Both the position numbers and the translations under genes were made by a program. Shown piece by piece: positions 1 to 64,000 of a stretch of DNA of 64,000 nucleotides. The stretch's first letter is position 1. Every line of letters starts with the position of its first letter. Origin of the DNA: Faecalibacter rhinopitheci (GTDB lineage: Bacteria; Bacteroidota; Bacteroidia; Flavobacteriales; Weeksellaceae); NCBI RefSeq assembly GCF_015234135.1, contig NZ_JADGIK010000003.1:1-64000 (forward strand), written 5' to 3'. The notes beneath the pieces are model-generated. The model was given only the letters and a program-made list of their open reading frames with translations. It did not search any database and had not been told where the DNA came from.

Positions 1-823
1 TTTCGGCCCTGTAATTGGGCAAGCATCCTTTAAATATTACGGGGACATTACCATCATATACATAAAATTCATCCTCAAATACTTTAATGGTTATTGCTCT
101 AAAATTAAAATTAGACTGTTCTAATTCGATGCGATGTTTTTCTACATCTTTTAAATCTAGATTAATACTGGTAAGGATTAAAGGCGCAGTATAGTTTCCG
201 AGGTATATTTTATGTGCATCAAAACCAGCAAAGTAATAGGAGTTTGCACCTAAATTAATGGCTTCTTGCTCTATAATAGGATGTGGTAAATATCTTCGGG
301 TGAAATTATTTTCTTGTTTGATAATATATTCTGAATTAAAAAATAAGGTAATCATACTTCCTATCGCAATTATTCCTGCTACTATAATAGATGTAGCATT
401 TTTTTTAGAAAATGGAGAAAGAAATAATATACCAACTACAGCAAATACAACAAAAACAACATTAAAAACTAAGTGTTCTGTCCATCCCATTTTTTCCAAA
501 ATTCCACCGCAAGAACAAGGTATATAATCACTGAAATTAAGGATGAGGTAGATATAAACAGTAAATGCTACCATCAACATATAACCCCCATAATAAGCAA
601 CTAACCGTGTTCTTTTAAAAATAAACAATCCAGCTATAATAAGTTCCGTAGCAATTACGCCATAAGCAATTACGCCAGCATATGCACTAAGTATTGGCGA
701 CTGTCCTAACTGGACTTGGAAAGTTTCAAAATCCATTATTTTACTTATTGCTGCGTAAACAAATAATAAGATAAATAGGTAGGAGATAATGGTTATGGTA
801 ATATGTTTAAAATTGCTCCTCAT
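1..823 (-). CDS. MauE/DoxX-type redox-associated membrane protein, C-terminus cut by window edge
   Basis: The reverse strand reads open from an ATG at 823 to the first base of the window without a stop, giving at least 274 residues. The first 150 residues contain four hydrophobic segments (starting MRSNFKHITITIISYLFILL) and a CSCGG motif in the loop between the third and fourth, where MauE/DoxX-like proteins carry paired cysteines. After a further membrane segment a soluble region begins. In Bacteroidota such proteins are usually about 500 residues with an extracytoplasmic C-terminal domain, so roughly half may be missing here. Family assignment comes from topology and the cysteine motif. The substrate or redox partner is unknown. 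Confidence 0.7.
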   Translation of the reverse strand, partial: MRSNFKHITITIISYLFILLFVYAAISKIMDFETFQVQLGQSPILSAYAGVIAYGVIATELIIAGLFIFKRTRLVAYYGGYMLMVAFTVYIYLILNFSDYIPCSCGGILEKMGWTEHLVFNVVFVVFAVVGILFLSPFSKKNATSIIVAGIIAIGSMITLFFNSEYIIKQENNFTRRYLPHPIIEQEAINLGANSYYFAGFDAHKIYLGNYTAPLILTSINLDLKDVEKHRIELEQSNFNFRAITIKVFEDEFYVYDGNVPVIFKGCLPNYRAE

Positions 824-1019
824 GACTTTTGAATTAGTGTTATTAACTAATTTATGGTCAATTATATAATCGGGTAAATTTATTTTAATAGAGATTGTTT
901 TTTTTTAGTTTTTGTGATAATATTTTTAAAAATGGAATAGTTTATTAGTGAAGGAGGGAGGAAGTGAATTTGTTTTAATAAGTAGATATTGATTTTATAC
1001 TAATTATGTTCATTTTTGT

Positions 1020-1175
1020 CTTGATACAAAAAGAACCAAAAAAATCAAGGCTTCAAATCTATTTAACTAAAATTAAATTTCATTGCGGGAAAGATTTAAA
1101 TGACTCGTTAGCACTCGCTAAATCTTTCTAATCCTGCATTCTATTTCATTTTTTAACGTTATAGATTTATAGGCC
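1020..1175 (+). repeat. Long hairpin repeat, type A, copy 1
   Basis: The unit begins with the head hairpin CTTGAT...ATCAAG, followed by GGCT and an arm containing AAATCTAT. The inner stem GAAAGATTTA/TAAATCTTTC holds the loop AATGACTCGTTAGCACTCGC. The right arm contains ATAGATTT and closes at AGGCC. The two arms are imperfect reverse complements over about 45 bases. Further copies lie at 4942, 9752 and 10325. Confidence 0.9.
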
Positions 1176-1294
1176 GATTAAAAAGTGAAGATGTTATTTT
1201 ATAGGTAGATATTGATTTTATAATAATTATGTTCATTTTTTATTCATGTGTTTATTATTTTATGATTAATGTATTCATGAATCCTTCGGATTTG

Positions 1295-1350
1295 TCTTGA
1301 CACAAAACATTTGATTTGAGAGGAGAAGCTTAATAAGCTTTGGAATATAA
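1295..1350 (+). repeat. Short hairpin repeat, AAGCTT type
   Basis: A head half (CTTGACACAAAA) is followed by TTTGATTTGAGAGGAGAA and the palindrome AAGCTTAATAAGCTT. The same layout recurs at 7303, and with other stem sequences at 1393, 7223 and 10249. Confidence 0.8.
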
Positions 1351-1392
1351 TTTACTGAAGAATTATTTTTTATTTAGATGTTCATTTTTTGT

Positions 1393-1446
1393 CTTGATAC
1401 AAAACATTTGAAATTAAAAGGAGAAGCCACGGTGTGGCTTAGGTAT
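1393..1446 (+). repeat. Short hairpin repeat, AGCCAC type
   Basis: CTTGATACAAAA is followed by TTTGAAATTAAAAGGAGAA and the stem-loop AAGCCAC-GGT-GTGGCTT, then AGGTA. It is the same short family as the unit at 1295, but with a different stem of the same length. Confidence 0.8.
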
Positions 1447-1472
1447 TTTTTTTAATTATGTTCATTTTTTGT

Positions 1473-1632
1473 CTTGATACAAAAAACAGAACCAAAAAAA
1501 ATCAAGGCTTCGATTTTCGACGGTCAATGTTCATTTCATCTCTCTAAAATTTTTAATAAGATAACCTATCGGTTACTAAAAATTTTTGCGTTTCATTCAA
1601 TGAATTGACACTCGTCTGCTAATCGGTAGGCC
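1473..1632 (+). repeat. Long hairpin repeat, type C, copy 1
   Basis: The head CTTGAT...ATCAAG is followed by GGCTTCGATTTTCGACGG. The inner stem is AAAATTTTTA/TAAAAATTTT, with a loop containing AACCTATCGGTT that can itself fold. The right arm closes at AATCGGTAGGCC. Arms match as imperfect reverse complements (CGATT/AATCG, GTCAAT/ATTGAC). Confidence 0.9.
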
Positions 1633-1639
1633 ATTTAAA

Positions 1640-1692
1640 AAAGTGAAAAGGTTAATAAGTAAAGGATTGAAGAAGTGAAGAATATTTTTCTA
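1640..1692 (+). repeat. Degenerate purine-rich GTGAA tract
   Basis: After the closing GGCC of the long repeats the plus strand runs in A/G-rich sequence with GTGAA, GTAAA and TTGAAG words every 6-9 bases. Similar tracts lie near 945-975, 1928-1990, 2608-2665, 4835-4865, 5420-5480, 7085-7145 and 8310-8350. They look like decayed short tandem repeats. Confidence 0.55.
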
Positions 1693-1712
1693 TTTAGATG
1701 TTCATTTTTTGT

Positions 1713-1867
1713 CTTGATACAAAAAACAGAACCAAAAAAAATCAAGGCTGTAAATTCTTTGCTAAAAAAGAATTTCAGATGGCTAAATAATTTGAATCGC
1801 TCCTAACGTCGGCAAATTATTTTTAACGCCTTCTTCATTCTTTTTCTTAACGCGCGAATTTAAGGCC
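1713..1867 (+). repeat. Long hairpin repeat, type B, copy 1
   Basis: The head CTTGAT...ATCAAG is followed by GGCTGTAAATTC, the inner stem AAATAATTTG/CAAATTATTT with loop AATCGCTCCTAACGTCGG, and the right arm GAATTTAAGGCC. Further copies lie at 4674, 7422 and 10553. Confidence 0.9.
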
Positions 1868-1891
1868 ATTTAAAAAGTGATAAATAAAAAA

Positions 1892-1928
1892 TATTCTTTT
1901 TCTTAACGCGTGAGTTTAAGGTCGATTA
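1892..1928 (+). repeat. Right-end fragment of a type B repeat
   Basis: The sequence TTCTTTTTCTTAACGCG followed by GTTTAAGG matches only the last part of the type B right arm, as if the rest was lost by deletion. Similar tail-only fragments occur near 2575-2600, 5330-5412 and 10740-10770. Confidence 0.6.
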
Positions 1929-2060
1929 AAAAGTGAATGAGTGAAAAGGTTAAGAAGTAAAGGATTGAAGAAGTGAAGAATATTTTTTATTTAGATGTTC
2001 TTTTTTATTCATGTGTTTGTTATTTTAGAATTATTGTATTCATGAATCCTTAGGATTTGT

Positions 2061-2273
2061 CTTGATACAAAAAGAACCAAAAAAATCAAGGCTTCGATTT
2101 TCGACGGTCAATGTTCATTCTCTAAAGCTTATTAAGCTTTAGTACCCGAAATCATATTATGATTTCTCCTCTTAATCTCAAATACTAAAATTTTTAATAA
2201 GATAACCTATCGGTTACTAAAAATTTTTGCGTTTCATTCAATGAATTGACACTCGTCTGCTAATCGGTAGGCC
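2061..2273 (+). repeat. Long hairpin repeat, type C, copy 2, carrying a nested 58-bp insert
   Basis: This unit matches type C copy 1 but is interrupted in the left arm. Bases 2127-2184 hold an inverted short-family element (stem AAATCAT/ATGATTT plus AGCTTATTAAGCT). The insert is flanked by CTAAA at 2122-2126 and 2185-2189, whereas the uninterrupted copy has a single CTAAA at 1544-1548. The same interrupted form recurs at 7640-7800. Confidence 0.85.
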
Positions 2274-2308
2274 AAAAGAAAAAGTGATAAATAAAGGAAT
2301 GTAAAACT

Positions 2309-2560
2309 ATTAATAAACCATAAATTTCATTAGAATGTGTGATAAAAATTGCATGGAAATCGTAGACGTTAAGAAAATAAATTGAAGTAGAGAAAAGAAT
2401 GATTTAGCGAGTGTTAACGAGTCATTCAAATCATTCCTCGGATGAGATTTATTTTTAGTTGAAGATTTTAGCAATGTCTTTTTTGGTTCGTTTTTTTGAC
2501 GAAAAAAATGAACGTGAGTATAAAAGAATAATAGAGTTATGGTTTTATAAAAAGTGATAA
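2309..2560 (-). repeat. Reversed long hairpin repeat, type A variant (type D), copy 1
   Basis: Read on the minus strand this has the type A loop AATGACTCGTTAACACTCGC and the inner stem GAATGATTT/AAATCATTC. Its outer stem and head differ (GTC...GACATTGC in place of CTTGAT...ATCAAGGC). A near-identical copy lies at 8006-8260, where the inner stem is GAAAGATTT/AAATCTTTC, a paired substitution. Confidence 0.85.
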
Positions 2561-2733
2561 ATAAAGGATATTCCTTTTCTTAACGCGCGAATTTAAGGTC
2601 GATTAAAAAGTGAAGTGTAAATGTGTGAATTTGTGAAGGTGAGGAAGGGAAGTATTATAATTCTACAGGTAGCGAAGAATAAGTTGTTTTATTAATGTGG
2701 GAGGGTTTTTGATTTTGGAGGGTGAAAGAATGT

Positions 2734-3516
2734 TTATGTCACGAGTCTAGGTAGGTTGGATAGATTAATATTATGTTTTTTGAATACTCTGTACATTGTT
2801 GAGTAATTTTTGAAGCCTACTTTATATGCCACTTCCTTAAAGTTATAATTGCTTAGTGTGATTAATGTAAACGCATCTATGATTTGTATATGTTGCATAT
2901 ACATACAAGGTGATGAATTGAAATAAAATTCGTAGCCTAATCTTATTTTATAATAACTGTATTTATTTTTTATATCATTTATATTAAGTAACTCAGATTT
3001 TTTCAAGTTGTAATATATTCTTTTGTTGAGGTTAACTTGTGTACTGTGCACTTGTATGGATGTAAGATAAAAAGTGTACGTATTTTGGCCTATTTTGTGT
3101 CCTGAAAATAAGAGATGATGGTATCCTTCTGAGATTTCAGATATATCAATATTAAAAGTTTTGTAATGTTGTTGCCATTTTATTTTGTTTATTTTTTCTA
3201 ATAAAAAAGTGGTGATATAAGGGAGGTGATGTTGTATTTTATCATCTATTTTAGTATTTACCCATTCTTTATTGTCTGTATTGTACATGAAATAGTTGTC
3301 TAAAGCTATATTCATTTGATGATGGAATGCATTAATTCCTAAAAAATTAATGTCATAAAACAGTTCGAGAATAGACTCCAAATAGAGGTAACTTAGTTGC
3401 TGGATGAGTGATGCTTGGTTGAATAAGCGGTTATCATTATGGTTTAAGAGTTCGCAAAGTTTTTCTTTATAGTCACTCAGTCGAACTACTAACTCTTCGT
3501 AAAATTCAAATTTCAT
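2734..3516 (-). CDS. AraC-type C-terminal helix-turn-helix protein with an uncharacterised N-terminal domain
   Basis: The 260-residue product has an AraC-like DNA-binding segment only in its last 50 residues (around FKEVAYKVGFKNYSTMYRVFK), which matches the second helix-turn-helix of AraC proteins. The preceding 200 residues resemble no sensor domain I recognise and contain no signal peptide or membrane segment. ATG at 3516 is preferred over a TTG two codons upstream. The gene stands alone between repeat arrays, on the same strand as the DUF6266 gene whose promoter side lies upstream, so it may regulate neighbours. That role is inference. A single HTH, rather than the usual pair, makes the AraC label partial. 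Confidence 0.65.
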   Translation of the reverse strand: MKFEFYEELVVRLSDYKEKLCELLNHNDNRLFNQASLIQQLSYLYLESILELFYDINFLGINAFHHQMNIALDNYFMYNTDNKEWVNTKIDDKIQHHLPYITTFLLEKINKIKWQQHYKTFNIDISEISEGYHHLLFSGHKIGQNTYTFYLTSIQVHSTQVNLNKRIYYNLKKSELLNINDIKNKYSYYKIRLGYEFYFNSSPCMYMQHIQIIDAFTLITLSNYNFKEVAYKVGFKNYSTMYRVFKKHNINLSNLPRLVT

Positions 3517-3618
3517 AAGCAATTGTATATTAGTGTGATATCATTATTTAATTTAATGGAAATTATGCGTTGTTTAAAATATTTTTAAATATTTGATATG
3601 TTTATTTATAAAAATAAA

Positions 3619-3640
3619 TATCCCCTCCAGAGAGGGGATA
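3619..3640 (-). terminator. Terminator of the DUF6266 gene
   Basis: The stem TATCCCCTC/GAGGGGATA has a 4-base loop. It lies 5 bases beyond the stop codon at 3646 on the minus strand and is followed on that strand by a T-rich run. It is unusually GC-rich for this neighbourhood. Confidence 0.8.
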
Positions 3641-3645
3641 TAAAC

Positions 3646-4293
3646 TTAGGTTACAGTGACTAATCCTAAATAGATTGAATTGGAGGCTTCTTGCAAAATA
3701 GGATTTACAAAACTAACCCAGATGTGTAAATCGACACCTTGAAATTTAGGAAGGAGTTGGAATGCAACACTTTCATCTTTTCGTAAAGCAGTTGTTTTTA
3801 CGACCGTGCTAAGGAGCTTGTCTTGATTTTCTTCTGCATACATTACATATAGGATGTCATTCTCATCTAATGTGTCTGTAGAATTATCCATCCAATTAAC
3901 ATTTACTGTTAATGGGTCATCTGATGTAATGCTTGAAGGTTGAGGTTCTAATAAATTTCCTTTTGTAAACATAATTTCCTCGTGATTCACACTGAATGTT
4001 AAGTCTGTCACATCTAGTTTAATCGACTTTAATAAATTGCTCATCGCTACATTGTAAGGAGATTTAAGTCCTACTCTTTTGCCGTAATATTCTTTTACAA
4101 CTGTTTTATACCCTTGTATAAATTTTACTGCAAAATTGAATCTCTCTTTGACCAGCTGTTGTTTTGGGGTTGCTGTTCGTGCTGTTTTACGTGGTCTCAT
4201 CCGAGAGATCTCATGCCCTTGGATATTCGAAACAACGATACGTCCTGTGCGTCCTCTTGTTCCTGATAATAATGAATCTGTAATTTTTCCCAT
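3646..4293 (-). CDS. DUF6266 family protein
   Basis: The 215-residue product starts MGKITDSLLSGTRGRTGRIV and has a basic, Arg-rich N-terminal third (RMRPRKTARTATPKQQLVKE), followed by KSPYNVAMSNLLKSI and a C-terminal half of alternating hydrophobic strands. This pattern matches my recollection of DUF6266, a Bacteroidota family of unknown function. An upstream in-frame ATG at 4425 would add 44 residues rich in Ser, Cys and His that do not resemble the family, so 4293 is chosen. No signal peptide is visible. The gene has its own terminator and lies 1.2 kb from the next gene. It may belong with the HTH and DUF5675 genes as one accessory set, which is inference. Confidence 0.65.
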   Translation of the reverse strand: MGKITDSLLSGTRGRTGRIVVSNIQGHEISRMRPRKTARTATPKQQLVKERFNFAVKFIQGYKTVVKEYYGKRVGLKSPYNVAMSNLLKSIKLDVTDLTFSVNHEEIMFTKGNLLEPQPSSITSDDPLTVNVNWMDNSTDTLDENDILYVMYAEENQDKLLSTVVKTTALRKDESVAFQLLPKFQGVDLHIWVSFVNPILQEASNSIYLGLVTVT

Positions 4294-4467
4294 GATTTTG
4301 ATTTTTAAATGATTAATACTATGATTACAACAACAGTGTGAAATTACAGGGATGGTTTTAGATATTGTGTACTGTGATAAGGTGATGAATAGATTGATCA
4401 GTGAAAGTGTTTTTTGATTTTTCAAGAGAGGTTTTGTGTAACGATTTTAAGTTTTTGTGCGTAGTTT

Positions 4468-4506
4468 CTGTAGGTGTTCTGTATGCACGCTGTAGGCATT
4501 CTATAT
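4468..4506. promoter_or_regulatory. Candidate operator: two imperfect direct repeats spaced 22 bases
   Basis: CTGTAGGTGTTCTGTAT at 4468-4484 and CTGTAGGCATTCTATAT at 4490-4506 agree at 13 of 17 positions. The spacing equals about two helical turns. A weak third match starts near 4510. They lie about 175-215 bases upstream of the DUF6266 start. Protein binding is only suggested by spacing. Confidence 0.35.
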
Positions 4507-4673
4507 CGTTTGTATAGGGTTTGTTCGGTGTTTGTTTGGGGAAGGGAGTTGTGAAGAGGTTTTTAGTAATTAAAATGGAATAAGTGTTTGTTTATAAGTG
4601 TTCTTAGATGTTCATTTTTTATTCATGTGTTTATTGTTTTAGTAATTTTTTTTATTTAGATGTTCATTTTTGT

Positions 4674-4823
4674 CTTGATACAAAAAGAACCAAAAAAATC
4701 AAGGCTGTAAATTCTTTGCTAAAAAAGAATTTCAGTTGGCTAAATAATTTGAATCGCTCCTGACGTCGGCAAATTATTTTAACGCCTTCTTCGTTCTTTT
4801 TCTTAACGCGCGAATTTAAGGCC
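4674..4823 (+). repeat. Long hairpin repeat, type B, copy 2
   Basis: The head, arms and loop are as in the unit at 1713, with one loop change (CCTGACG for CCTAACG) and a slightly shorter right arm. Confidence 0.9.
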
Positions 4824-4941
4824 ATTTAAAAAGTTAATGAGTGAAGGAGTAAATGAGTGAAATTGTTTTTAATAAGTAGAAATTGATTTTCTATTTATAC
4901 TATATTCCGAAGCTTATTAAGCTTCTCCTTTTAATTTCAAA

Positions 4942-5097
4942 TTTGATGAAAAAGGAACCAAAAAAATCAAGGCTTCAAATCTATTTAACTAAAATTAAAT
5001 TTCATTTCGGGAAAGATTTAAATGACTCGTTAGCACTCGCTAAATCTTTCTAATCCTCCATTCTATTTCATTTTTTAACGTTATAGATTTATAGGCC
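4942..5097 (+). repeat. Long hairpin repeat, type A, copy 2
   Basis: The head is TTGATGAAAAAGGAACC...ATCAA, preceded by an inverted short-family element (4909-4942, AAGCTTATTAAGCTT). The arms and loop match copy 1. Together with the reversed type C unit at 5157 it forms a composite block that recurs at 9752-10113. Confidence 0.9.
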
Positions 5098-5156
5098 ATT
5101 TAAAAAGTGGGTTGTAAAGAATTGTGAAGATGTAATTAATTACCTGAAGTAAAATT

Positions 5157-5311
5157 GGCCTAACGATTTGGAGACGAGTGTCAATCCAATGAATGGATCG
5201 TAAAAATGTTTACTGAGCGATAGCGAATGATTTTAAACATTTTAGAGAAATGAAATGAGAATTGACCGTTGAAAATCGAAGCCTTGACTTTTTGATTACT
5301 TTTTGGTCAAG
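5157..5311 (-). repeat. Reversed long hairpin repeat, type C variant, copy 1
   Basis: On the minus strand the head stem is CTTGAC...GTCAAG, a paired change from CTTGAT...ATCAAG. The inner stem is AAAATGTTTA/TAAACATTTT and the loop contains TTCGCTATCGCTCAG. The arms close with GGC at both ends. Confidence 0.9.
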
Positions 5312-5484
5312 CAAAAAGTGATAAATAAAGAATATTCTTTTTCTTAACGTTATAGATTTAGAGGCCAAAGGACAAGTGATAAATAAAGAATATTCTTATA
5401 AATTTAGAGGCCATTTAAAAAGCAATGATTGAAGAAGTGAAGAGGTGAAAAAAAGTAGTGAGAGTAAGAAGGTTCGGATATATT

Positions 5485-5763
5485 CTATTTTGCTAAATGT
5501 AATAATACGCCTCTAATAATGTCGTGTTGTAAGAGGAAATTTCGTTTTCCTATGCGATAGACTTTGAAATATTTTTTGTTACAATATCTTTTCAGTGTTA
5601 CGACTGATATTTGTAGCATTTGTGCTACTTTGTATTCTTCAATAAAAATAGATTTATTGAATGTTGGAATGTGATTTTTCCAGTTATTTTCTAGTTCATT
5701 AATCTTCTCAATAAGATTATTGAACCATTGTACGGAGTAAATAGGATCAAGGGATTGATTCAT
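5485..5763 (-). CDS. Small MerR/excisionase-like helix-turn-helix protein
   Basis: The 92-residue product ends in a winged-HTH pattern (IEEYKVAQMLQISVVTLKRY...YRIGKRNFLLQHDI, residues about 40-85) like the HTH_17/MerR-type domains of excisionases and plasmid or prophage regulators. The first 35 residues are a likely short helix. Its ATG overlaps the TGA of the upstream gene by four bases (ATGA), so the two are co-translated. No integrase or recombinase is in the window, so an excisionase role cannot be supported. A local transcription regulator is equally likely. Confidence 0.65.
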   Translation of the reverse strand: MNQSLDPIYSVQWFNNLIEKINELENNWKNHIPTFNKSIFIEEYKVAQMLQISVVTLKRYCNKKYFKVYRIGKRNFLLQHDIIRGVLLHLAK

Positions 5764-5954
5764 AATTCATCTTTAAATTCTTTTAAACTAATTTTATAAC
5801 ATTCACAGAATTCTTTGAAGCCAAGTAATTCATCTTTTGTTTTACCTAATATTGCTTTTGCTTTATTCATAAGTCTTAAACTTTGACGGTAGCTTCTCCC
5901 AGTTAAGAGTTGTACGTCCTTTGGATAAATAATTACTCTTTTTTTAAATTTCAT
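5760..5954 (-). CDS. Small conserved-looking DNA-binding-type protein, first gene of a two-gene unit
   Basis: The 64-residue product (MKFKKRVIIYPKDVQLLTGR) resembles a short protein common in Flavobacteriia that begins with a strand of basic and hydrophobic residues. A helix-turn-helix-like PKDVQLLTGRSYRQSLRLMNK segment comes next, and the protein ends with LGFKEFCECYKISLKEF. ATG at 5954 is preferred over TTG at 5960. The Arg-rich helix after residue 18 could contact DNA, but no function is assigned in any family I can name. It overlaps the next HTH gene by four bases, suggesting the two proteins act together. Confidence 0.55.
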   Translation of the reverse strand: MKFKKRVIIYPKDVQLLTGRSYRQSLRLMNKAKAILGKTKDELLGFKEFCECYKISLKEFKDEL

Positions 5955-6233
5955 ATTCAATTTTTTAGTGTTTATAACTGTTTGATTAAAAATGTTATAA
6001 TAATTTAAAACCTATTATTTAGTTATTTAAATATTTTTAAGAAGAGCATATAATTGTTTAAAAACAGTCGTTGTATTTTGATAGAAGCAATATGTTGATG
6101 TTTTTTTTACCTAAATATGTCTTATAATGCCATATGGTACGTTTCGTTTTTTGTTCTGATTTTTAGGTAGTTACTTTGGATTAATTATTTCGTAGGGTGT
6201 TATCAACCTTTTATTAACATTAACTAACGTATT

Positions 6234-6680
6234 ATGGAATTAGTATTAGTAAGGGATTATTTCTCAAAGGGTACAAATGGAACTTTATGGTTACAACAAC
6301 AACAGCTTTGTTTTACTATTGAACGACCTTGGAAAAACAATGAACGAAACCGTTCTTGTATTCCTGAAGGAAAATATCCTTTAAAAAAGCGTTATAGTCA
6401 ACGTTTTGGATGGCATGTATTGATTGATAAAGTATTGAACCGATCACTCATTCTCATTCATCCTGCTAATTATGCACTAAAGGAGCTAAATGGTTGTATT
6501 GCTCCGGTTACTTCGCTCACTGGTGAGGGAATAGGTAGTTACTCTAAAAAGGCATTTGAAAAGCTTAGGTCGATTGTTTTTTCATGCTTTGAAAGAGGTG
6601 AAGAGGTTAATTTAATCATTAAATCTAAAAAAGATGAATATACTAGAACGTATTCAGAAACCCACCCCAAAAATATTTAA
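6234..6680 (+). CDS. DUF5675 family protein, possible peptidoglycan-active enzyme
   Basis: The 148-residue cytoplasm-start protein (no signal peptide) matches the DUF5675 pattern: an N-terminal GTNGTLW...CFTIERPW, then CIPEGKYPLKKRYS (residues 42-55), then LIHPANYALKELNGCIAP with His76 and Cys88. The His...GC arrangement is reminiscent of the YkuD L,D-transpeptidase signature (H...S-x-GC), so a cell-wall role is possible, but this is inference. The gene heads a three-gene cassette: the next ORF starts 47 bases inside it, and a strong terminator follows the third gene. Cassettes of a wall enzyme with tiny membrane proteins look like phage lysis modules. No other phage genes are present. Confidence 0.65.
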   Translation: MELVLVRDYFSKGTNGTLWLQQQQLCFTIERPWKNNERNRSCIPEGKYPLKKRYSQRFGWHVLIDKVLNRSLILIHPANYALKELNGCIAPVTSLTGEGIGSYSKKAFEKLRSIVFSCFERGEEVNLIIKSKKDEYTRTYSETHPKNI

Positions 6681-6867
6681 ACAATTACGTACAATAGGTT
6701 TAGTTGCTGCCAGTATTGGTGGAGCTCTAATTGCCGCACCTATTGCTATTCCTACTCTATTGGTACAGATAGGAGGATACTTGGTTGTTGCTGGAGGTAT
6801 TTTATCGGGTGTAAGTCAATTAACTGTTGATGATGCTTTTGTCCTTGAATCCCATTCCTCAAGATGA
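6634..6867 (+). CDS. Small membrane protein, holin-like by size and layout
   Basis: The 77-residue product has two hydrophobic stretches (IGLVAASIGGALIAAPIAIP at about 21-40 and VQIGGYLVVAGGILSGVSQL at about 44-63), both glycine and alanine rich, with a basic N-terminus (MNILERIQKPTPKIFKQLR). It starts inside the DUF5675 gene in another frame, an overlap of 47 bases. Small two-helix proteins beside a cell-wall enzyme are typical of holins. With no known family match the label is positional inference. No function should be assumed without a homologue. Confidence 0.5.
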   Translation: MNILERIQKPTPKIFKQLRTIGLVAASIGGALIAAPIAIPTLLVQIGGYLVVAGGILSGVSQLTVDDAFVLESHSSR

Positions 6868-7027
6868 TCATCTTAAGATAGCGGCATTTGGCGGTACAAT
6901 GTCGGGATTTATGGCAAGTATACAGTGGCAAAATATTGTATCTACTGTTGTTTTAACTGTAATTGGTGCTTTGGTTAGTTTTGGTATGTCGTTGTTTTTA
7001 CAACGGTATGTGCATTTCAAATCATAG
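6830..7027 (+). CDS. Small single-helix membrane protein, third gene of the DUF5675 cassette
   Basis: The frame runs 65 residues from ATG at 6830 (a second ATG is at 6833 and a TTG at 6827). It has one clear transmembrane segment (IVSTVVLTVIGALVSFGMSLFL) and a short basic tail (QRYVHFKS). It overlaps the previous gene by 38 bases in another frame. A further ATG at 6899 (MSGFMASIQWQNIV) would shorten it to 42 residues without losing the helix, so the start is uncertain. The terminator begins 12 bases after the stop. No family recognised. Confidence 0.5.
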   Translation: MMLLSLNPIPQDDHLKIAAFGGTMSGFMASIQWQNIVSTVVLTVIGALVSFGMSLFLQRYVHFKS

Positions 7028-7038
7028 TATATAAAAAA

Positions 7039-7069
7039 AGGCTTCTAAGTTTTGCTTAGAGGCCTTTTT
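7039..7069 (+). terminator. Terminator of the DUF5675 cassette
   Basis: AGGCTTCTAAG and CTTAGAGGCCT form a stem with one mismatch and a 4-5 base loop. A run of five T follows. Confidence 0.9.
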
Positions 7070-7222
7070 GTTATGATATAGAGTTAGTTGTTAGTAAAGG
7101 AGGAGGAGTGAAGAAGTGAAGTTGTTTTTAATAAGTGAAGAATATTTTTCTATTTAGATGTTCATTTTTATTCATGTGTTTATTGTTTTATAATTATTGT
7201 ATTCATGAATCCTTCGGATTTG

Positions 7223-7280
7223 TCTTGATACAAAAAACAATTTGAGATTAAAAGGAGAGGCCACGGTGTGGCTTAGGTAT
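7223..7280 (+). repeat. Short hairpin repeat, GCCAC type, copy 2
   Basis: CTTGATACAAAAAACA is followed by TTTGAGATTAAAAGGAGA and a GGCCACGGTGTGGCT stem-loop, then TAGGTA. One stem base differs from the copy at 1393. Confidence 0.75.
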
Positions 7281-7302
7281 TCTTTTATACTTTCATTTTT
7301 GT

Positions 7303-7350
7303 CTTGACACAAAACATTTGATTTAAGAGGAGAAGCTTAATAAGCTTTGG
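7303..7350 (+). repeat. Short hairpin repeat, AAGCTT type, copy 2
   Basis: This is almost identical to the unit at 1295: CTTGACACAAAA, TTTGATTTAAGAGGAGAA, then AAGCTTAATAAGCTT. Confidence 0.8.
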
Positions 7351-7421
7351 AATATAATTTACTAAAGAATAATTTATTTAATAAGTGAAGAATTATTTTC
7401 TATTTAGATGTTCATTTTTGT

Positions 7422-7572
7422 CTTGATACAAAAAGAACCAAAAAAGTCAAGGCTGTAAATTCTTTGCTAAAAAAGAATTTCAGATGGCTAAATAATTTGA
7501 ATCGCTCCTAACGTCGGCAAATTATTTTTAACGCCTACTTTATTCTTTTTCTTAACGCGCGAATTTAAGGCC
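7422..7572 (+). repeat. Long hairpin repeat, type B, copy 3
   Basis: The head reads CTTGAT...GTCAAG, giving a G-T wobble in the stem compared with other copies. The arms and loop AATCGCTCCTAACGTCGG match copy 1. Confidence 0.9.
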
Positions 7573-7639
7573 AATTAAAAAGCAATGATTGATGAAGTTA
7601 TTTGATTTAATAAGTAGATATTGATTTTATAATAATTAT

Positions 7640-7800
7640 GTTCATTTTCTAAAGCTTAATAAGCTTTAGTACCCGAAATCATATTATGATTTCTCCTCTT
7701 AATCTCAAATTCTAAAATTTTTAATAAGATAACCTATCGGTTACTAAAAATTTTTGCGTTTCATTCAATGAATTGACACTCGTCTGCTAATCGGTAGGCC
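7640..7800 (+). repeat. Long hairpin repeat, type C, copy 3, head deleted and nested insert present
   Basis: The unit has the same 58-base insert (7654-7711) between CTAAA motifs as the copy at 2061. Sequence from the head to the second TGTTCAT is absent. The deletion end points fall in TGTTCAT direct repeats, as expected for slippage or recombination between them. Confidence 0.85.
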
Positions 7801-8005
7801 ATTTAAAAAAGTGAAGAAGTAAGTTCTCAGGTATAAGTTGTATTAGGGAGTTTTAAAACAGATAAACAAGGAAAGCAGAGTTATTATACGTCTAAATTCT
7901 CGATACAATTTTTCTTATTCAAAAGAATCGAAAAATCACTCGAATTGACGATTAATTGTCACGCAGAGCTTGTCGAAGCGTTTAATAGACTAGCGTCCAG
8001 CTATT

Positions 8006-8260
8006 GATTAATAAACCATAAATTTCATTAGAATGTGTGATAAAAAATTGCATGTAAATCGTAAACGTTAAGAAAATAAATTGAAGTAGAGAAAAGAAAG
8101 ATTTAGCGAGTGCTAACGAGTCATTTAAATCTTTCCTCGAATGAAATTTATTTTTAGTTGAAGATTTTAGCAATGTCTTTTTTGGTTCGTTTTTTTGACG
8201 AAAAAAATGAACGTGAGTATAAAAGAATAATAGAGTTATGGTTTTATAAAAAGTGATAAA
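8006..8260 (-). repeat. Reversed long hairpin repeat, type A variant (type D), copy 2
   Basis: It is nearly identical to 2309-2560 over about 250 bases. On the minus strand the outer stem is ATTGC...AAATC with GATTT...GCAAT, and the inner stem is GAAAGATTTA/TAAATCTTTC. Confidence 0.85.
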
Positions 8261-8446
8261 TAAAGAATATTATTTTTCATAACATTATAGATTTAGAGGC
8301 CGATTAGGGTAGTTGTGAAGAAGTAATATAGGGAAATGAGTGAATTTGTTTTAATAAGTAGATGTTCTTTTAATCAGTTAAATATCTGAAATCATGCTTA
8401 TCTAAACAAATCATAAAAACACGATTCATATCCAATATCTAATTCT

Positions 8447-8454
8447 TAAATTTG
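8447..8454 (+). promoter_or_regulatory. Promoter -7 box TAAATTTG for the DegT-family gene
   Basis: TAAATTTG matches the Bacteroidota -7 consensus TAnnTTTG and lies 20 bases before the ATG at 8474, implying a leader of about 12-14 bases. No clear -33 TTTG was found. Confidence 0.6.
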
Positions 8455-8473
8455 TTGTAGAAAAACACTATAA

Positions 8474-9610
8474 ATGAGCTCAAAAATATGGCTATCGTCT
8501 CCACATATGGGAGGAAATGAACTAAAATATATACATGAAGCATTTGATACAAATTGGGTTGCTCCCCTTGGTCCAAATGTGAATGGTTTTGAAGAGGATT
8601 TAGAAAAATACCTACAGGTAGATTCTTATGTAGCTGCTTTGTCTGCGGGTACTGCTGCTTTGCATCTTGCTTTGATAGAATGTGGTGTAACGCACGGGGA
8701 TGAGGTTATCTGCCAGTCGATGACATTTTCTGCATCGGCTAATCCAATTGCTTATCAGGGTGCTACTCCTATTTTTGTAGATTCGGAAGAAGATACATGG
8801 AATATTTGTCCTATTGCATTAGAAGAAGCTATTGTAGATCGTATTGCAAAAGGAAAAACGCCTAAAGCGATATTAGTGGTTCATTTATACGGAATGCCTT
8901 TTAAAGTTGATGAGGTATTGGCTATTGCTGCTAAGTATAATATTCCGGTGATTGAAGATGCTGCTGAGGCATTGGGTTCTACTTATAAAGGAAGAAAGTG
9001 TGGTACTTTTGGGCGTTTTGGTGCTTTGTCTTTTAACGGGAACAAAATTATTACGACTTCTGGTGGTGGTGCGTTGGTTTGTAATACAAAAGAGGATAAG
9101 GATAAAGCTGTATTTTTAGCTACACAAGCGCGTGATAATGCACCTCATTACCAACATTCTCATATTGGATATAATTACCGTATGAGTAATATTACAGCAG
9201 GTATTGGACGTGGACAAATGGAAGTTTTGGATAACCGAGTTGAAGCGCGTCGTGCAATGAATGCTTTTTACCAAGAATTATTCGCAGGTATTGATGGAGT
9301 AACGGTATTTACAGAGCCTAATGAGGATTTCTTTTCTAATCATTGGTTATCAGCTATCTTAATTGATGCTGAAATTACTGGTATTACGAGAGAGGATTTG
9401 CGTTTGGCTTTCTTGGAAGATGATATTGAATCTCGTCCGTTATGGAAACCAATGCATATGCAGCCTATTTTTGCTGATGCACCTTATTATGGGGGGATAG
9501 TAGCTGAAAAGCTTTTTGATAATGGGTTATGTTTGCCTTCTGGTTCTAATTTGACTGACGAAGATCGTGCTCGTATTGCTGCAAAAGTAAAAGAAGTATT
9601 TGGGAAGTAG
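8474..9610 (+). CDS. DegT/DnrJ/EryC1/StrS-family aminotransferase
   Basis: The 378-residue PLP-dependent enzyme is of the sugar aminotransferase class. It has the phosphate-binding SAGTAALHLAL (residues 57-67), the PLP-ring aspartate in IEDAAEALGS (Asp162) and the Schiff-base lysine in FNGNKIITTSGGG (Lys191). These enzymes convert a nucleotide 4- or 3-keto sugar to an amino sugar for polysaccharide or glycan synthesis. PglE-like enzymes that make the amino sugar of bacillosamine are close in length and motif spacing. Unusually, no other sugar-modification gene is adjacent, and repeat arrays lie on both sides, so the exact substrate is not inferable. Confidence 0.88.
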   Translation: MSSKIWLSSPHMGGNELKYIHEAFDTNWVAPLGPNVNGFEEDLEKYLQVDSYVAALSAGTAALHLALIECGVTHGDEVICQSMTFSASANPIAYQGATPIFVDSEEDTWNICPIALEEAIVDRIAKGKTPKAILVVHLYGMPFKVDEVLAIAAKYNIPVIEDAAEALGSTYKGRKCGTFGRFGALSFNGNKIITTSGGGALVCNTKEDKDKAVFLATQARDNAPHYQHSHIGYNYRMSNITAGIGRGQMEVLDNRVEARRAMNAFYQELFAGIDGVTVFTEPNEDFFSNHWLSAILIDAEITGITREDLRLAFLEDDIESRPLWKPMHMQPIFADAPYYGGIVAEKLFDNGLCLPSGSNLTDEDRARIAAKVKEVFGK

Positions 9611-9751
9611 TTCGGATTACAAAATAGGTAATACGTAAAAATAATAAAAAGGGAATTGACGGAAGTTGGTTCTCTTTTTTTTATAGGGGAAGAAGTGAAC
9701 TAGTTTTAGTAAGTAAATATTGATTTTATACTAATTATGTTCATTTTTTGT

Positions 9752-9911
9752 CTTGATACAAAAAACAGAACCAAAAAAAATCAAGGCTTCAAATCTATTT
9801 AACTAAAATTAAATTTCATTTCGGGAAAGATTTAAATGACTCGTTAGCACTCGCTAAATCTTTCTAATCCTGCATTCTCTTTAATTTTTTAACGTTATAG
9901 ATTTAGAGGCC
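9752..9911 (+). repeat. Long hairpin repeat, type A, copy 3
   Basis: The head is CTTGATACAAAAAACAGAACC...ATCAAG. The arms and loop match copy 1, with small changes in the right arm. It is followed after about 49 bases by the reversed type C unit, as at 4942-5311. Confidence 0.9.
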
Positions 9912-9959
9912 ATTTAAAAAGTGGGTTGTAAAGAATTGTGAAGATGTAATTATAAAATT

Positions 9960-10113
9960 GGCCTAACGATTTGGAGACGAGTGTCAATCCAATGAATGGA
10001 TCGTAAAAATGTTTACTGAGCGATAGCGAATGATTTAAACATTTTAGAGAAATGAAATGAGAATTGACCGTTGAAAATCGAAGCCTTGACTTTTTGATTA
10101 CTTTTTGGTCAAG
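9960..10113 (-). repeat. Reversed long hairpin repeat, type C variant, copy 2
   Basis: It is nearly identical to 5157-5311, including the CTTGAC/GTCAAG head stem and the loop TTCGCTATCGCTCAG. One T is missing next to the inner stem. Confidence 0.9.
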
Positions 10114-10248
10114 CAAAAAGTGATAAATAAAGAATATTCTTTTTCTTAACGCGCGAATTTAAGGCCGGATTAAAAAAGTTAATTTGTAAACGATTGATCT
10201 CGTGAATTAGTTTTAGTAATTTTTTTTATTAATTATGTTCATTTTTGT

Positions 10249-10300
10249 CTTGATACAAAAAATTTGATCTGAGAGGAGAAGCCACGGTGTGGCTTAGGTA
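10249..10300 (+). repeat. Short hairpin repeat, AGCCAC type, copy 3
   Basis: CTTGATACAAAAAATTTGAT is followed by CTGAGAGGAGAA and AAGCCAC-GGT-GTGGCTT, then AGGTA. Confidence 0.8.
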
Positions 10301-10324
10301 TTTTTTTAATTATGTTCTTTTTTC

Positions 10325-10480
10325 CTTGATGAAAAAGGAACCAAAAAAATCAAGGCTTCAAATCTATTTAACTAAAATTAAATTTCATTTCGGGAAAGAT
10401 TTAAATGACTCGTTGGCACTCGCTAAATCTTTCTTATCCTCCATTGTATTTAATTTCTTAACGTTATAGATTTAGAGGCC
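10325..10480 (+). repeat. Long hairpin repeat, type A, copy 4
   Basis: The head is CTTGATGAAAAAGGAACC...ATCAAG as in the unit at 4942. The loop carries one change (CGTTGGCAC) that leaves the stem intact. Confidence 0.9.
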
Positions 10481-10552
10481 ATTTAAAAAGTGAAGGATTT
10501 ATTTGATTTAATAAGTAGAAATTTGTTTTTCTATTTAGATGTTCATTTTTTT

Positions 10553-10703
10553 CTTGATACAAAAAGAACCAAAAAAATCAAGGCTGTAAATTCTTTGCTA
10601 AAAAAGAACTTCAGTTGGCTAAATAATTTGAATCGCTCCTGACGTCGGCAAATTATTTTTAACGCCTTCTTCGTTTTTTTTATTAACGCGCGAATTTAAG
10701 GCC
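10553..10703 (+). repeat. Long hairpin repeat, type B, copy 4
   Basis: The head, arms, inner stem and loop (CCTGACG variant, as at 4674) are all present, with AAAAAGAACTTC in the left arm. Confidence 0.9.
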
Positions 10704-10902
10704 AAAAGAAAAATGATCTAATAAAAAAGTCATTTTAATTTCTTTTTCTTAACGCGGGAATTTAAGGTTACCTAAAGGTGTGAAATATAAAAATACAATA
10801 TGGTAATGAATATAATGTAGCGATAAAATCATTATTCAACTTTTGATGTAGCAAAAACTGGTCAATAAAAAATACTATCTTCGTTTACACTAAAATAAAT
10901 AA

Positions 10903-11640
10903 ATGAAGTATATCAGAGCGATTTTAGTTTTTATTTGGCGCCTTTGGATGATTCTTGTGGCAGGAATTTATGTGATTGTTTTGGGGTTATTTGTGTTGAT
11001 TCCGTTATTAATTTCAGAAAATTCTTTTAAGTATGTATATTCTATTATTAGGTATTGGGGGAAAGTAACTTTTTATGCGACAGGTTTTCGATTAGAATAT
11101 GAGGAACGTGTGCAATTGGATCCCCATGAAAATTATGTTTTTATTGCGAATCATACTTCTATGATGGATATCATGACTGTTTTGACGGTGCTGAAACATC
11201 ATCCTATTGTTTTTGTTGGAAAAGCTGAATTGGGTAAAATTCCTATCTTTGGAAGGATTTATAAGCGCATTTGTATTATGGTGGATCGTTCGAGTTTGAA
11301 GAGTAGAGCGCGAGTGATTCCTGATGCAAAACATAAGTTAAATCAAAATCTAAGTATCTTTATATTTCCGGAAGGAGGCGTGTCGGACGATACGTCTATC
11401 GTTTTAGATAAATTTAAAGATGGTGCATATAATATTGCCGTTGAAACTCAAACTCCAATTGCGGTATTGGCAATTGAGGGGTTGAAAGAAATGTTTCCAT
11501 TTGATTGGTTTAAAGGTTATCCTGGTAAGGTAAAAGTTACTTTATTGGATGTAATCCCAACTGAAGGAAAAAATATAAAAGATCATAAAACTGAATTAAA
11601 GGAGTATACCTACAACATCATACGAAAAGAGATAGAATAA
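10903..11640 (+). CDS. plsC: 1-acyl-sn-glycerol-3-phosphate acyltransferase (PlsC family)
   Basis: This 245-residue membrane-associated enzyme transfers an acyl chain to lysophosphatidic acid to make phosphatidic acid for phospholipid synthesis. An N-terminal hydrophobic stretch (residues 5-38) anchors it. The catalytic NHTSMMD motif gives His84 and Asp89, and the substrate-binding FPEGG lies at 155-159 (the usual form is FPEGTR). The stop TAA overlaps the next gene's ATG by one base, so it is probably translated together with the aminopeptidase and rnhA. The start follows a TATCTTCG promoter-like box by 19 bases. Confidence 0.92.
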   Translation: MKYIRAILVFIWRLWMILVAGIYVIVLGLFVLIPLLISENSFKYVYSIIRYWGKVTFYATGFRLEYEERVQLDPHENYVFIANHTSMMDIMTVLTVLKHHPIVFVGKAELGKIPIFGRIYKRICIMVDRSSLKSRARVIPDAKHKLNQNLSIFIFPEGGVSDDTSIVLDKFKDGAYNIAVETQTPIAVLAIEGLKEMFPFDWFKGYPGKVKVTLLDVIPTEGKNIKDHKTELKEYTYNIIRKEIE

Positions 11641-13490
11641 TGCGTAAAATAGTAGTATTAGCAGCCGGAATGGTCCTAGCAACAGCTTGTAGTAAGCAAG
11701 TGGTAGGAACGGAATTGGATGAAGTAATAGATAATCAGACTTTTGCGGATATTTCTAAAGCCAAGGTAAAACACTTGTCTTTGGATATTGAAACTGATTT
11801 TGACCAACATATTATAAAAGGTTCGGCTCAATATTCTTTTGAGAATAACGAAGCTAAAGAGATTATTTTTGATACGGAGAAATTAACGGTTGACTCAGTA
11901 CTATTAGCTAACGGTAAGAAAACTTCTTTTACGTTTGGCGTACAAGATTCTATCAAAGGGACACCGTTGCATATTACTGTTTCGCCAGCTGATACTATTG
12001 TAAAAATATATTATAAGACTTCTCCTGAAGCAAATGCCTTACAATGGTTGGATCCTTCTCAAACGAATGATAAAAAAGCTCCGTTTTTATTGACTCAAGG
12101 TCAAGCAATTTTAACGCGTTCTTATATTCCGATTCAGGATACGCCTTCTATTCGTATAACTTATGATGCGAAAGTAAAAGTGCCTCAAGGTCTGATGGCT
12201 TTGATGAGTGCTATCAATCCAAAAGAGAAATCGGCAGATGGTATTTATACTTTTAAGATGCCTCAGCCTATTGCGCCTTATCTGGTTGCGTTGGCAGTAG
12301 GTGATGTAGAATACCAAGCTGTGGATCATCGTACTGGTGTATATGCAGAACCTGGCATGCTAAAAGCGGCTACATGGGAATTTGCACAAATGGGAAAAAT
12401 GGTAGATGCAGCAGAAAAGTTATATGGGAAATATCCATGGGAACAATTTGATGTGTTGGTATTACCCCCTTCTTTTCCTTTTGGTGGGATGGAAAATCCT
12501 CGCTTAACATTTGCTACGCCAACTGCGATTGTTGGAGATCGTTCGATGACCAATCTTATTGCGCATGAGTTGGCGCATTCTTGGTCAGGAAATTTAGTTA
12601 CAAATTCGACATGGGATGATTTCTGGGTAAATGAAGGTTTTACGGTTTACTTTGAACGCCGTATTATGGAAGAATTAGAAGGGAAGGACTATGCTGATAT
12701 GATTGCGGTAATTGGTTTTCAGGATTTAGAAACTTCTATGCGTACAATACCTGAAAAATATACTTCGCTAAAGGTGAATATGGAAGGGGCTAACCCCGAT
12801 GATGCATTCTCGGATGTGCCTTATGACAAAGGTTATTTATTCCTAAAAATGTTGGAAGACCGTTATGGTCGTGAGAAGTTTGATCAATTTTTGATTCAAT
12901 ATTTTTCTTCGCATGCTTTTCAGACTATTACAACTGAAGTTTTTGTGGATTATATGAAGAAGAATTTGACCAATGGGGAAGATGATTTTGTACAAGAATG
13001 GATTTATACAACAGGTTGGCCGAAGGACTTAAAGAAACCAACTTCAAAATTATTTGATTTAGCAGAACAGCAATTTAATAAAGATATAGAGGCGGCACGT
13101 GGAAATGTGGTACCATCTAAAGTTGAAATCAGTACCAAGTCAACGAACGAATGGGTTCATTTTATTCGCTTAATTGATCCAAAAAAGAACACCCTTCAAG
13201 ATTTAAAATATTTGGATGAGGTCTATGATTTTACCAATTCTAAAAATCCTGAAATACAAACTGCATGGTATGAAAAAGCTTTTTTGATGAAGTACGATGT
13301 GGTAAATAAAAATGCGAAAGACTTCTTGGTACATGTGGGAAGACGCAAATTTTTGGAGCCTTTGTATTTGGCTTTAAAAGAAACTAACCAAATGGAATTG
13401 GCTCATAACATCTATAAAGATGCTCGTCCTAATTATCATTTCGTTGCGCGAAATACCCTAGATGTGATGCTAAACTATAAAGTAAACTAA
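11640..13490 (+). CDS. M1-family aminopeptidase lipoprotein, leukotriene A4 hydrolase type
   Basis: The 616-residue zinc metallopeptidase has a lipobox near residue 17 (LATACSKQ), so it is likely anchored in the envelope. The exopeptidase motif GGMENP is at 282-287, the zinc site HELAHSW at 309-315, and the third ligand Glu332 lies in WVNEGF. A C-terminal helical domain like that of LTA4 hydrolase fills residues 460-616. It removes N-terminal residues from peptides, consistent with a peptide-feeding lifestyle also suggested by three other large peptidases in the window. It overlaps plsC and rnhA by one base each, an unusual functional mixture in one transcription unit. Confidence 0.92.
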   Translation: MRKIVVLAAGMVLATACSKQVVGTELDEVIDNQTFADISKAKVKHLSLDIETDFDQHIIKGSAQYSFENNEAKEIIFDTEKLTVDSVLLANGKKTSFTFGVQDSIKGTPLHITVSPADTIVKIYYKTSPEANALQWLDPSQTNDKKAPFLLTQGQAILTRSYIPIQDTPSIRITYDAKVKVPQGLMALMSAINPKEKSADGIYTFKMPQPIAPYLVALAVGDVEYQAVDHRTGVYAEPGMLKAATWEFAQMGKMVDAAEKLYGKYPWEQFDVLVLPPSFPFGGMENPRLTFATPTAIVGDRSMTNLIAHELAHSWSGNLVTNSTWDDFWVNEGFTVYFERRIMEELEGKDYADMIAVIGFQDLETSMRTIPEKYTSLKVNMEGANPDDAFSDVPYDKGYLFLKMLEDRYGREKFDQFLIQYFSSHAFQTITTEVFVDYMKKNLTNGEDDFVQEWIYTTGWPKDLKKPTSKLFDLAEQQFNKDIEAARGNVVPSKVEISTKSTNEWVHFIRLIDPKKNTLQDLKYLDEVYDFTNSKNPEIQTAWYEKAFLMKYDVVNKNAKDFLVHVGRRKFLEPLYLALKETNQMELAHNIYKDARPNYHFVARNTLDVMLNYKVN

Positions 13491-13960
13491 TGGCAATATA
13501 CGCCTACACAGATGGCTCTTCCTTAGGTAATCCTGGTCCTGGTGGCTACGGATTGATTCTTTTGGAAACGGAAAAGATGGTAAAAAAAGAAATCTCTCAA
13601 GGTTTTCGGCTAACGACTAATAACCGCATGGAGCTAATGGCGGTTTGTGTAGCTTTGGAATCGTTGAAGTTTACCAATACTGAAATCACGATTTTTACAG
13701 ACTCTAAATATGTGGTAGATTCTGTGGAAAAACGTTGGGTTTTTGGTTGGGTAAAAAAGGGATTTAAAGGGAAAAAGAACGAGGATTTGTGGCGTCGTTT
13801 TTTGGAAGTTTATAAATTACAAAAGGTTAAATTTCAGTGGGTAAAAGGACATGCAGGTAATGTATGGAACGAACTTGCTGATGTTTTAGCGGTAGAAGCT
13901 GCTAATAATCCAGAAAATTTTAAAATAGATCATTATTTTGAGCAACATCAAGACGAATAA
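13490..13960 (+). CDS. rnhA: Ribonuclease HI
   Basis: This 156-residue enzyme cleaves the RNA strand of RNA-DNA hybrids, acting on R-loops and lagging-strand primers. Its catalytic carboxylates are visible in order: Asp in YTDGSSLGNPGPGG, Glu in NRMELMAV, Asp in FTDSKYVVDS, and the final Asp in WNELADVLA, with the conserved KGHAG loop before it. Length is typical of E. coli-type RNase HI. The ATG overlaps the stop of the aminopeptidase gene (TAATG). Confidence 0.95.
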   Translation: MAIYAYTDGSSLGNPGPGGYGLILLETEKMVKKEISQGFRLTTNNRMELMAVCVALESLKFTNTEITIFTDSKYVVDSVEKRWVFGWVKKGFKGKKNEDLWRRFLEVYKLQKVKFQWVKGHAGNVWNELADVLAVEAANNPENFKIDHYFEQHQDE

Positions 13961-13991
13961 GTTATAAATTTGTAGGTAGGAATACCGAATA

Positions 13992-14903
13992 ATGAAAATG
14001 AATAAATGGTGGTTGATTTTTCCGATCATACTTTGTGTGATTGCTTGTAGCGAACCTAAAAAGGAAAATCAGTTTGTAACTTTTAGTGGACATATAAAAA
14101 ACGCCAAGTTGGATAGTGTTTATATTATCTTGAATGAGCGTGAAAAGGGTTTTGCATTAGATTTTGATGGAAATTTCTCAGATACTGTTCAGTTAAATGA
14201 TGAAGGTTACAAAACTTTATCCATTGATCGAGAAGAATTTTCGATGTATTTAATTCCGGGAGATAGTTTACATCTTCGTGTTGATCTTCATAAATTTGAT
14301 GATACATTCGTGTTTAATGGAACGGGTGCAGCGCGTAACAATTATCTTTTTCTAAAAGAAAATTTGGTAAACAATTGGTTAGCAAACGAATTGGTTTTTC
14401 GGTTAGATCCTAAAGAATATCAAGAAAATTTAGCTGACTTTCTCCATCATTTAAAATTAGAGATGGCTGAGAATGGGGTTGATAAATCCTTTATTAAAAT
14501 AGAAACTAAGAATCTTTATTTTGATGAGTGTAATTTATTGTATGCTTACCGCGATTCTTATCCTTATTTTAATCCTCAGAAGACACAATTACCGATTGAT
14601 TTTATTAACTTTTCTAATTATAATTTAGACCACGAAGAGGATTTTAAGCAATTTAAAAGTTATAGAAATATTGTTACTTATTATTTAGATGAACAATTAA
14701 ATCGTGGGCTATCTGCAAATGATATCTTAGAAAGTACAAAAAGTGAATCTATTCGTTATGCCTTTATGCGTACGCTAATTGATGGCTTAGATCCTGCTGA
14801 TAGCATGAGTGTTGCTTATTATGATGCCATTGTAAAGCATTGTAAATACCAACCTTGGCTGGATGAGGCTAAAGTTATCATGACAAATAAGAAGGTGAAA
14901 TAA
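13992..14903 (+). CDS. Lipoprotein resembling the N-terminal half of TlpA-type proteins, no thioredoxin domain
   Basis: The 303-residue product has a lipoprotein signal (IILCVIACSEPKK). Residues 25-110 look like the DUF4369 domain found at the N-terminus of Bacteroidota TlpA-like thiol-disulfide proteins (FSGHIKNAKLDSVYIILNE...FSDTVQLNDEGYKTL...LIPGDSLHL). The middle is helical, as in those proteins. The C-terminal thioredoxin domain with its CxxC motif is absent; the protein ends about where that domain would begin. It may be a naturally short form or a remnant; downstream sequence shows no frameshifted thioredoxin. It follows rnhA by 31 bases. Confidence 0.65.
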   Translation: MKMNKWWLIFPIILCVIACSEPKKENQFVTFSGHIKNAKLDSVYIILNEREKGFALDFDGNFSDTVQLNDEGYKTLSIDREEFSMYLIPGDSLHLRVDLHKFDDTFVFNGTGAARNNYLFLKENLVNNWLANELVFRLDPKEYQENLADFLHHLKLEMAENGVDKSFIKIETKNLYFDECNLLYAYRDSYPYFNPQKTQLPIDFINFSNYNLDHEEDFKQFKSYRNIVTYYLDEQLNRGLSANDILESTKSESIRYAFMRTLIDGLDPADSMSVAYYDAIVKHCKYQPWLDEAKVIMTNKKVK

Positions 14904-15045
14904 TATTGTAATTAGTTTTTCTGTACTACAGCTTTTTGAATATTTTCAGGTTTTTTCTTTTGCTATTAATGGGGTATAACGGTTGTAAGGAATGGTCTGT
15001 GCTTTATTTTTAAAAATCTTATCACTGCTCAAACGTTATCGTTAA

Positions 15046-16755
<1,710 letters not shown>

Positions 16756-16777
16756 TTAGTGAATAAATATATGTTAG

Positions 16778-16812
16778 AAGGAGGGATGTTCGTTGAGTGT
16801 TCCTCCTTTTAC
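16778..16812 (+). terminator. Terminator of pgi
   Basis: AAGGAGGGA and TTCCTCCTT pair around a 13-base loop, and a T-rich tract follows. It lies 23 bases after the pgi stop. Confidence 0.75.
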
Positions 16813-16913
16813 TTTATATTCAACATGAAGAATGGGATATAATTGGAGAATATTACTATTGAGAATATGTGTAGATAGATAATTATATTAGAACACTTTA
16901 TAAAGTTTAAGGC

Positions 16914-16944
16914 ATAAAAAAAGCCTGAACACTACTTCAGGCTT
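16914..16944 (-). terminator. Terminator of the azurin gene
   Basis: AAGCCTGAA-CACTAC-TTCAGGCTT forms a perfect 9-base stem. On the minus strand it is followed by a run of seven T. Confidence 0.85.
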
Positions 16945-17044
16945 AAAATTAACACATGAGGACAAAATTTACTCTACTAAATCTTATACGATTATAGTAT
17001 TTGCAATTTGTGTGCCAAAACAAATTTTAGGGTATAAATTTGTA

Positions 17045-17569
17045 TTAATTAACGGCTGTAATTTGTCCTCTCATAGTTGCTGCATGTCCTGGAAAAGTAC
17101 AAAGGAAGTCGTATGTACCTGCATTCTCTAATTTAAATTTGACTTGGTCATTTTCCTTAGGACCTAATAATTTGGTGTGTATAATAATATCACTTATTTT
17201 ATCTTTAGGAATGTAATCGTTCTCTTTTTCTGAAGACGCTGCAAATGCAAATCCATTGATATCTACACCTTGCTGTAGTACCACAGCATTATGTCCCATC
17301 ACTTCTTTAGAGCTGGTTCCGTTGTTCATTAATAGCAATGTAATTTCTTCTCCAACTTTTACATTAAATTTTGTCTGATCAAAGGTCATGTCTTCATTTG
17401 CTTTGATAACGATGTGGTTGGTTGTTTGAGAAGCTTGTGTTGTAGTTGTTGTACTGTTGGGAGATGATTCGTTGTATTCTATGATATCCGTATTCTCATT
17501 TGATTTTTCTTCTTTTCCACAGGAAAATAAGATAGGAATAGCAAAAGCTAGTATAAGTATCTTTTTCAT
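17045..17569 (-). CDS. Azurin-type cupredoxin lipoprotein
   Basis: The 174-residue product has a lipoprotein signal (AIPILFSCGKEE), a Ser/Thr/Asn-rich linker and a C-terminal azurin domain. All type 1 copper ligands are visible: His in EVMGHNAVV, then Cys, His and Met in FLCTFPGHAATMRG. Azurin carries single electrons between respiratory proteins in the periplasm; the lipid anchor suggests a membrane-bound form, common in Bacteroidota. It is monocistronic, with its own terminator on one side and the queE terminator on the other. Confidence 0.92.
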   Translation of the reverse strand: MKKILILAFAIPILFSCGKEEKSNENTDIIEYNESSPNSTTTTTQASQTTNHIVIKANEDMTFDQTKFNVKVGEEITLLLMNNGTSSKEVMGHNAVVLQQGVDINGFAFAASSEKENDYIPKDKISDIIIHTKLLGPKENDQVKFKLENAGTYDFLCTFPGHAATMRGQITAVN

Positions 17570-17619
17570 GGTGATTAATTTTATTGTTATCCTTGAAGAT
17601 ACGGCAATTTTGAGATAAA

Positions 17620-17648
17620 AAAAAGCACTTCAGTTTGAAGTGCTTTTA
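17620..17648 (-). terminator. Terminator of the folD-queE unit
   Basis: AAAAGCACTTC and GAAGTGCTTTT pair around a 5-base loop. On the minus strand the stem is followed by a T-run. Confidence 0.85.
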
Positions 17649-17684
17649 TAGAAATAGAATAAAATTATTTGTAGCTTAAATTTC

Positions 17685-18332
17685 CTACGGAATATCTAAG
17701 TATTTATGCGTTTGTAAGGAAATTCTCCATTTTGGATTTTCTTTGACGTATTCTACAATTTCTGGAAGATTTTTCTCTCTTTTACTCCATTCTGTTTGTA
17801 AGTATAATACGCAATCTTTCCCTACGCGAGCAGCTTGTTCTTCAGCAAATTTAAAATCATGTTGATTAAAAATGATACACTTTAATTCGTGAGCAGCTTT
17901 ATATACATCATCTTTAGGTAGCATTGTTTTCTTTGGTGATAGACATACCCAGTCGATTTCTCCAGACATGGAATAAGCTCCTGAAGTTTCTATGTGTATG
18001 CGTGCACCTTTTTCATGTAGAACTTTCGTTAAATAAGTTAAGTCCCACATTAATGGTTCGCCTCCTGTAATGACAATAATTGAAGCCTGTGCGGTTGCGA
18101 TTTCTGCAATATCATCTGCTAAAGTAAGAGGATGTTTTTCTGCATCCCAGCTGTCTTTCACATCACACCAATGACAGCCGACATCGCATCCACCTAAACG
18201 AATGAAATATGTAGCTACACCTGTATAAGCACCTTCTCCTTGAATGGTATAGAAATGCTCCATAATTGGTAATAGTTTACCTTCTTTAAGTAATTGTTGT
18301 TGCTCTGTTGTCGTTGATGTAATATTTATCAT
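17685..18332 (-). CDS. queE: 7-carboxy-7-deazaguanine synthase (radical SAM)
   Basis: QueE rearranges 6-carboxytetrahydropterin to 7-carboxy-7-deazaguanine on the way to queuosine in tRNA. The 215-residue protein begins with FYTIQGEGAYTGVATYFIRL, then the iron-sulfur cluster motif C-x3-C-x2-C (CDVGCHWC), followed by VITGGEP that contacts SAM. Length matches the family. It starts 6 bases after folD, so the two are one transcription unit; other queuosine genes are not in the window. Confidence 0.94.
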   Translation of the reverse strand: MINITSTTTEQQQLLKEGKLLPIMEHFYTIQGEGAYTGVATYFIRLGGCDVGCHWCDVKDSWDAEKHPLTLADDIAEIATAQASIIVITGGEPLMWDLTYLTKVLHEKGARIHIETSGAYSMSGEIDWVCLSPKKTMLPKDDVYKAAHELKCIIFNQHDFKFAEEQAARVGKDCVLYLQTEWSKREKNLPEIVEYVKENPKWRISLQTHKYLDIP

Positions 18333-18338
18333 TGCTTA

Positions 18339-19214
18339 CTAGTTATTTTTGTTATAAGCCAATAGTGTATTTTTCAGTAACATAGCTCTTGTCATTGGTC
18401 CAACACCACCTGGTACTGGGGTAATCCAAGAAGCTTTTTCTTTTACATTTTCGAAATCTACATCACCAGCTAATTTATATCCTTTTGGAGAAGTTGGATC
18501 GTCTACACGTGTAATACCTACGTCGACAATAACAGCTCCATCTTTTATCATATCTGCTTTCAGGAATTCAGGAACTCCTAAAGCTGTGATTACAATATCT
18601 GCTTCTTTTGTATATTTTGCTAAATCTTCTGTCTTAGAGTGTGTAAGTGTAACTGTACTGTTCCCAGGGTTACCATTTTTGCTCATTAAGATAGACATAG
18701 GACGACCTACAATACGAGAACGGCCAATAACTACAGTATGTTTACCTGCTGTAGGCACCTTATAACGTTCTAACATTTCCATGATTCCGTACGGTGTGGC
18801 TGGTAAAAATGTTTCCATTTCTAACGCCATTTTACCAAAATTCATTGGATGGAAACCATCTACATCTTTGTTAGGATCGATAGCATTAATTACAGCCTCT
18901 TGATCGATGTGTTTTGGTAAGGGTAACTGTACGATAAATCCATCTAAATTAGAATCGTTATTCCATTCTTGGATTTTAGCGATTAATTCCTCTTGTGTGA
19001 TTGTATCTTCTAATATAAGTTCTGAAGATTCAAATCCTACGTAATTACAATCTTTGATTTTGTTGTCCACGTAAGTGCGTGATGCACCATCGTTTCCAAC
19101 TAGAATTGCACCTAAATGTGGTACACGTTTTCCTTGTTCTTTGTACGATTCCACTTTCAGTTTGATCTCTTGCTTGATCTCTTTTGAAAGTTTAATACCA
19201 TCTAAAATTTGCAT
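18339..19214 (-). CDS. folD: Bifunctional methylenetetrahydrofolate dehydrogenase/cyclohydrolase
   Basis: FolD interconverts 5,10-methylene-, methenyl- and 10-formyl-tetrahydrofolate, supplying one-carbon units for purines and formyl-methionine. The 291-residue product shows the catalytic YVDNKIKDCNYVG (the Tyr and Lys of the YxxxK motif), FIVQLPLPKHID, the cofactor-binding VIGRSRIVGRPMS and the C-terminal VPGGVGPMTRAML. The start is the ATG at 19214, just after a good TATCTTTG promoter box. Confidence 0.97.
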   Translation of the reverse strand: MQILDGIKLSKEIKQEIKLKVESYKEQGKRVPHLGAILVGNDGASRTYVDNKIKDCNYVGFESSELILEDTITQEELIAKIQEWNNDSNLDGFIVQLPLPKHIDQEAVINAIDPNKDVDGFHPMNFGKMALEMETFLPATPYGIMEMLERYKVPTAGKHTVVIGRSRIVGRPMSILMSKNGNPGNSTVTLTHSKTEDLAKYTKEADIVITALGVPEFLKADMIKDGAVIVDVGITRVDDPTSPKGYKLAGDVDFENVKEKASWITPVPGGVGPMTRAMLLKNTLLAYNKNN

Positions 19215-19231
19215 TGTTTGTTGTGTTTGCG

Positions 19232-19239
19232 CAAAGATA
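19232..19239 (-). promoter_or_regulatory. Promoter -7 box TATCTTTG for folD-queE
   Basis: On the minus strand TATCTTTG fits TAnnTTTG and lies 17 bases before the folD ATG, implying a leader of about 10 bases. Confidence 0.65.
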
Positions 19240-19298
19240 AGAACAAAATAGGAGTTCGCCTTATAATTCGTTTTATGTTGTTTTGAAAAAGGGGGAGA

Positions 19299-19326
19299 AA
19301 AAAAGCCGTTTCTAAAGAAACGGCTT
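19299..19326 (-). terminator. Terminator of the secreted-protein pair
   Basis: AAGCCGTTTC-TAAA-GAAACGGCTT is a perfect 10-base stem with a T-run on the minus strand. Confidence 0.9.
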
Positions 19327-19347
19327 ATGATATTGGAATAAATAGAA

Positions 19348-21000
19348 TTAAAGATTGATACGAATGTGTGGATTTACTTTAATTTGACAAGTAGATACAG
19401 TTGCTTCAACGGTACTAGATGAAGCTTCTATAACATTATTTTGTAAATCGTAGCTCGTCATGCGAATCGTATATATGCCATCATTTGGATACTGATGGGT
19501 TAAGGTGTACGATTTGTTTAGACCATTATTTTCAAGCGTTTCTATAGAAGAGTTGTCTCCAAAATCAATTTCTGTTCTTGAATAATCGTCTCCGCCTTCA
19601 CCACCTGTAATATTAATAGTGAAAGTAGTAGGTGTATCTTTACAAATATTTACCTTATCCATATTAACATTAAAATAAAATGAAGCATAAGAAGGTAATC
19701 CTAAACGAGCGGTGCTCCCTTGAGGTAATATATTTTCTAAACGATATATTTTCTTTGAAGCTGGATTTTCTGGATTAGGAATTACGAATAAATTTTGAGT
19801 ACCTGGTTCTGTGATATACATTCGGTTATCAACACCAGTAGATATAGCTCCGAAATGAACTGTTGAATTATTTACTACAATTCCTTCTTTTATACCATAA
19901 TCATGTAAATCAGCTGTTGCAATTGTAGGGTCGATTAATTCACTTACCTTAAATACATATAGTGTGTATTTTCGATTCCCTACTTCAGCAGGAGTATTTG
20001 TCAATGAGGTGATATATACGTATTGTTCTGAGGGATCGAATTCAATACTATATGTTTGTTCATTTGATACACCAATGGAGCGATGATGTAAATTTGTAAT
20101 TTTCCCTGTTTCACTATTGAAATCAGCAATCAATAAATTATTATATATCGTATTTCCAATGTTACGGTTATGTGAAATCAACGCTAAGCGAGTTCCACTT
20201 TTATTGAATTTGATTTGACCATATGATGTAAAATGTGTTACGATATCTGTTTGTATATAATTCAAATTATCTCTTTGTAATATAGGATTAGCTGTAACTC
20301 CATTTTCATCTACTTTATAAACCGATAATTGATAAAAATTACGATTTGTAGTATTATCAATTTTTCTTGAAGGAGCTACTATCCAAAAATCTTTTTTATT
20401 TGCATGTCTCACCGCATTCACAATTTCTTTATAAAATTGATTTTTAGGTGGATTTAGGGTAATATTTTTTTTCCCTTCAGGAATTTCAAAGCGATTGGTT
20501 ACTGAATTTTTTACAATTGGGCTCCAAGAAAGAAATTTTTGAGTTTCTTCAGTCGTTATTGGAGTATTAACACCTTCTTTCGTATTTAAGGTTACTGCAA
20601 TATAACTTGAGGGAGTTCCTGGATAGGGCAATATAATACCAGATTGAACTGAACTTGAATTTCCTGTTAAACCTGTACCATTTGCAATAATTTCGTCACC
20701 ATTTGGTCGTTTTTCCCAAACTTGTATTCCATCCGAATAAAACAATAATTCACCATTGTAATCGGATACATTAAAACAACCTTCTGAAGTTCTAATTTTT
20801 GATTTAAATGCTGTGGGAATACCTTGTAATATCACATTTCCCCCTGCAGTTTTAAAAAAATCGGTACCAGTAAAACTCTGAACAGTGTTCCACGTTAACC
20901 CCGCATATTCACCAAAAACCCAATTGTAATTTTCTTTCTGCGCATGTACAAATGTGGTGCATAAGCTTAGAAATAAGCTTAAATATTTAAAATATACCAT
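19348..21000 (-). CDS. Large secreted protein with beta-propeller-like body and PKD-type domain
   Basis: The 550-residue product starts with a Sec signal (YLSLFLSLCTTFVHAQ) and NYNWVFGEYAGLTWN, a motif frequent at the mature N-terminus of surface proteins of gliding and type IX secreting Bacteroidota. Residues about 50-440 look like repeated propeller blades (LLFYSDGIQVWEK, RLALISHNRN, YVYITSLTN). Residues about 455-535 form a PKD-like fold (TEIDFGDNSSIETLE...LTHQYPNDGIYTIRMT). The C-terminus is short and does not resemble a standard type IX sorting domain. GTG at 21006 is an alternative start. It lies 8 bases downstream of the next secreted gene, so the two are probably exported together. 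Confidence 0.7.
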   Translation of the reverse strand: MVYFKYLSLFLSLCTTFVHAQKENYNWVFGEYAGLTWNTVQSFTGTDFFKTAGGNVILQGIPTAFKSKIRTSEGCFNVSDYNGELLFYSDGIQVWEKRPNGDEIIANGTGLTGNSSSVQSGIILPYPGTPSSYIAVTLNTKEGVNTPITTEETQKFLSWSPIVKNSVTNRFEIPEGKKNITLNPPKNQFYKEIVNAVRHANKKDFWIVAPSRKIDNTTNRNFYQLSVYKVDENGVTANPILQRDNLNYIQTDIVTHFTSYGQIKFNKSGTRLALISHNRNIGNTIYNNLLIADFNSETGKITNLHHRSIGVSNEQTYSIEFDPSEQYVYITSLTNTPAEVGNRKYTLYVFKVSELIDPTIATADLHDYGIKEGIVVNNSTVHFGAISTGVDNRMYITEPGTQNLFVIPNPENPASKKIYRLENILPQGSTARLGLPSYASFYFNVNMDKVNICKDTPTTFTINITGGEGGDDYSRTEIDFGDNSSIETLENNGLNKSYTLTHQYPNDGIYTIRMTSYDLQNNVIEASSSTVEATVSTCQIKVNPHIRINL

Positions 21001-21007
21001 TATCACG

Positions 21008-21676
21008 TTATTTTAAAGGTTTTAAAATAATATTGATAAAAGAATTCGCAGGAGGATTGGTGTTTTTTACAGTATAAGTCATCATGCCATCTGCCGAAAT
21101 ACTATTAATTGTAAGGTATGAATCGTTATAATATGTAACAATATATTCTAATTCGTTTGCTTCAAAAATAGTCTGCTCTGAATTAGAAACATATGTTGTT
21201 GTTGAGTTGCTTGAAAAAAAGCGTGTAGAGTTTGATGAATCATTTACAAATTGAGAACGATAACTTTCATACAAGTTAACTGTTTTTTGTCCTATCGTAC
21301 CCATATCTAAGTTAAATGAAGGCATATAAAACCAATCTTGTGCTTGTTTTCCAATTTCAATTATTTGCCATATTTCTCCGTCAAAATAATAATACCCAGG
21401 ATTTTTAACTTTAATTGTTTTTCCTACACGATCGTTTTCCACTAGTCCTTGGGTTACATATACCATAGCTCCTATTTGGTCTCTATTGTATGCACTATCT
21501 TTCGCTTTTAGTTGTTCGCCTGTAAGTCGAGGTGCAATTATTCCATCCGGGATATTTACTGTTGTTGCATTTGCTTGTACATCTAATGATGCATTTGGTT
21601 TAATGGTGTTAATACCTACTTGTGAAAATGATAATATAGGCAATACAGCGCATAATAGGAATAGGTGGTTTTTCAT
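21008..21676 (-). CDS. Secreted surface protein of the VGINT-type
   Basis: The 222-residue protein has a signal peptide (LFLLCAVLPILSFSQ) followed by VGINTIKPNASLDVQ, the opening common to many Bacteroidota cell-surface proteins whose stalks resemble phage tail fibres. Next comes IIAPRLTGEQLKAKD and GYYYFDGEIWQIIE, also typical of these proteins. The C-terminal 100 residues (YESYRSQFVNDSSNST onward) are a probable beta-rich head. No enzymatic residues were seen. It sits first in a two-gene unit with the propeller/PKD protein, suggesting a joint surface role such as adhesion. This is inference. Confidence 0.7.
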   Translation of the reverse strand: MKNHLFLLCAVLPILSFSQVGINTIKPNASLDVQANATTVNIPDGIIAPRLTGEQLKAKDSAYNRDQIGAMVYVTQGLVENDRVGKTIKVKNPGYYYFDGEIWQIIEIGKQAQDWFYMPSFNLDMGTIGQKTVNLYESYRSQFVNDSSNSTRFFSSNSTTTYVSNSEQTIFEANELEYIVTYYNDSYLTINSISADGMMTYTVKNTNPPANSFINIILKPLK

Positions 21677-21830
21677 ATCGTTTAAAGTGTTGTTGTTTCG
21701 TGCAAAAATAATTTACAAATATAAATATTATTAATAAATAGAACAATACCTATTAAAGGTGTGTTAATTGATTATTAATTAGTTATGTTTAATCGGTTAA
21801 CTGTTTGAATATAATTGATATTTAAATAAA

Positions 21831-21862
21831 AAAAGGGCTATCATTTCTGATAGCCCTTTTTA
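21831..21862 (-). terminator. Terminator of the gpsA unit
   Basis: AAAAGGGCTATCA-TTTC-TGATAGCCCTTTT pairs perfectly and has T-runs on either strand. It lies 18 bases beyond the stop at 21880. Confidence 0.9.
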
Positions 21863-21879
21863 AAGTAAAACTTATTTAA

Positions 21880-22290
21880 TTAAAAATTAATTCTCTTTTT
21901 AATATGGTTGTATTCTTTTGATATGATTTGATCTTCTTCCGTAGGGAATTGAAAAATACCTGTATTTGTTTGTTGGATTCTCTCTACAATTCTAAAACTA
22001 TTTTCTGCTTTTGCTTGGTTATTATTTCTAAGGAATAGTGCAGTAGCTTTTAAAAATGTTAGGATATTTTTCTTTCGGAGTTCGTCTGATAATAAGAATT
22101 GATCTCTTTCTTGATTTTCTTCCAATAAAATATTCAATTGATTATCATCAATTTTATAATAAGATTGTAACATTTGATTAAAAATAATCAAAAATCCTTC
22201 GTCTGAATTTCCAGCTTCTAACGAAATAATTTTAGCTAATGTTTTAGCCAATTCCTGAATATATTTTGAAATAAAATCTTGTTTTATCAT
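21880..22290 (-). CDS. Uncharacterised 136-residue helical protein downstream of gpsA
   Basis: The product (MIKQDFISKYIQELAKTLAK) is predicted all-helical, charged and soluble, with no signal peptide, metal motif or recognisable domain. Its opening (helix, then AKIISLEAGNSDEGF) recalls small helical DUF6483-like proteins, but I am not sure of the match. It begins one base after the gpsA stop, so it is co-transcribed with gpsA. No function is proposed. Confidence 0.6.
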   Translation of the reverse strand: MIKQDFISKYIQELAKTLAKIISLEAGNSDEGFLIIFNQMLQSYYKIDDNQLNILLEENQERDQFLLSDELRKKNILTFLKATALFLRNNNQAKAENSFRIVERIQQTNTGIFQFPTEEDQIISKEYNHIKKRINF

Positions 22291-22291
22291 T

Positions 22292-23293
22292 TTAATCTAA
22301 TTTTTTAGATAATTTTTCTATCGTTTTTGCAGGATTTGTACCTTCATATAATATACTATATACTGCATGGATAATAGGTGCTTTTATTTTATAATCTTTG
22401 TTCATAATAGCAATTCCTTTTGTCGCATAATACCCTTCTGCAACCATATTCATTTCCATAATAGTAGCTTTTACAGTATATCCTTTTCCTATCATATTTC
22501 CGAACATTCGGTTTCTAGAAAAGTTAGAATAACCAGTCACCAATAAATCTCCTAAATAGGCTGAGTCGTTAATTTTACGCTTTGTTTTATCAACTTGTTT
22601 CAGAATTTGATTCATTTCTCTAATTCCGTTACTCATCAGAACTGCTTGGAAGTTGTCTCCATATCCTAATCCATGAGCTATACCTGCTGCAATAGCATAT
22701 ATATTTTTTAGGATTGCGCCATATTCTGTACCAAAAATATCGTTCGATAATTTTGTATTGATAAAATCACAGTTTAAACAATCTGCTACAATTTTAGCTT
22801 TATTTTGGTCTAAAGCAGCAATCGTTAAATATGAAAGTCTTTCTAAAGCAACTTCTTCTGCATGGCATGGTCCAGAAACAATTCCTAATTGATCTTGTTT
22901 TAGGTTAAACTCATCAAATAAATATTGTCCCACTGCTTTGTAATGATTAGGTACAATTCCTTTGATAGAAGTGACAACAAATTTATCTTTAAGAGAAATC
23001 GTTAATTTACTCAAACAGTTCTCGACATAAATAGACGGAACTACAATAAATATAATATCCGAATTGGCTACTACTTCATTAAGATTAGTAGAAATATTTA
23101 ATCGGTTGGGATTAAATTCTACATCTGTTAAATAATTTGGATTATGACGATTATTAATAATACTGTCTTTTACATACTCATCTTTTACCCACCAGTTGAA
23201 TGATTCTAGGTTTTTACTAAGCATTTTTGCGATCGCAGTTGCCCAGCTTCCATTCCCGATTAATCCAACTTTACGATTTGATAACTCAATCAT
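22292..23293 (-). CDS. gpsA: NAD(P)H-dependent glycerol-3-phosphate dehydrogenase
   Basis: GpsA reduces dihydroxyacetone phosphate to sn-glycerol 3-phosphate, the backbone for phospholipids. The 333-residue product shows the N-terminal dinucleotide site VGLIGNGSWATAIAKML, the VVPSIYVENCL region, the SGPCHAEEVALERLS block, the catalytic Lys in EYGAILKNIYAIAAGIAHGLG and the conserved NGIREMNQILK. Length is normal. It is divergent from the flippase gene with 96 bases between starts. Confidence 0.95.
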   Translation of the reverse strand: MIELSNRKVGLIGNGSWATAIAKMLSKNLESFNWWVKDEYVKDSIINNRHNPNYLTDVEFNPNRLNISTNLNEVVANSDIIFIVVPSIYVENCLSKLTISLKDKFVVTSIKGIVPNHYKAVGQYLFDEFNLKQDQLGIVSGPCHAEEVALERLSYLTIAALDQNKAKIVADCLNCDFINTKLSNDIFGTEYGAILKNIYAIAAGIAHGLGYGDNFQAVLMSNGIREMNQILKQVDKTKRKINDSAYLGDLLVTGYSNFSRNRMFGNMIGKGYTVKATIMEMNMVAEGYYATKGIAIMNKDYKIKAPIIHAVYSILYEGTNPAKTIEKLSKKLD

Positions 23294-23389
23294 GTATAAT
23301 TTTATTGAACTTACAAAGTTACGGAATTTGTAGAATACGTATTTTTGTATTTTTAAAAAGAAGTTGAAAATTATAAAAAACGCCTCAAG

Positions 23390-24811
23390 TTGTATAAAAA
23401 ATTATTTAGTGAAACCATTATTTATGGTATAGGATCAATCTTGCCCCGATTGATTATGTTTGCCTTAAACCCTTTTATAATTGGGAAAACAGCAGAAACG
23501 GATTTTTCTATTTTTGGACAATTGTATGCAGCTGTTTCGTTTTTGAATGTAATTTTAACTTTTGGATTTGAAACTGCTTTTTTTAGATATGCCACAGAAG
23601 AGGGATTGTATCAAAAGGTTTTAAATACAGCTTTTTGGTTTATGACCATTACATCTACGTTGATGATGGTGTTTTTATATGCATTTCTTCAGCCATTAGC
23701 AGATTTTGCAAATTATACAGCAAATCCGGAATATTTACTGTGGTTTGGATGGATTGCTTTTTTTGATACTATTTGTGTTATACCATTTGCGGTTTTACGT
23801 TTTACCAACCGACCAATTTATTATTCTGCCATAAAAGTATTTCAGAACGTTTTTCAGGCGGCTCTTACTATCTTTTTGTTGTATTATGTTTCTACTGACT
23901 TTATGGTAGATTTAGGGTTTACAAACACAATTTCTTATCCATTTATATCTAATTTAATTGCGAGTATTTTAGGTTTAGTTTTACTGATTGGGATATTACG
24001 ACAAGTGCAATTTAAATTGGATAAAGCAATTCTTAAAAAGATGTTCTCTTACGGTTATCCTATTATGATTGCTGGTTTAGGATTTATTTTGAATGAGAAT
24101 TTTGATAAATTGGTTCAGCGTCAATTAATTAGTGAGGCTGATGCAGGTTCGTATGCAGCTTGTTACAAATTAGCCACCTTAATGACGCTTTTTGTAACTG
24201 CTTACCGCATGGGAATAGAACCTTTCTTTTTTAAAGTAGCAAAGGATAAGGATGCCAAACAGATGTATGCGAATATCTTATTCTTTTTCAGTATTATTTG
24301 TAATATTGTTATCCTTGCTATTTTGGCCAATATAGGTTGGATTAAACAATTATTTATTCCAAAATCCTCGTTCTGGACTGCTTTGGATATTGTTCCAATT
24401 ATTTTGATTGCGAATTTATTTTACGGAATTTATTATAATCTTTCCACTTGGTACAAAGTAACCGATCGTACCAATATTGGTACCATAATTTCTTTAATCG
24501 GTGGAGCAATTACAGTTATACTTAATTTGGTTTTATTACCAAAATTTGGATATATGATATCGGCTTGGGCAACTCTAATTGCGTATGGAACGATGATGAT
24601 CATTTCCTACATTTGGGGTCAAAAATCGTATAAAATACCTTATAAAACGGGTAAAATTTTAATTTATATGGCAATTGCCGTTACTTTGGCTTGCTTTAAT
24701 TATTATGTATTAGACTCTAATTTGATTATTGGTAATCTTTTATTAATCTCGTACATTGCGTTGCTAATATTTGCAGAAAAAGCAACATTTAAAAAACTGA
24801 TACGTAAATAA
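23390..24811 (+). CDS. Polysaccharide/lipid-linked sugar flippase (MATE/Wzx-type)
   Basis: The 473-residue product has about 12-14 hydrophobic segments spread over its length, with the family-typical opening [31 protein letters not shown]. It is likely to flip undecaprenyl-linked sugars, or possibly lipid II, across the inner membrane. It starts at a TTG codon (23390), since no ATG lies in the matching N-terminal part, and is followed 5 bases later by dut. Neighbouring nucleotidyltransferase supports an envelope-sugar role. The exact substrate is not visible from sequence. Confidence 0.85.
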
Positions 24812-24816
24812 ATCCC

Positions 24817-25248
24817 ATGAAAGTAAAAGTAATCAATCAGTCAAAACACGCGTTACCTGAATATAAAACAGCGTTATCTGCTGGAATGGATTTGACAGCT
24901 AATATTAATTCTCCTATAGAATTAAAGCCATTAGAAAGAAGATTAATCCCAACAGGATTATTTATTGAATTACCTGCAGGTTATGAGGCACAAGTGCGCC
25001 CAAGAAGTGGAATGGCTTTAAAACATGGTTTAACATGTTTAAATTCTCCTGGAACTATTGATGCAGATTATCGTGGTGAAATAGGTGTAATAATCGCTAA
25101 CGTTTCTAACGATACCTATACGATAGAAGATGGAGAGCGTATAGCGCAACTAGTTATCGCTAAACACGAGACAATTACTTGGGAACAAGTAACAGTACTA
25201 GATGAAACTGAACGAGGAGAAGGAGGATTCGGAAGTACAGGAAAATAA
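24817..25248 (+). CDS. dut: dUTP diphosphatase
   Basis: Dut hydrolyses dUTP to dUMP, keeping uracil out of DNA and feeding thymidylate synthesis. All five trimeric dUTPase motifs are present in the 143-residue product: [43 protein letters not shown] and the C-terminal [12 protein letters not shown] that closes over the substrate. It sits in a forward gene run, 5 bases after the flippase and 24 bases before the nucleotidyltransferase. Confidence 0.97.
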
Positions 25249-25272
25249 GAACTAACTTAACAAAAATATAAA

Positions 25273-26295
25273 ATGAAAATTATAATCCCAATGGCTGGAC
25301 GTGGGTCACGTTTACGCCCACATACGTTAACAACACCAAAACCACTAATTCCTATAGCTGGAAAACCAATCGTACATCGATTAGTAGAAGATATTGCTAA
25401 GGTAAGTTCTGAGAAAATTGAAGAAATTGCCTTTGTTATTGGGGATTTTGGTGCTGAAGTAGAAGCGGATTTAATTAAAATTGCGGAAAATTTAGGTGCT
25501 AAAGGAACTATTTGTCATCAATTAGAACCACTTGGTACGGCACATTCTATTTGGATGGCTAAAGAAGCTTTAGAAGGGCCAGTAGTTGTGGCTTATGCAG
25601 ATACATTATTCCGTGCTGATTTTAAACTAGATATGGAATCAGATGGTGTAGTTTGGGTAAAACAAGTAGAAAACCCATCTGCTTTTGGAGTAGTTAAATT
25701 GGATGAAAATGAAGTTATTACAGACTTTGTAGAAAAACCTCAAGAATTTGTTTCAGATTTAGCAATTATTGGAATTTACTTCTTCCGTGATGGTCAAAAA
25801 TTATACAAAGAAATTGAGCATATCATCGATAATAACATTACTACAGGCGGTGAGTATCAATTAACTGATGCGTTAGAAAGTATGCGCGTTAAAGGTGATA
25901 AATTTACTTTAGGTAAAGTAGATGAATGGATGGATTGTGGTAATAAAGCTGTTACAGTAGACACCAACTCACGTATATTAAACTTAGATAAAGAAGATTA
26001 TACAGCAATTAACCCTAATGCTACAATTGAAAATTCTTTGATTATACCACCTTGTTTTATTGGAGATGCTGTTGTAATCAAAAATTCTAAAATTGGACCT
26101 AATGTATCTTTAGGAAATGGAACAAAAGTTGAATGTTCAAATATTGACAATTCATTGATTCAAGAAAAATCAATAATTGCAAACGCAAATCTAACAGATA
26201 CGATGATTGGTAATAATGCCAAATACTATGGAGTTTCTCGTAGTATTTCTTTAGGAGATTATTCTGAATTAGATTTCAAATCTCAAGAAGCTTAA
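25273..26295 (+). CDS. Sugar-phosphate nucleotidyltransferase with C-terminal hexapeptide repeats
   Basis: The 340-residue enzyme starts with the NTP-binding signature IPMAGRGSRLRPHTLTTPKPLIPIAGKP (split motif G-x-G-x-R and PKP). It continues with VVAYADTLF (metal-binding Asp), FGVVKLDENEVITDFVEKP and GGEYQLTDALE. From residue 240 onward, left-handed beta-helix hexapeptides appear (ATIENSLIIPPCFIGDAVVIKNSKIGPNVS). Such enzymes make NDP-sugars from sugar 1-phosphates. It is longer than RmlA and unlike GalU in its tail, so the sugar is left open. Confidence 0.88.
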   Translation: MKIIIPMAGRGSRLRPHTLTTPKPLIPIAGKPIVHRLVEDIAKVSSEKIEEIAFVIGDFGAEVEADLIKIAENLGAKGTICHQLEPLGTAHSIWMAKEALEGPVVVAYADTLFRADFKLDMESDGVVWVKQVENPSAFGVVKLDENEVITDFVEKPQEFVSDLAIIGIYFFRDGQKLYKEIEHIIDNNITTGGEYQLTDALESMRVKGDKFTLGKVDEWMDCGNKAVTVDTNSRILNLDKEDYTAINPNATIENSLIIPPCFIGDAVVIKNSKIGPNVSLGNGTKVECSNIDNSLIQEKSIIANANLTDTMIGNNAKYYGVSRSISLGDYSELDFKSQEA

Positions 26296-26304
26296 AATAT
26301 ACAT

Positions 26305-27099
26305 ATGAAAAAATTAGCCTTAATCTTAGGATTATCCTTATCCATAGTAAGTTGTAGCACATCTAAAGTTGTAAAGGATGAGGTAACAACACCAGTTGTT
26401 TCAGAATCCTCTAAAATTATTAATCAAACAATAGCTAAAAAATCTAAGTTTAAAGATTTAACGATACAAGCTAAAGTTACCGCAGATTTAGAAGGCTTAG
26501 CTGGAGATGTAAAAGCAACTATCTTTGTAAATAATGGATCTAAGATTTGGGTTAACGCCACAAAATTTGGTTTTACAGGCGCTCGTGCTTTGATAACTCC
26601 AAATGGTTTTACAGCGTATGAAAAGTTAGGTGGAACTTATTACGAAGGAGATTTTTCATTAGCCAATAAATTACTAAAGGTTGATTTTATCGATTATCAA
26701 AAATTACAAAATTTGATGCTAGGTAAAATATTTGTAGATTTTAATACGAATGATTATACGGCAAATTTTGTAAATAATCAATATATTATAACTTACAATA
26801 AAAATTCAGCTATCCAAGCTCAGCCAAAAGCTGGAGAATATATCCAAACATACGTATTTGATCAAAATTTTAGATTAGCAGAAGCTCATTTAAAAGATCC
26901 AAAACGCACTATGGAAGTTACTATCAATTATGCAAACTGGACAAAAGTAGGTGAGGAAGAGTTTCCTAAAAATGTTAAAATTATTATAAAAGATAAAAAA
27001 ACGCGTCAAGTGGATTTGGAATATAATAGTTTTACATATCAAGAAACTAATACACCATTCTCAATTCCAAGTGGGTATACGAAAAAAGAAATAAAATAA
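26305..27099 (+). CDS. DUF4292 lipoprotein
   Basis: The 264-residue product has a lipoprotein signal (SLSIVSCSTSKVV). The mature part begins KSKFKDLTIQAKVTADLEGLAGDVKATIF, matching DUF4292, a family from Bacteroidota that is LolA/LppX-like in predicted fold (a long antiparallel beta half-barrel). Such proteins bind lipids, so outer-membrane lipoprotein or lipid handling is plausible but unproven. The stop overlaps the ATG of the EnvC-like gene (TAATG), a synteny I recall from other Flavobacteriia. Confidence 0.8.
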   Translation: MKKLALILGLSLSIVSCSTSKVVKDEVTTPVVSESSKIINQTIAKKSKFKDLTIQAKVTADLEGLAGDVKATIFVNNGSKIWVNATKFGFTGARALITPNGFTAYEKLGGTYYEGDFSLANKLLKVDFIDYQKLQNLMLGKIFVDFNTNDYTANFVNNQYIITYNKNSAIQAQPKAGEYIQTYVFDQNFRLAEAHLKDPKRTMEVTINYANWTKVGEEEFPKNVKIIIKDKKTRQVDLEYNSFTYQETNTPFSIPSGYTKKEIK

Positions 27100-28766
27100 T
27101 GAGGATTGTTTTTACCGCTCTATTATTCTCTTTATCTGTGTTTTCAAACGCGCAAACACCCTATAATAAAGAGAATTTGCAAAAACAAAATGCACAGCTA
27201 AAAAAGGAAATTCTACAGTTGGGTCAAACCTTGAAAAAAAATCAAGAAGGATCAAAACTGAATGTAGAATATGTGCAAAATCTTTCTAAAAAAATCGATA
27301 CACAGTCAAAATTAGTTAACAATTTAAGCAAGGAAAAACGCTTTATTGAAGATGAAATTTATTTGACTCAATTAGATATTAACAAATTATCCAGAGAGCT
27401 AGAAGTTTTAAAAGCAGAGTATAAAAAAGTACTTGTAAAGGCTTATAAAAATAGATCTGTAGATAATAAATTCCTATTCATACTATCTTCAAAAAGTTTA
27501 GGTGAAGCTTATCGCCGTGTTAAATATTTAGAAAAGTATTCAGATTATCAACTTGGTCAAGCGGAGGAAATTATTGGTAAAACTACTGATATTAGATCTA
27601 AACAAAAAGCCAAGGAAAAAGCAAAACAAGACAAAGAAAGAGTTTTAACTCAGCAACAATTATTTTCTCAATCTTTGGAAAAAGAAAGATTAGAAAAACA
27701 AAGAGCTGTTGAAGAATTTAAAAAGAATGAAGGTCTAATAGCCTCAGAAATTAATGCTAAAGAAGCGGCACAGCGTCAAGTTGATGGTCAAATCAAGGCA
27801 ATTATTGAAGAAGAAATTCGTCAGGCTAAGATTAGAGCTGAAAAAGATAAAAAAGCTTGGGATTTGGCACGTAGCTCTAATACTATTGCAGCTTATAATG
27901 AATATTTAAAAGAAAATCCGAAAGGAGATTATGCAACTTCTGCACGCAGAAATATTGCATCTATAGAAGCAGATGCTAAGGCGTGGAATATAGCGCGTAG
28001 TACACATACAAAAGCATCTTACCAAGGTTACTTAAAATCTAATCCGAAAGGAAGTTTTGCATCTACAGCTCGTACAGAGGTGGCAAAATTTGAAAAATTA
28101 GAGCGTGAAGCTGAAGAAGAGCGTCAACGTTTGATTGCTCAACGAAAAGCTGAAGAAGAGGCACGTATAAAGGCTGAGAAAGAAGAAGATCAGCGTAAAA
28201 TTGCTGCAGCTCGTGTAGAAGCAGAAAACAAGGCCAAAGCAGAGGCAGCTGCAAAAGTTGTAACAAAAGTTCCAGAAAAAGAAAAGGTTGTTATTGCAGA
28301 TGCACCAAAACCGGCAGAGAATTTTGCAGATACGCCAGAAGTGGGTGGAATATCAGGTGATTTTATAGCTAATAAAGGTAGATTACCTTGGCCAGTAGCA
28401 AAAGGAAAAGTTGTAAGCCACTTTGGTACTAACTCGCATCCAATCTTATCAAATATTTCTACCCAAAATAGTGGAGTGGATATTTCTACAGGAAAAGGAT
28501 CTAGCGCTAGAGCAGTTTTTGAAGGTATTGTACAAGGAGTTATTCAAATTCCGGGAGGTAATAAGACAGTATTGGTACGCCACGGAACATACTTTACAAC
28601 TTATTCTAATTTAACATCAGTTAATGTTGCTAAAGATGATCGTGTTTCGCGAGGACAACTCTTAGGGCTTATTGATACAACTCCTAATGGTGAAACGATT
28701 ATGAATTTCCAAGTTTGGAATGGAGCAACTAAACAAAATCCTGCACTTTGGATAGCAGGAATGTAA
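27099..28766 (+). CDS. EnvC-like murein hydrolase activator with degenerate LytM domain and two internal repeats
   Basis: The 555-residue protein has a signal peptide (LLFSLSVFSNAQ), a long coiled coil (residues 25-250 and 330-390) and a C-terminal M23/LytM domain (421-555). The first metal ligand of M23, the His of HxGxD, is replaced: the sequence reads NSGVDIST. The later HGTYFTTYSNL keeps one His. As in E. coli EnvC it probably activates an amidase during cell separation rather than cutting itself. Between the coils lie two 38-residue repeats (253-290 and 295-332; each AW..AR...T...Y..YLK.NPKG), an insertion not usual in EnvC. Confidence 0.82.
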   Translation: MRIVFTALLFSLSVFSNAQTPYNKENLQKQNAQLKKEILQLGQTLKKNQEGSKLNVEYVQNLSKKIDTQSKLVNNLSKEKRFIEDEIYLTQLDINKLSRELEVLKAEYKKVLVKAYKNRSVDNKFLFILSSKSLGEAYRRVKYLEKYSDYQLGQAEEIIGKTTDIRSKQKAKEKAKQDKERVLTQQQLFSQSLEKERLEKQRAVEEFKKNEGLIASEINAKEAAQRQVDGQIKAIIEEEIRQAKIRAEKDKKAWDLARSSNTIAAYNEYLKENPKGDYATSARRNIASIEADAKAWNIARSTHTKASYQGYLKSNPKGSFASTARTEVAKFEKLEREAEEERQRLIAQRKAEEEARIKAEKEEDQRKIAAARVEAENKAKAEAAAKVVTKVPEKEKVVIADAPKPAENFADTPEVGGISGDFIANKGRLPWPVAKGKVVSHFGTNSHPILSNISTQNSGVDISTGKGSSARAVFEGIVQGVIQIPGGNKTVLVRHGTYFTTYSNLTSVNVAKDDRVSRGQLLGLIDTTPNGETIMNFQVWNGATKQNPALWIAGM

Positions 28767-28803
28767 CAAAAAATAAATATATTTGCATTAAAATCAGTAC
28801 AAT

Positions 28804-28974
28804 ATGGGAATGTTAGGAGGTAAAGAATGGATTCTTATCATTATCGTAGTCTTATTATTATTCGGAGGTAAAAAGATTCCAGAATTGATGAGAGGATTAG
28901 GATCTGGAATCAAAGAATTCAAAGATGCTACGAAGAATGAAGAGAAGGACAATGAGCCTAAAAAAGAAAATTAA
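28804..28974 (+). CDS. tatA: Sec-independent translocase subunit TatA
   Basis: The 56-residue product is too short for many gene finders but is a textbook TatA: a short N-terminal membrane helix ([14 protein letters not shown]), the [14 protein letters not shown] hinge and amphipathic helix, and a charged tail. TatA forms the pore of the twin-arginine pathway that exports folded, often cofactor-bearing proteins. It follows the EnvC-like gene by 37 bases. A tatC gene is not in the window. A stem-loop with T-tract follows. Confidence 0.93.
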
Positions 28975-28995
28975 GATATAATTTTAATTATATAC

Positions 28996-29040
28996 AAAGC
29001 ATTGTAGTTGAAACAACTTTTTAATTACAATGCTTTTATT
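28996..29040 (+). terminator. Terminator after tatA
   Basis: AAAGCATTGTA pairs with TACAATGCTTT. The loop contains a smaller GTTG-AAA-CAAC hairpin. T-rich sequence follows. Confidence 0.75.
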
Positions 29041-29065
29041 TTAAATATAAAACGCAGAATTTACA

Positions 29066-29677
29066 ATGAAGTTTACAGAGAAAGCTTGGCAAATCTTCAA
29101 TCAATCAATTAATGATTATCATATCTATGATGATGTAAATAGAACAATTGAAAACCCATACGATGAGTCTAACTTAATTGAACATTTATTATATAAAAAG
29201 AATTGGATTGATACAGTTCAATGGCATTTAGAAGATATTATTAGAGATCCACAAATTGATCCAGTGGAAGCATTAAGCTTAAAACGTTGGATTGATAAGT
29301 CGAACCAAGAGCGTACGGATATGGTAGAGTATGTGGATAGTTGGTTCTTACAACAATATGCTAATGTAGAAGTAAAAGCTGATGCTAAGATCAATACAGA
29401 GTCTCCTGCCTGGGCTGTAGATCGTTTTTCTATTCTATCGTTAAAAGTTTATCATATGCAACAAGAGGTTGACCGTACTGATGCAACCCCAGAACACATT
29501 GCAGCTTGCCAAACTAAGTTAGATATCTTAAAGCAACAACACCAAGATATGTCTATTGCTATAGAGGAGTTATTAGAAGATTTCCAGAATGGTAGTAAAT
29601 ACATGAAAGTGTACAAACAAATGAAAATGTATAATGACGAGTCTTTAAATCCCGTATTATACGCTAACAAAAAGTAA
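29066..29677 (+). CDS. DUF4254 family protein
   Basis: The 203-residue product begins KFTEKAWQIFNQSINDYHIYDDV and continues with NLIEHLLYKKNWIDTVQWHLED and IDKSNQERTDMVEYVD, the pattern of DUF4254, a helical Bacteroidota family of unknown function. No signal peptide or membrane segment is visible. Three regularly spaced WHLED/DKSNQxRT-type stretches are conserved in the family. A stem-loop terminator follows, so the gene is likely its own unit or reads on from tatA. Confidence 0.8.
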   Translation: MKFTEKAWQIFNQSINDYHIYDDVNRTIENPYDESNLIEHLLYKKNWIDTVQWHLEDIIRDPQIDPVEALSLKRWIDKSNQERTDMVEYVDSWFLQQYANVEVKADAKINTESPAWAVDRFSILSLKVYHMQQEVDRTDATPEHIAACQTKLDILKQQHQDMSIAIEELLEDFQNGSKYMKVYKQMKMYNDESLNPVLYANKK

Positions 29678-29697
29678 GAATTTATTCATTCTATATA

Positions 29698-29727
29698 AAA
29701 GCTCAACATGATGTTGGGCTTTTTTTA
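29698..29727 (+). terminator. Terminator of the DUF4254 gene
   Basis: AAGCTCAACAT pairs with ATGTTGGGCTT (one G-T pair), followed by a run of seven T. Confidence 0.85.
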
Positions 29728-29830
29728 TGCCAGATTATTATTATGCATGCCTTATATTTTATTAATTTTACCAATCAATATTGATATTGTATTTTAATCG
29801 TAATTATTAATCACACAATTGTTTAAACTC

Positions 29831-31054
29831 ATGAATTACAAAGAATTATATGAGGTTTTGAAAAATATTTTTGAGCATAAGGAGCCTTTTGAAATCGTTA
29901 ATGATCTAAACTTAACGATAGAAACCGTTCATTTTAATTCTCAAAGAGTAGATTTTTTAAATGGATCTCCACAATATAAATGTGTAAAACATGATAAGAA
30001 CTTCATCGATAACGAATCGTTCACGCACTATAATTTACCTTCAGTAGATGTAAAAGATTTTGAAATTGAATGCAATAAGAATTTTGATTACTATGTTTTA
30101 AAAAGAGCTGATATAGATAAAGTAGAAGGATCTATTATCTTTTTTCATGGATTAAATGAGAAAAAATGGGATAAATACTTACCATGGGCGTACGAATTGG
30201 CACAAAAAACAAATAAAGCAATTATCTTATTTCCTATAGCGTTTCATATGAATAGAGCGGAAGAAATTTGGTCTGATCGTCGCCAAATGGCTGAAGTTTC
30301 TAATTATAGAAAAACAAATTTTAAAGATAATACCGATTGCTCATTTGTAAATGCTGCAATCAGTTCTCGTTTAGAAGCTCATCCGCAACGTATTTTTTGG
30401 TCAGGTTTTCAAACTTATTCTGATATTATTTCTGTTATAAATGATATACGAAATAATCAAATTAAGAGTATTAATAGTCATTCTACAATTGATTTATTCG
30501 GATATTCTATCGGTTCTTTTTTATCCATGATTTTAAAAATGGCTGATCCAGATGAGGTTTTTAAAAACTCAAAGTTATTTTGTTTTTGTGGAGGAATGAC
30601 GATAGATCGTATGTTTCCTATTTCAAAATATATTATGGATGCGCGTGCGGCAATAAAAATGCAAACTGTATTTGCTGAATTATTAAGCTCTAATTTTAAA
30701 TCCGATCCGAGATTAGGACATTTTCAGGATCAAATATTGCATAAGCAGGAAAGTTGGTTTAAGATGATGTTACGCTATAATTATTTTCAAAAAGAAAGAG
30801 AATTAAGAATTAAAGATTTTGAAGGTCAAATTAAAGCATACGTATTAGAAAAAGATGAAGTAGCACCACCAATGGAAGCACTAAATACTTTACAAGGTGG
30901 GTATAGAAATATAAAGATAGATGTCCAAATAGAAGATTTCCCTTTTGAATATTCGCATATGGTACCTTTTCCATTAACCAATAAGATACAAGATCAAGTT
31001 ACCAAATCATTCAATGATTTTATAGATTCAGCGACAAGATTTTATACAGCATAA
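29831..31054 (+). CDS. DUF6051-type alpha/beta-hydrolase-like protein
   Basis: The 407-residue product has no signal peptide. The core shows hydrolase features: IIFFHGLNEKKWDKYLPWA (oxyanion-loop HG), then LFGYSIGSFLS, a GYSIG nucleophile elbow (G-x-S-x-G), then AYVLEKDEVAPP as acid region and SHMVPFP near the end supplying a possible His. This agrees with DUF6051, a family from Bacteroidota. Substrate is unknown. ATG 29831 is preferred over TTG 29819, which adds four residues. It is flanked by terminators and so is monocistronic. Confidence 0.75.
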   Translation: MNYKELYEVLKNIFEHKEPFEIVNDLNLTIETVHFNSQRVDFLNGSPQYKCVKHDKNFIDNESFTHYNLPSVDVKDFEIECNKNFDYYVLKRADIDKVEGSIIFFHGLNEKKWDKYLPWAYELAQKTNKAIILFPIAFHMNRAEEIWSDRRQMAEVSNYRKTNFKDNTDCSFVNAAISSRLEAHPQRIFWSGFQTYSDIISVINDIRNNQIKSINSHSTIDLFGYSIGSFLSMILKMADPDEVFKNSKLFCFCGGMTIDRMFPISKYIMDARAAIKMQTVFAELLSSNFKSDPRLGHFQDQILHKQESWFKMMLRYNYFQKERELRIKDFEGQIKAYVLEKDEVAPPMEALNTLQGGYRNIKIDVQIEDFPFEYSHMVPFPLTNKIQDQVTKSFNDFIDSATRFYTA

Positions 31055-31056
31055 AC

Positions 31057-31089
31057 AAAAAATCCATTCAATTACTGAATGGATTTTTT
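31057..31089 (+). terminator. Terminator of the DUF6051-type gene
   Basis: AAATCCATTCA-ATTAC-TGAATGGATTT is a perfect 11-base stem followed by T residues. Confidence 0.9.
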
Positions 31090-31136
31090 GTTTGATAAAA
31101 TATACTTAATTTCACTAGATAACACAATTACTATAA

Positions 31137-33344
31137 ATGAATAATAAATTCTTAAAGCCGCTACTATTGGGAGTGGGTCTTTTATCTGTAAGTATTGATG
31201 CTCAGGAAATTTCAAAATATAATTACCAAGAAGCTTTTAAACCTTTTTTTTACCAAAATAACGGAACAGATTATCGTTCTGCAAGTGGTAAACCTGGACA
31301 TAATTATTGGCAGAACAGAGCAGATTATAATTTAAATATTACGCTAAATGATCAGAAAAATGAATTAACAGGAAGTTCGGAAATCATTTATACCAATAAC
31401 AGTTACGATTCTTTAGAATTTCTATGGTTACAATTAGATCAAAATTTATTTAGTAAAGATTCAAGAGGTTCGTCTTTAATACCTAATACGGGTAGTCGTT
31501 ATGGTGATACATCTTCTACTTTTGACGGTGGATATAAGATTAAATCAGTTACAGTAGATGGTAAATCAGTGAAGTACTCTGTGTATGATACTCGAATGCA
31601 AATTGACTTAGCAAAAGCTTTAAAAGCCAAAGGAGGTAAGGCAAAGATTAGAGTGGAATATTCTTATACCGTTCCTAATGAAGGTGCAGACCGCACAGGC
31701 GTTATTGAAACAAAGAATGGGGATATATATACAATAGCTCAATGGTTTCCTCGTATGGCTGTGTATGATGATATTCATGGATGGAATACGTTACCCTATT
31801 TAGGACCTGGAGAATTCTATTTAGAATATGGAGATGTTACTGCAACGATTACAGCGCCTGCTCATCATTACGTAGTAGGTTCAGGTGAATTACTAAATCC
31901 GAAAGAAGTATATTCTTCGGAACAACTTAAACGTTGGGATAAAGCTAAAAATAGTAATCAAACGGTTATAATACGTTCTGCTGCCGAAGTAGAAGCAGAT
32001 AGCAGAACCTCATCTCAAAGTAAAACATGGAAATTTAAGATTAAAAATACACGCGACTTTGCATGGGCGTCCTCATCTTCATTTATCTTGGATGCGGCTC
32101 AGATTAATCTTCCTTCAGGTAAGAAGTCATTAGCTATTTCTGCTTATCCAGTGGAAAGTGATGGGCAACACGCTTGGGCTCGTTCCACAGAATATACTAA
32201 AGCATCTATCGAACATTATTCTCAGCAATGGTCAGAGTATCCTTACCCAACAGCAATTAACGTTGCAGGAAATGAAGGTGGAATGGAATATCCTGGAATT
32301 GTATTTTGTCATATGAATTCAAAGGGAGAAGGTTTATGGGGAGTAACTGATCATGAATTTGGGCATATTTGGTTTCCAATGATTGTAGGATCTAATGAAA
32401 GAGTTCATGGTTGGATGGATGAAGGTTTTAACACATTTATAAATGATATTTCGACTAAAAATTTTAACCAAGGGGAATATTTTAGAGCGCAATCTCTACA
32501 AAGAATGGCACCAATTTTTAACAATGATAACTTAGAACCTGTTACTACACAGCCTGATAATATGAGAGAACGTAATATAGGTTCGTTATTATATTATAAA
32601 CCAGGAGCGGGGTTAAAATTATTACGCGAAAATATTATTGGTGAAGAACGTTTTGATAAAGCATTAAAAACATATATTGATTATTGGGCATATAAACATC
32701 CAACACCAGAGGATTTTTTCCGTACTATTGAAAATGTTTCAGGTGAAGAATTATCATGGTTTTGGAGAGGATGGTTTATAAATAAATGGAAAATTGACCA
32801 AGCTGTAAAAGAGGTTAAGTACAAGAATGGAGATTATAAAAATGGAATTAATATAACAGTGGAGAATATTGGGCAATTACCAATGCCAACTACCGTTCAA
32901 ATTAATTTTGTTGATGGAACATCTGAAGAAGTAAAATTACCTATTGAAGTTTGGAAACGTAATACTGAATGGAATTTTCATGTTCCTACAATCAAAGAAG
33001 TATCCACAGTAACAGTAGATCCTAGAGGTGCTTATCCTGATGCAGATGTATCTAATAATTCATTTAAAATGGATACAAAAGAAGAAGTTTCAAATGAAAG
33101 AATTGATATTTACGCATTTCTAGGAACTTTTAGCAATTCAAAAATTGGTATGGAAATCGTTGTAAAATTAGAAAATAATGAACTGGTGGCGCAAGCTTCC
33201 AATCAACCAGCATTTCCATTAACATACGAAGGTAAAAGAACATTTTCTTTTGATGAAGGGGGAATTAAAATTATTTACAAAGAAGATTTGAAAATCTTTG
33301 TTTTAAAACAAGGCGATCAAGAATTTGAGTTCACGAAGAAATAA
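31137..33344 (+). CDS. Secreted M1-family metallopeptidase
   Basis: The 735-residue protein has a signal peptide ([15 protein letters not shown]), an M1 N-terminal beta domain, the substrate motif GGMEYP at 381-386 (commonly GAMEN), the zinc site HEFGHIW at 406-412 and Glu429 in MDEGFNTF. The region after 560 is a beta-sandwich-like C-terminal domain. It removes N-terminal residues from peptides in the periplasm or at the surface. It differs from the M1 lipoprotein at 11640 in having a cleavable signal and no lipobox. Confidence 0.9.
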
Positions 33345-33355
33345 ATTTCAATAAA

Positions 33356-33784
33356 ATGAGAAGTCCAAAAGCTATTTTACTTAGTATTAGTATTTTTTTC
33401 TTTATTGCTTCATTACCAATGAAAACATACTGTGTTGATAATGATTGTGGAGATTATTGGAATGGCTTAGGTACTTTGCTTATGGGATTTTTAGGGATTA
33501 TTTTTGGAAAAGAATGTGCATTGAGTTGGCTGGCAAATCCATTAATATTTATAGCTTGGATTCTCCCTTTTCGTAGGATTAATGGTAAGATTATTTGTAG
33601 TCTTTTAGCAACATTACTCGCATTGTATTTTCTAAGTGTTGATGTCACTCTAATAAATGAGGCAGGCCATGTAGGTACAATAACAGGGTATGCATCAGGT
33701 TATTGGTTGTGGACTTCGAGTATAGTTATTTATACAATAGGCTTAGTTTATCTTTATTTTATCAGGAGAAAAAGCAATATTTAA
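33356..33784 (+). CDS. Small integral membrane protein, unknown function
   Basis: The 142-residue product has four hydrophobic segments (LLSISIFFFIASLPM, TLLMGFLGIIFG with LIFIAWILPF, CSLLATLLALYFL, and SSIVIYTIGLVYLYFI). Cysteines in YCVDNDCGDYW near the first loop could form a disulfide. No known family was recognised. It follows the M1 gene by 11 bases and is probably co-transcribed with it. Confidence 0.6.
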   Translation: MRSPKAILLSISIFFFIASLPMKTYCVDNDCGDYWNGLGTLLMGFLGIIFGKECALSWLANPLIFIAWILPFRRINGKIICSLLATLLALYFLSVDVTLINEAGHVGTITGYASGYWLWTSSIVIYTIGLVYLYFIRRKSNI

Positions 33785-33859
33785 TGAACAATAATTTTAT
33801 ATATAAATTTTAATAATTATACTTATAGACACATAATAGGTCTATTTAGTTCTTATTTT

Positions 33860-34900
33860 ATGAAACATTTTCATACGTTAGATGCATTAAGATTTTATGC
33901 ATTTTTTATAGTATTTATTCATCATTTACCAATTAGTATAGATTCATATTTTTCTAAAATTACAAAAAGTGGAGGTATTGGTGTGCAAATATTCTTCTTG
34001 TTAAGTGGATTTCTGATTACCTATATTTTATTTCATGAAAAATTAAATAAAAAAAAATTTAGTCTTAAGAACTTTATGATGAGAAGAATCTTAAGAATAT
34101 GGCCATTGTATTATGCAATGGTGTTTTTCGCTTTTATAACACCAACTATTCTCCAGGTACTTTCTATGGATTCTTCAGGAGATGGATACGCACCAAATTG
34201 GTTATATCCTTTGTTATTTTTGGAGAATTATCAAATGATGCTGACTAATAGTTTTGCAAATGTATCACCATTACGAGTGATGTGGTCCTTGTGTATAGAA
34301 GAGCATTTCTATATTATTTGGGGATTAGCATTTCTATTATTACCAATGAAGCGTATTCTTAATTTTTTGATAGGTAGCATATTCTTTTCTTTTGTTTCCA
34401 GATTAATTTATTATAAAATAGGTCTCATTGATATGGATATTTTCACTAATATTCATTACTTTTCCTTTGGAGGAATACTTGCATATGTTTTATTGTTTAA
34501 ACCAGAATGGATAGAGAAATTGGCTATTTTTTCTACTATTCTTAAAAGAGTAATAGCCTTTTTTATTCTTACGTTACTTTTATTTATTCCTAATTTCAAA
34601 TTAGATTTTTTGATTATTGAGCCATTAATAATTTCTTTATTGACAATCTTATTATTAGCATTAACATTACCAGAAAAAAATGCATTAAAAATATCAGATC
34701 ACAATATTATAAATCGCTTAGGGAAGTATACATATGGAATGTATTTATTCCATACCATATGGATTAATTTGTTCAATAAATTTACAAATCAATATTTACT
34801 AATTGCTTTATTTGCATTCGTTGCTACAATTCTTAGTAGTATACTTTCGTATCATATATTCGAAAAACAATTCTTGAAACTTAAAAAGTATTATCGATAA
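33860..34900 (+). CDS. Acyltransferase-3 family membrane protein (OafA/YrhL-like)
   Basis: The 346-residue product has ten or so transmembrane segments and the family signatures LDALRFYAFFIVFIHH near the N-terminus and GGIGVQIFFLLSGFLIT. The conserved LRIWPLYY and MWSLCIEEHFYI also appear. These enzymes O-acylate sugars of LPS, peptidoglycan or exopolysaccharide. No glycan genes flank it, so its target is unknown. Codon 1 is ATG at 33860 with AT-rich upstream sequence. Confidence 0.9.
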   Translation: MKHFHTLDALRFYAFFIVFIHHLPISIDSYFSKITKSGGIGVQIFFLLSGFLITYILFHEKLNKKKFSLKNFMMRRILRIWPLYYAMVFFAFITPTILQVLSMDSSGDGYAPNWLYPLLFLENYQMMLTNSFANVSPLRVMWSLCIEEHFYIIWGLAFLLLPMKRILNFLIGSIFFSFVSRLIYYKIGLIDMDIFTNIHYFSFGGILAYVLLFKPEWIEKLAIFSTILKRVIAFFILTLLLFIPNFKLDFLIIEPLIISLLTILLLALTLPEKNALKISDHNIINRLGKYTYGMYLFHTIWINLFNKFTNQYLLIALFAFVATILSSILSYHIFEKQFLKLKKYYR

Positions 34901-34901
34901 T

Positions 34902-34930
34902 AAAAAAGCCTCGCATTGCGAGGCTTTTCT
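34902..34930. terminator. Bidirectional terminator between the acyltransferase and the S9 peptidase
   Basis: AAGCCTCGC-ATT-GCGAGGCTT with A-run before and T-run after works for both strands. A near-identical stem-loop is used at 41050-41080. Confidence 0.9.
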
Positions 34931-34933
34931 GTT

Positions 34934-37066
34934 TTATTTTGTTGATTCTGGTTTTAAATATAAATCAAAGTAATCTGTAATTTTTTGCATTAAATGTACA
35001 CGTTCAGCGCCACGGACATTGTGCTCATGATTAGGATAAACATAGTAATCAATTTGCTTTTCTGCCTTCACCGATTCACGTAGTAAATCCATCGATTGTT
35101 GCCAAACTACCACAGGGTCTAACGAACCATGAATCACTAATAATTTTCCTTGTAGATTATTCACTTTTGTTAATAAGTTGTTCCCTTCATAACCTTTTGG
35201 ATTATCTTGTGGCGATTCCATGTAACGCTCTGTATACATAATTTCGTACTGACGCCAATCGATTACTGGTCCACCTGCAACCCCAACTTTAAAAACATCA
35301 GGTTTGCGTAACATGAATGAAGTTGTCATAAATCCACCATAACTCCAACCGTGAATTCCCATACGTTCAGCATCAACAAAAGGTAAAGATTTTAAATAAT
35401 CAACTCCTTTCATTTGGTCCTTCATTTCTGTTGTTGCTGCTTGTCCATGAATCGCTTGCTCGAATTTTAATCCTCGATTTGCTGACCCACGTCCATCCAT
35501 TGTAAATACTACATATCCCTTTTCAGCTAAATGATCATACCATAAATTTCCAGACGCAGGAAAACGATTACTAATCATCTGAGCGTGTGGGCCATTATAT
35601 AAATAAACGATAACGGGATATTTCTTAGATGCATCGAAGTTATTAGGATAGATTAATTTTCCGTACAAATCAGTACCATCATCAGCCTTTAGCATTACGT
35701 TTTCAACTTTAGCTGTTTTGTATCCTTCTAACGGATTTTTCGCAGTCAATAAGTTATTAATTCTACCTGATTTGGTATCAATCACATCTACTTTACGAGG
35801 CGTGGTATCGCTGCTCCAATTATCAATGGCATAAATTCCAGAAGTAGAAACGGAAGGGTTATGTGTTCCAGCCTCTTTTGTTAATTTACGTAACTTTCCA
35901 TTTTCCCAATTTACCGCATATAAGTGGCGTTCGTTAGGAGAATCTTTTGTTGTTACAACTAATAATTCTTTCGCTTTCGTATTTTGTCCAACGATATCCG
36001 TTACAATCCAATCTCCTTTTGTGATTTGGTTGATTAATTTTCCGTTTGTATCAAAACGGTATAAATGCATAAATCCATCACGTTGCGACCACCAAACGAA
36101 TTCGTTATTTTTCCCTGGAATAAAATATAATTCGTGTTGAGGTTCTACATATTTATCATCTTTTTCTTCGAATAGTGTTTTAATGAACTGACCAGATGTA
36201 GCATCATATTGGTTTAATTTTAAGTGTTTTTGATCACGGCTTAAAATTCCAATGTAAATGTGTTTTTCATCTGGCGACCAAGTAACAGAAGTTAAATATT
36301 GATCTTTTTCAGGTTCAGTTTGTAAGAAAACAGTTTGTTTCGTTTTCGGATTATAAACACCTAAAGTCACCGTATGATTCTTTGTTCCAGCAAATGGATA
36401 TTTGATGTTTTTATTTACCGCAGGTTGTACCGACCAATCGATAATTGGATATTCCGTCACAACTGTCTGATCCATGCGATAGAATGCTACATAATTTCCT
36501 TTCGGAGAAATATAAATTCCTTTATGGATTCCAAACTCATTTTGGTGAACAGATTTACCGTTTACAATGTTGTACGAACCATCTTTAGTAATTTGGTGAG
36601 TATTTCCTGTGTTATCTACAAAGTATAAATTATTATCAATCGTATATCCGGCTTGATTGTTATCAGCATCAAATTCTACATCTTCAGCTTTTGCAGGAAT
36701 ATTAATCCAATTATTGATTTGTCCATTTGTAGCAACTGTTTTGAAAGTTCCTTTTTGATTGAAAAAAGCTTTTTGGTTGTTGATCCAATTTAACGATGGA
36801 ATACGATTTCCTTCAAATTGAGTTGAACGGAAAATGGTATCTACTTTATTTGTTGGAACTGTTTTCTTGATTAAAGCTTCTCCGTATTTCGTTTTTACAT
36901 TTTGTGTAAAAGCATCTTCGTTAGGAAGCCATTGTACTTGGTTTAAGTTTTCAACTCTAAGATTAGTTCCTAATCCAAGAACGGCATCTTTCATCGTAAT
37001 TTCGTTTTGTTGAGCAACCGATAAAGTACTCAATAAAAGTGTAGCGTATAGTAATTTCGTTTTCAT
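34934..37066 (-). CDS. Dipeptidyl-peptidase IV-type S9 serine peptidase
   Basis: The 710-residue product has a signal peptide (LLYATLLLSTLSVAQQ), an N-terminal beta-propeller with YTIDNNLYFVDN and WSPDEKHIYIG blades, and a C-terminal hydrolase domain. The catalytic triad is visible: Ser in GWSYGGFMT, Asp in HGSLDPVV, His in YPNHEHNVRG. DPP-IV enzymes remove X-Pro dipeptides from peptide N-termini, in line with a proteolytic lifestyle. It lies two bases after the ArsC-like gene on the same strand. Confidence 0.93.
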   Translation of the reverse strand: MKTKLLYATLLLSTLSVAQQNEITMKDAVLGLGTNLRVENLNQVQWLPNEDAFTQNVKTKYGEALIKKTVPTNKVDTIFRSTQFEGNRIPSLNWINNQKAFFNQKGTFKTVATNGQINNWINIPAKAEDVEFDADNNQAGYTIDNNLYFVDNTGNTHQITKDGSYNIVNGKSVHQNEFGIHKGIYISPKGNYVAFYRMDQTVVTEYPIIDWSVQPAVNKNIKYPFAGTKNHTVTLGVYNPKTKQTVFLQTEPEKDQYLTSVTWSPDEKHIYIGILSRDQKHLKLNQYDATSGQFIKTLFEEKDDKYVEPQHELYFIPGKNNEFVWWSQRDGFMHLYRFDTNGKLINQITKGDWIVTDIVGQNTKAKELLVVTTKDSPNERHLYAVNWENGKLRKLTKEAGTHNPSVSTSGIYAIDNWSSDTTPRKVDVIDTKSGRINNLLTAKNPLEGYKTAKVENVMLKADDGTDLYGKLIYPNNFDASKKYPVIVYLYNGPHAQMISNRFPASGNLWYDHLAEKGYVVFTMDGRGSANRGLKFEQAIHGQAATTEMKDQMKGVDYLKSLPFVDAERMGIHGWSYGGFMTTSFMLRKPDVFKVGVAGGPVIDWRQYEIMYTERYMESPQDNPKGYEGNNLLTKVNNLQGKLLVIHGSLDPVVVWQQSMDLLRESVKAEKQIDYYVYPNHEHNVRGAERVHLMQKITDYFDLYLKPESTK

Positions 37067-37067
37067 G

Positions 37068-37418
37068 TTATTTCGTTAAATGAGCTGCTAAAGCTTCTAA
37101 ATTCTTTTTTTCGTTTCCAATAAAAATGATGTCATTATCAACTACAACAGGACGCTTTAAAAAAGTATAATCAGTTAGGATGTAATTTTTAATATCATCT
37201 TCAGACAATTCAATATCTTTTAAACCTAATTTTTTATAATTCTGCGCACGACGAGAAAATAAAGCTTCATAACTTCCTGCTAACTCTTTCATTTCAGTTA
37301 ATTCTTCCTCAGCAATAGCTGTTGATTTGATTTCGTGTAAATCAAATCCTGTGAAATCATTTTCTTTCAGAATTCTTTTACATGTATCACACGTTTTTAA
37401 AAAAAATACTTTTTTCAT
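37068..37418 (-). CDS. ArsC/Spx-family thioredoxin-fold protein
   Basis: The 116-residue product has a CDTCKR motif (C-x2-C) after the first strand and the family's later segment ILTDYTFLKRPVVV (RPVV with cis-Pro), placing it in the ArsC-like/YffB-Spx family. True arsenate reductases use a single Cys and an Arg triad, so this may be a thiol-disulfide or redox-regulatory protein. It starts the unit that includes the DPP-IV gene. No arsenic-resistance genes are near. Confidence 0.85.
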   Translation of the reverse strand: MKKVFFLKTCDTCKRILKENDFTGFDLHEIKSTAIAEEELTEMKELAGSYEALFSRRAQNYKKLGLKDIELSEDDIKNYILTDYTFLKRPVVVDNDIIFIGNEKKNLEALAAHLTK

Positions 37419-37504
37419 CGTTTTCGATTTTTATGGATATGTAAATATAATTAAAGTTGGATTGTTAACGCATTAGTGTTTTTATTTATGTTTAAAGAAA
37501 GGTT

Positions 37505-37512
37505 TATCTTTG
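37505..37512 (+). promoter_or_regulatory. Promoter -7 box TATCTTTG for rluF, possibly leaderless
   Basis: TATCTTTG fits TAnnTTTG and ends only 4 bases before the ATG at 37517. Transcription starting 5-7 bases after the box would give an mRNA with almost no leader. Confidence 0.5.
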
Positions 37513-37516
37513 TGAC

Positions 37517-38440
37517 ATGGACGAGAAGAATAGCATACGATTAAATAAATACATTAGTGATAGTGGATATTGTTCTAGACGAGAAGCTGATCAATACATA
37601 GAGAATCGTTTAGTACATATTAATGGACGCGTTGCTAAAACAGGGCAACATGTAAGTCCTGGAGATGTAGTGACGGTGAAAGGTGTTGAGATAGAGCCGC
37701 GAGAGAAAGATCATGCAGCTTATATTATGTTGAATAAACCTGTAGGTGTTACATGTACTACAGATTCTTCGGATCCTGATAATATTGTTGATTTCTTGTC
37801 GTTCGGTGAGCGTATTTTTCCGATTGGTCGTTTAGATAAAGATTCATCAGGTTTAATCCTATTAACAAGTGATGGCGATATTGTGAATAAGATTCTACGT
37901 GCTGGTAATAATCATGAGAAAGAATATGTTGTTACAGTAAATAAACCAATTACTGATGAATTTTGCGAACGAATGTCGAAAGGTGTTCCAATCTTAAATC
38001 AAGTGACTAAGAAGTGTAAGATTGAAAAAGTGAGTACAAATGTTTTTAAGATTACGTTGATTCAAGGTTTAAATCGTCAGATTCGTCGTATGTGTGAATA
38101 TTTTGGTTATACGGTAAAGAAATTGGAACGTGTACGTATTATGAATTTAACGTTGAATGTTCCGATTGGTCAATTTCGTGATTTAACTCCTGAAGAATTA
38201 GCTGAATTAAATCGTTTGACTGCAGATTCTGAAAAAACTGCTGAAAAGAAACCATCGAATAAACCAAAGAAATCTCCAGCAAAAAATACAGCAGATTTAT
38301 CGCCTAATTTTAAAGATGATAAAGGTCGTTCAGCACAAAAGAAAAAAACGAATAAACCAAAAAGTACAAATCAAGCGCGTATTGGTAAAAGTAAACCACC
38401 CACTACGTCGAAAGGAGGGAAATTTAGTAAAAGGAAATAA
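37517..38440 (+). CDS. rluF: 23S rRNA pseudouridine synthase, RluF type, with basic C-terminal tail
   Basis: The 307-residue enzyme converts a uridine in 23S rRNA to pseudouridine. Residues 7-65 form an S4 RNA-binding domain ([21 protein letters not shown]). The catalytic Asp is in [14 protein letters not shown], and the later [18 protein letters not shown] is typical of the RluB/E/F branch. About 70 residues at the end are Lys, Ser, Pro and Thr rich, an addition beyond the usual length of about 235. A second family member with a low-complexity N-terminus lies at 41100. Confidence 0.88.
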
Positions 38441-38443
38441 AAT

Positions 38444-38475
38444 AAAAAGCGATTCATAATTAATCGCTTTTTATT
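38444..38475 (+). terminator. Terminator of rluF
   Basis: AAAAAGCGATT-CATAAT-AATCGCTTTTT, then T-rich sequence. Confidence 0.85.
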
Positions 38476-38542
38476 TTATATATGTGCTTATTAGTTCGTC
38501 ATTTATAAAATTTATATATTTAACTACTATAAGAAAAAACAC

Positions 38543-40999
38543 ATGAAAAGAATTATTTATTCTCTGATGTTTTTAGCGATGTCTTTAGGCTCGTTAAATG
38601 CTCAAGAAAACATTACATTTCAAAATCCGCCACAAGAAATTTTGCAATTAGCAGATGCTGATATGCCACCTTCAATCTCTACTGATCGTAAAGCTGAAAA
38701 CGCTTTTTTGTCATATAGAAGTCGTTATAAAACATTAAACGAATTATCAGAAACCGAGTTACGTTTAGCGGGATTACGTATTAATCCAATAACGAACATT
38801 AACTCGCGTGAAACTTTTGTAGAGAAAATTACTTATTACGATTTAAAGACTTCTAAGGAAATAATGATAGCAGGTTTACCGTCTAAAGGGCGTTTTTCTA
38901 ATGCTTCTTGGAATTCTGCACAAACTAAGTATGCGGTAACAAATACAACTGAAAAAGGTGTAGAGTTATGGATTATTGATGTTAAAGCAAAGTCTGCAAC
39001 AAAAGTTTATGAAGATAAATTAAATGCAAATTTAGGTCGTCCTTTTAATTGGCTTTCAAATAATGAGGTAATTGTTAATGTTATACCATCATCAAGAAAA
39101 GCATTAATTGATACGAGTGTAGCTTTACCAACTGGACCAACAGTATCTGTTGCAGATGGAAAAGAAGCACAAAATAGAACTTACCAAGATTTGTTACAAA
39201 ATAAAAATGACGAATTCAATTTTGAGCAATTAGCATTATCAGAATTAGTAAAAATTAATATTGAAACTGGTGCTAAATCTAAATGGAAAGATGCAGCAAT
39301 GTATACAGATGTTACTGCTTCGCCAGATGGAAAATATGTATTGGTGAGTGAAATTCAAAAACCCTTTTCTTATTTAGTGACATACAATAGTTTTCCGTCT
39401 GTAGAAACTGTGTATGATGTTACAGGAAAATTAGTAAAGGAAATAGATCGTAAAGATTTACAAGAAGTTGTTCCTAAAGGATTCTCTTCAACTAAAACAG
39501 GGAAAAGAGGAATTTACTGGAGAGCAGATAAAGCAAATACGTTGTATTGGGTAGAAGCTTTGGATGGAGGAGATGCAAATAAACCAGCAGAATATCGTGA
39601 TGCAGTTTATCAAGTTGCGGCACCATTTACTGCAGAGAAAGAATTAGTTGTTAAAACTAAAGATCGTTATCGTGGAGTAACATGGGGAAATGATGAAGTT
39701 GCTTTAGTTCGTGATACATGGTATGATACACGTTCTGAAAGTACTTATATCTTCAATCCTTCAAAACCAAATGAAGAACCTAGACGTTTCTTTAACCGTA
39801 ACTCTCAAGACGCATACAATAATCCGGGTAGCTTTGTAACTGAAGTTAATGATAATGGATTTAGCGTTTTGTCTATCAATAAAGGAAAATTAATGTTAGT
39901 TGGAGATGGAGTATCCAAAGATGGTATTCTTCCATTCGTAGATGATTTTGATACGAAGACTTTACAAACATCTCGTTTATGGAGAGCTCAAAAGTCTAAT
40001 CAATTGGAATCAATTGCACGTGTAATTGATCCGAAGAAAGGACTTATTTTACAACAAATTCAATCAAAATCAGATTATCCGAATTTGTATGTGCGTAATA
40101 TTTTCCAGAAAGGAGGAAAGCCAAAACAAGTAACATTTACGAAGAATCCTTTTGAAGCGATGAATAAAGTTTCGAAAGAATTAATTACCTATAAACGTGC
40201 AGATGGTGTATCATTATCTGGAACACTATATTTACCACCAAATTACGATAAATCTAAAAAAGAGAAGTTACCGATGTTGATGTGGGCTTACCCACGCGAA
40301 TTTAAAGATGCTGCAACTGCAGGTCAAGTAACAACTTCAGAAAATAAATTTACTTCGCCATCTTATGGTGGTCCAGTATATTGGGCCTTGAGAGGATATG
40401 CCGTATTAGATGATGCTGCTTTCCCAATTATTGGAGAAGGTAAAGCCGAACCAAATGATACATTTGTCCCTCAATTAGTAGCCAATGCAAAAGCAGCGAT
40501 TGATGCAGTTGATGCATTAGGATTTATTGATCGTGAAAGAGTAGCAGTAGGAGGACACTCGTATGGAGCGTTTATGACAGCTAACTTATTATCACATTCT
40601 AATTTATTCGCAGCTGGTATTGCACGTTCAGGAGCTTATAACCGTACATTAACACCATTCGGATTCCAATCAGAACAGCGTAACTACTGGGAAGCGCCAG
40701 AAGTGTACAATACGATGTCGCCTTTTATGAATGCAGAGAAAATGAAAACACCATTGTTATTAATACACGGAGATGCGGATAACAATACAGGAACTTTCCC
40801 AATGCAATCAGAGCGTTACTTTAATGCCTTAAAAGGTTTAGGAGCTACAACACGTTTAGTGTTATTACCAAAAGAATCGCATGGATATGCATCACGCGAA
40901 AACATTATGCATATGTTATGGGAGCAGGACCAATGGTTAGAAAAATACGTAAAAAACAAAGGAAAAGAAACTTCGACTGAAGCGAAGAAGAAAAAATAA
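38543..40999 (+). CDS. Large secreted S9-family peptidase
   Basis: The 818-residue protein has a signal peptide (LMFLAMSLGSLNAQ), a propeller-like N-terminal part and a prolyl-oligopeptidase C-terminal domain. The triad is seen as Ser in VGGHSYGAFM, Asp in HGDADNNTG and His in KESHGYASRE. The SPSYGGPVYWALRGYAV block and IGEGKAEPND resemble glutamyl-type members of S9. It ends in a Lys-rich tail (STEAKKKK). Its specificity is not fixed from sequence. A hairpin with T-tract follows, and the opposing rluB-like gene has its own. Confidence 0.88.
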   Translation: MKRIIYSLMFLAMSLGSLNAQENITFQNPPQEILQLADADMPPSISTDRKAENAFLSYRSRYKTLNELSETELRLAGLRINPITNINSRETFVEKITYYDLKTSKEIMIAGLPSKGRFSNASWNSAQTKYAVTNTTEKGVELWIIDVKAKSATKVYEDKLNANLGRPFNWLSNNEVIVNVIPSSRKALIDTSVALPTGPTVSVADGKEAQNRTYQDLLQNKNDEFNFEQLALSELVKINIETGAKSKWKDAAMYTDVTASPDGKYVLVSEIQKPFSYLVTYNSFPSVETVYDVTGKLVKEIDRKDLQEVVPKGFSSTKTGKRGIYWRADKANTLYWVEALDGGDANKPAEYRDAVYQVAAPFTAEKELVVKTKDRYRGVTWGNDEVALVRDTWYDTRSESTYIFNPSKPNEEPRRFFNRNSQDAYNNPGSFVTEVNDNGFSVLSINKGKLMLVGDGVSKDGILPFVDDFDTKTLQTSRLWRAQKSNQLESIARVIDPKKGLILQQIQSKSDYPNLYVRNIFQKGGKPKQVTFTKNPFEAMNKVSKELITYKRADGVSLSGTLYLPPNYDKSKKEKLPMLMWAYPREFKDAATAGQVTTSENKFTSPSYGGPVYWALRGYAVLDDAAFPIIGEGKAEPNDTFVPQLVANAKAAIDAVDALGFIDRERVAVGGHSYGAFMTANLLSHSNLFAAGIARSGAYNRTLTPFGFQSEQRNYWEAPEVYNTMSPFMNAEKMKTPLLLIHGDADNNTGTFPMQSERYFNALKGLGATTRLVLLPKESHGYASRENIMHMLWEQDQWLEKYVKNKGKETSTEAKKKK

Positions 41000-41013
41000 T
41001 TTCTGAAAATTTT

Positions 41014-41043
41014 AAAAGCGGCTACTTTTGTAGTCGCTTTTTA
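41014..41043 (+). terminator. Terminator of the S9 peptidase gene
   Basis: AAAGCGGCTAC and TAGTCGCTTT form a stem with a mismatch, followed by TTTTT. Confidence 0.75.
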
Positions 41044-41049
41044 TTTTAA

Positions 41050-41080
41050 TAAAAAAAGCCTCGCAATGCGAGGCTTTATA
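41050..41080 (-). terminator. Terminator of the rluB-like unit
   Basis: AAGCCTCGC-AAT-GCGAGGCTT has a perfect 9-base stem with a T-run on the minus strand. It differs from the stem-loop at 34902 by one loop base. Confidence 0.9.
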
Positions 41081-41099
41081 TTTTGAATCAAAAAGATGA

Positions 41100-42155
41100 T
41101 TACATCATTTTTAAGAAGTTAACTTCCATTTCAGTTAAAGGGCGGAAATCTCCACGTCCAACTGTTTTCTTAGTTAATCCAGCAAAAGATACACGATCTA
41201 AAGCTTCAACTTTATAATCTAATTTCTCGAAGATACGACGTACAACGCGGTTCCATCCAATGTGGATTTCAATTCCGACTTCGTTTTTAGGACGTTTTTC
41301 GATGTAAGAAATGTTATCTACAATTGCAATTCCTTCTGGAATTAAACGGATACCTTTCTTAATTTCAGCCAAATCATTTGCTGTTAATTTTTTATCTAAC
41401 GTAACATGATAGATTTTTTTAACGTCGTGACTTGGGTGAGTTAATTTTTTAGTTAAGTAACCATCGTTAGTAAATAAAAGAACTCCTGTTGTTTGACGGT
41501 CTAAACGTCCTACTGGGAAAATACGTGCTGTTGTAGCAGGACGCATTAAATCCATTACTGTAGAGCGATCTTTCTCATCTTTAGAAGTTGTAATGAATCC
41601 TTTTGGCTTATTTAATAAAAAGTAAACATTCTTTTCTGAAGAGATTCTTTTTCCATCGAAACGAACTTCGTCTCCTGGTTGAACTTTATAACCCATTTCT
41701 GAGATAACTTGACCATTCACTGTAACGATTCCAGTTTTGATCAGTTCGTCGGCCTCTCTTCTGGATGCAATCCCTGCATTCGCTACATATTTATTTAAAC
41801 GAATAGTCCCATCATCAACAGGTGCAGCCTTAAGCCTTTTTACGAAAGGCTTCTGACCAAATTTGTTGCTTGGTTTGTTTGCTCCAAAACTTTTTCCTCC
41901 TTCTGGTCTACTACCTCCACCAAAGCTTGGTCTCCCGCCTTCAGTTTTTTTAGCTCCAAAGCTTGGTTTACCTCCTTCTGTTCTGCTACCTCCACCAAAA
42001 GCTGGTCTCCCACCTTCAGTTTTTTTAGCTCCAAAACTTGGTTTTCCTTTTCCTCCGGTAGGTCTAGATGAAGAAGAAGATGTACTTCCTCCTTTTCCAC
42101 GATTATTCCCGCCCTGGGAATTTTTGTTGTTGGATTGATTTCGTCTGTTATTCAT
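41100..42155 (-). CDS. RluB-type pseudouridine synthase with long low-complexity N-terminus
   Basis: The catalytic half (residues 115-351) has an S4 domain (RLNKYVANAGIASRREADELI) and GRLDRQTTGVLLF with the catalytic Asp, as in RluB/RluE-type enzymes. The first 110 residues are Gly, Ser, Lys and Arg rich and hold two copies of a 25-residue unit (KPSFGAKKTEGGR-PxFGGGSRxEGG, residues 38-87) plus a partial third. Such tails can bind RNA non-specifically. It overlaps the UbiA-type gene by four bases (ATGA), so translation is coupled. Confidence 0.88.
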   Translation of the reverse strand: MNNRRNQSNNKNSQGGNNRGKGGSTSSSSSRPTGGKGKPSFGAKKTEGGRPAFGGGSRTEGGKPSFGAKKTEGGRPSFGGGSRPEGGKSFGANKPSNKFGQKPFVKRLKAAPVDDGTIRLNKYVANAGIASRREADELIKTGIVTVNGQVISEMGYKVQPGDEVRFDGKRISSEKNVYFLLNKPKGFITTSKDEKDRSTVMDLMRPATTARIFPVGRLDRQTTGVLLFTNDGYLTKKLTHPSHDVKKIYHVTLDKKLTANDLAEIKKGIRLIPEGIAIVDNISYIEKRPKNEVGIEIHIGWNRVVRRIFEKLDYKVEALDRVSFAGLTKKTVGRGDFRPLTEMEVNFLKMM

Positions 42156-43084
42156 GATATATTAATTGATGCGCTCCCTAAATTCTGCGCAATAGTTTGC
42201 AAATTTAAGGGATTTATTTCGATAAATGCGATACTAAAAACTCCTACAACAATCATTCCTTTAAAAAAGTAATGCAGAATTTTATATTCTTGCTCAGTGC
42301 GTCCTTTATATATCAGGATTCCATTCACTATAAAACATAAAATTCCAAAAATGAAAAAATATTTCATTTGACCAATTTCATGGTTATTAATAAGATAGAA
42401 ACTCAATAAAATATCCATTAAAATTAAAATGTAGAGTATCTTTTTGGTGAATGTTGTACCATACTTTATTGGAATTGAGTTGTAATTATAAATTAAATCC
42501 ACTCTTATAGAAGATAAGTCCTTTACAATATCTGTTATTAAAAGTAGAATAGTAAGGAAAGCAGCATGTAAGAAAAGTGTGTAATCAAAATTATCAAAAT
42601 ATATTAGTAAAGCAAAAAATGGCAATACTCTTAATATAACTAAGTAGATGTTTTTAATCAATGCAAATTTGTTCATCTTATGACTATAGAACCAAACGAG
42701 TATTTGATAGATTAAAAAATAGAGAAATACCCGCCACGAAACTGTTGCAGCAATTAATAAGGATATAATATTAAGGGTGATATATACAGAGAGTTTAAAG
42801 CCTTGAGAAACTTGCCTATGCAGATAGGTTTGCATAGGTCGCTTAATTAGATCTTTTTCTAAATCGTAAAAATTATTAATAATATACCCTGCTGCTACAC
42901 AGAGAATAGAGGTTAGTATAATCCCGTTGATCTTAGGATTAGTTAATATACTAAGATGATTGTCGTGAGATGCAAAAATAAAGAGTGATGCTAAATACTG
43001 TGCAAGCATCAAAATAATTAAATTGTATCCTCGTACAACAGAAAATAAAGCAAATAGTTTAATGATTATCTTCTGTAGAGTCAT
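42152..43084 (-). CDS. UbiA-family prenyltransferase, geranylgeranylglycerol-phosphate type
   Basis: The 310-residue protein has eight to nine hydrophobic segments and UbiA signatures: NNFYDLEKDLIKRP (the first Asp-rich motif, reading N-D-x3-D-like) and ITDIVKDLSSIRVD (second motif). The family attaches prenyl chains to acceptors, here perhaps geranylgeranyl transfer to a glycerol phosphate or to menaquinone precursors. It sits between mevalonate kinase and the rluB-like gene. That prenyl-supply context fits but does not prove a substrate. Confidence 0.82.
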   Translation of the reverse strand: MTLQKIIIKLFALFSVVRGYNLIILMLAQYLASLFIFASHDNHLSILTNPKINGIILTSILCVAAGYIINNFYDLEKDLIKRPMQTYLHRQVSQGFKLSVYITLNIISLLIAATVSWRVFLYFLIYQILVWFYSHKMNKFALIKNIYLVILRVLPFFALLIYFDNFDYTLFLHAAFLTILLLITDIVKDLSSIRVDLIYNYNSIPIKYGTTFTKKILYILILMDILLSFYLINNHEIGQMKYFFIFGILCFIVNGILIYKGRTEQEYKILHYFFKGMIVVGVFSIAFIEINPLNLQTIAQNLGSASINIS

Positions 43085-43102
43085 AGATAATAATGTATAA
43101 GA

Positions 43103-44020
43103 TTAGAAACGATAAATAACTTCTGTATTGAAATCTTTTAAATGTGTTTTAGCTTTTTCATAATCTTGTGTAAATCCTAGTACATATCCACCTCCGCCAG
43201 AGCCACAAAGTTTTAGATAATAAGTATCTGTATCTATTCCTGTTTTCCAAGCATCCACTAGCTTTTGTGGGATCATTGGACGAAAATGTTCAAAAGCCCA
43301 AGAGGATAATTTCTGAAGATTTGCAAATAAAGGATTGTATTCACCTTTTACAAAGTAATCTATACAGGCATTATTATATTTAATAAATTCTTCTTTTAAC
43401 GTTTTACGAAATCCTTCTCCTTTTAATTTTTCAAAAAATATTTGTACCATAGGTGCAGTTTCACCTGGTTCTCCAGAATTTATTAAAAATACAGCACCTT
43501 TTCCATCTATAGAAGCAGCAGGTAAACCAACAGTAGAGATATCATCTTTGGATTGAATTAGTAAAGGAATATTCATGTAGCAAATTAGTGGATCTATACC
43601 AGAAGATTTACCATGAAAATAAGATTCCATTTTCCCGAAAATTAATTTTAATTCAGCTATTTTATCTTTTGTTAGATCTGCTTGAATATCAATTTTATCT
43701 TTTGAGTATTTGTTATAGATAGCAGCTACTAATGCACCCGAACTACCTACACCATAACCTTGAGGAATATTAGAATCGAAATACATTCCGTTCTTAACAT
43801 CTTCAATAAAAGATTCAGTATTAAATTGATCTGAGAAATTTTCTGATAAAAATTGTGCGTATTTACGCAAACTCTCGTTAGATGAAGCTGATTCTGGAGT
43901 TAATTCAAATTTCAGTGCACCTTGATAAAAATTATAAGGTATCGTTAAGCCTTTTGAGTTCTCGATAATTCCGTACTCACCAAATAATAATATTTTCGCG
44001 TAAAATAGTGGATTCTTCAT
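43103..44020 (-). CDS. Mevalonate kinase (GHMP family)
   Basis: This 305-residue kinase probably phosphorylates mevalonate in isoprenoid synthesis, a pathway used by Flavobacteriia instead of the MEP route. It has FYAKILLFGEYGIIENSKGL at the start, the ATP-loop IPQGYGVGSSGALVAAI (GHMP motif), FGKMESYFHGKSSGIDPLI and the C-terminal LKLCGSGGGGYVLGF. Other mevalonate-pathway genes are not in the window. It begins the minus-strand unit ending at 41100. Confidence 0.88.
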   Translation of the reverse strand: MKNPLFYAKILLFGEYGIIENSKGLTIPYNFYQGALKFELTPESASSNESLRKYAQFLSENFSDQFNTESFIEDVKNGMYFDSNIPQGYGVGSSGALVAAIYNKYSKDKIDIQADLTKDKIAELKLIFGKMESYFHGKSSGIDPLICYMNIPLLIQSKDDISTVGLPAASIDGKGAVFLINSGEPGETAPMVQIFFEKLKGEGFRKTLKEEFIKYNNACIDYFVKGEYNPLFANLQKLSSWAFEHFRPMIPQKLVDAWKTGIDTDTYYLKLCGSGGGGYVLGFTQDYEKAKTHLKDFNTEVIYRF

Positions 44021-44256
44021 TAAAAAACTTAATTCTGTTCAGCAAAATTACGAAAATACTTTTAGTCTAAGTTACTGAACGTTAATTATACCTTCAATAT
44101 ACAATAAATGCACCACTTTTATTTGTTTTTAATGGATTTAGAGAATGGCTTATTATTTGTTTATGGGGTTATAAACCAGATTTTTAACATATCTACAAAT
44201 TTTTGTTAAATATCAAAAGGTATACTATATAATAAGAGATATCTAGTTAAAAATTT

Positions 44257-44264
44257 TAAATTTG
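44257..44264 (+). promoter_or_regulatory. Promoter -7 box TAAATTTG for the CBS gene unit, possibly leaderless
   Basis: TAAATTTG at the end of the divergent spacer (44021-44268) ends 4 bases before ATG 44269, similar to the rluF arrangement. Confidence 0.5.
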
Positions 44265-44268
44265 CAGC

Positions 44269-44928
44269 ATGTACGTTACAGCTTACCTATCTAAAGATAT
44301 TATCCCAGGTAAAGTTAATTATTCCCCACAACATTTATTAAAAATGGTTCAGGAGATGAAATTAACTCATATTCCTATGTTTAGTGGTCTTACATTTATA
44401 GGAAATATAGCAGAGGAAGATTTAATTGAACTTTCTACGTTAGAACAATCTGAAGTGAAATTTTATGATTATACTGAATCCTTTTTCTTGTCAGAAGATC
44501 ACACCATTTTTGAAGCTTTCCAATTAATGTACATGAATCACACCAATATATTACCAGTTATTACTCCAGATTCAAAGTATATAGGTTGTGTAACAGCCCA
44601 ATCTCTCATAGAAGCTATGACTAATTTTCCTTTTATATCAGAAATTGCAGTTTCTATGGTGGTATCCACTGCGACAAAAGAGTTGTCTATGAGTGCCATT
44701 ACAAATATTGTAGAAGCAAATAATGGAAAAGTCTTCGGATTGATGATTATAGATGAGGTTGAAGACAGAACCAATGTTTTAGTTAGATTTAGTTCTTCGA
44801 ATTTATTATCTATAGGAGAAACTTTTGAAAGATATGGTTATCAAGTGATTCAGAAATTTTATAATGATGAAAAACAAGAGTTGTTGCAAAATAGATATGC
44901 ACAACTTTTAAAATACATGAATACATAG
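44269..44928 (+). CDS. CBS-domain protein
   Basis: The 219-residue product appears to hold two CBS motifs (residues about 15-60 and 75-130; LTHIPMFSGLTFIG and NHTNILPVITPDSKYIGCVT are the usual edge strands) and a C-terminal segment that resembles an ACT-like domain (LMIIDEVEDRTNVLVRFSS). CBS pairs sense adenosyl ligands. It lies 2 bases before nadK, so both are probably one unit, which hints at an adenylate or NAD-related signal. This is inference. Confidence 0.75.
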   Translation: MYVTAYLSKDIIPGKVNYSPQHLLKMVQEMKLTHIPMFSGLTFIGNIAEEDLIELSTLEQSEVKFYDYTESFFLSEDHTIFEAFQLMYMNHTNILPVITPDSKYIGCVTAQSLIEAMTNFPFISEIAVSMVVSTATKELSMSAITNIVEANNGKVFGLMIIDEVEDRTNVLVRFSSSNLLSIGETFERYGYQVIQKFYNDEKQELLQNRYAQLLKYMNT

Positions 44929-44930
44929 AA

Positions 44931-45815
44931 ATGGTTAAAGTTGCTCTTTTTGGTCAAAAAACAAGCACTTCTTTAGAAGACGTTATAACACCTTTTTTAA
45001 ATTTTTTATCTTCACATAAAGTAAATTATTGTATAGAAGAAAAATTTTTACAAACAATATCTGTGCTTACAGATGTTAATCTTACAAATGTTGAAACCTT
45101 TACTTCTTACGAAGATTTAGATAAAACAGTAAAATTATTTTTCACTTTTGGAGGCGATGGAACAATATTATCTGCTGCTACAATCGTCAAAGATTCGCAA
45201 ATTCCAATTGTTGGTGTTAATACAGGACGATTAGGATTTTTAGCTACAATCAATAAAAGTGTATTATTGGAACAATTAGAGAATTTCTTTAATGGTAATT
45301 ACCATATTATACCTCGATCATTATTAAAGATTGAAAGAAATGATGGAGTAGAAATAAAAGATAATTATGCGATTAATGAAATTACCGTTACACGCCGAGA
45401 AACAACATCTATGATTACTATTGATACTTATCTAGATGGAGAATTTCTAAACTCATTTTGGTCAGATGGTTTAATTATTTCCACACCTACAGGATCTACT
45501 GGTTATAACTTAAGCTGTGGAGGTCCTATTGTTCATCCTTCTAACCAAAACTTCATTATAACACCTGTTGCACCTCATAATTTAAATGTTAGACCTCTTA
45601 TTGTATCAGAAAATTCATGCATAGATTTAAAGATAAGAAGTAGAGCAAATGAATATTTTTTATCCTTAGATTCAAGAAATTTAGCTTTAACAACAGACGT
45701 TGAGTTAAGAATTTCTAAAGCAGAATTTAAAATCAATATAGTAGAAGCAAATGACGCAAGTTATTTTACTACTTTGAGAGATAAAATGTTGTGGGGGTCA
45801 GATAAAAGAAATTAA
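44931..45815 (+). CDS. nadK: NAD kinase
   Basis: This 294-residue enzyme makes NADP from NAD and ATP or polyphosphate. It shows FTFGGDGTILSAA (GGDGT motif), GVNTGRLGFLATI, ISTPTGSTGYNLSCGGPIV and a conserved C-terminal SLDSRN. Length is typical. It is the second gene after the CBS gene. Confidence 0.96.
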   Translation: MVKVALFGQKTSTSLEDVITPFLNFLSSHKVNYCIEEKFLQTISVLTDVNLTNVETFTSYEDLDKTVKLFFTFGGDGTILSAATIVKDSQIPIVGVNTGRLGFLATINKSVLLEQLENFFNGNYHIIPRSLLKIERNDGVEIKDNYAINEITVTRRETTSMITIDTYLDGEFLNSFWSDGLIISTPTGSTGYNLSCGGPIVHPSNQNFIITPVAPHNLNVRPLIVSENSCIDLKIRSRANEYFLSLDSRNLALTTDVELRISKAEFKINIVEANDASYFTTLRDKMLWGSDKRN

Positions 45816-45873
45816 TATTACAATAAATCTTCTTAATTTTTGTTAAATCAGTTATCTTGAATTGACTTTTGTT

Positions 45874-45881
45874 TATATTTG
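45874..45881 (+). promoter_or_regulatory. Promoter -7 box TATATTTG for the porG-like/uppS/bamA unit
   Basis: TATATTTG matches TAnnTTTG and lies 35 bases before the ATG at 45917. Sequence TTGA at 45857 is a possible weak -33 element, though its spacing is shorter than typical. Confidence 0.55.
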
Positions 45882-45916
45882 TTCGAAATATTTAGCAAAA
45901 GCCGTAAAATTAATAC

Positions 45917-46690
45917 ATGAGAAAAATTTTATTATTCATCTTTGTCATCTGCTTTTCATCAAGCATTTTTGCCCAAAGACATGAAATCGGAATTTTTGCT
46001 GGAGGAGCAAATGTGATAGGAGACATAGGAAGTAGTTATTATATTAATCCATTTCCTACAAGATTAGAACAAGGAGGTAAAATAGTTTTACCCATCTCAA
46101 TAGGAGGTCTTTACCGTTTTAATATTAATCCACATATGGGTTTCAGAGTAAATCTTTCTTATTCACATGTTGGAGCAGGAGATTTTAACTCAGGAGAACA
46201 ATATAAAATTGATCGTAATAAGAGTTTTACGAATGATATTAAAGAAGGGGCTCTATTATTTGAATATAATTTTAATGATATAAATGAGGCTCAAGAATTT
46301 GCTCATTCACCATATATTTTCTTTGGTGGAGCAATTTTTAATGCCAAAAATAGAATTTATGATTATGATCAAAAAACAGGGAAAGTATTTCATGAATCAC
46401 TAAAGGAAAACAAAATTACATTCCCATTTGGAGTTGGATATAAAATAAGATTTAATTATGCTTGGGTATTAGCCTTTGAAACTGGATTTAGATATACAAA
46501 TCAGGATTTCTTGGATTACAATACAGCAGGTATTACAACCGAATTAATGGACGCGGGAAAAATTGATCCAAAAATTAATGCACAAATTCTAGATAAGAAT
46601 TTTGGAAATAAGAGTAATAACGACTGGTATGTTCAAACTGGTCTATCTCTTACTTATAGTTTTGGACGACCAGCATGTTATTGCAATTAA
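45917..46690 (+). CDS. PorG-like outer-membrane protein (DUF6089)
   Basis: The 257-residue protein has a signal peptide (FIFVICFSSSIFAQ) and then repeated beta strands ending in Phe/Tyr, as in an eight-stranded outer-membrane barrel (HEIGIFAGGANVIGDIGSSYYI...WYVQTGLSLTYSFG). DUF6089/PorG is an outer-membrane component of the type IX secretion machinery in gliding Bacteroidota. It is next to uppS and bamA as in many Flavobacteriia. It ends with a Cys-containing tail (FGRPACYCN). Whether the rest of the secretion system is present cannot be seen here. Confidence 0.8.
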   Translation: MRKILLFIFVICFSSSIFAQRHEIGIFAGGANVIGDIGSSYYINPFPTRLEQGGKIVLPISIGGLYRFNINPHMGFRVNLSYSHVGAGDFNSGEQYKIDRNKSFTNDIKEGALLFEYNFNDINEAQEFAHSPYIFFGGAIFNAKNRIYDYDQKTGKVFHESLKENKITFPFGVGYKIRFNYAWVLAFETGFRYTNQDFLDYNTAGITTELMDAGKIDPKINAQILDKNFGNKSNNDWYVQTGLSLTYSFGRPACYCN

Positions 46691-46696
46691 TATAAA

Positions 46697-47446
46697 ATGG
46701 AGATCAGTTTAATAGATCAAATAGATAGAAATAAATTACCTCAGCACGTTGCAATCATCATGGATGGTAATGGACGTTGGGCGAAATTAAATGGGAAAGA
46801 AAGAACTTTTGGGCATAAAAATGCACTGAAAGCGGTGAGAGCATCTATTGAGTGTTGCAGAGAGTTAGGTATCAAATATTTAACACTTTATGCGTTTTCT
46901 ACAGAAAATTGGAATCGCCCAAAATTAGAAGTAGCATTTTTAATGACCTTATTAAGTAATGCTATTAATAAGGAAATTAAAGAACTTCATAGCAATAACA
47001 TACGTTTAAATATTATCGGAGATTTAACGAAATTACCTTCGTCAGCTCGTAAAGATTTACAAAAAGCTATAGAACTTACTAAAAATAACACAGGTTCTGT
47101 TTTGACATTAGCGCTTAGCTATGGTTCAAAAGAGGAAATTATCGGTGCAATAAAAACAATTGCTAACCAATATAAAGAAGGTAAAATCATTGAAGATGAT
47201 ATTACTGAAGAACTTGTAAACAATAACTTATATACCCATAATATGCCTATGGTCGATCTGATGATTCGTACCAGTGGAGAAACACGTATTAGCAATTTCT
47301 TACTTTGGCAAATTGCCTATGCAGAGCTGTATTTTACACCTGTACTTTGGCCAGATTTTACACATGATTCATTTTATGAAGCAATATTGTGTTATCAAAG
47401 AAGAGAACGCCGTTTTGGTAAAATAAGTGAACAATTAACGAACTGA
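46697..47446 (+). CDS. uppS: Isoprenyl (undecaprenyl) diphosphate synthase
   Basis: UppS makes the C55 lipid carrier of peptidoglycan and polysaccharide assembly by adding isopentenyl units in cis. The 249-residue product shows IIMDGNGRWAKLNG (catalytic Asp, diphosphate-binding G-x-G-R), FGHKNALKAV, YAFSTENWNRP and the C-terminal RTSGETRISNFLLWQIAYAELYF. It is between the porG-like gene and bamA. Confidence 0.97.
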   Translation: MEISLIDQIDRNKLPQHVAIIMDGNGRWAKLNGKERTFGHKNALKAVRASIECCRELGIKYLTLYAFSTENWNRPKLEVAFLMTLLSNAINKEIKELHSNNIRLNIIGDLTKLPSSARKDLQKAIELTKNNTGSVLTLALSYGSKEEIIGAIKTIANQYKEGKIIEDDITEELVNNNLYTHNMPMVDLMIRTSGETRISNFLLWQIAYAELYFTPVLWPDFTHDSFYEAILCYQRRERRFGKISEQLTN

Positions 47447-47468
47447 TCGAACTGGAAATAGAGGGATT

Positions 47469-49988
47469 ATGAAGAAAATTATTTGGACAATGTGTATGTT
47501 TGGAGCCTACATTGCTAATGCGCAAGTAGATTCAATACAGAATGTTGTTTCAGCACAACAAGAGAATTATGAGGTGGATTACATGGATCCAAGAATGTTT
47601 ATTCTACAAGATATTGAAATTGTAGGAGACATTAAATTCTCAAAAAATCAGATAATTCGTTATGCTGGTTTCTCTATTGGAGAAGAAATTGAATTGCCTG
47701 GTACTAAGGTAAACAACGCAGTAAAGAAATTATGGCGTTCAAAAATGTTTTCTGATATAGATATTTATATCAAAGAAATAAACGGGAGTAATGTAATTCT
47801 TACTCTAGAGTTGGTTTCGGTACCAGAATTAGCTGATATTAAAATTAATGGTATTAAAAAATCTCAACGAGAAGATATCATTAAAGATAATAAATTAAAT
47901 CCTGGTGTTAAAATCACGAATAATTTATTGAATTCTACAAAAAATAAAATTCAAGAATACTATACACAAAAAGGATTTCCAAACTCAACAATTAATGTAC
48001 AACATAATTTAGTAGAAGGATCAAAAGATCAAGAAAACTTAGTTTTAAATGTTGACAAAGGTGAGCGTGTAAAGATTAAAAGTATAGTTTTCGAAGGGAA
48101 TAAAGACTTGTCTAGTAAACGATTACGTAAATCGATGAAGGATACAAAACAGAAATCAATCAATATTTTCAAATCATCGAAAATGATTCCTGATAAGTAT
48201 CAAACAGATTTACAAAACGTTGTAAATGAATACAAATCTGTAGGTTTTCGTGATGCAAAAATTGTTTCAGATACAATTATGCAAGTGGATCCTAAAAATT
48301 TAGTTGTAAAAATTAACCTAGAAGAAGGTAAGCCATACTACTTAGGTGAGGTTACTTTTTCAGGAAATTCAATTTATACATCAGAGCAATTAAAACGAGT
48401 ATTTTCTTACAAGTCAGGAGATCGTTATGATGCCGTAGGTATTAATAAAAAGATTTCAGGTTCAGATAAAGATGATGATATCCAAACATTATATATGAAT
48501 AATGGATATTTATTTGCACGTGTTTTCCCTGTGGAAAAAAATGTAAAAAATGATACCATAGATTTGGAAATCAAGATTTATGAAGGAACACAAGCAACTT
48601 TAAATAAAGTAACAATTTTAGGAAACTCTGAAGCACATGATCATATTTTATATCGTGAGCTAAGAACAAAGCCAGGAGATTTATTTTCAAAAACTGAGAT
48701 ACGTCGTACGTTGATGGAATTAGCCTCTTTAGGATATTTAGAGCCAACGCAGATTTCGCCAGATATTCAACCAAATCCAGAAAATAATACTGTAGATATT
48801 GAATGGAGAGTTGCTCCAAAATCTTCATCACAAGTAGAATTACAAGGAGGTTACGGTGCAGGAACTTTTATTGGTACTTTAGGACTTACATTTGGTAACT
48901 TTTCTATAGGAAATTTATTTAGAGGAGAAGCTTGGAAACCTGTTCCTATGGGAGATGGACAGTCTTTATCCGTTCGTGCACAAGCAGGTAATGGTTATAA
49001 AAATTACAGTTTATCGTTTACAGAACCTTGGATAGGAGGAAAACGTCCAACTGCATTATCTACATCTTTCTATTTCTCACAATATGGTTATACTGACCAA
49101 TGGGGTGAAAAAGCTAATTTAGATATCATTGGAGCAACTGTAGGATTAACTAAGTTATTAACTTGGCCAGATGATTATTTCCGTTTATCACACTCTATCG
49201 CTTTCCAACGCTATAATTTTGACAATTATAATTTAACGGTAGGTAATTTAAATTATGAAAATGGATCATCAAATAATGTTAATTATACTTTAGGATTAAC
49301 TAGAAATTCTGCCGGTCCAGATCCAATTTTCCCAGAAGATGGATCAGAAATGAGTATTTCTGCTACAGCAACATTACCATATTCTTTATTAGGAAAAAAT
49401 AAAGATTATGCTACAATGTCTGATACAGAGAAATTTGAGTGGTTAGAATACTATAAAATTAAAGCTAGAGCATATTGGTATAAACAAATAGCAGGTAAAC
49501 TAGTTTTAAGAATTGGTGGTGAATTTGGAGCTTTAGGTAATTATAATCGTAAAGTAGGAACAATTCCATTCGAGCGTTTTTATCTTGGAGGAACTGGATT
49601 ATCTCAATCTAGATTTGATGGTCGTGAGATTGTTGCATTAAGAGGATACGAAGATTCATCAACAGGAGGAGGACAAGTCGGAGATTTGACACCTACAGGA
49701 GGAGGAACTATATATAATAAATTCTCTTTAGAGCTACGTTACCCAATTACTATGAGCCAACAAGCTAAAATTTATGGTTTAACTTTCGCCGAAGGTGGAA
49801 ATGTTTGGGAAAGTACAAGAGATTACAAACCATTTGAGTTAAAGCGATCTGTAGGTGCAGGTGTACGTATTTATATGGCAGCATTTGGATTATTAGGATT
49901 TGATTTCGGATACGGATTTGATAAAGGATTTGGACAAACAGAGCGTTCTGGATGGCAAACGCATTTTATTATTGGACAACAATTCTAA
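47469..49988 (+). CDS. bamA: Outer-membrane assembly factor BamA
   Basis: The 839-residue protein inserts beta-barrel proteins into the outer membrane. After a signal peptide (FGAYIANAQ) it has about five POTRA domains (residues 45-440; for instance IKINGIKKSQREDIIKD and VTILGNSEAHDHILYRELR), then a 16-strand barrel. The loop-6 motif is REIVALRGYED near residue 725, the equivalent of VRGF. The protein ends with a Phe (HFIIGQQF), as barrel recognition requires. Two skp genes follow, the usual Bacteroidota order. Confidence 0.96.
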   Translation: MKKIIWTMCMFGAYIANAQVDSIQNVVSAQQENYEVDYMDPRMFILQDIEIVGDIKFSKNQIIRYAGFSIGEEIELPGTKVNNAVKKLWRSKMFSDIDIYIKEINGSNVILTLELVSVPELADIKINGIKKSQREDIIKDNKLNPGVKITNNLLNSTKNKIQEYYTQKGFPNSTINVQHNLVEGSKDQENLVLNVDKGERVKIKSIVFEGNKDLSSKRLRKSMKDTKQKSINIFKSSKMIPDKYQTDLQNVVNEYKSVGFRDAKIVSDTIMQVDPKNLVVKINLEEGKPYYLGEVTFSGNSIYTSEQLKRVFSYKSGDRYDAVGINKKISGSDKDDDIQTLYMNNGYLFARVFPVEKNVKNDTIDLEIKIYEGTQATLNKVTILGNSEAHDHILYRELRTKPGDLFSKTEIRRTLMELASLGYLEPTQISPDIQPNPENNTVDIEWRVAPKSSSQVELQGGYGAGTFIGTLGLTFGNFSIGNLFRGEAWKPVPMGDGQSLSVRAQAGNGYKNYSLSFTEPWIGGKRPTALSTSFYFSQYGYTDQWGEKANLDIIGATVGLTKLLTWPDDYFRLSHSIAFQRYNFDNYNLTVGNLNYENGSSNNVNYTLGLTRNSAGPDPIFPEDGSEMSISATATLPYSLLGKNKDYATMSDTEKFEWLEYYKIKARAYWYKQIAGKLVLRIGGEFGALGNYNRKVGTIPFERFYLGGTGLSQSRFDGREIVALRGYEDSSTGGGQVGDLTPTGGGTIYNKFSLELRYPITMSQQAKIYGLTFAEGGNVWESTRDYKPFELKRSVGAGVRIYMAAFGLLGFDFGYGFDKGFGQTERSGWQTHFIIGQQF

Positions 49989-50049
49989 ATTTATTACATT
50001 AGCGTTACCAAATTATTTGGCATAGTTTTAGAATTAACACACCTTGAAT

Positions 50050-50667
50050 ATGAAAAAATGGATTAGCTTTATAGTTGTATTCTTTGGGTTATTTAACTCA
50101 GTTTCGGCACAAAAGTTTTGTTACGTAGATTCTCAATATATTTTGGAAAATTTACCAGAGTATACAAAGTCTCAATCAAGATTAAAAACTCAAACAGAAG
50201 CTTGGCAAAAAGAGCTGGAAGTGAGACAAGAAAACTTAAACAAAGTTCAAAATGCTTTTGAAGCTGAAAAAATTCTTTTAACTGCCGATCAAGTAAAAGA
50301 GCAAGAAAAGAAAATAGCAGAAGAATTAGCAGCTATTAAAGAGCTTCAAGAAAAGAGATATGGTCCTTCGGGAGATTTAGTATTTTTAAGAAGAGCTTTA
50401 GTTAAGCCCATTCAAGATCAAATTTATAATGCTACAAAACAAGTAGCGGATAAAAGAGGTTACAGTTTTGTATTCGATAAAGGTTCGGATTTGATAATGA
50501 TATATACTGATCCAAAATTTGACATTAGTAGAGAAGTATTAAATGTATTATCTCCTGATGAAAAAAACTCGAAAACAAACCAAAAAGGAACATCAAATAA
50601 TAACAATAATAATAAAAGTAATTCTGGTTCTAAAGTAAATACAACAAATAGAACTTCGAAGAAATAA
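50050..50667 (+). CDS. OmpH/Skp-family periplasmic chaperone, first copy, with Asn-rich tail
   Basis: The 205-residue product has a signal peptide (FIVVFFGLFNSVSAQ) and KFCYVDSQYILENLPEY, the start of the OmpH/Skp fold, then a long coiled coil (residues 45-110). The last 35 residues are a low-complexity stretch of Asn, Lys, Ser and Thr. ATG 50050 is preferred over a TTG two codons upstream. Skp escorts unfolded outer-membrane proteins to BamA, which fits the position after bamA. Confidence 0.9.
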   Translation: MKKWISFIVVFFGLFNSVSAQKFCYVDSQYILENLPEYTKSQSRLKTQTEAWQKELEVRQENLNKVQNAFEAEKILLTADQVKEQEKKIAEELAAIKELQEKRYGPSGDLVFLRRALVKPIQDQIYNATKQVADKRGYSFVFDKGSDLIMIYTDPKFDISREVLNVLSPDEKNSKTNQKGTSNNNNNNKSNSGSKVNTTNRTSKK

Positions 50668-50692
50668 TTAAATTAAACTAAACATAACAGAA

Positions 50693-51208
50693 ATGAAACA
50701 ATTTAAATCAATAGCATTTTTAGCAATGATGGTTATCGGAAGTGTTATTACTTTCGCGCAAGATATCGCTCACATCGATACACAAGCAGTTTTAGAAGCT
50801 ATGCCAGCTTATAAAAAAGCAGAAGCTGATTTAGAAACAATGGGTAAAGGGCACCAAACTAAAATTGCAACAATGGAAGCTGAATATAAAACTTTCATGG
50901 AAAGTGTTCAGAAGCAATTAGCAGGTAAATCTCCTGAGGAATCTCAAAAAATTATTACAACAAATAAATACCAAGAGAAAGATCAAGAATTACAACAAAA
51001 ATTCCAAGCTTACCGCCAAGCTGCACAAGAAGAAATGGTAGCAAAAGAAAAAGCATTATTTGATCCAATCGAAAAAAGAGTTAATGATGCGATTTCTGCA
51101 GCAGCAACTAAAAAAGGAATTAAATATGTATTACCAGCTGGAGTAACTATTTACAAAAATGGTGGATACGATTTATTCAACGATGTTAAAAAAGAATTAG
51201 GATTATAA
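50693..51208 (+). CDS. OmpH/Skp-family periplasmic chaperone, second copy
   Basis: The 171-residue product has a signal peptide (FLAMMVIGSVITFAQ), DIAHIDTQAVLEAMPAYKKAE and a coiled-coil middle, all as in Skp. It lacks the low-complexity tail of the first copy. It follows it by 25 bases and ends the bamA unit before a strong terminator. The two genes appear to be old duplicates. Confidence 0.92.
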   Translation: MKQFKSIAFLAMMVIGSVITFAQDIAHIDTQAVLEAMPAYKKAEADLETMGKGHQTKIATMEAEYKTFMESVQKQLAGKSPEESQKIITTNKYQEKDQELQQKFQAYRQAAQEEMVAKEKALFDPIEKRVNDAISAAATKKGIKYVLPAGVTIYKNGGYDLFNDVKKELGL

Positions 51209-51228
51209 TCTGAATTATAAATATCTTT

Positions 51229-51256
51229 AAGCCACTAATTTTAGTGGCTTTTTTTA
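51229..51256 (+). terminator. Terminator of the bamA-skp unit
   Basis: AAGCCACTAA-TT-TTAGTGGCTT, followed by a T-run. Confidence 0.9.
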
Positions 51257-51265
51257 TACAACAAA

Positions 51266-51817
51266 ATGAACGCAATAGAGACGAAATTAAAAGGTTGTTT
51301 TATTTTAGAACCAACCGTTTTTGAAGATGAGAGAGGATATTTTTTTGAATCTTACAATGAGCATAAAATGGAACAAATTCTAGGTTACAAGCCTACCTTT
51401 GTTCAAGATAATCAATCAAAATCTTCATTTGGAGTAGTTAGAGGTTTGCATATGCAATCAGGGGAGTTTTCTCAAGCCAAATTGGTACGTGCAATAGAAG
51501 GGACAGTAATTGATGTTGCAGTAGATGTACGACCAGATTCGCCAACTTTTGGTCAATCTGTAGCTGTAGAATTATCGGCAGAAAATAAAAGACAGCTGTT
51601 TATCCCACGTGGTTTTTTACATGGGTTTTCTGTAATTTCAGACACAGCAACATTTTTTTATAAATGTGACAATGGATATAATAAAGCATCAGAAAATGGA
51701 GTTACTCCATTAGATGAATCCTTGGCTATTGATTGGGGAATTTCTGTAGATCAAATGATTTTGTCAGAGAAAGATCAAGAAGCACAAAGTTTTGAAACTT
51801 TTAAATTAAACTTTTAA
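51266..51817 (+). CDS. rfbC: dTDP-4-dehydrorhamnose 3,5-epimerase
   Basis: This 183-residue cupin-fold enzyme isomerises dTDP-4-keto-6-deoxyglucose on the way to dTDP-L-rhamnose. It shows FVQDNQSKSSFGVVRGLHMQ (the catalytic His in RGLH), then VDVAVDVRPDSPTFG and FIPRGFLHGFSVIS with the second His, and YKCDNGYNKASENG. It is next to rfbD, 9 bases before it. RmlA and RmlB genes are not in the window, though a general nucleotidyltransferase is at 25273. Confidence 0.95.
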   Translation: MNAIETKLKGCFILEPTVFEDERGYFFESYNEHKMEQILGYKPTFVQDNQSKSSFGVVRGLHMQSGEFSQAKLVRAIEGTVIDVAVDVRPDSPTFGQSVAVELSAENKRQLFIPRGFLHGFSVISDTATFFYKCDNGYNKASENGVTPLDESLAIDWGISVDQMILSEKDQEAQSFETFKLNF

Positions 51818-51826
51818 ATTTCTTTG

Positions 51827-52684
51827 ATGAAAAAAATATTAGTAACTGGTGCAAATGGCCAATTGGGGCAAGCTATACATGAAATTAGTACAAATTATAA
51901 AGAATTAGAATTTGTATTTGTTTCTCGAAATGAATTGGACATTACGAACCAAGAGTTAGTTAAAAACTATTTTGAAAATAATGTATTTGATGCAGTTGTA
52001 AATTGTGCGGCTTATACGGCAGTAGATTTAGCTGAATCAGATATAGCAAATGCACGGCTAATTAACGCAACAGCGACTCAATATTTAGCAGAAATTACAG
52101 CCAATAAGAATATACCTTTTATTCATATTTCTACTGATTATGTTTTTGACGGAACTATTTCTACACCACGTTTAGAAGCTGATCCAACTAATCCAATTGG
52201 AGTATATGGACAAACGAAGCTAGAAGGTGAATATTTAGCACTTTCTATCAATCCACAAACAATTATTATTCGTACGGCTTGGGTTTACTCGAAATATGGT
52301 AAAAACTTCGTTAAAACGATGCTATGGTTGTTCAAGGAGAAAGAAGAAATTGGTGTTATTGATGATCAAATTGGTTCCCCTACGAATGCAGTTGATTTAG
52401 CAGATGCAATTGCACAGATGTTATCAAAAGATAACCTGGTTTATGGAATCTATAATTATTCGAATGAAGGAAAATGCTCTTGGTTCGAATTTGCTTCTAA
52501 AATCAAAGCGTTAACTAATTCATCAATCATAATCAATCCTATTCCTACAACGTCCTATCCAACTCCTGCAAAACGTCCAGCGTATAGCTTATTGGATAAA
52601 TCAAAAATTAAGGAAACGTATCAAATTGAAATCCCAAATTGGGAAGAAAGTTTATCAAAAGAATTGAAAGCAATGGGAGTTTAA
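51827..52684 (+). CDS. rfbD: dTDP-4-dehydrorhamnose reductase
   Basis: RfbD makes dTDP-L-rhamnose from the epimerase product with NAD(P)H. The 285-residue product has the Rossmann start ILVTGANGQLGQAI, VVNCAAYTAVDLAE, HISTDYVFDGT and the catalytic YGQTKLEGE (YxxxK). The chosen start is ATG 51827; a TTG one codon upstream would add one residue. Confidence 0.95.
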   Translation: MKKILVTGANGQLGQAIHEISTNYKELEFVFVSRNELDITNQELVKNYFENNVFDAVVNCAAYTAVDLAESDIANARLINATATQYLAEITANKNIPFIHISTDYVFDGTISTPRLEADPTNPIGVYGQTKLEGEYLALSINPQTIIIRTAWVYSKYGKNFVKTMLWLFKEKEEIGVIDDQIGSPTNAVDLADAIAQMLSKDNLVYGIYNYSNEGKCSWFEFASKIKALTNSSIIINPIPTTSYPTPAKRPAYSLLDKSKIKETYQIEIPNWEESLSKELKAMGV

Positions 52685-52707
52685 TACTCTTATCAACATA
52701 AAATAAG

Positions 52708-52734
52708 AAAAGCCACTCAATCGAGTGGCTTTTG
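52708..52734. terminator. Bidirectional terminator between rfbD and serS
   Basis: AGCCACTC-AATC-GAGTGGCT flanked by A and T runs. Confidence 0.9.
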
Positions 52735-52758
52735 ATGTTATATAAAGAAATTTATTTC

Positions 52759-54027
52759 TTAGTTGATCACGTCGAAACGAGTGTAAGGACGTAAAGCTTC
52801 TGGGATAACAATAGATCCGTCTGCTTGTTGGTGGTTCTCTAAAATAGACGCTAGAATACGAGGTAAAGCTAATGCTGAACCGTTTAATGTGTGCGCTAAT
52901 TGCGTTCCGTTTTCGTCTTTGTAACGTAATTTTAAACGATTCGCTTGGAATGTCTCAAAGTTTGATACAGAAGAAACTTCTAGCCATTTTTCTTGAGCTT
53001 CAGAGAAAACTTCGAAATCGTATGTTAAAGCTGATGTGAAACCAGTATCACCACCACATAAACGTAAGATGCGGTATGGTAATTCTAATTTTTCTAATAA
53101 ACCTTTTACATGTTCAACCATTCCTTCTAAAGCTTGGTATGAATTTTCTGGTTTTTCAATACGAATAATTTCTACTTTCTCAAATTGATGTAAACGGTTT
53201 AATCCACGTACATCTTTACCATAAGATCCAGCCTCACGACGGAAACATGGTGAATATGCTGTATTTGTAATAGGTAATTCGTCTGCTTTTACAATCACAT
53301 CACGATAGATATTTGTTACAGGGACCTCAGCCGTTGGGATTAAATATAAATCATCTTCGTTGATGTAGTACATTTGACCTTCTTTGTCTGGTAATTGTCC
53401 TGTTCCATATCCAGAAGCTTCATTTACTACGAATGGAGGAACCACTTCCTCATAACCAGCATCTGCATTGTAATCTAAAAAGAACTGAGTTAAGGCACGT
53501 TGTAAACGAGCACCTTTTCCTTTATAAACAGGAAAACCAGCACCAGTAATTTTTACACCTAATTCAAAATCAATCAAATCATATTTTTTAGCGATTTCCC
53601 AGTGAGGTAAGTTCTCTGGTTTTGGAGTTGCTACTCCATGCTCAAAAATTGTTTCATTATCATCAGCGTCTTTTCCAGCTTTTACACTTTCGTGAGGTAT
53701 GTTAGGAATTTGATACAATAAACCTTTTAAAGCTTCCTCGTGTTGCGATAATGCATCTTGTAGTTCTTTGGATGAAGCTTTTAATTCAACCGATTTTTCT
53801 TTTAATACATTTGCTTCCTCCGCTTTACCTTGCTTAAATAAATTACCGACTTCTTTCGCTAACTTATTGGATTCTGCTAATATATTATCTAATTCAAATT
53901 GTGTTTTACGACGAAGTTCGTCAACATTTAACACTTCGTCAACAATAGCTAAGTTTTTAAAGTTACGTTTTTGTAATCCTTCAATAACTTTCTCTTTGTT
54001 TTCTTGAATATAAGAAACTACAAGCAT
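52759..54027 (-). CDS. serS: Seryl-tRNA synthetase
   Basis: The 422-residue class II synthetase has an N-terminal coiled-coil arm (residues about 25-105; LDNILAESNKLAKEVGNLFKQGKAEE) that contacts the tRNA. Motif 2 is in CFRREAGSYGKDVRGLNRLHQFEKVEI, and motif 3 is in LNGSALALPRILASILENHQ near the end. ATG 54027 is the start, after a TACATTTG promoter box. Confidence 0.97.
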   Translation of the reverse strand: MLVVSYIQENKEKVIEGLQKRNFKNLAIVDEVLNVDELRRKTQFELDNILAESNKLAKEVGNLFKQGKAEEANVLKEKSVELKASSKELQDALSQHEEALKGLLYQIPNIPHESVKAGKDADDNETIFEHGVATPKPENLPHWEIAKKYDLIDFELGVKITGAGFPVYKGKGARLQRALTQFFLDYNADAGYEEVVPPFVVNEASGYGTGQLPDKEGQMYYINEDDLYLIPTAEVPVTNIYRDVIVKADELPITNTAYSPCFRREAGSYGKDVRGLNRLHQFEKVEIIRIEKPENSYQALEGMVEHVKGLLEKLELPYRILRLCGGDTGFTSALTYDFEVFSEAQEKWLEVSSVSNFETFQANRLKLRYKDENGTQLAHTLNGSALALPRILASILENHQQADGSIVIPEALRPYTRFDVIN

Positions 54028-54049
54028 ATCTAAATTTATTTTTTCATTA

Positions 54050-54057
54050 CAAATGTA
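54050..54057 (-). promoter_or_regulatory. Promoter -7 box TACATTTG for serS
   Basis: On the minus strand TACATTTG matches TAnnTTTG 22 bases before the serS ATG. Confidence 0.65.
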
Positions 54058-54423
54058 AAAATAATATATCGTATAAAAACAGAATTTGTTTCACAACTTT
54101 TCATGTAAATTAATTAATTCTATAACTAATGTCTACTTTAATCCGATAAATGTTGGTTTATTTTGTTTAAGGATAATATTTTATAATAAAATTATTCAAT
54201 TTTATTTTTTAAAAGATTTAATGATGAATAATAAACTTTAATACTGGATTATTTGACTTAACTTAATAAAAATCAAATTATTATATTTTACAAATATGAT
54301 ATTTTCATTGTAAAACAATAAAATAAAGTATTGATTATCAGTATTTTATTTTATCATATTTTAGAATTCTTATATTACAATTATATTGCATTGATTTTAC
54401 ATGCTAACACACTGTAATTGAGG

Positions 54424-54431
54424 TAAATTTG
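54424..54431 (+). promoter_or_regulatory. Promoter -7 box TAAATTTG for the small lipoprotein gene
   Basis: TAAATTTG matches the consensus 50 bases before the ATG, implying a leader of about 40-45 bases. Confidence 0.6.
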
Positions 54432-54481
54432 TCCTGTTAAACAATTAGAAGTTTATTAAACAAATTATAAAAAATATTAAA

Positions 54482-54730
54482 ATGAAAAAATTTTTTGCAT
54501 TAGTTGCAGTTGCAGCTTTATCATTAGGAGCAGTATCTTGTGGAGAGAAAAAAGTTGAAGAAACTACATCTGAAGAAGTAGTTGTTGATACAATCGCAAC
54601 TCCAACAGATTCTACAATGTTAGAAACTCCAGCAGGTGATTCAGTTAAAATTGAAACTCCTTCAGATTCTACAGCAGTTTCAGTTGAAACTACAACTACT
54701 ACAACTACTGAAGCAGCTCCAGCTAACTAA
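54482..54730 (+). CDS. Small Thr/Glu-rich lipoprotein
   Basis: The 82-residue product has a lipobox (SLGAVSCGEK) and a mature part made almost wholly of Thr, Glu, Val, Ser and Ala (ETPSDSTAVSVETTTTTTTE). Such small acidic lipoproteins are common and highly expressed in Flavobacteriia. No fold is expected. It has its own long promoter region and a strong terminator, suggesting high expression. No function is proposed. Confidence 0.75.
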   Translation: MKKFFALVAVAALSLGAVSCGEKKVEETTSEEVVVDTIATPTDSTMLETPAGDSVKIETPSDSTAVSVETTTTTTTEAAPAN

Positions 54731-54753
54731 TTAGAAAAAACTAATTAAAATAT

Positions 54754-54783
54754 AAAAGCGACTCGTAAGAGTCGCTTTTTTTA
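54754..54783. terminator. Bidirectional terminator between the lipoprotein gene and holB
   Basis: AAAGCGACTC-GTAA-GAGTCGCTTT, with T-runs on either strand. Confidence 0.9.
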
Positions 54784-55905
54784 TATTGTTTTTCGATGTA
54801 AAAGTCGTGTTAATTTAATCGAGAGATCCAAGAAAATAAATTTAGCATTTCCATTTCTTTCTATGTGGTAAGAAGCTTCATTTATTTCATGTAATATCTC
54901 TTCAATATTTGCACCATGAATAAAAGGAGCAAAACCTTCCCACTTAAATCCTTCTGCATTGATTTGTATATTAACCAAATCATTGGCTTGATAAGTTTTC
55001 AGTAAGGCTTGGCGAAAAATTTCGCTACAAAAGTTAAGAAAATTCTTTTGTTCATCTCTCGACCATGATGCAATATCATTCGACCAATTAATTAAATCTT
55101 TTAATACAATAGGTGTTTTGGCTGCCATAAACGCTTTGCGTACCCATGTCACAAAATAACTATCAAATATTTGGCTCGTGTTATGAAGCAATAGAGAAGC
55201 TTCTCTCAAATTTCCTTGTGCTATGAATGCGATATGTTTAGCTTTTTCGTTGTCTACCGAATCATACTTTTGTAAATATTCTTCAATATCCTTCGTTTCT
55301 ATGTTTGGTATTTTTACCAATTGACAACGAGAAGTAATTGTTGGTAGTAATAGATCTTCTCGTTCTGTTACTAAAAGGAAAAGTGTTTTTTGTGGTGGTT
55401 CTTCAATGATTTTAAGCAACTTGTTTGCTGAGGCAGTATTCATCATTTCAGGCATCCAAATAATCATAATTTTGTAACCTCCTTCATAGCTATTTAAAGA
55501 TAGGGTTTTTACGATCTCGTCCGCTTCATCAACATTTATAGCACCTTGTTTTTTCTCAATACCAAGATGTTTCATCCAATCACTTAGATTTCCATAAATA
55601 TTATGTTGTATAAATGAACGCCATTCTTTTAGCAAAAGTTTTGCTGTAGGTTTTTTTACATTTTCTGTTGCCGAAAAAGGGAAAGAAAAATGCAAATCTG
55701 GATGTTGTAAATTATTGACTTTTATATGACAATTATTTTCCTCTTGTCCACATAATACTTCTTGTGCATAAGCCAAAGCCAATGCTAGAGTTCCTGACCC
55801 TTCTGGACCAGCAAACAGTTGAGCATGACTAATTCTCCCATCTTTTATAGATTGTCTTAATTTCGATTTAATTTCAGATTGTCCTACAGTTTTGTCCCAA
55901 AGCAT
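54781..55905 (-). CDS. holB: DNA polymerase III delta-prime subunit
   Basis: The 374-residue protein is part of the clamp loader that places the sliding clamp on DNA. It has the AAA+-like SHAQLFAGPEGSGTLALALAYAQ, then LHFSFPFS, MIIWMPEMMNTASANKLLKIIEEPP and TITSRCQLVKIP. The Walker-A lysine is replaced (GPEGSGTLA in place of GPxGxGKT), as in known non-ATP-binding delta-prime subunits. It lies 27 bases downstream of cutC on the same strand. Confidence 0.9.
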   Translation of the reverse strand: MLWDKTVGQSEIKSKLRQSIKDGRISHAQLFAGPEGSGTLALALAYAQEVLCGQEENNCHIKVNNLQHPDLHFSFPFSATENVKKPTAKLLLKEWRSFIQHNIYGNLSDWMKHLGIEKKQGAINVDEADEIVKTLSLNSYEGGYKIMIIWMPEMMNTASANKLLKIIEEPPQKTLFLLVTEREDLLLPTITSRCQLVKIPNIETKDIEEYLQKYDSVDNEKAKHIAFIAQGNLREASLLLHNTSQIFDSYFVTWVRKAFMAAKTPIVLKDLINWSNDIASWSRDEQKNFLNFCSEIFRQALLKTYQANDLVNIQINAEGFKWEGFAPFIHGANIEEILHEINEASYHIERNGNAKFIFLDLSIKLTRLLHRKTI

Positions 55906-55932
55906 AAGTCAAAGGTATGATTTTTATTAAAG

Positions 55933-56601
55933 CTAATTGATGAGTTTTTTTAAACGATTGATTTCTTCCAAATTAGCAATTTCAGAATTATTTAATAATG
56001 CAGAAGAATGATAATATGGAGCATTAGTTTCAATTTTAATTTTAGAAATATTGGTAGATCTTAGACCTCCACCAGGCATTATTTCAATTCTATTATGAGC
56101 TAGTCGAACCAATTCTTTGAGTCTTGTTATACCTGAATCAACATTCTGGCTCATCCCAGAAGTTAGTAGGGTTTTAAAGCCTAAATAAATAATTTGTTCT
56201 AATGATTCGTTTAAATTTTGTGTGCGATCAAAGGCTCTATGAAATGCACATGGATAAGGATATGCTAAATCAACTAATTCTTTATTTCTTTTTATATCAA
56301 TTGTGTGGTCAGAATTAAGTATTCCGAAAACAAAACCTTCTACATCTAATGCCTTGATAATTTTTATTGCAGATTTCATTTCTTCAAACTCATCTTTTGA
56401 ATAACAAAAATCACCTCCTCTTGGACGAATCATTATTCGAATTGCTTGACTTGAATGTTCTTTAAGAATTTTAATATCTTCGATTTTTGGAGTAGTTCCT
56501 CCAGCTAATAAATCTGAACAAAATTCAATTCGATCTGCTGCCGATTTTGCTGTTATTAAAGCTGATTCAAGATTAAAACAAGCAATTTCTAGTTTGTACA
56601 T
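55933..56601 (-). CDS. cutC: CutC-family protein
   Basis: The 222-residue TIM-barrel protein has KLEIACFNLESALITAKSAADRIEFCSDLLAGGTTP, IRIMIRPRGGDFCYS, FHRAFDRTQN, LTSGMSQNVDSGI and MPGGGLRSTNI, all typical of CutC. The family is named for copper homeostasis but its biochemistry is not settled. It lies in a region with metal-related genes (Fur-family regulator and P-type ATPase, divergent). Confidence 0.92.
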   Translation of the reverse strand: MYKLEIACFNLESALITAKSAADRIEFCSDLLAGGTTPKIEDIKILKEHSSQAIRIMIRPRGGDFCYSKDEFEEMKSAIKIIKALDVEGFVFGILNSDHTIDIKRNKELVDLAYPYPCAFHRAFDRTQNLNESLEQIIYLGFKTLLTSGMSQNVDSGITRLKELVRLAHNRIEIMPGGGLRSTNISKIKIETNAPYYHSSALLNNSEIANLEEINRLKKLIN

Positions 56602-56712
56602 AATTCAGATTATTAAACAACAAAAATAGGTATTATACTATTGAATAATAAAATTCTTTATGATTTAGTCTGGTGTAAAATTTGTAAATTTATAGATGTA
56701 AAATTGATAAAA

Positions 56713-57129
56713 ATGCAAACGCAAGAGCTAACTAATCTTCTAAAAAATAGAGCTATTAATCCAACTGCAATGCGTTTACTGGTTTTAGATAAATTAATGC
56801 AATCTAATGTTGCATTGAGCTTAGCAGATTTGGAGTTTGAAATGGATCAAGCAGATCGAATTACAATTTATAGAACCTTAAAAAAATTTGAAGAGAATAA
56901 ATTAATTCATAGTATTGAAGATGGTACGGGATCTATAAAATATGCCATTTGCGAATCTAATTGTAAATGTACGCCAGAGTATACACATGCCCATTTTCAT
57001 TGTACTTCATGCAATCAAACTTTTTGTTTACGTAAAATTCATCTTCCGGAAATTACCTTGCCAAGAAATTTTAAAGTTGATCAAACATCTTTCACTTTAA
57101 AAGGAATTTGTGATCAATGTAATGCTTAA
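56713..57129 (+). CDS. Fur-family metalloregulator
   Basis: The 138-residue product (MQTQELTNLLKNRAINPTAM) has the winged-helix DNA-binding part (RITIYRTLKKFEENKLI) and the dimer domain with CKCTPEYTHAHFHCTSCNQTFCL and CDQC, giving both CxxC zinc sites and a histidine-rich sensing site. A frame start at 56641 would add 24 residues outside family alignment, so 56713 is preferred. It lies 66 bases upstream of a zinc/cadmium-type ATPase gene, so it may control metal export. Zur versus Fur cannot be told from sequence. Confidence 0.88.
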   Translation: MQTQELTNLLKNRAINPTAMRLLVLDKLMQSNVALSLADLEFEMDQADRITIYRTLKKFEENKLIHSIEDGTGSIKYAICESNCKCTPEYTHAHFHCTSCNQTFCLRKIHLPEITLPRNFKVDQTSFTLKGICDQCNA

Positions 57130-57163
57130 TCTTCTTTGCAATCAGATTGCATAAATCATTTTA

Positions 57164-57171
57164 TACATTTG
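57164..57171 (+). promoter_or_regulatory. Promoter -7 box TACATTTG for the metal ATPase gene
   Basis: TACATTTG matches TAnnTTTG 24 bases before ATG 57196. It lies downstream of the alternative frame start at 57136, supporting the later start. Confidence 0.65.
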
Positions 57172-57195
57172 TTTTGTAGCTTAAAAACAATATAT

Positions 57196-59115
57196 ATGTC
57201 AAATTGTAAAACATGTAGTGGAGAAAATCATGTACACAACGAAGAGCATGAACATAACCATGGTAACAGTTCTTATGGACTTTATATAAGTGTAGCAATA
57301 TTTTTTATTGGTATACTTCTTCAATATATCATACAACCTGAATGGTTTATTAATACTGAATGGGTTCGTCTTATTTGGTTTTTAGCTGCTTATATTCCTG
57401 TAGCATTTCCTGTTTGGAGAGAAGCTTTTGAATTATTTGCTAAAAGAGATTTTTTTAATGAATTTTCGTTAATGGGAATTGCCACTTTAGGCGCTTTTTT
57501 TATTCAAGAATATCCTGAAGGTGTGGCAGTAATGCTTTTTTATACCATTGGAGAAATGTTTCAAGATGCTGCTGTTAATCGTGCAAAAGGAAATATAAAA
57601 GCACTGCTAGATGTTAGGCCTAAGTTGGCCCATGTTTTACGCGATGGAAAATATATGGCAGTACATCCAGATGAAGTAAATATTGGAGATATAATCCAAG
57701 TTAAAGTTGGAGAAAAGATAGCATTAGATGGGGAATTGATTTCAGAAAAAGGAAGTTTTAATACATCAGCATTAACTGGAGAAAGTAAGCCATCAGTTTA
57801 TCGAAAAGGTGAAAATGTTTTGGCTGGAATGCTAAATCTAGAAAATGTAATTGAAATTAAAACAACTAAAAAATTTGAAGATAGTTCAATAGCTAAAATT
57901 CTTCAAATGGTTCAAGAAGCAAGTTCTAGAAAAGCAAAAACGGAATTATATATTAGAAAGTTTGCTAAAATATATACTCCAATTGTCTTTTTCTGTGCAG
58001 TTGCTCTTACCTTTTTACCGATTCTATTTGTCGAAAACTATGAGTTTAAAGATTGGCTATATCGAGGGTTAATATTTTTAGTAGTTTCTTGTCCTTGTGC
58101 ATTAGTTATTTCTGTACCATTGGGTTATTTTGGAGGAATTGGAGCTGCTTCAAGAAATGGTATATTATTTAAAGGTTCTAATTATTTAGAATTAATGAGT
58201 AAAATAAATACTGTAGTAATGGATAAAACAGGAACTTTAACAAAAGGAGTGTTTAAAGTTCAAAAAGTGGAAACTTTACTAGAAAAAGATTACTTTATAA
58301 ATATTGTTTCCGCTATAGAATCTCAATCAACTCATCCTATAGCTAAGGCTATTGTAAATGAATTTCCATCCAATTTAAATGCGGAAAGTGTAGAAGAAAT
58401 CTCAGGAAAGGGTTTAAAAGGGAAAGTAAATCAGCAGGATATATATGTTGGAAATGCTCAATTATTACAGCAATTCGGAATTTCTTATCCAGCAGAAATT
58501 GATGAAATTGTTGAAAGTATTGTGATTGTTGCAATAGATGATAGATATGCAGGCTATATTATTGTAGCAGATGAGCTAAAACCAGATGCAATAATTGCAG
58601 TCCAAGAAATGAAAAAAGTTGGCGTTGATTTAACCATGATGTTGAGTGGTGACAAAAATATAATTACACAAAAAGTAGCGAAAGAAATTGGTTTAGATGA
58701 AGCTTATGGTGGACTTCTACCAGAAGGTAAGGTCGAGAAAATGCAATATTTAAAAACGGATAAAAATCGAGTAATAGCTTTTGTAGGTGACGGAATAAAT
58801 GATGCACCAGTTTTGGCATTAAGCGATGTTGGGATTGCAATGGGAGGATTAGGAAGTGATGCAGCTATAGAAACTGCAGATGTTGTGATTCAAACTGATC
58901 AGCCTTCTAAAATTGTTACAGCAATTAAAATTGGTCGTGCAACAAGAAAAATTGTAATTCAGAATATCACTTTAGCATTAATTGTTAAAGCAATTGTTTT
59001 AATTCTTGGAGCTGGAGGTTTATCTAATATGTGGGAAGCTGTTTTTGCGGATGTAGGAGTTGCCTTATTAGCAATTTTAAACGCTGTTAGAATTCAGCGA
59101 ATGGATTTTAAATAA
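57196..59115 (+). CDS. Zinc/cadmium-type heavy-metal P-type ATPase
   Basis: This 639-residue transporter pumps a divalent metal out using ATP. It has a His- and Cys-rich N-terminus (CKTCSGENHVHNEEHEHNH) in place of a full heavy-metal-associated domain. Eight membrane segments, the TGES phosphatase loop, the metal-binding SCPCALVIS, the phosphorylated Asp in MDKTGTLTKG, HPIAKA and GDGINDAPVLA are all present. The start at 57196 is set by the promoter box. The His-rich end suggests zinc, cobalt or cadmium rather than copper. The upstream Fur-family gene may regulate it. Confidence 0.92.
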   Translation: MSNCKTCSGENHVHNEEHEHNHGNSSYGLYISVAIFFIGILLQYIIQPEWFINTEWVRLIWFLAAYIPVAFPVWREAFELFAKRDFFNEFSLMGIATLGAFFIQEYPEGVAVMLFYTIGEMFQDAAVNRAKGNIKALLDVRPKLAHVLRDGKYMAVHPDEVNIGDIIQVKVGEKIALDGELISEKGSFNTSALTGESKPSVYRKGENVLAGMLNLENVIEIKTTKKFEDSSIAKILQMVQEASSRKAKTELYIRKFAKIYTPIVFFCAVALTFLPILFVENYEFKDWLYRGLIFLVVSCPCALVISVPLGYFGGIGAASRNGILFKGSNYLELMSKINTVVMDKTGTLTKGVFKVQKVETLLEKDYFINIVSAIESQSTHPIAKAIVNEFPSNLNAESVEEISGKGLKGKVNQQDIYVGNAQLLQQFGISYPAEIDEIVESIVIVAIDDRYAGYIIVADELKPDAIIAVQEMKKVGVDLTMMLSGDKNIITQKVAKEIGLDEAYGGLLPEGKVEKMQYLKTDKNRVIAFVGDGINDAPVLALSDVGIAMGGLGSDAAIETADVVIQTDQPSKIVTAIKIGRATRKIVIQNITLALIVKAIVLILGAGGLSNMWEAVFADVGVALLAILNAVRIQRMDFK

Positions 59116-59119
59116 AAGT

Positions 59120-59159
59120 AAACCGACTTTTAAAAAAATAATAAAGTCGGTTTATTTTT
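59120..59159. terminator. Terminator between the metal ATPase and the stress-protein gene
   Basis: AAACCGACTTT and AAAGTCGGTTT form a perfect stem around a 12-base A-rich loop, then a T-rich run. Confidence 0.75.
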
Positions 59160-59163
59160 GTGT

Positions 59164-59994
59164 TTATTTTTGGTGGAATACAAATAATGGAACCTTATTT
59201 TTTGATGCAATTTTTTTCGTGAAGCCAGGAGAAAATAATTTATCAAAAAAACCTTTATTTCTACTTACAACTGCTAGTACATCTAATTTTTCTGTTTCAA
59301 TAAACTCTAACACAGCATCAGCTGGTTCAGGATTTTTGACTACTTTAAAGTTTACAGGCTCATCTTTAAACTCTGTTTTCCAATTCTCCAATGCATTTTC
59401 ATTGTATTTTCCATCTTTTGTAACATGAAGACATTTTATATTGCCATTGTGTCTATTGGCAACTTCAGTTAAATAATATAATGATTCTTTGTCTTTTTCA
59501 TCAAAAACAGTAGTAAAGCCTATATTCTTAATACCTTTAAATTCTATATGATTTGGAACGCTTAAAATAGGAACCTTTAAAGATGTAATCGCATTAATCG
59601 TATTGGATCCGAAAATAATTTTTTCTAAACCAGTATTACCAGTGGTACCCATTACTACAAAATCAATTTTTTCTTCTTCAATAGTTTCACGCATCAAATA
59701 AAGAAAATTCCCTTCTTCTAATATGAATTTCATATTGATATGGCCTAAACCATGATTGTCAGCTATTTTTCTAAGTTGAGGAATATTATCTTTAAAATTT
59801 TCAAACTGACCTAGCTTTACGGTGTCATATACATTTTGGATTAATCCAGCACTCAAGCCACCATTTATAATAGGTAATTCATATACATGCAAAATATATA
59901 CAATTGCGTCTTGACTTTCAGCTAAACTTAAAGCATATAGAAATGCGTTGTTTGCTGTTTCAGAAAAATCGGTAGGAAATAATATCTTTCTCAT
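59164..59994 (-). CDS. Universal stress protein with two Usp domains
   Basis: The 276-residue product contains two tandem UspA-like domains. The first (MRKILFPTDFSETANNAFLYA to residue 145) carries the ATP-binding pattern G-x2-G-x9-G-S (GTTGNTGLEKIIFGS). The second (from GIKNIGFTTVFDEKDKE) lacks this pattern. This is a common regulatory or persistence protein in anaerobic or stress conditions. It is monocistronic. Confidence 0.88.
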   Translation of the reverse strand: MRKILFPTDFSETANNAFLYALSLAESQDAIVYILHVYELPIINGGLSAGLIQNVYDTVKLGQFENFKDNIPQLRKIADNHGLGHINMKFILEEGNFLYLMRETIEEEKIDFVVMGTTGNTGLEKIIFGSNTINAITSLKVPILSVPNHIEFKGIKNIGFTTVFDEKDKESLYYLTEVANRHNGNIKCLHVTKDGKYNENALENWKTEFKDEPVNFKVVKNPEPADAVLEFIETEKLDVLAVVSRNKGFFDKLFSPGFTKKIASKNKVPLFVFHQK

Positions 59995-60126
59995 AATGTG
60001 GACCTTTTGTTTATATTAAATTTAAGTAAATTATCTTATTTCTAGTTAATGCTTTAGATTTATTTATTCTCAATTTTTTTATTTGTAATGACAAAAAATA
60101 GAAAGAATTGATTCATTTCAAATTAT

Positions 60127-60134
60127 TACATTTG
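60127..60134 (+). promoter_or_regulatory. Promoter -7 box TACATTTG for the thioesterase-thiL unit
   Basis: TACATTTG matches the consensus 22 bases before ATG 60157. Confidence 0.6.
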
Positions 60135-60156
60135 TAGAACAATTCTACTTTCAATT

Positions 60157-60660
60157 ATGAACAAAATTTATACTCAAAAAACCATAGTAAGATGGTCTGA
60201 TTTAGATGCAAATAAGCATTTAGCCAATGCATCTTATATGAATTTCACTAGTTTTGCTCGTATTGCTTTTTTACGTGATTATGGAATAACGATGCAAGAT
60301 TTAGGTAATTATGGGATTGGTCCAGCTGTTTTACACGAAGAATTTTCTTTTTTTAGAGAAGCACATGAAGGTGAAGAAATTTATATTACAGTAGAAGTTG
60401 GTGGAATGTCGGATGATGGAATGATATTTCAATTTAATCAAAACCTATATCGTGCAGATGGCACACATTTATGCTCATCAGATTTAATAGGAGTTTGGTT
60501 CTCTATGAAAGAGCGTAAAATGAGTATTCCTGCCGTAGAAATGGTGGATAAAATAAGAAAATCATTTGAAGGAAAAGAGGTTAAAGTTTTAACTAAAATG
60601 GATTTGATGCGTTTACCAAAACGAGCGAAAAATGTAGATCCTTCAATTTTTAATATATAA
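60157..60660 (+). CDS. Acyl-CoA thioesterase, 4HBT hot-dog fold
   Basis: The 167-residue product begins with WSDLDANKHLANASYMNF, the typical entry of 4-hydroxybenzoyl-CoA thioesterase-like proteins with the catalytic Asp in SDLDANKH, then the long central helix and strands. It hydrolyses a thioester whose acyl group is not knowable from sequence. It precedes thiL by 8 bases, so both are on one transcript. Confidence 0.82.
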   Translation: MNKIYTQKTIVRWSDLDANKHLANASYMNFTSFARIAFLRDYGITMQDLGNYGIGPAVLHEEFSFFREAHEGEEIYITVEVGGMSDDGMIFQFNQNLYRADGTHLCSSDLIGVWFSMKERKMSIPAVEMVDKIRKSFEGKEVKVLTKMDLMRLPKRAKNVDPSIFNI

Positions 60661-60668
60661 AAAAGACA

Positions 60669-61730
60669 ATGTTAGAAGATAAAAGTGTTTCAAAAACAAG
60701 TTTAGCCGAAATTGGAGAGTTTGGTTTAATTGAACAAATTAAAGAAGGATTTCCTATTCGTTTAGAAACATCCATAAAAGGTATTGGAGACGATGCTGCT
60801 GTAATTGATTACGGGACTGAAAAAACAGTAATTTCTACCGATATGTTAGTAGAAGGTGTAAGTTTTAGTTGGTCTTATATGCCATTAAGACATTTGGGTT
60901 ATAAAGCTGTAGTTACTGCAATTAGTGATATTTTGGCGATGAACGCAATACCGAAACATATATTAGTTTCTATTGCAGTATCTAATCGATTTACGTTAGA
61001 AGCAATTGATGAGATTTATAATGGGATGAAATATGCTTGTGATAAATATGAAATTGATATTGTAGGGGGAGACACAACTACTTCTCTAAGCGGATTAATA
61101 TTAAATATGACGGCAGTAGGGGCAGCTAAAGAAGAAAAAATTGTATACCGTAAAGGTGTAGAAGAAAACGACCTTTTAGTTGTATCAGGAGATCTTGGTG
61201 CTGCCTTTTTAGGAATACAAGTATTAGAACGTGAAGCGCAAGTAACCAAAGTAAATCCAAATAATCAACCTGATTTCGAACCATATTCATATTTAATAGA
61301 ACGCCAGCTTAAACCTGAAGCTCGTTTAGATATTATTCGTCTATTAGCAGAAATGGATCTTAAGCCAACTTCTATGATTGATATATCAGATGGTTTATCT
61401 TCAGAAGTTATCCATTTATCAAAAGAGAATAATATCGGATTCAATATTTACGAAGAAAAAATCCCATTAGATCCTGCAGTTATTCGTACGGCTGAAGAAT
61501 TTAAGATTAATCCTATTACTTGTGCACTAAGTGGAGGAGAAGATTATGAATTATTATTTACAATTAAACAAGCTGATTTTGATAAAATAAAAGGAAATCC
61601 TTATTTAACAGTAATAGGTCATGCAACAACTACTGGAGCTGATAATTTCTTGATTACACGTGGAAGCGAACAAATGATTCCTTTAACTGCGCAAGGTTGG
61701 GGAACTGCTGAAGAAGAAAAAGAGAATTAA
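60669..61730 (+). CDS. thiL: Thiamine-monophosphate kinase
   Basis: ThiL phosphorylates thiamine monophosphate to the active diphosphate. The 353-residue product has IKGIGDDAAVIDYG and STDMLVEGVSFSW (Mg-ATP site), IVGGDTTTS, VSGDLGAAFLG, and the late MIDISDGLSSEVIHL and SGGEDYELLFTI. All are the usual PurM-like fold motifs. No other thiamine genes are nearby. Confidence 0.95.
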   Translation: MLEDKSVSKTSLAEIGEFGLIEQIKEGFPIRLETSIKGIGDDAAVIDYGTEKTVISTDMLVEGVSFSWSYMPLRHLGYKAVVTAISDILAMNAIPKHILVSIAVSNRFTLEAIDEIYNGMKYACDKYEIDIVGGDTTTSLSGLILNMTAVGAAKEEKIVYRKGVEENDLLVVSGDLGAAFLGIQVLEREAQVTKVNPNNQPDFEPYSYLIERQLKPEARLDIIRLLAEMDLKPTSMIDISDGLSSEVIHLSKENNIGFNIYEEKIPLDPAVIRTAEEFKINPITCALSGGEDYELLFTIKQADFDKIKGNPYLTVIGHATTTGADNFLITRGSEQMIPLTAQGWGTAEEEKEN

Positions 61731-61743
61731 ACATAATAGGAAT

Positions 61744-61780
61744 AAAAATCCTCTTCATGATAATTGAAGAGGATTTTTTT
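61744..61780 (+). terminator. Terminator of the thioesterase-thiL unit
   Basis: AAAATCCTCTTCA and TGAAGAGGATTTT pair perfectly around 7 bases, then T-run. Confidence 0.9.
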
Positions 61781-61787
61781 ATGGTAT

Positions 61788-61815
61788 AAAAAAAGCTCAT
61801 CCTAAGATGAGCTTA
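61788..61815 (-). terminator. Terminator of rplU-rpmA
   Basis: AAGCTCATC-CTAA-GATGAGCTT with a T-run on the minus strand. Confidence 0.85.
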
Positions 61816-61856
61816 TATTTTTAGTGTTTTACCACCAATTGAATCTTAGCAAATAA

Positions 61857-62114
61857 TTAAGCTAATGGTTCAACTGAAACGTAAGATCTGTTGTTACGTT
61901 TTTTAGTGAAAACAACTTTTCCGTCTACTAATGCGAATAACGTGTGATCTTTTCCGATACCTACGTTATTACCTGGATGATGTTGAGTTCCTCTTTGACG
62001 AACAATAATGTTACCAGCGATAGCTGCTTGTCCACCAAAAATTTTAACTCCTAAACGTTTCGATTCTGATTCGCGACCATTCTTCGAACTTCCGACCCCT
62101 TTTTTATGTGCCAT
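61857..62114 (-). CDS. rpmA: 50S ribosomal protein L27
   Basis: The 85-residue product begins [20 protein letters not shown], continues with [28 protein letters not shown] and ends VEPLA. This is a full-length L27 whose N-terminus reaches the peptidyl-transferase site. No N-terminal extension needing cleavage is present. It follows rplU by 45 bases in the classical rplU-rpmA order. Confidence 0.98.
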
Positions 62115-62159
62115 TTCGTTTTACTTTTAAGGTTAATAATTAAATTAAACAGTACAATC

Positions 62160-62465
62160 TTAACCGATTGTTACTACTTCAATTTTAGTGAATTGTTGAC
62201 GGTGTCCGTTAGATTTTTGGTAACCTTTTCTTCTTTTCTTTTTGAAAACGATTACTTTATCACCTTTAACGTGTTCAACGATTTTAGCTACTACTGTAAC
62301 TCCATCTATAACTGGGGCGCCCACTGTGATTGCTCCGTTGTCAGTTAATAAAACACGGTCGAATTTTACTTCGTCACCTGCTTCACCTGCCAAACGGTTT
62401 ACAAACAATTGTTGGTCTTTTTCAACTTTGTATTGAAGCCCTGCTATCTCTACAATTGCGTACAT
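62160..62465 (-). CDS. rplU: 50S ribosomal protein L21
   Basis: The 101-residue product starts MYAIVEIAGLQYKVEKDQQ and contains FKKKRRKGYQKSNGHRQQFTKIEV near the end, both standard for L21, which binds domain I of 23S rRNA. A TATATTTG promoter box is just upstream. Confidence 0.98.
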   Translation of the reverse strand: MYAIVEIAGLQYKVEKDQQLFVNRLAGEAGDEVKFDRVLLTDNGAITVGAPVIDGVTVVAKIVEHVKGDKVIVFKKKRRKGYQKSNGHRQQFTKIEVVTIG

Positions 62466-62497
62466 AAAATTAATATTTATTGATATAAAATTGACTG

Positions 62498-62505
62498 CAA
62501 ATATA
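62498..62505 (-). promoter_or_regulatory. Promoter -7 box TATATTTG for rplU-rpmA
   Basis: On the minus strand TATATTTG matches TAnnTTTG 32 bases before the rplU ATG. Confidence 0.65.
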
Positions 62506-62581
62506 TAAACTTTTTTTCATTCAGCAATCTGAACTTATTGATTTTTATATTAAAAGATTTCTATTTATGATATTTCTTCTA

Positions 62582-62611
62582 TTTGGATTAATTAAAAATT
62601 AAATAACTTTG
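62582..62611 (+). promoter_or_regulatory. Promoter TTTG-N18-TAACTTTG for feoA-feoB
   Basis: A -33 TTTG (62582-62585) and a -7 TAACTTTG (62604-62611) are separated by 18 bases, close to the Bacteroidota TTTG-N19-TAnnTTTG consensus. Leader length would be about 20 bases. It is the best-matched promoter in the window. Confidence 0.75.
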
Positions 62612-62639
62612 CTGGAAAGATGTTTTTAACAACGAGACA

Positions 62640-62873
62640 ATGAGTAAAACATTAAAAGACTTAAAGATAGGAGACTTTGCAATTATCAGTGGATTTGTAA
62701 CTGAGGATGTTCCCGCAAAGCTATACGATATGGGATTTATTCCGGGGACTGAGTTTCAGGTAAAGAATAAAGCTCCCTTTGGAGGCCCAATTTGTATTAG
62801 TATAATAAATAACAAATCACTTTTGGCATTAAGAAAGTCGGAAGCAAGTCAAATTTTGATTGAGAAAATATAA
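62640..62873 (+). CDS. feoA: Ferrous iron transport protein A
   Basis: The 77-residue SH3-like protein (LKDLKIGDFAIISGF, KLYDMGFIPGTEFQVKNKAPFGGP) is the standard FeoA. It is a small cytosolic partner that helps the FeoB iron permease. Its TAA overlaps the feoB ATG by one base (TAATG), so translation is coupled. Confidence 0.95.
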   Translation: MSKTLKDLKIGDFAIISGFVTEDVPAKLYDMGFIPGTEFQVKNKAPFGGPICISIINNKSLLALRKSEASQILIEKI

Positions 62874-64000
62874 TGAATTCATATACAATTACATTAATAG
62901 GAAATCCCAATGTAGGTAAGACATCTTTATTTAATAAATTAACTAACCTTCGTCAGAAAGTAGGGAATTATCCTGGGGTTACTGTTGAGAAAAGGGAAGG
63001 AAATATTGAACATAACGGCAATAAGTATCATATTATTGATTTACCTGGTACATATTCTATCTACCCTAATTCATTAGATGAAGAAATTGTTTTTCAGATT
63101 TTAGGAAATAAAGCTAACAAAGATTATCCTGACTTAGCTGTAGTGGTTTCTGAACCTAGTAATTTAAGACGTTCTATTCTCTTATTTAAACAAATTCAAG
63201 ATTTAAATGTTCCTTCGATTTTCGTTATTAATATGAAGGATGAAATACAAGCGAAAGGATTAGAAATTGATCTTAATAAATTAGAAGAGCTTTTACAAAC
63301 TAAGGTTGTCTTAACCAATGCTCGTACAAGTGAAGGGCTAGATGAGCTCATTCAGCATTTTAATTATAAACCAAAAATTGCCGAATCTACTTTTGAAGCA
63401 GGACAATTATATGATAAGGCAATACACGAAGTTAAATCTACTTTTAAAATTGATTCAGATTACTTGGCTTGGTTATATTTAGGTCAGAAAAATGTTTCTT
63501 ATTTATCTTCAGAGTTACAAAATTCGTTAGCATCAATTAAGAAATCGTATAAAATAATTGAAAGACGATTACAAGTAAAAGAAACGTTAGATCGTAATAA
63601 ATATTTAGATAATTCTCTCAAAGATATAATTACATATACTCATCGTAAAGAGACTTCTTCTACAGAAAAGTTAGATAAAGTTTTAATGCATCCTATTTTA
63701 GGGTACGGAATTTTTATGTTAGTTATACTTTTAATGTTCCAGGCGGTATATACATGGTCGGGACCATTAATGGATTATATTGATGGATTGTTTGGTACAT
63801 TACAAAATTTGGCAACAACTACACTTCCAGCAGGACCGTTAGTAGATATTATTTCCCAAGCTATAATTCCTGGAATTGGAGGAATTGTAATTTTTGTACC
63901 ACAAATTGCTATTCTGTTCTTATTTATTTCTCTAATGGAAGAAACAGGTTATATGAGTCGTGTAGTATATTTGATGGATCGCTGGTTAAAGCCATTTGGA
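62873..64000 (+). CDS. feoB: Ferrous iron transport protein B, 3' end cut by window
   Basis: The frame is open from ATG 62873 to the window end, giving the first 376 residues of a protein usually 650-800 long. The N-terminal G domain has ITLIGNPNVGKTSLFNKLT (G1), VTVEKREG (G2), IDLPGTYSI (G3) and INMKDE (G4). The helical spacer follows, then the first membrane segments (YGIFMLVILLMFQAVY) and the GIGGIVIFVPQIAILF gate motif. FeoB imports ferrous iron with GTP-linked control. It is one unit with feoA. Confidence 0.96.
   Translation, partial: MNSYTITLIGNPNVGKTSLFNKLTNLRQKVGNYPGVTVEKREGNIEHNGNKYHIIDLPGTYSIYPNSLDEEIVFQILGNKANKDYPDLAVVVSEPSNLRRSILLFKQIQDLNVPSIFVINMKDEIQAKGLEIDLNKLEELLQTKVVLTNARTSEGLDELIQHFNYKPKIAESTFEAGQLYDKAIHEVKSTFKIDSDYLAWLYLGQKNVSYLSSELQNSLASIKKSYKIIERRLQVKETLDRNKYLDNSLKDIITYTHRKETSSTEKLDKVLMHPILGYGIFMLVILLMFQAVYTWSGPLMDYIDGLFGTLQNLATTTLPAGPLVDIISQAIIPGIGGIVIFVPQIAILFLFISLMEETGYMSRVVYLMDRWLKPFG

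Follow-up and report, generated by a model that had tools for sequence, protein, structure and literature searches.

Within the 64,000 nucleotides of Faecalibacter rhinopitheci DNA analysed here (contig NZ_JADGIK010000003.1, positions 1–64,000, referred to as the window), about 15 copies of a folded repeat of ~165 bases lie between positions 1008 and 10703. The locus raises the question of whether this fold belongs to an RNA, to DNA that is recognised in folded form, or to the replication process that copies it.

Architecture of the element

The element measures ~160 to 260 bases and consists of a head of ~45 nt followed by a body of ~120–180 nt. The 5′ part of the head is a palindrome, P1, mostly 8–11 bp long, closed by a six-base loop that usually reads CTTGAN; this loop pairs in turn with NTCAAG downstream, past an A-rich linker, to form a second helix, P2. 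P1 and P2 together likely form a pseudoknot. An earlier, sequence-only reading of the locus had described a short head hairpin, which is real but represents one helix of this likely pseudoknot, and the P1 palindrome had been overlooked. Behind the head, the body folds as a long imperfect hairpin with a closing pair GGCY/RGGCC, or close variants, and an asymmetric internal loop that is repeated in some members and, in this genus, sets TA opposite CTTAAC; its terminal loop carries ACTCG-like letters, as judged by eye. In one element found via its body, a variant P2 (GCGAT/ATCGC) lies beneath a 15-bp P1. Folding of 11 window bodies gave z-scores from -4.2 to -1.0, a modest energy for single copies, and the case for the fold therefore rests on covariation.

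Repeat units in the window

The head pattern has 10 exact matches in the window, all at 1021–10584, and none in 100 dinucleotide shuffles. R1, a covariance model trained on bodies of types A and B from this genus with heads excluded, recovers 12 window units at E ≤ 0.01: four A, four B, two D and two C-like, the last two kinds on the reverse strand. Beyond its reach lie the plus-strand C unit and two C variants (Table 1). At least 12 units of types A, B, C, C variant and D had been proposed, and all are present with the arms quoted for them, the total coming to about 15. The accompanying statement that arms are unrelated between types does not hold for all types, as A and B align and D is ~80% identical to A. 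In C variant 1, the 5′ arm of P1 is altered and inserted hairpins lengthen the body by 57 bases relative to C1; in A2, another small repeat stands in place of the upstream half of the head. Seven solo right ends accompany the units, four identified by own-genome BLAST and three by eye. Single units used as own-genome BLAST queries (E ≤ 0.001) gave 48 (A), 52 (B), 36 (C) and 53 (D) matches, in overlapping sets that count head-only matches. From 10800 to 64000, the window holds no comparable element by head pattern or R1.

Table 1. Folded repeat units and solo right ends in the window
Feature	Position	Strand	Basis
Unit A1, P1/P2 head and type A hairpin	1008..1175	+	head pattern, R1
Unit C1, head and type C hairpin	1460..1632	+	head pattern, own-genome BLAST
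Unit B1, head and type B hairpin	1700..1867	+	head pattern, BLAST, R1
Solo right end, type B	1894..1930	+	BLAST
C variant 1	2056..2274	+	head pattern, BLAST
Unit D1, diverged head (loop TTCGTC) and type D hairpin	2350..2513	-	BLAST, R1
Solo right end, type B	2571..2607	+	BLAST
Unit B2	4662..4823	+	head pattern, BLAST, R1
Unit A2	4938..5097	+	head pattern, BLAST, R1
C-like unit, reverse-strand copy 1	5157..5322	-	BLAST, R1
Solo right end, type A	5338..5366	+	by eye
Short solo right end, type A	5396..5412	+	by eye
Unit B3	7410..7572	+	head pattern, BLAST, R1
C variant 2, body with insert like that of C variant 1, without head	7638..7800	+	BLAST
Unit D2	8049..8212	-	BLAST, R1
Solo right end, type A	8270..8300	+	by eye
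Unit A3	9739..9911	+	head pattern, BLAST, R1
C-like unit, reverse-strand copy 2	9960..10126	-	BLAST, R1
Solo right end, type B	10137..10166	+	BLAST
Unit A4	10314..10480	+	head pattern, BLAST, R1
Unit B4	10541..10703	+	head pattern, BLAST, R1
Solo right end, type B	10740..10767	+	BLAST

Conservation of the fold

Across 37 distinct heads, 86.5% of P1 cells are paired, compared with 68.0% after permutation, and 70 two-sided changes are found against 20.9 (maximum 38), neither the pairing nor the count being reached in any of 2000 permutations. P2 is paired in 99.1% of cells against 94.8%, with 11 two-sided cells against 2.8; its position 6 occurs as TA in 24 heads, CG in nine, AT in two and TG in two. 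Aligned heads contain 49 two-sided cells against 15.0 in shuffles (0/500), the number of pairs with two-sided change being not above shuffles (48/500). In A/B bodies, 19 of the 32 pairs show two-sided change, in 101 cells against 25.9 shuffled (0/500), with at most 18 cells in slid controls; C bodies show 21 such cells against 6.2 (0/500), slid controls reaching at most three. Further pair types were not in excess, either over permutations in the 37-head test (748/2000 and 203/2000) or over shuffles in the A/B, C and aligned-head sets (112/500, 391/500 and 131/500).

An arm-swap test on 55 non-redundant elements, in which the partner stretch was freely chosen, gave -27.3 kcal/mol with an element's own right arm and -17.7 kcal/mol with those of others (0/2000 permutations); the own arm ranked first in 31 elements and not first in 24. 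Unpaired letters are conserved as well: 27 of 54 bodies combine a CTAAA-like left half with one resembling TTAACG on the right, where shuffling gives a mean of 0.22 and never more than 2, compared with four and one when the wrong halves are taken. Covariation in head and body, the arm-swap test and R1 matches in foreign loci strongly support the earlier claim that the fold persists as its sequence changes. The idea that paired change marks selection for the fold, or its recognition by an enzyme, gains plausibility from the conservation of unpaired motifs but falls short of proof, since template switching between the arms can also produce paired changes.

Distribution across genomes and sites

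The search of relatives with a covariance model, suggested by the sequence-only reading, bore out the wider family: R1 matches 22 of 38 head-bearing foreign loci at E ≤ 0.01, the other 16 giving no match at that threshold, and reaches contigs of Ignavibacteria and Calditrichaceae. The foreign matches number 33, including three duplicates from overlapping loci, and 28 of the 33 begin at TCAAGRC, in 19 loci; at E ≤ 1, no match occurs in 49 other loci or in 10 more. In sister species, one intergenic site can carry different body types with orientation unchanged; at site 2, the flank past the right end differs too, so that no sole body exchange is demonstrated there. Sampled GC skew places the origin of genome G400 near 1.2 Mb, and element strands there are mixed relative to replication, leaving lagging-strand transposition unsupported.

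Flanking genes show no strand preference (27 ++, 26 --, 17 +- and 15 -+). No shared neighbour gene emerged from the 104 proteins scanned (103 of 124 listed, after dropping 21 mostly short ORFs, plus one added), the commonest being sugar-nucleotide enzymes (4/104). Neither the head nor one phage-contig element matched named phages; a window unit gave two weak, short matches to phages. The element was not found in E. coli genomes. Plasmids had no match to the bare head or to another element, and with a window unit as query they gave two head-sized matches, in Haliscomenobacter and Persicobacter. Element-like peptides may recur in Bacteroidetes proteins. The open-licence literature searched yielded no account of the element.

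Possible template switching during replication

Palindromes may maintain themselves when replication switches template and copies one arm onto the other, generating paired changes without selection; slippage would then remove bodies and recombination build arrays. Two-sided changes are indeed many and G-T intermediates few, and template-switch events have been reported in RNA genes (PMC8794818). Genome G400 adds heads that recur at a spacing of 256–257 bases in one tandem array, and body-less copies whose junctions resemble short direct repeats (by eye). However, P2 joins a hairpin loop to a separate strand and would be left unmaintained by arm copying, and unpaired letters are conserved across classes. 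Among nearest relatives, moreover, one-sided changes outnumber paired ones (36 vs 12 in the A/B set and 25 vs 17 in the C set), which means that unpaired intermediates exist. We regard this explanation as rather unlikely.

Pairing in DNA or RNA

A structured small RNA, comprising an H-type pseudoknot with an A-rich third loop and a hairpin, and serving the cell or a selfish RNA-guided system, would account for the pseudoknot geometry, the A-rich linker and the covariation. Yet the element helices contain 21 G-T and 34 A-C among 1729 cells, no excess of G-T, whereas tRNA stems contain 15 and 2 among 156 (Fisher P 0.0006 against the elements, the pair cells not being independent). The tRNA control comprised 13 distinct tRNAs of 19 found, with the 3′ offset chosen for most Watson-Crick pairs. 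When the opposite strand is read instead, the elements give 34 G-T to 21 A-C, a ratio not significantly different from that of tRNA (P 0.07). The scarcity of G-T hints at pairing in DNA rather than RNA. No Rfam family reaches its gathering score in the window, and four related loci gave only four unconvincing sub-threshold matches; the lack of a common neighbour or strand bias and the clustering of dozens of similar copies in one genome also speak against a small RNA, which we consider improbable.

Search for a cognate enzyme

REP-like elements could be moved by a RAYT (TnpA-REP, a Y1 transposase), perhaps of the Bacteroidetes subclass 2.6, whose genes are reported to have atypical secondary structures in their flanks (PMC6006769). 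An initial view that the own genome lacks Y1 transposases was rejected, as a single divergent RAYT, scoring under the usual cut-off, is encoded there. Y1 genes are present in 20 of 22 head-bearing and 39 of 48 head-free genomes (n=70), the latter hand-picked from the families of the former, and thus do not separate the two groups. Thirty strong Y1 loci held no R1 match and no head except one chance-like match with five substitutions allowed. No R1 match was found in 20 weak RAYT-match loci (14 + 6 searched), which include the own RAYT locus (L197) and of which about 16 contain a RAYT-like frame by eye. The strong and weak loci together cover a sample of the RAYT genes found, with flanks of at most 1.5 kb. 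Among the 20 weak loci, a degenerate head lies ~0.8 kb from the RAYT gene of the class-2 locus L204, matches elsewhere being chance-like. Several of seven class-2 flanks hold short REPs of their own (by eye). In three element-bearing genomes (G081, G368 and G398), a search with PF01797 stayed empty up to E ≤ 10. Mobilisation by a RAYT is very improbable.

Other enzymes were sought by profile. Integron integrase TIGR02249 is not found over cut-off in the own genome and sister species (G000, G400, G398 and G395); it exceeds cut-off in four of 15 element-bearing genomes, and weaker tyrosine-recombinase matches occur in all 15. Reverse transcriptase PF00078 (E ≤ 0.001), a search that would miss very divergent enzymes, is absent from 10 of the 15, including the same four. 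No enzyme cognate to the elements emerged from these searches or from the RAYT loci sampled. Among the matches listed, mostly repeat-to-repeat noise, no empty site was closely alignable.

A proposed fold-defined DNA element

The reading that we favour, to which we give about an even chance, is that the units are an old family of non-autonomous, fold-defined intergenic DNA elements. Their pairing would matter in DNA, single-stranded or extruded, and a putative trans-acting recombinase or nuclease would read the fold and copy or rewrite the elements. They would have no cis-regulatory job, because flanking genes show no strand preference. A wider proposal, possible but doubtful, envisages a class of mobile DNA that spans the phylum and is identified by its single-stranded fold, pseudoknot plus hairpin, and not by its sequence. 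Head and body would be modules open to exchange, and an undescribed enzyme, host or mobile, would rewrite them in place. The sister-species sites make body exchange directly testable. Strong covariation, the usual proof of RNA, need not imply RNA, and, if pairing acts in DNA, the elements offer a natural family, abundant in paired changes, for studying how bacteria read, copy and repair folded single strands.

Comparison with known systems

REP elements are hairpins of 20–40 nt with a GT[AG]G foot (PMC6006769, PMC3733652). As with REPs and BIMEs, one fold recurs in palindromic, non-coding copies that are scattered and clustered between genes, but the elements are several times longer, have a pseudoknot head, show no GT[AG]G foot by eye and were not found beside the sampled RAYT genes. 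They resemble MITEs in being short, non-autonomous and numerous within a genome, but lack terminal inverted repeats, their 5′ GTTC-type and 3′ RGGCC ends being non-complementary by eye. With structured RNAs that contain pseudoknots, they share the P1/P2 architecture and covariation, and differ in their DNA-like pair usage and in matching no Rfam family at gathering score across the window. In the attC sites of integrons, the arms vary while the fold and unpaired bases are kept. Although the own genome and three sister species contain no integron integrase that passes cut-off, no R″/R′ boxes were recognised by eye and the arrangement is not cassette-like, the elements likewise keep fold and unpaired bases while varying their arms, in the manner of a folded single-strand recognition site. 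If their pairing acts in DNA, they would join the short list of fold-defined elements headed by attC sites and REPs.

Copies in the window and genome

Between positions 1008 and 10703 the window holds about 15 units of a single kind of element, in intergenic stretches, bearing out the sequence-only reading's claim of at least 12 dispersed units. The window covers one end of a 334-kb contig in a genome of 2.89 Mb and 44 contigs. Numerous copies sit close to the ends of contigs and on small contigs, in the surroundings of sugar-nucleotide and polysaccharide genes, and others inside large contigs; this placement suggests that the repeats may have broken the assembly.

Further small repeats accompany the units (Table). 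One, of the GGAGAAGCCACGGTGTGGCTTAGG type, lies beside units, 3' of the first half of a head; another, a AAGCTTAATAAGCTT hairpin, also occurs inside type C variants, and other dispersed palindromes occupy the same intergenic spaces of the genus. Among neighboring genes, two encode 997-residue proteins, SusC-like by eye and identical over their first 60 residues, near element clusters on different contigs. Genes of the DUF5675 kind, related by eye, adjoin elements; two of 104 scanned neighbor proteins match PF18925, and the gene in the window matches phrog_1501, a family of unknown function. A four-helix-bundle gene (TIGR02436) in a polysaccharide cluster also matches the DGR Avd model, under its cut-off.

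Coordinates of repeats and genes (window positions unless a genome, G, or locus, L, is named; G000, the window's genome; G400, a genus member)
Feature	Location	Remark
GGAGAAGCCACGGTGTGGCTTAGG-type repeat	1401-1452, 7235-7286, 10256-10307	
AAGCTTAATAAGCTT hairpin	1291-1394, 7298-7401; in C variants ~2119-2185, 7645-7711	
TTCTCGATACAA...CTCGAA and TCCTGAAACGAGTTCAGGA palindromes	~7880-7985; L152-L162	intergenic
DUF5675-kind genes	6234-6680; L042 6412-6816	
75-base tandem duplication	41892-42041	within frame 41100-42155
SusC-like proteins	L031 10258-13251; L033 4494-7487	
Four-helix-bundle gene	L033 12998-13357	
Counterpart of window cluster	G400:C1:969370-970682 (L185, L249)	adjoins same aminotransferase gene
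Divergent RAYT	G000:C34:265186-265332 (L197); G400:C1:2341463 and 2341942 (L196, L200)	below usual Pfam cut-off
Tyrosine recombinase	G000:C3:30102-30899 (L246)	beside DinB-like gene; relatives L244, L245, L247

Paired change in the body and head

The body, 3' of the head, is a long hairpin bounded by 5' GGCY and 3' RGGCC, or close variants. In 23 type A and B bodies from the genus, aligned over 131 columns, both sides changed at 19 of 32 consensus pairs, with 101 two-sided cells vs 25.9 after shuffling and at most 18 in slid controls; eleven type C bodies gave 21 vs 6.2. That the fold is kept while the arms change, as proposed from sequence alone, is strongly supported. Structures were taken from the same alignments, which favors percentage paired more than two-sided changes. 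Type D bodies, which were outside both alignments, are ~80% identical to type A. Between the body helices lies an internal loop, TA opposite CTTAAC in the genus; both motif halves stood on their proper sides in 27 of 54 non-redundant bodies (shuffled mean 0.22, maximum 2).

The head holds two helices: P1, a palindrome of mostly 8–11 bp (e.g., GTTCTTTTTGT/ACAAAAAGAAC; variants include GTAC...GTAC, TTAC...GTAA and AATAC...GTATT), and P2, in which the P1 loop CTTGAN pairs with NTCAAG 3' of an A-rich linker. Across 37 distinct heads, 86.5% of P1 cells were paired vs 68.0% with partners permuted, with 70 two-sided changes vs 20.9 (maximum 38 in 2000 permutations); P2 cells were 99.1% paired vs 94.8%, and both sides change at the sixth position. 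The head alignment count agrees, at 49 two-sided cells vs 15.0 shuffled. Near-identical heads were removed ahead of counting and degenerate ones retained. Neither pair-type numbers in heads nor, in the alignment count, the number of head pairs with two-sided change exceeded shuffles. In one element, identified through the body, P2 consists of other letters (GCGAT/ATCGC), and type D heads, with loop TTCGTC, allow only a short P2.

Change in place and distribution

The comparison took in three neighboring sites and up to 11 members of the genus. At site 1 the window genome and G395 have type C, G398 has type A and G400 has a remnant of type A; in seven other members none was detected. At site 2 the window genome and G400 have type A, G395 has a shortened A and G398 has type C; G405 and G407 have a head followed by a short body of unrelated sequence, and in five other members no element was detected. 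At site 0 the window genome and G398 have type C, and G400 has a different head variant whose body has collapsed; no comparable stretch was obtained from the remaining eight genomes. All occupied cases shared one orientation. Composite heads also occur, the first half of one variant preceding a whole second variant. The counterpart of the window cluster in G400, which adjoins the same aminotransferase gene, is an array of six heads spaced 256–257 bases; the first five have type C bodies and the last has a body of another kind. Head variants are not alike among the window genome, G400 and G398. Between nearest relatives in the body alignments, one-sided changes were more numerous than paired ones, 36 vs 12 (A/B) and 25 vs 17 (C).

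Beyond the genus, an exact 40-base head stretch was found in four named contigs (Calditrichaceae, one; Ignavibacteria, two; Bacteroidetes, one), each followed 3' by sequence that folds as a long hairpin whose arms are its own. A looser head pattern occurred in 23 of 395 phylum-sampled genomes, the window genome counted, a lower bound because elements with other P2 letters escape it; the reversed pattern matched none of the 395. The same element lies at an Ignavibacteria locus (L047) and on a contig of G306, a genome sharing the window genome's phylum, Bacteroidota in the wide GTDB sense. The looser pattern also occurred in five viral-contig stretches, two of which yielded five scanned proteins matching phage terminase, portal, head and head-protease families, and head-sized matches lie on two plasmids.

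A covariance-model search, as the sequence-only reading had proposed, reached foreign loci. At E ≤ 0.01, R1, built from type A and B bodies of the genus with heads excluded, gave 33 hits, spread over 22 of the 38 foreign loci with heads that it was run on (a subset of such loci, several overlapping); 28 of the hits, in 19 loci, start at TCAAGRC. R1 also found type D bodies; it is not universal, since 16 of the 38 loci had no hit at that threshold. No hit at E ≤ 1 appeared in 49 control loci.

Nature of the element and search for an acting enzyme

The reading we favor, at about even confidence, is that the units are non-autonomous DNA elements, defined by their fold, on which a putative enzyme acts. 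Template switching as the origin of the paired changes is a live but rather unlikely rival; a purely mutational origin is opposed most strongly by P2, a loop-to-strand pairing, and by the conservation of unpaired letters. That the elements encode a small RNA is a live rival too, a little less likely. RNA helices tolerate G-U, whereas DNA helices treat G-T and A-C alike as mismatches. Alignment-fixed helices contained 21 G-T and 34 A-C among 1729 cells, vs 15 and 2 of 156 in 13 tRNAs of the same loci, counted over their acceptor and T stems (Fisher P 0.0006); the ratio was 16:16 with P1 left out (P 0.012) and 34:21 read on the opposite strand (P 0.07), all P values being rough because cells share ancestry. 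This usage leans toward pairing as DNA rather than RNA.

The window genome has one divergent RAYT (REP-associated tyrosine, Y1, transposase) gene; a second, shorter copy in G400 is surrounded by GGGCGAATTGCAATTCGCCC-like repeats. Thirty strong Y1 loci contained no head except one chance-like match, and R1 had no hit in these, in 14 weak-match loci or in six further weak-match loci, the window genome's own RAYT included. Several of seven class-2 RAYT flanks, by eye, carry short REPs of their own, and at one locus a degenerate head lies ~0.8 kb from a RAYT gene. Integron integrase exceeded its cut-off in four of 15 genomes and reverse transcriptase occurred in five of 15, each in none of four genus members tested. 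A tyrosine recombinase (open frames of 360–377 codons) adjoining a DinB-like polymerase gene is common to four genus members; its surroundings are free of elements out to 1.5 kb, and nothing ties it to them.

No description of the element was found in Rfam or in searches of an open-licence literature library, which does not prove novelty. By kind, it is an extension of the dispersed extragenic palindromes.
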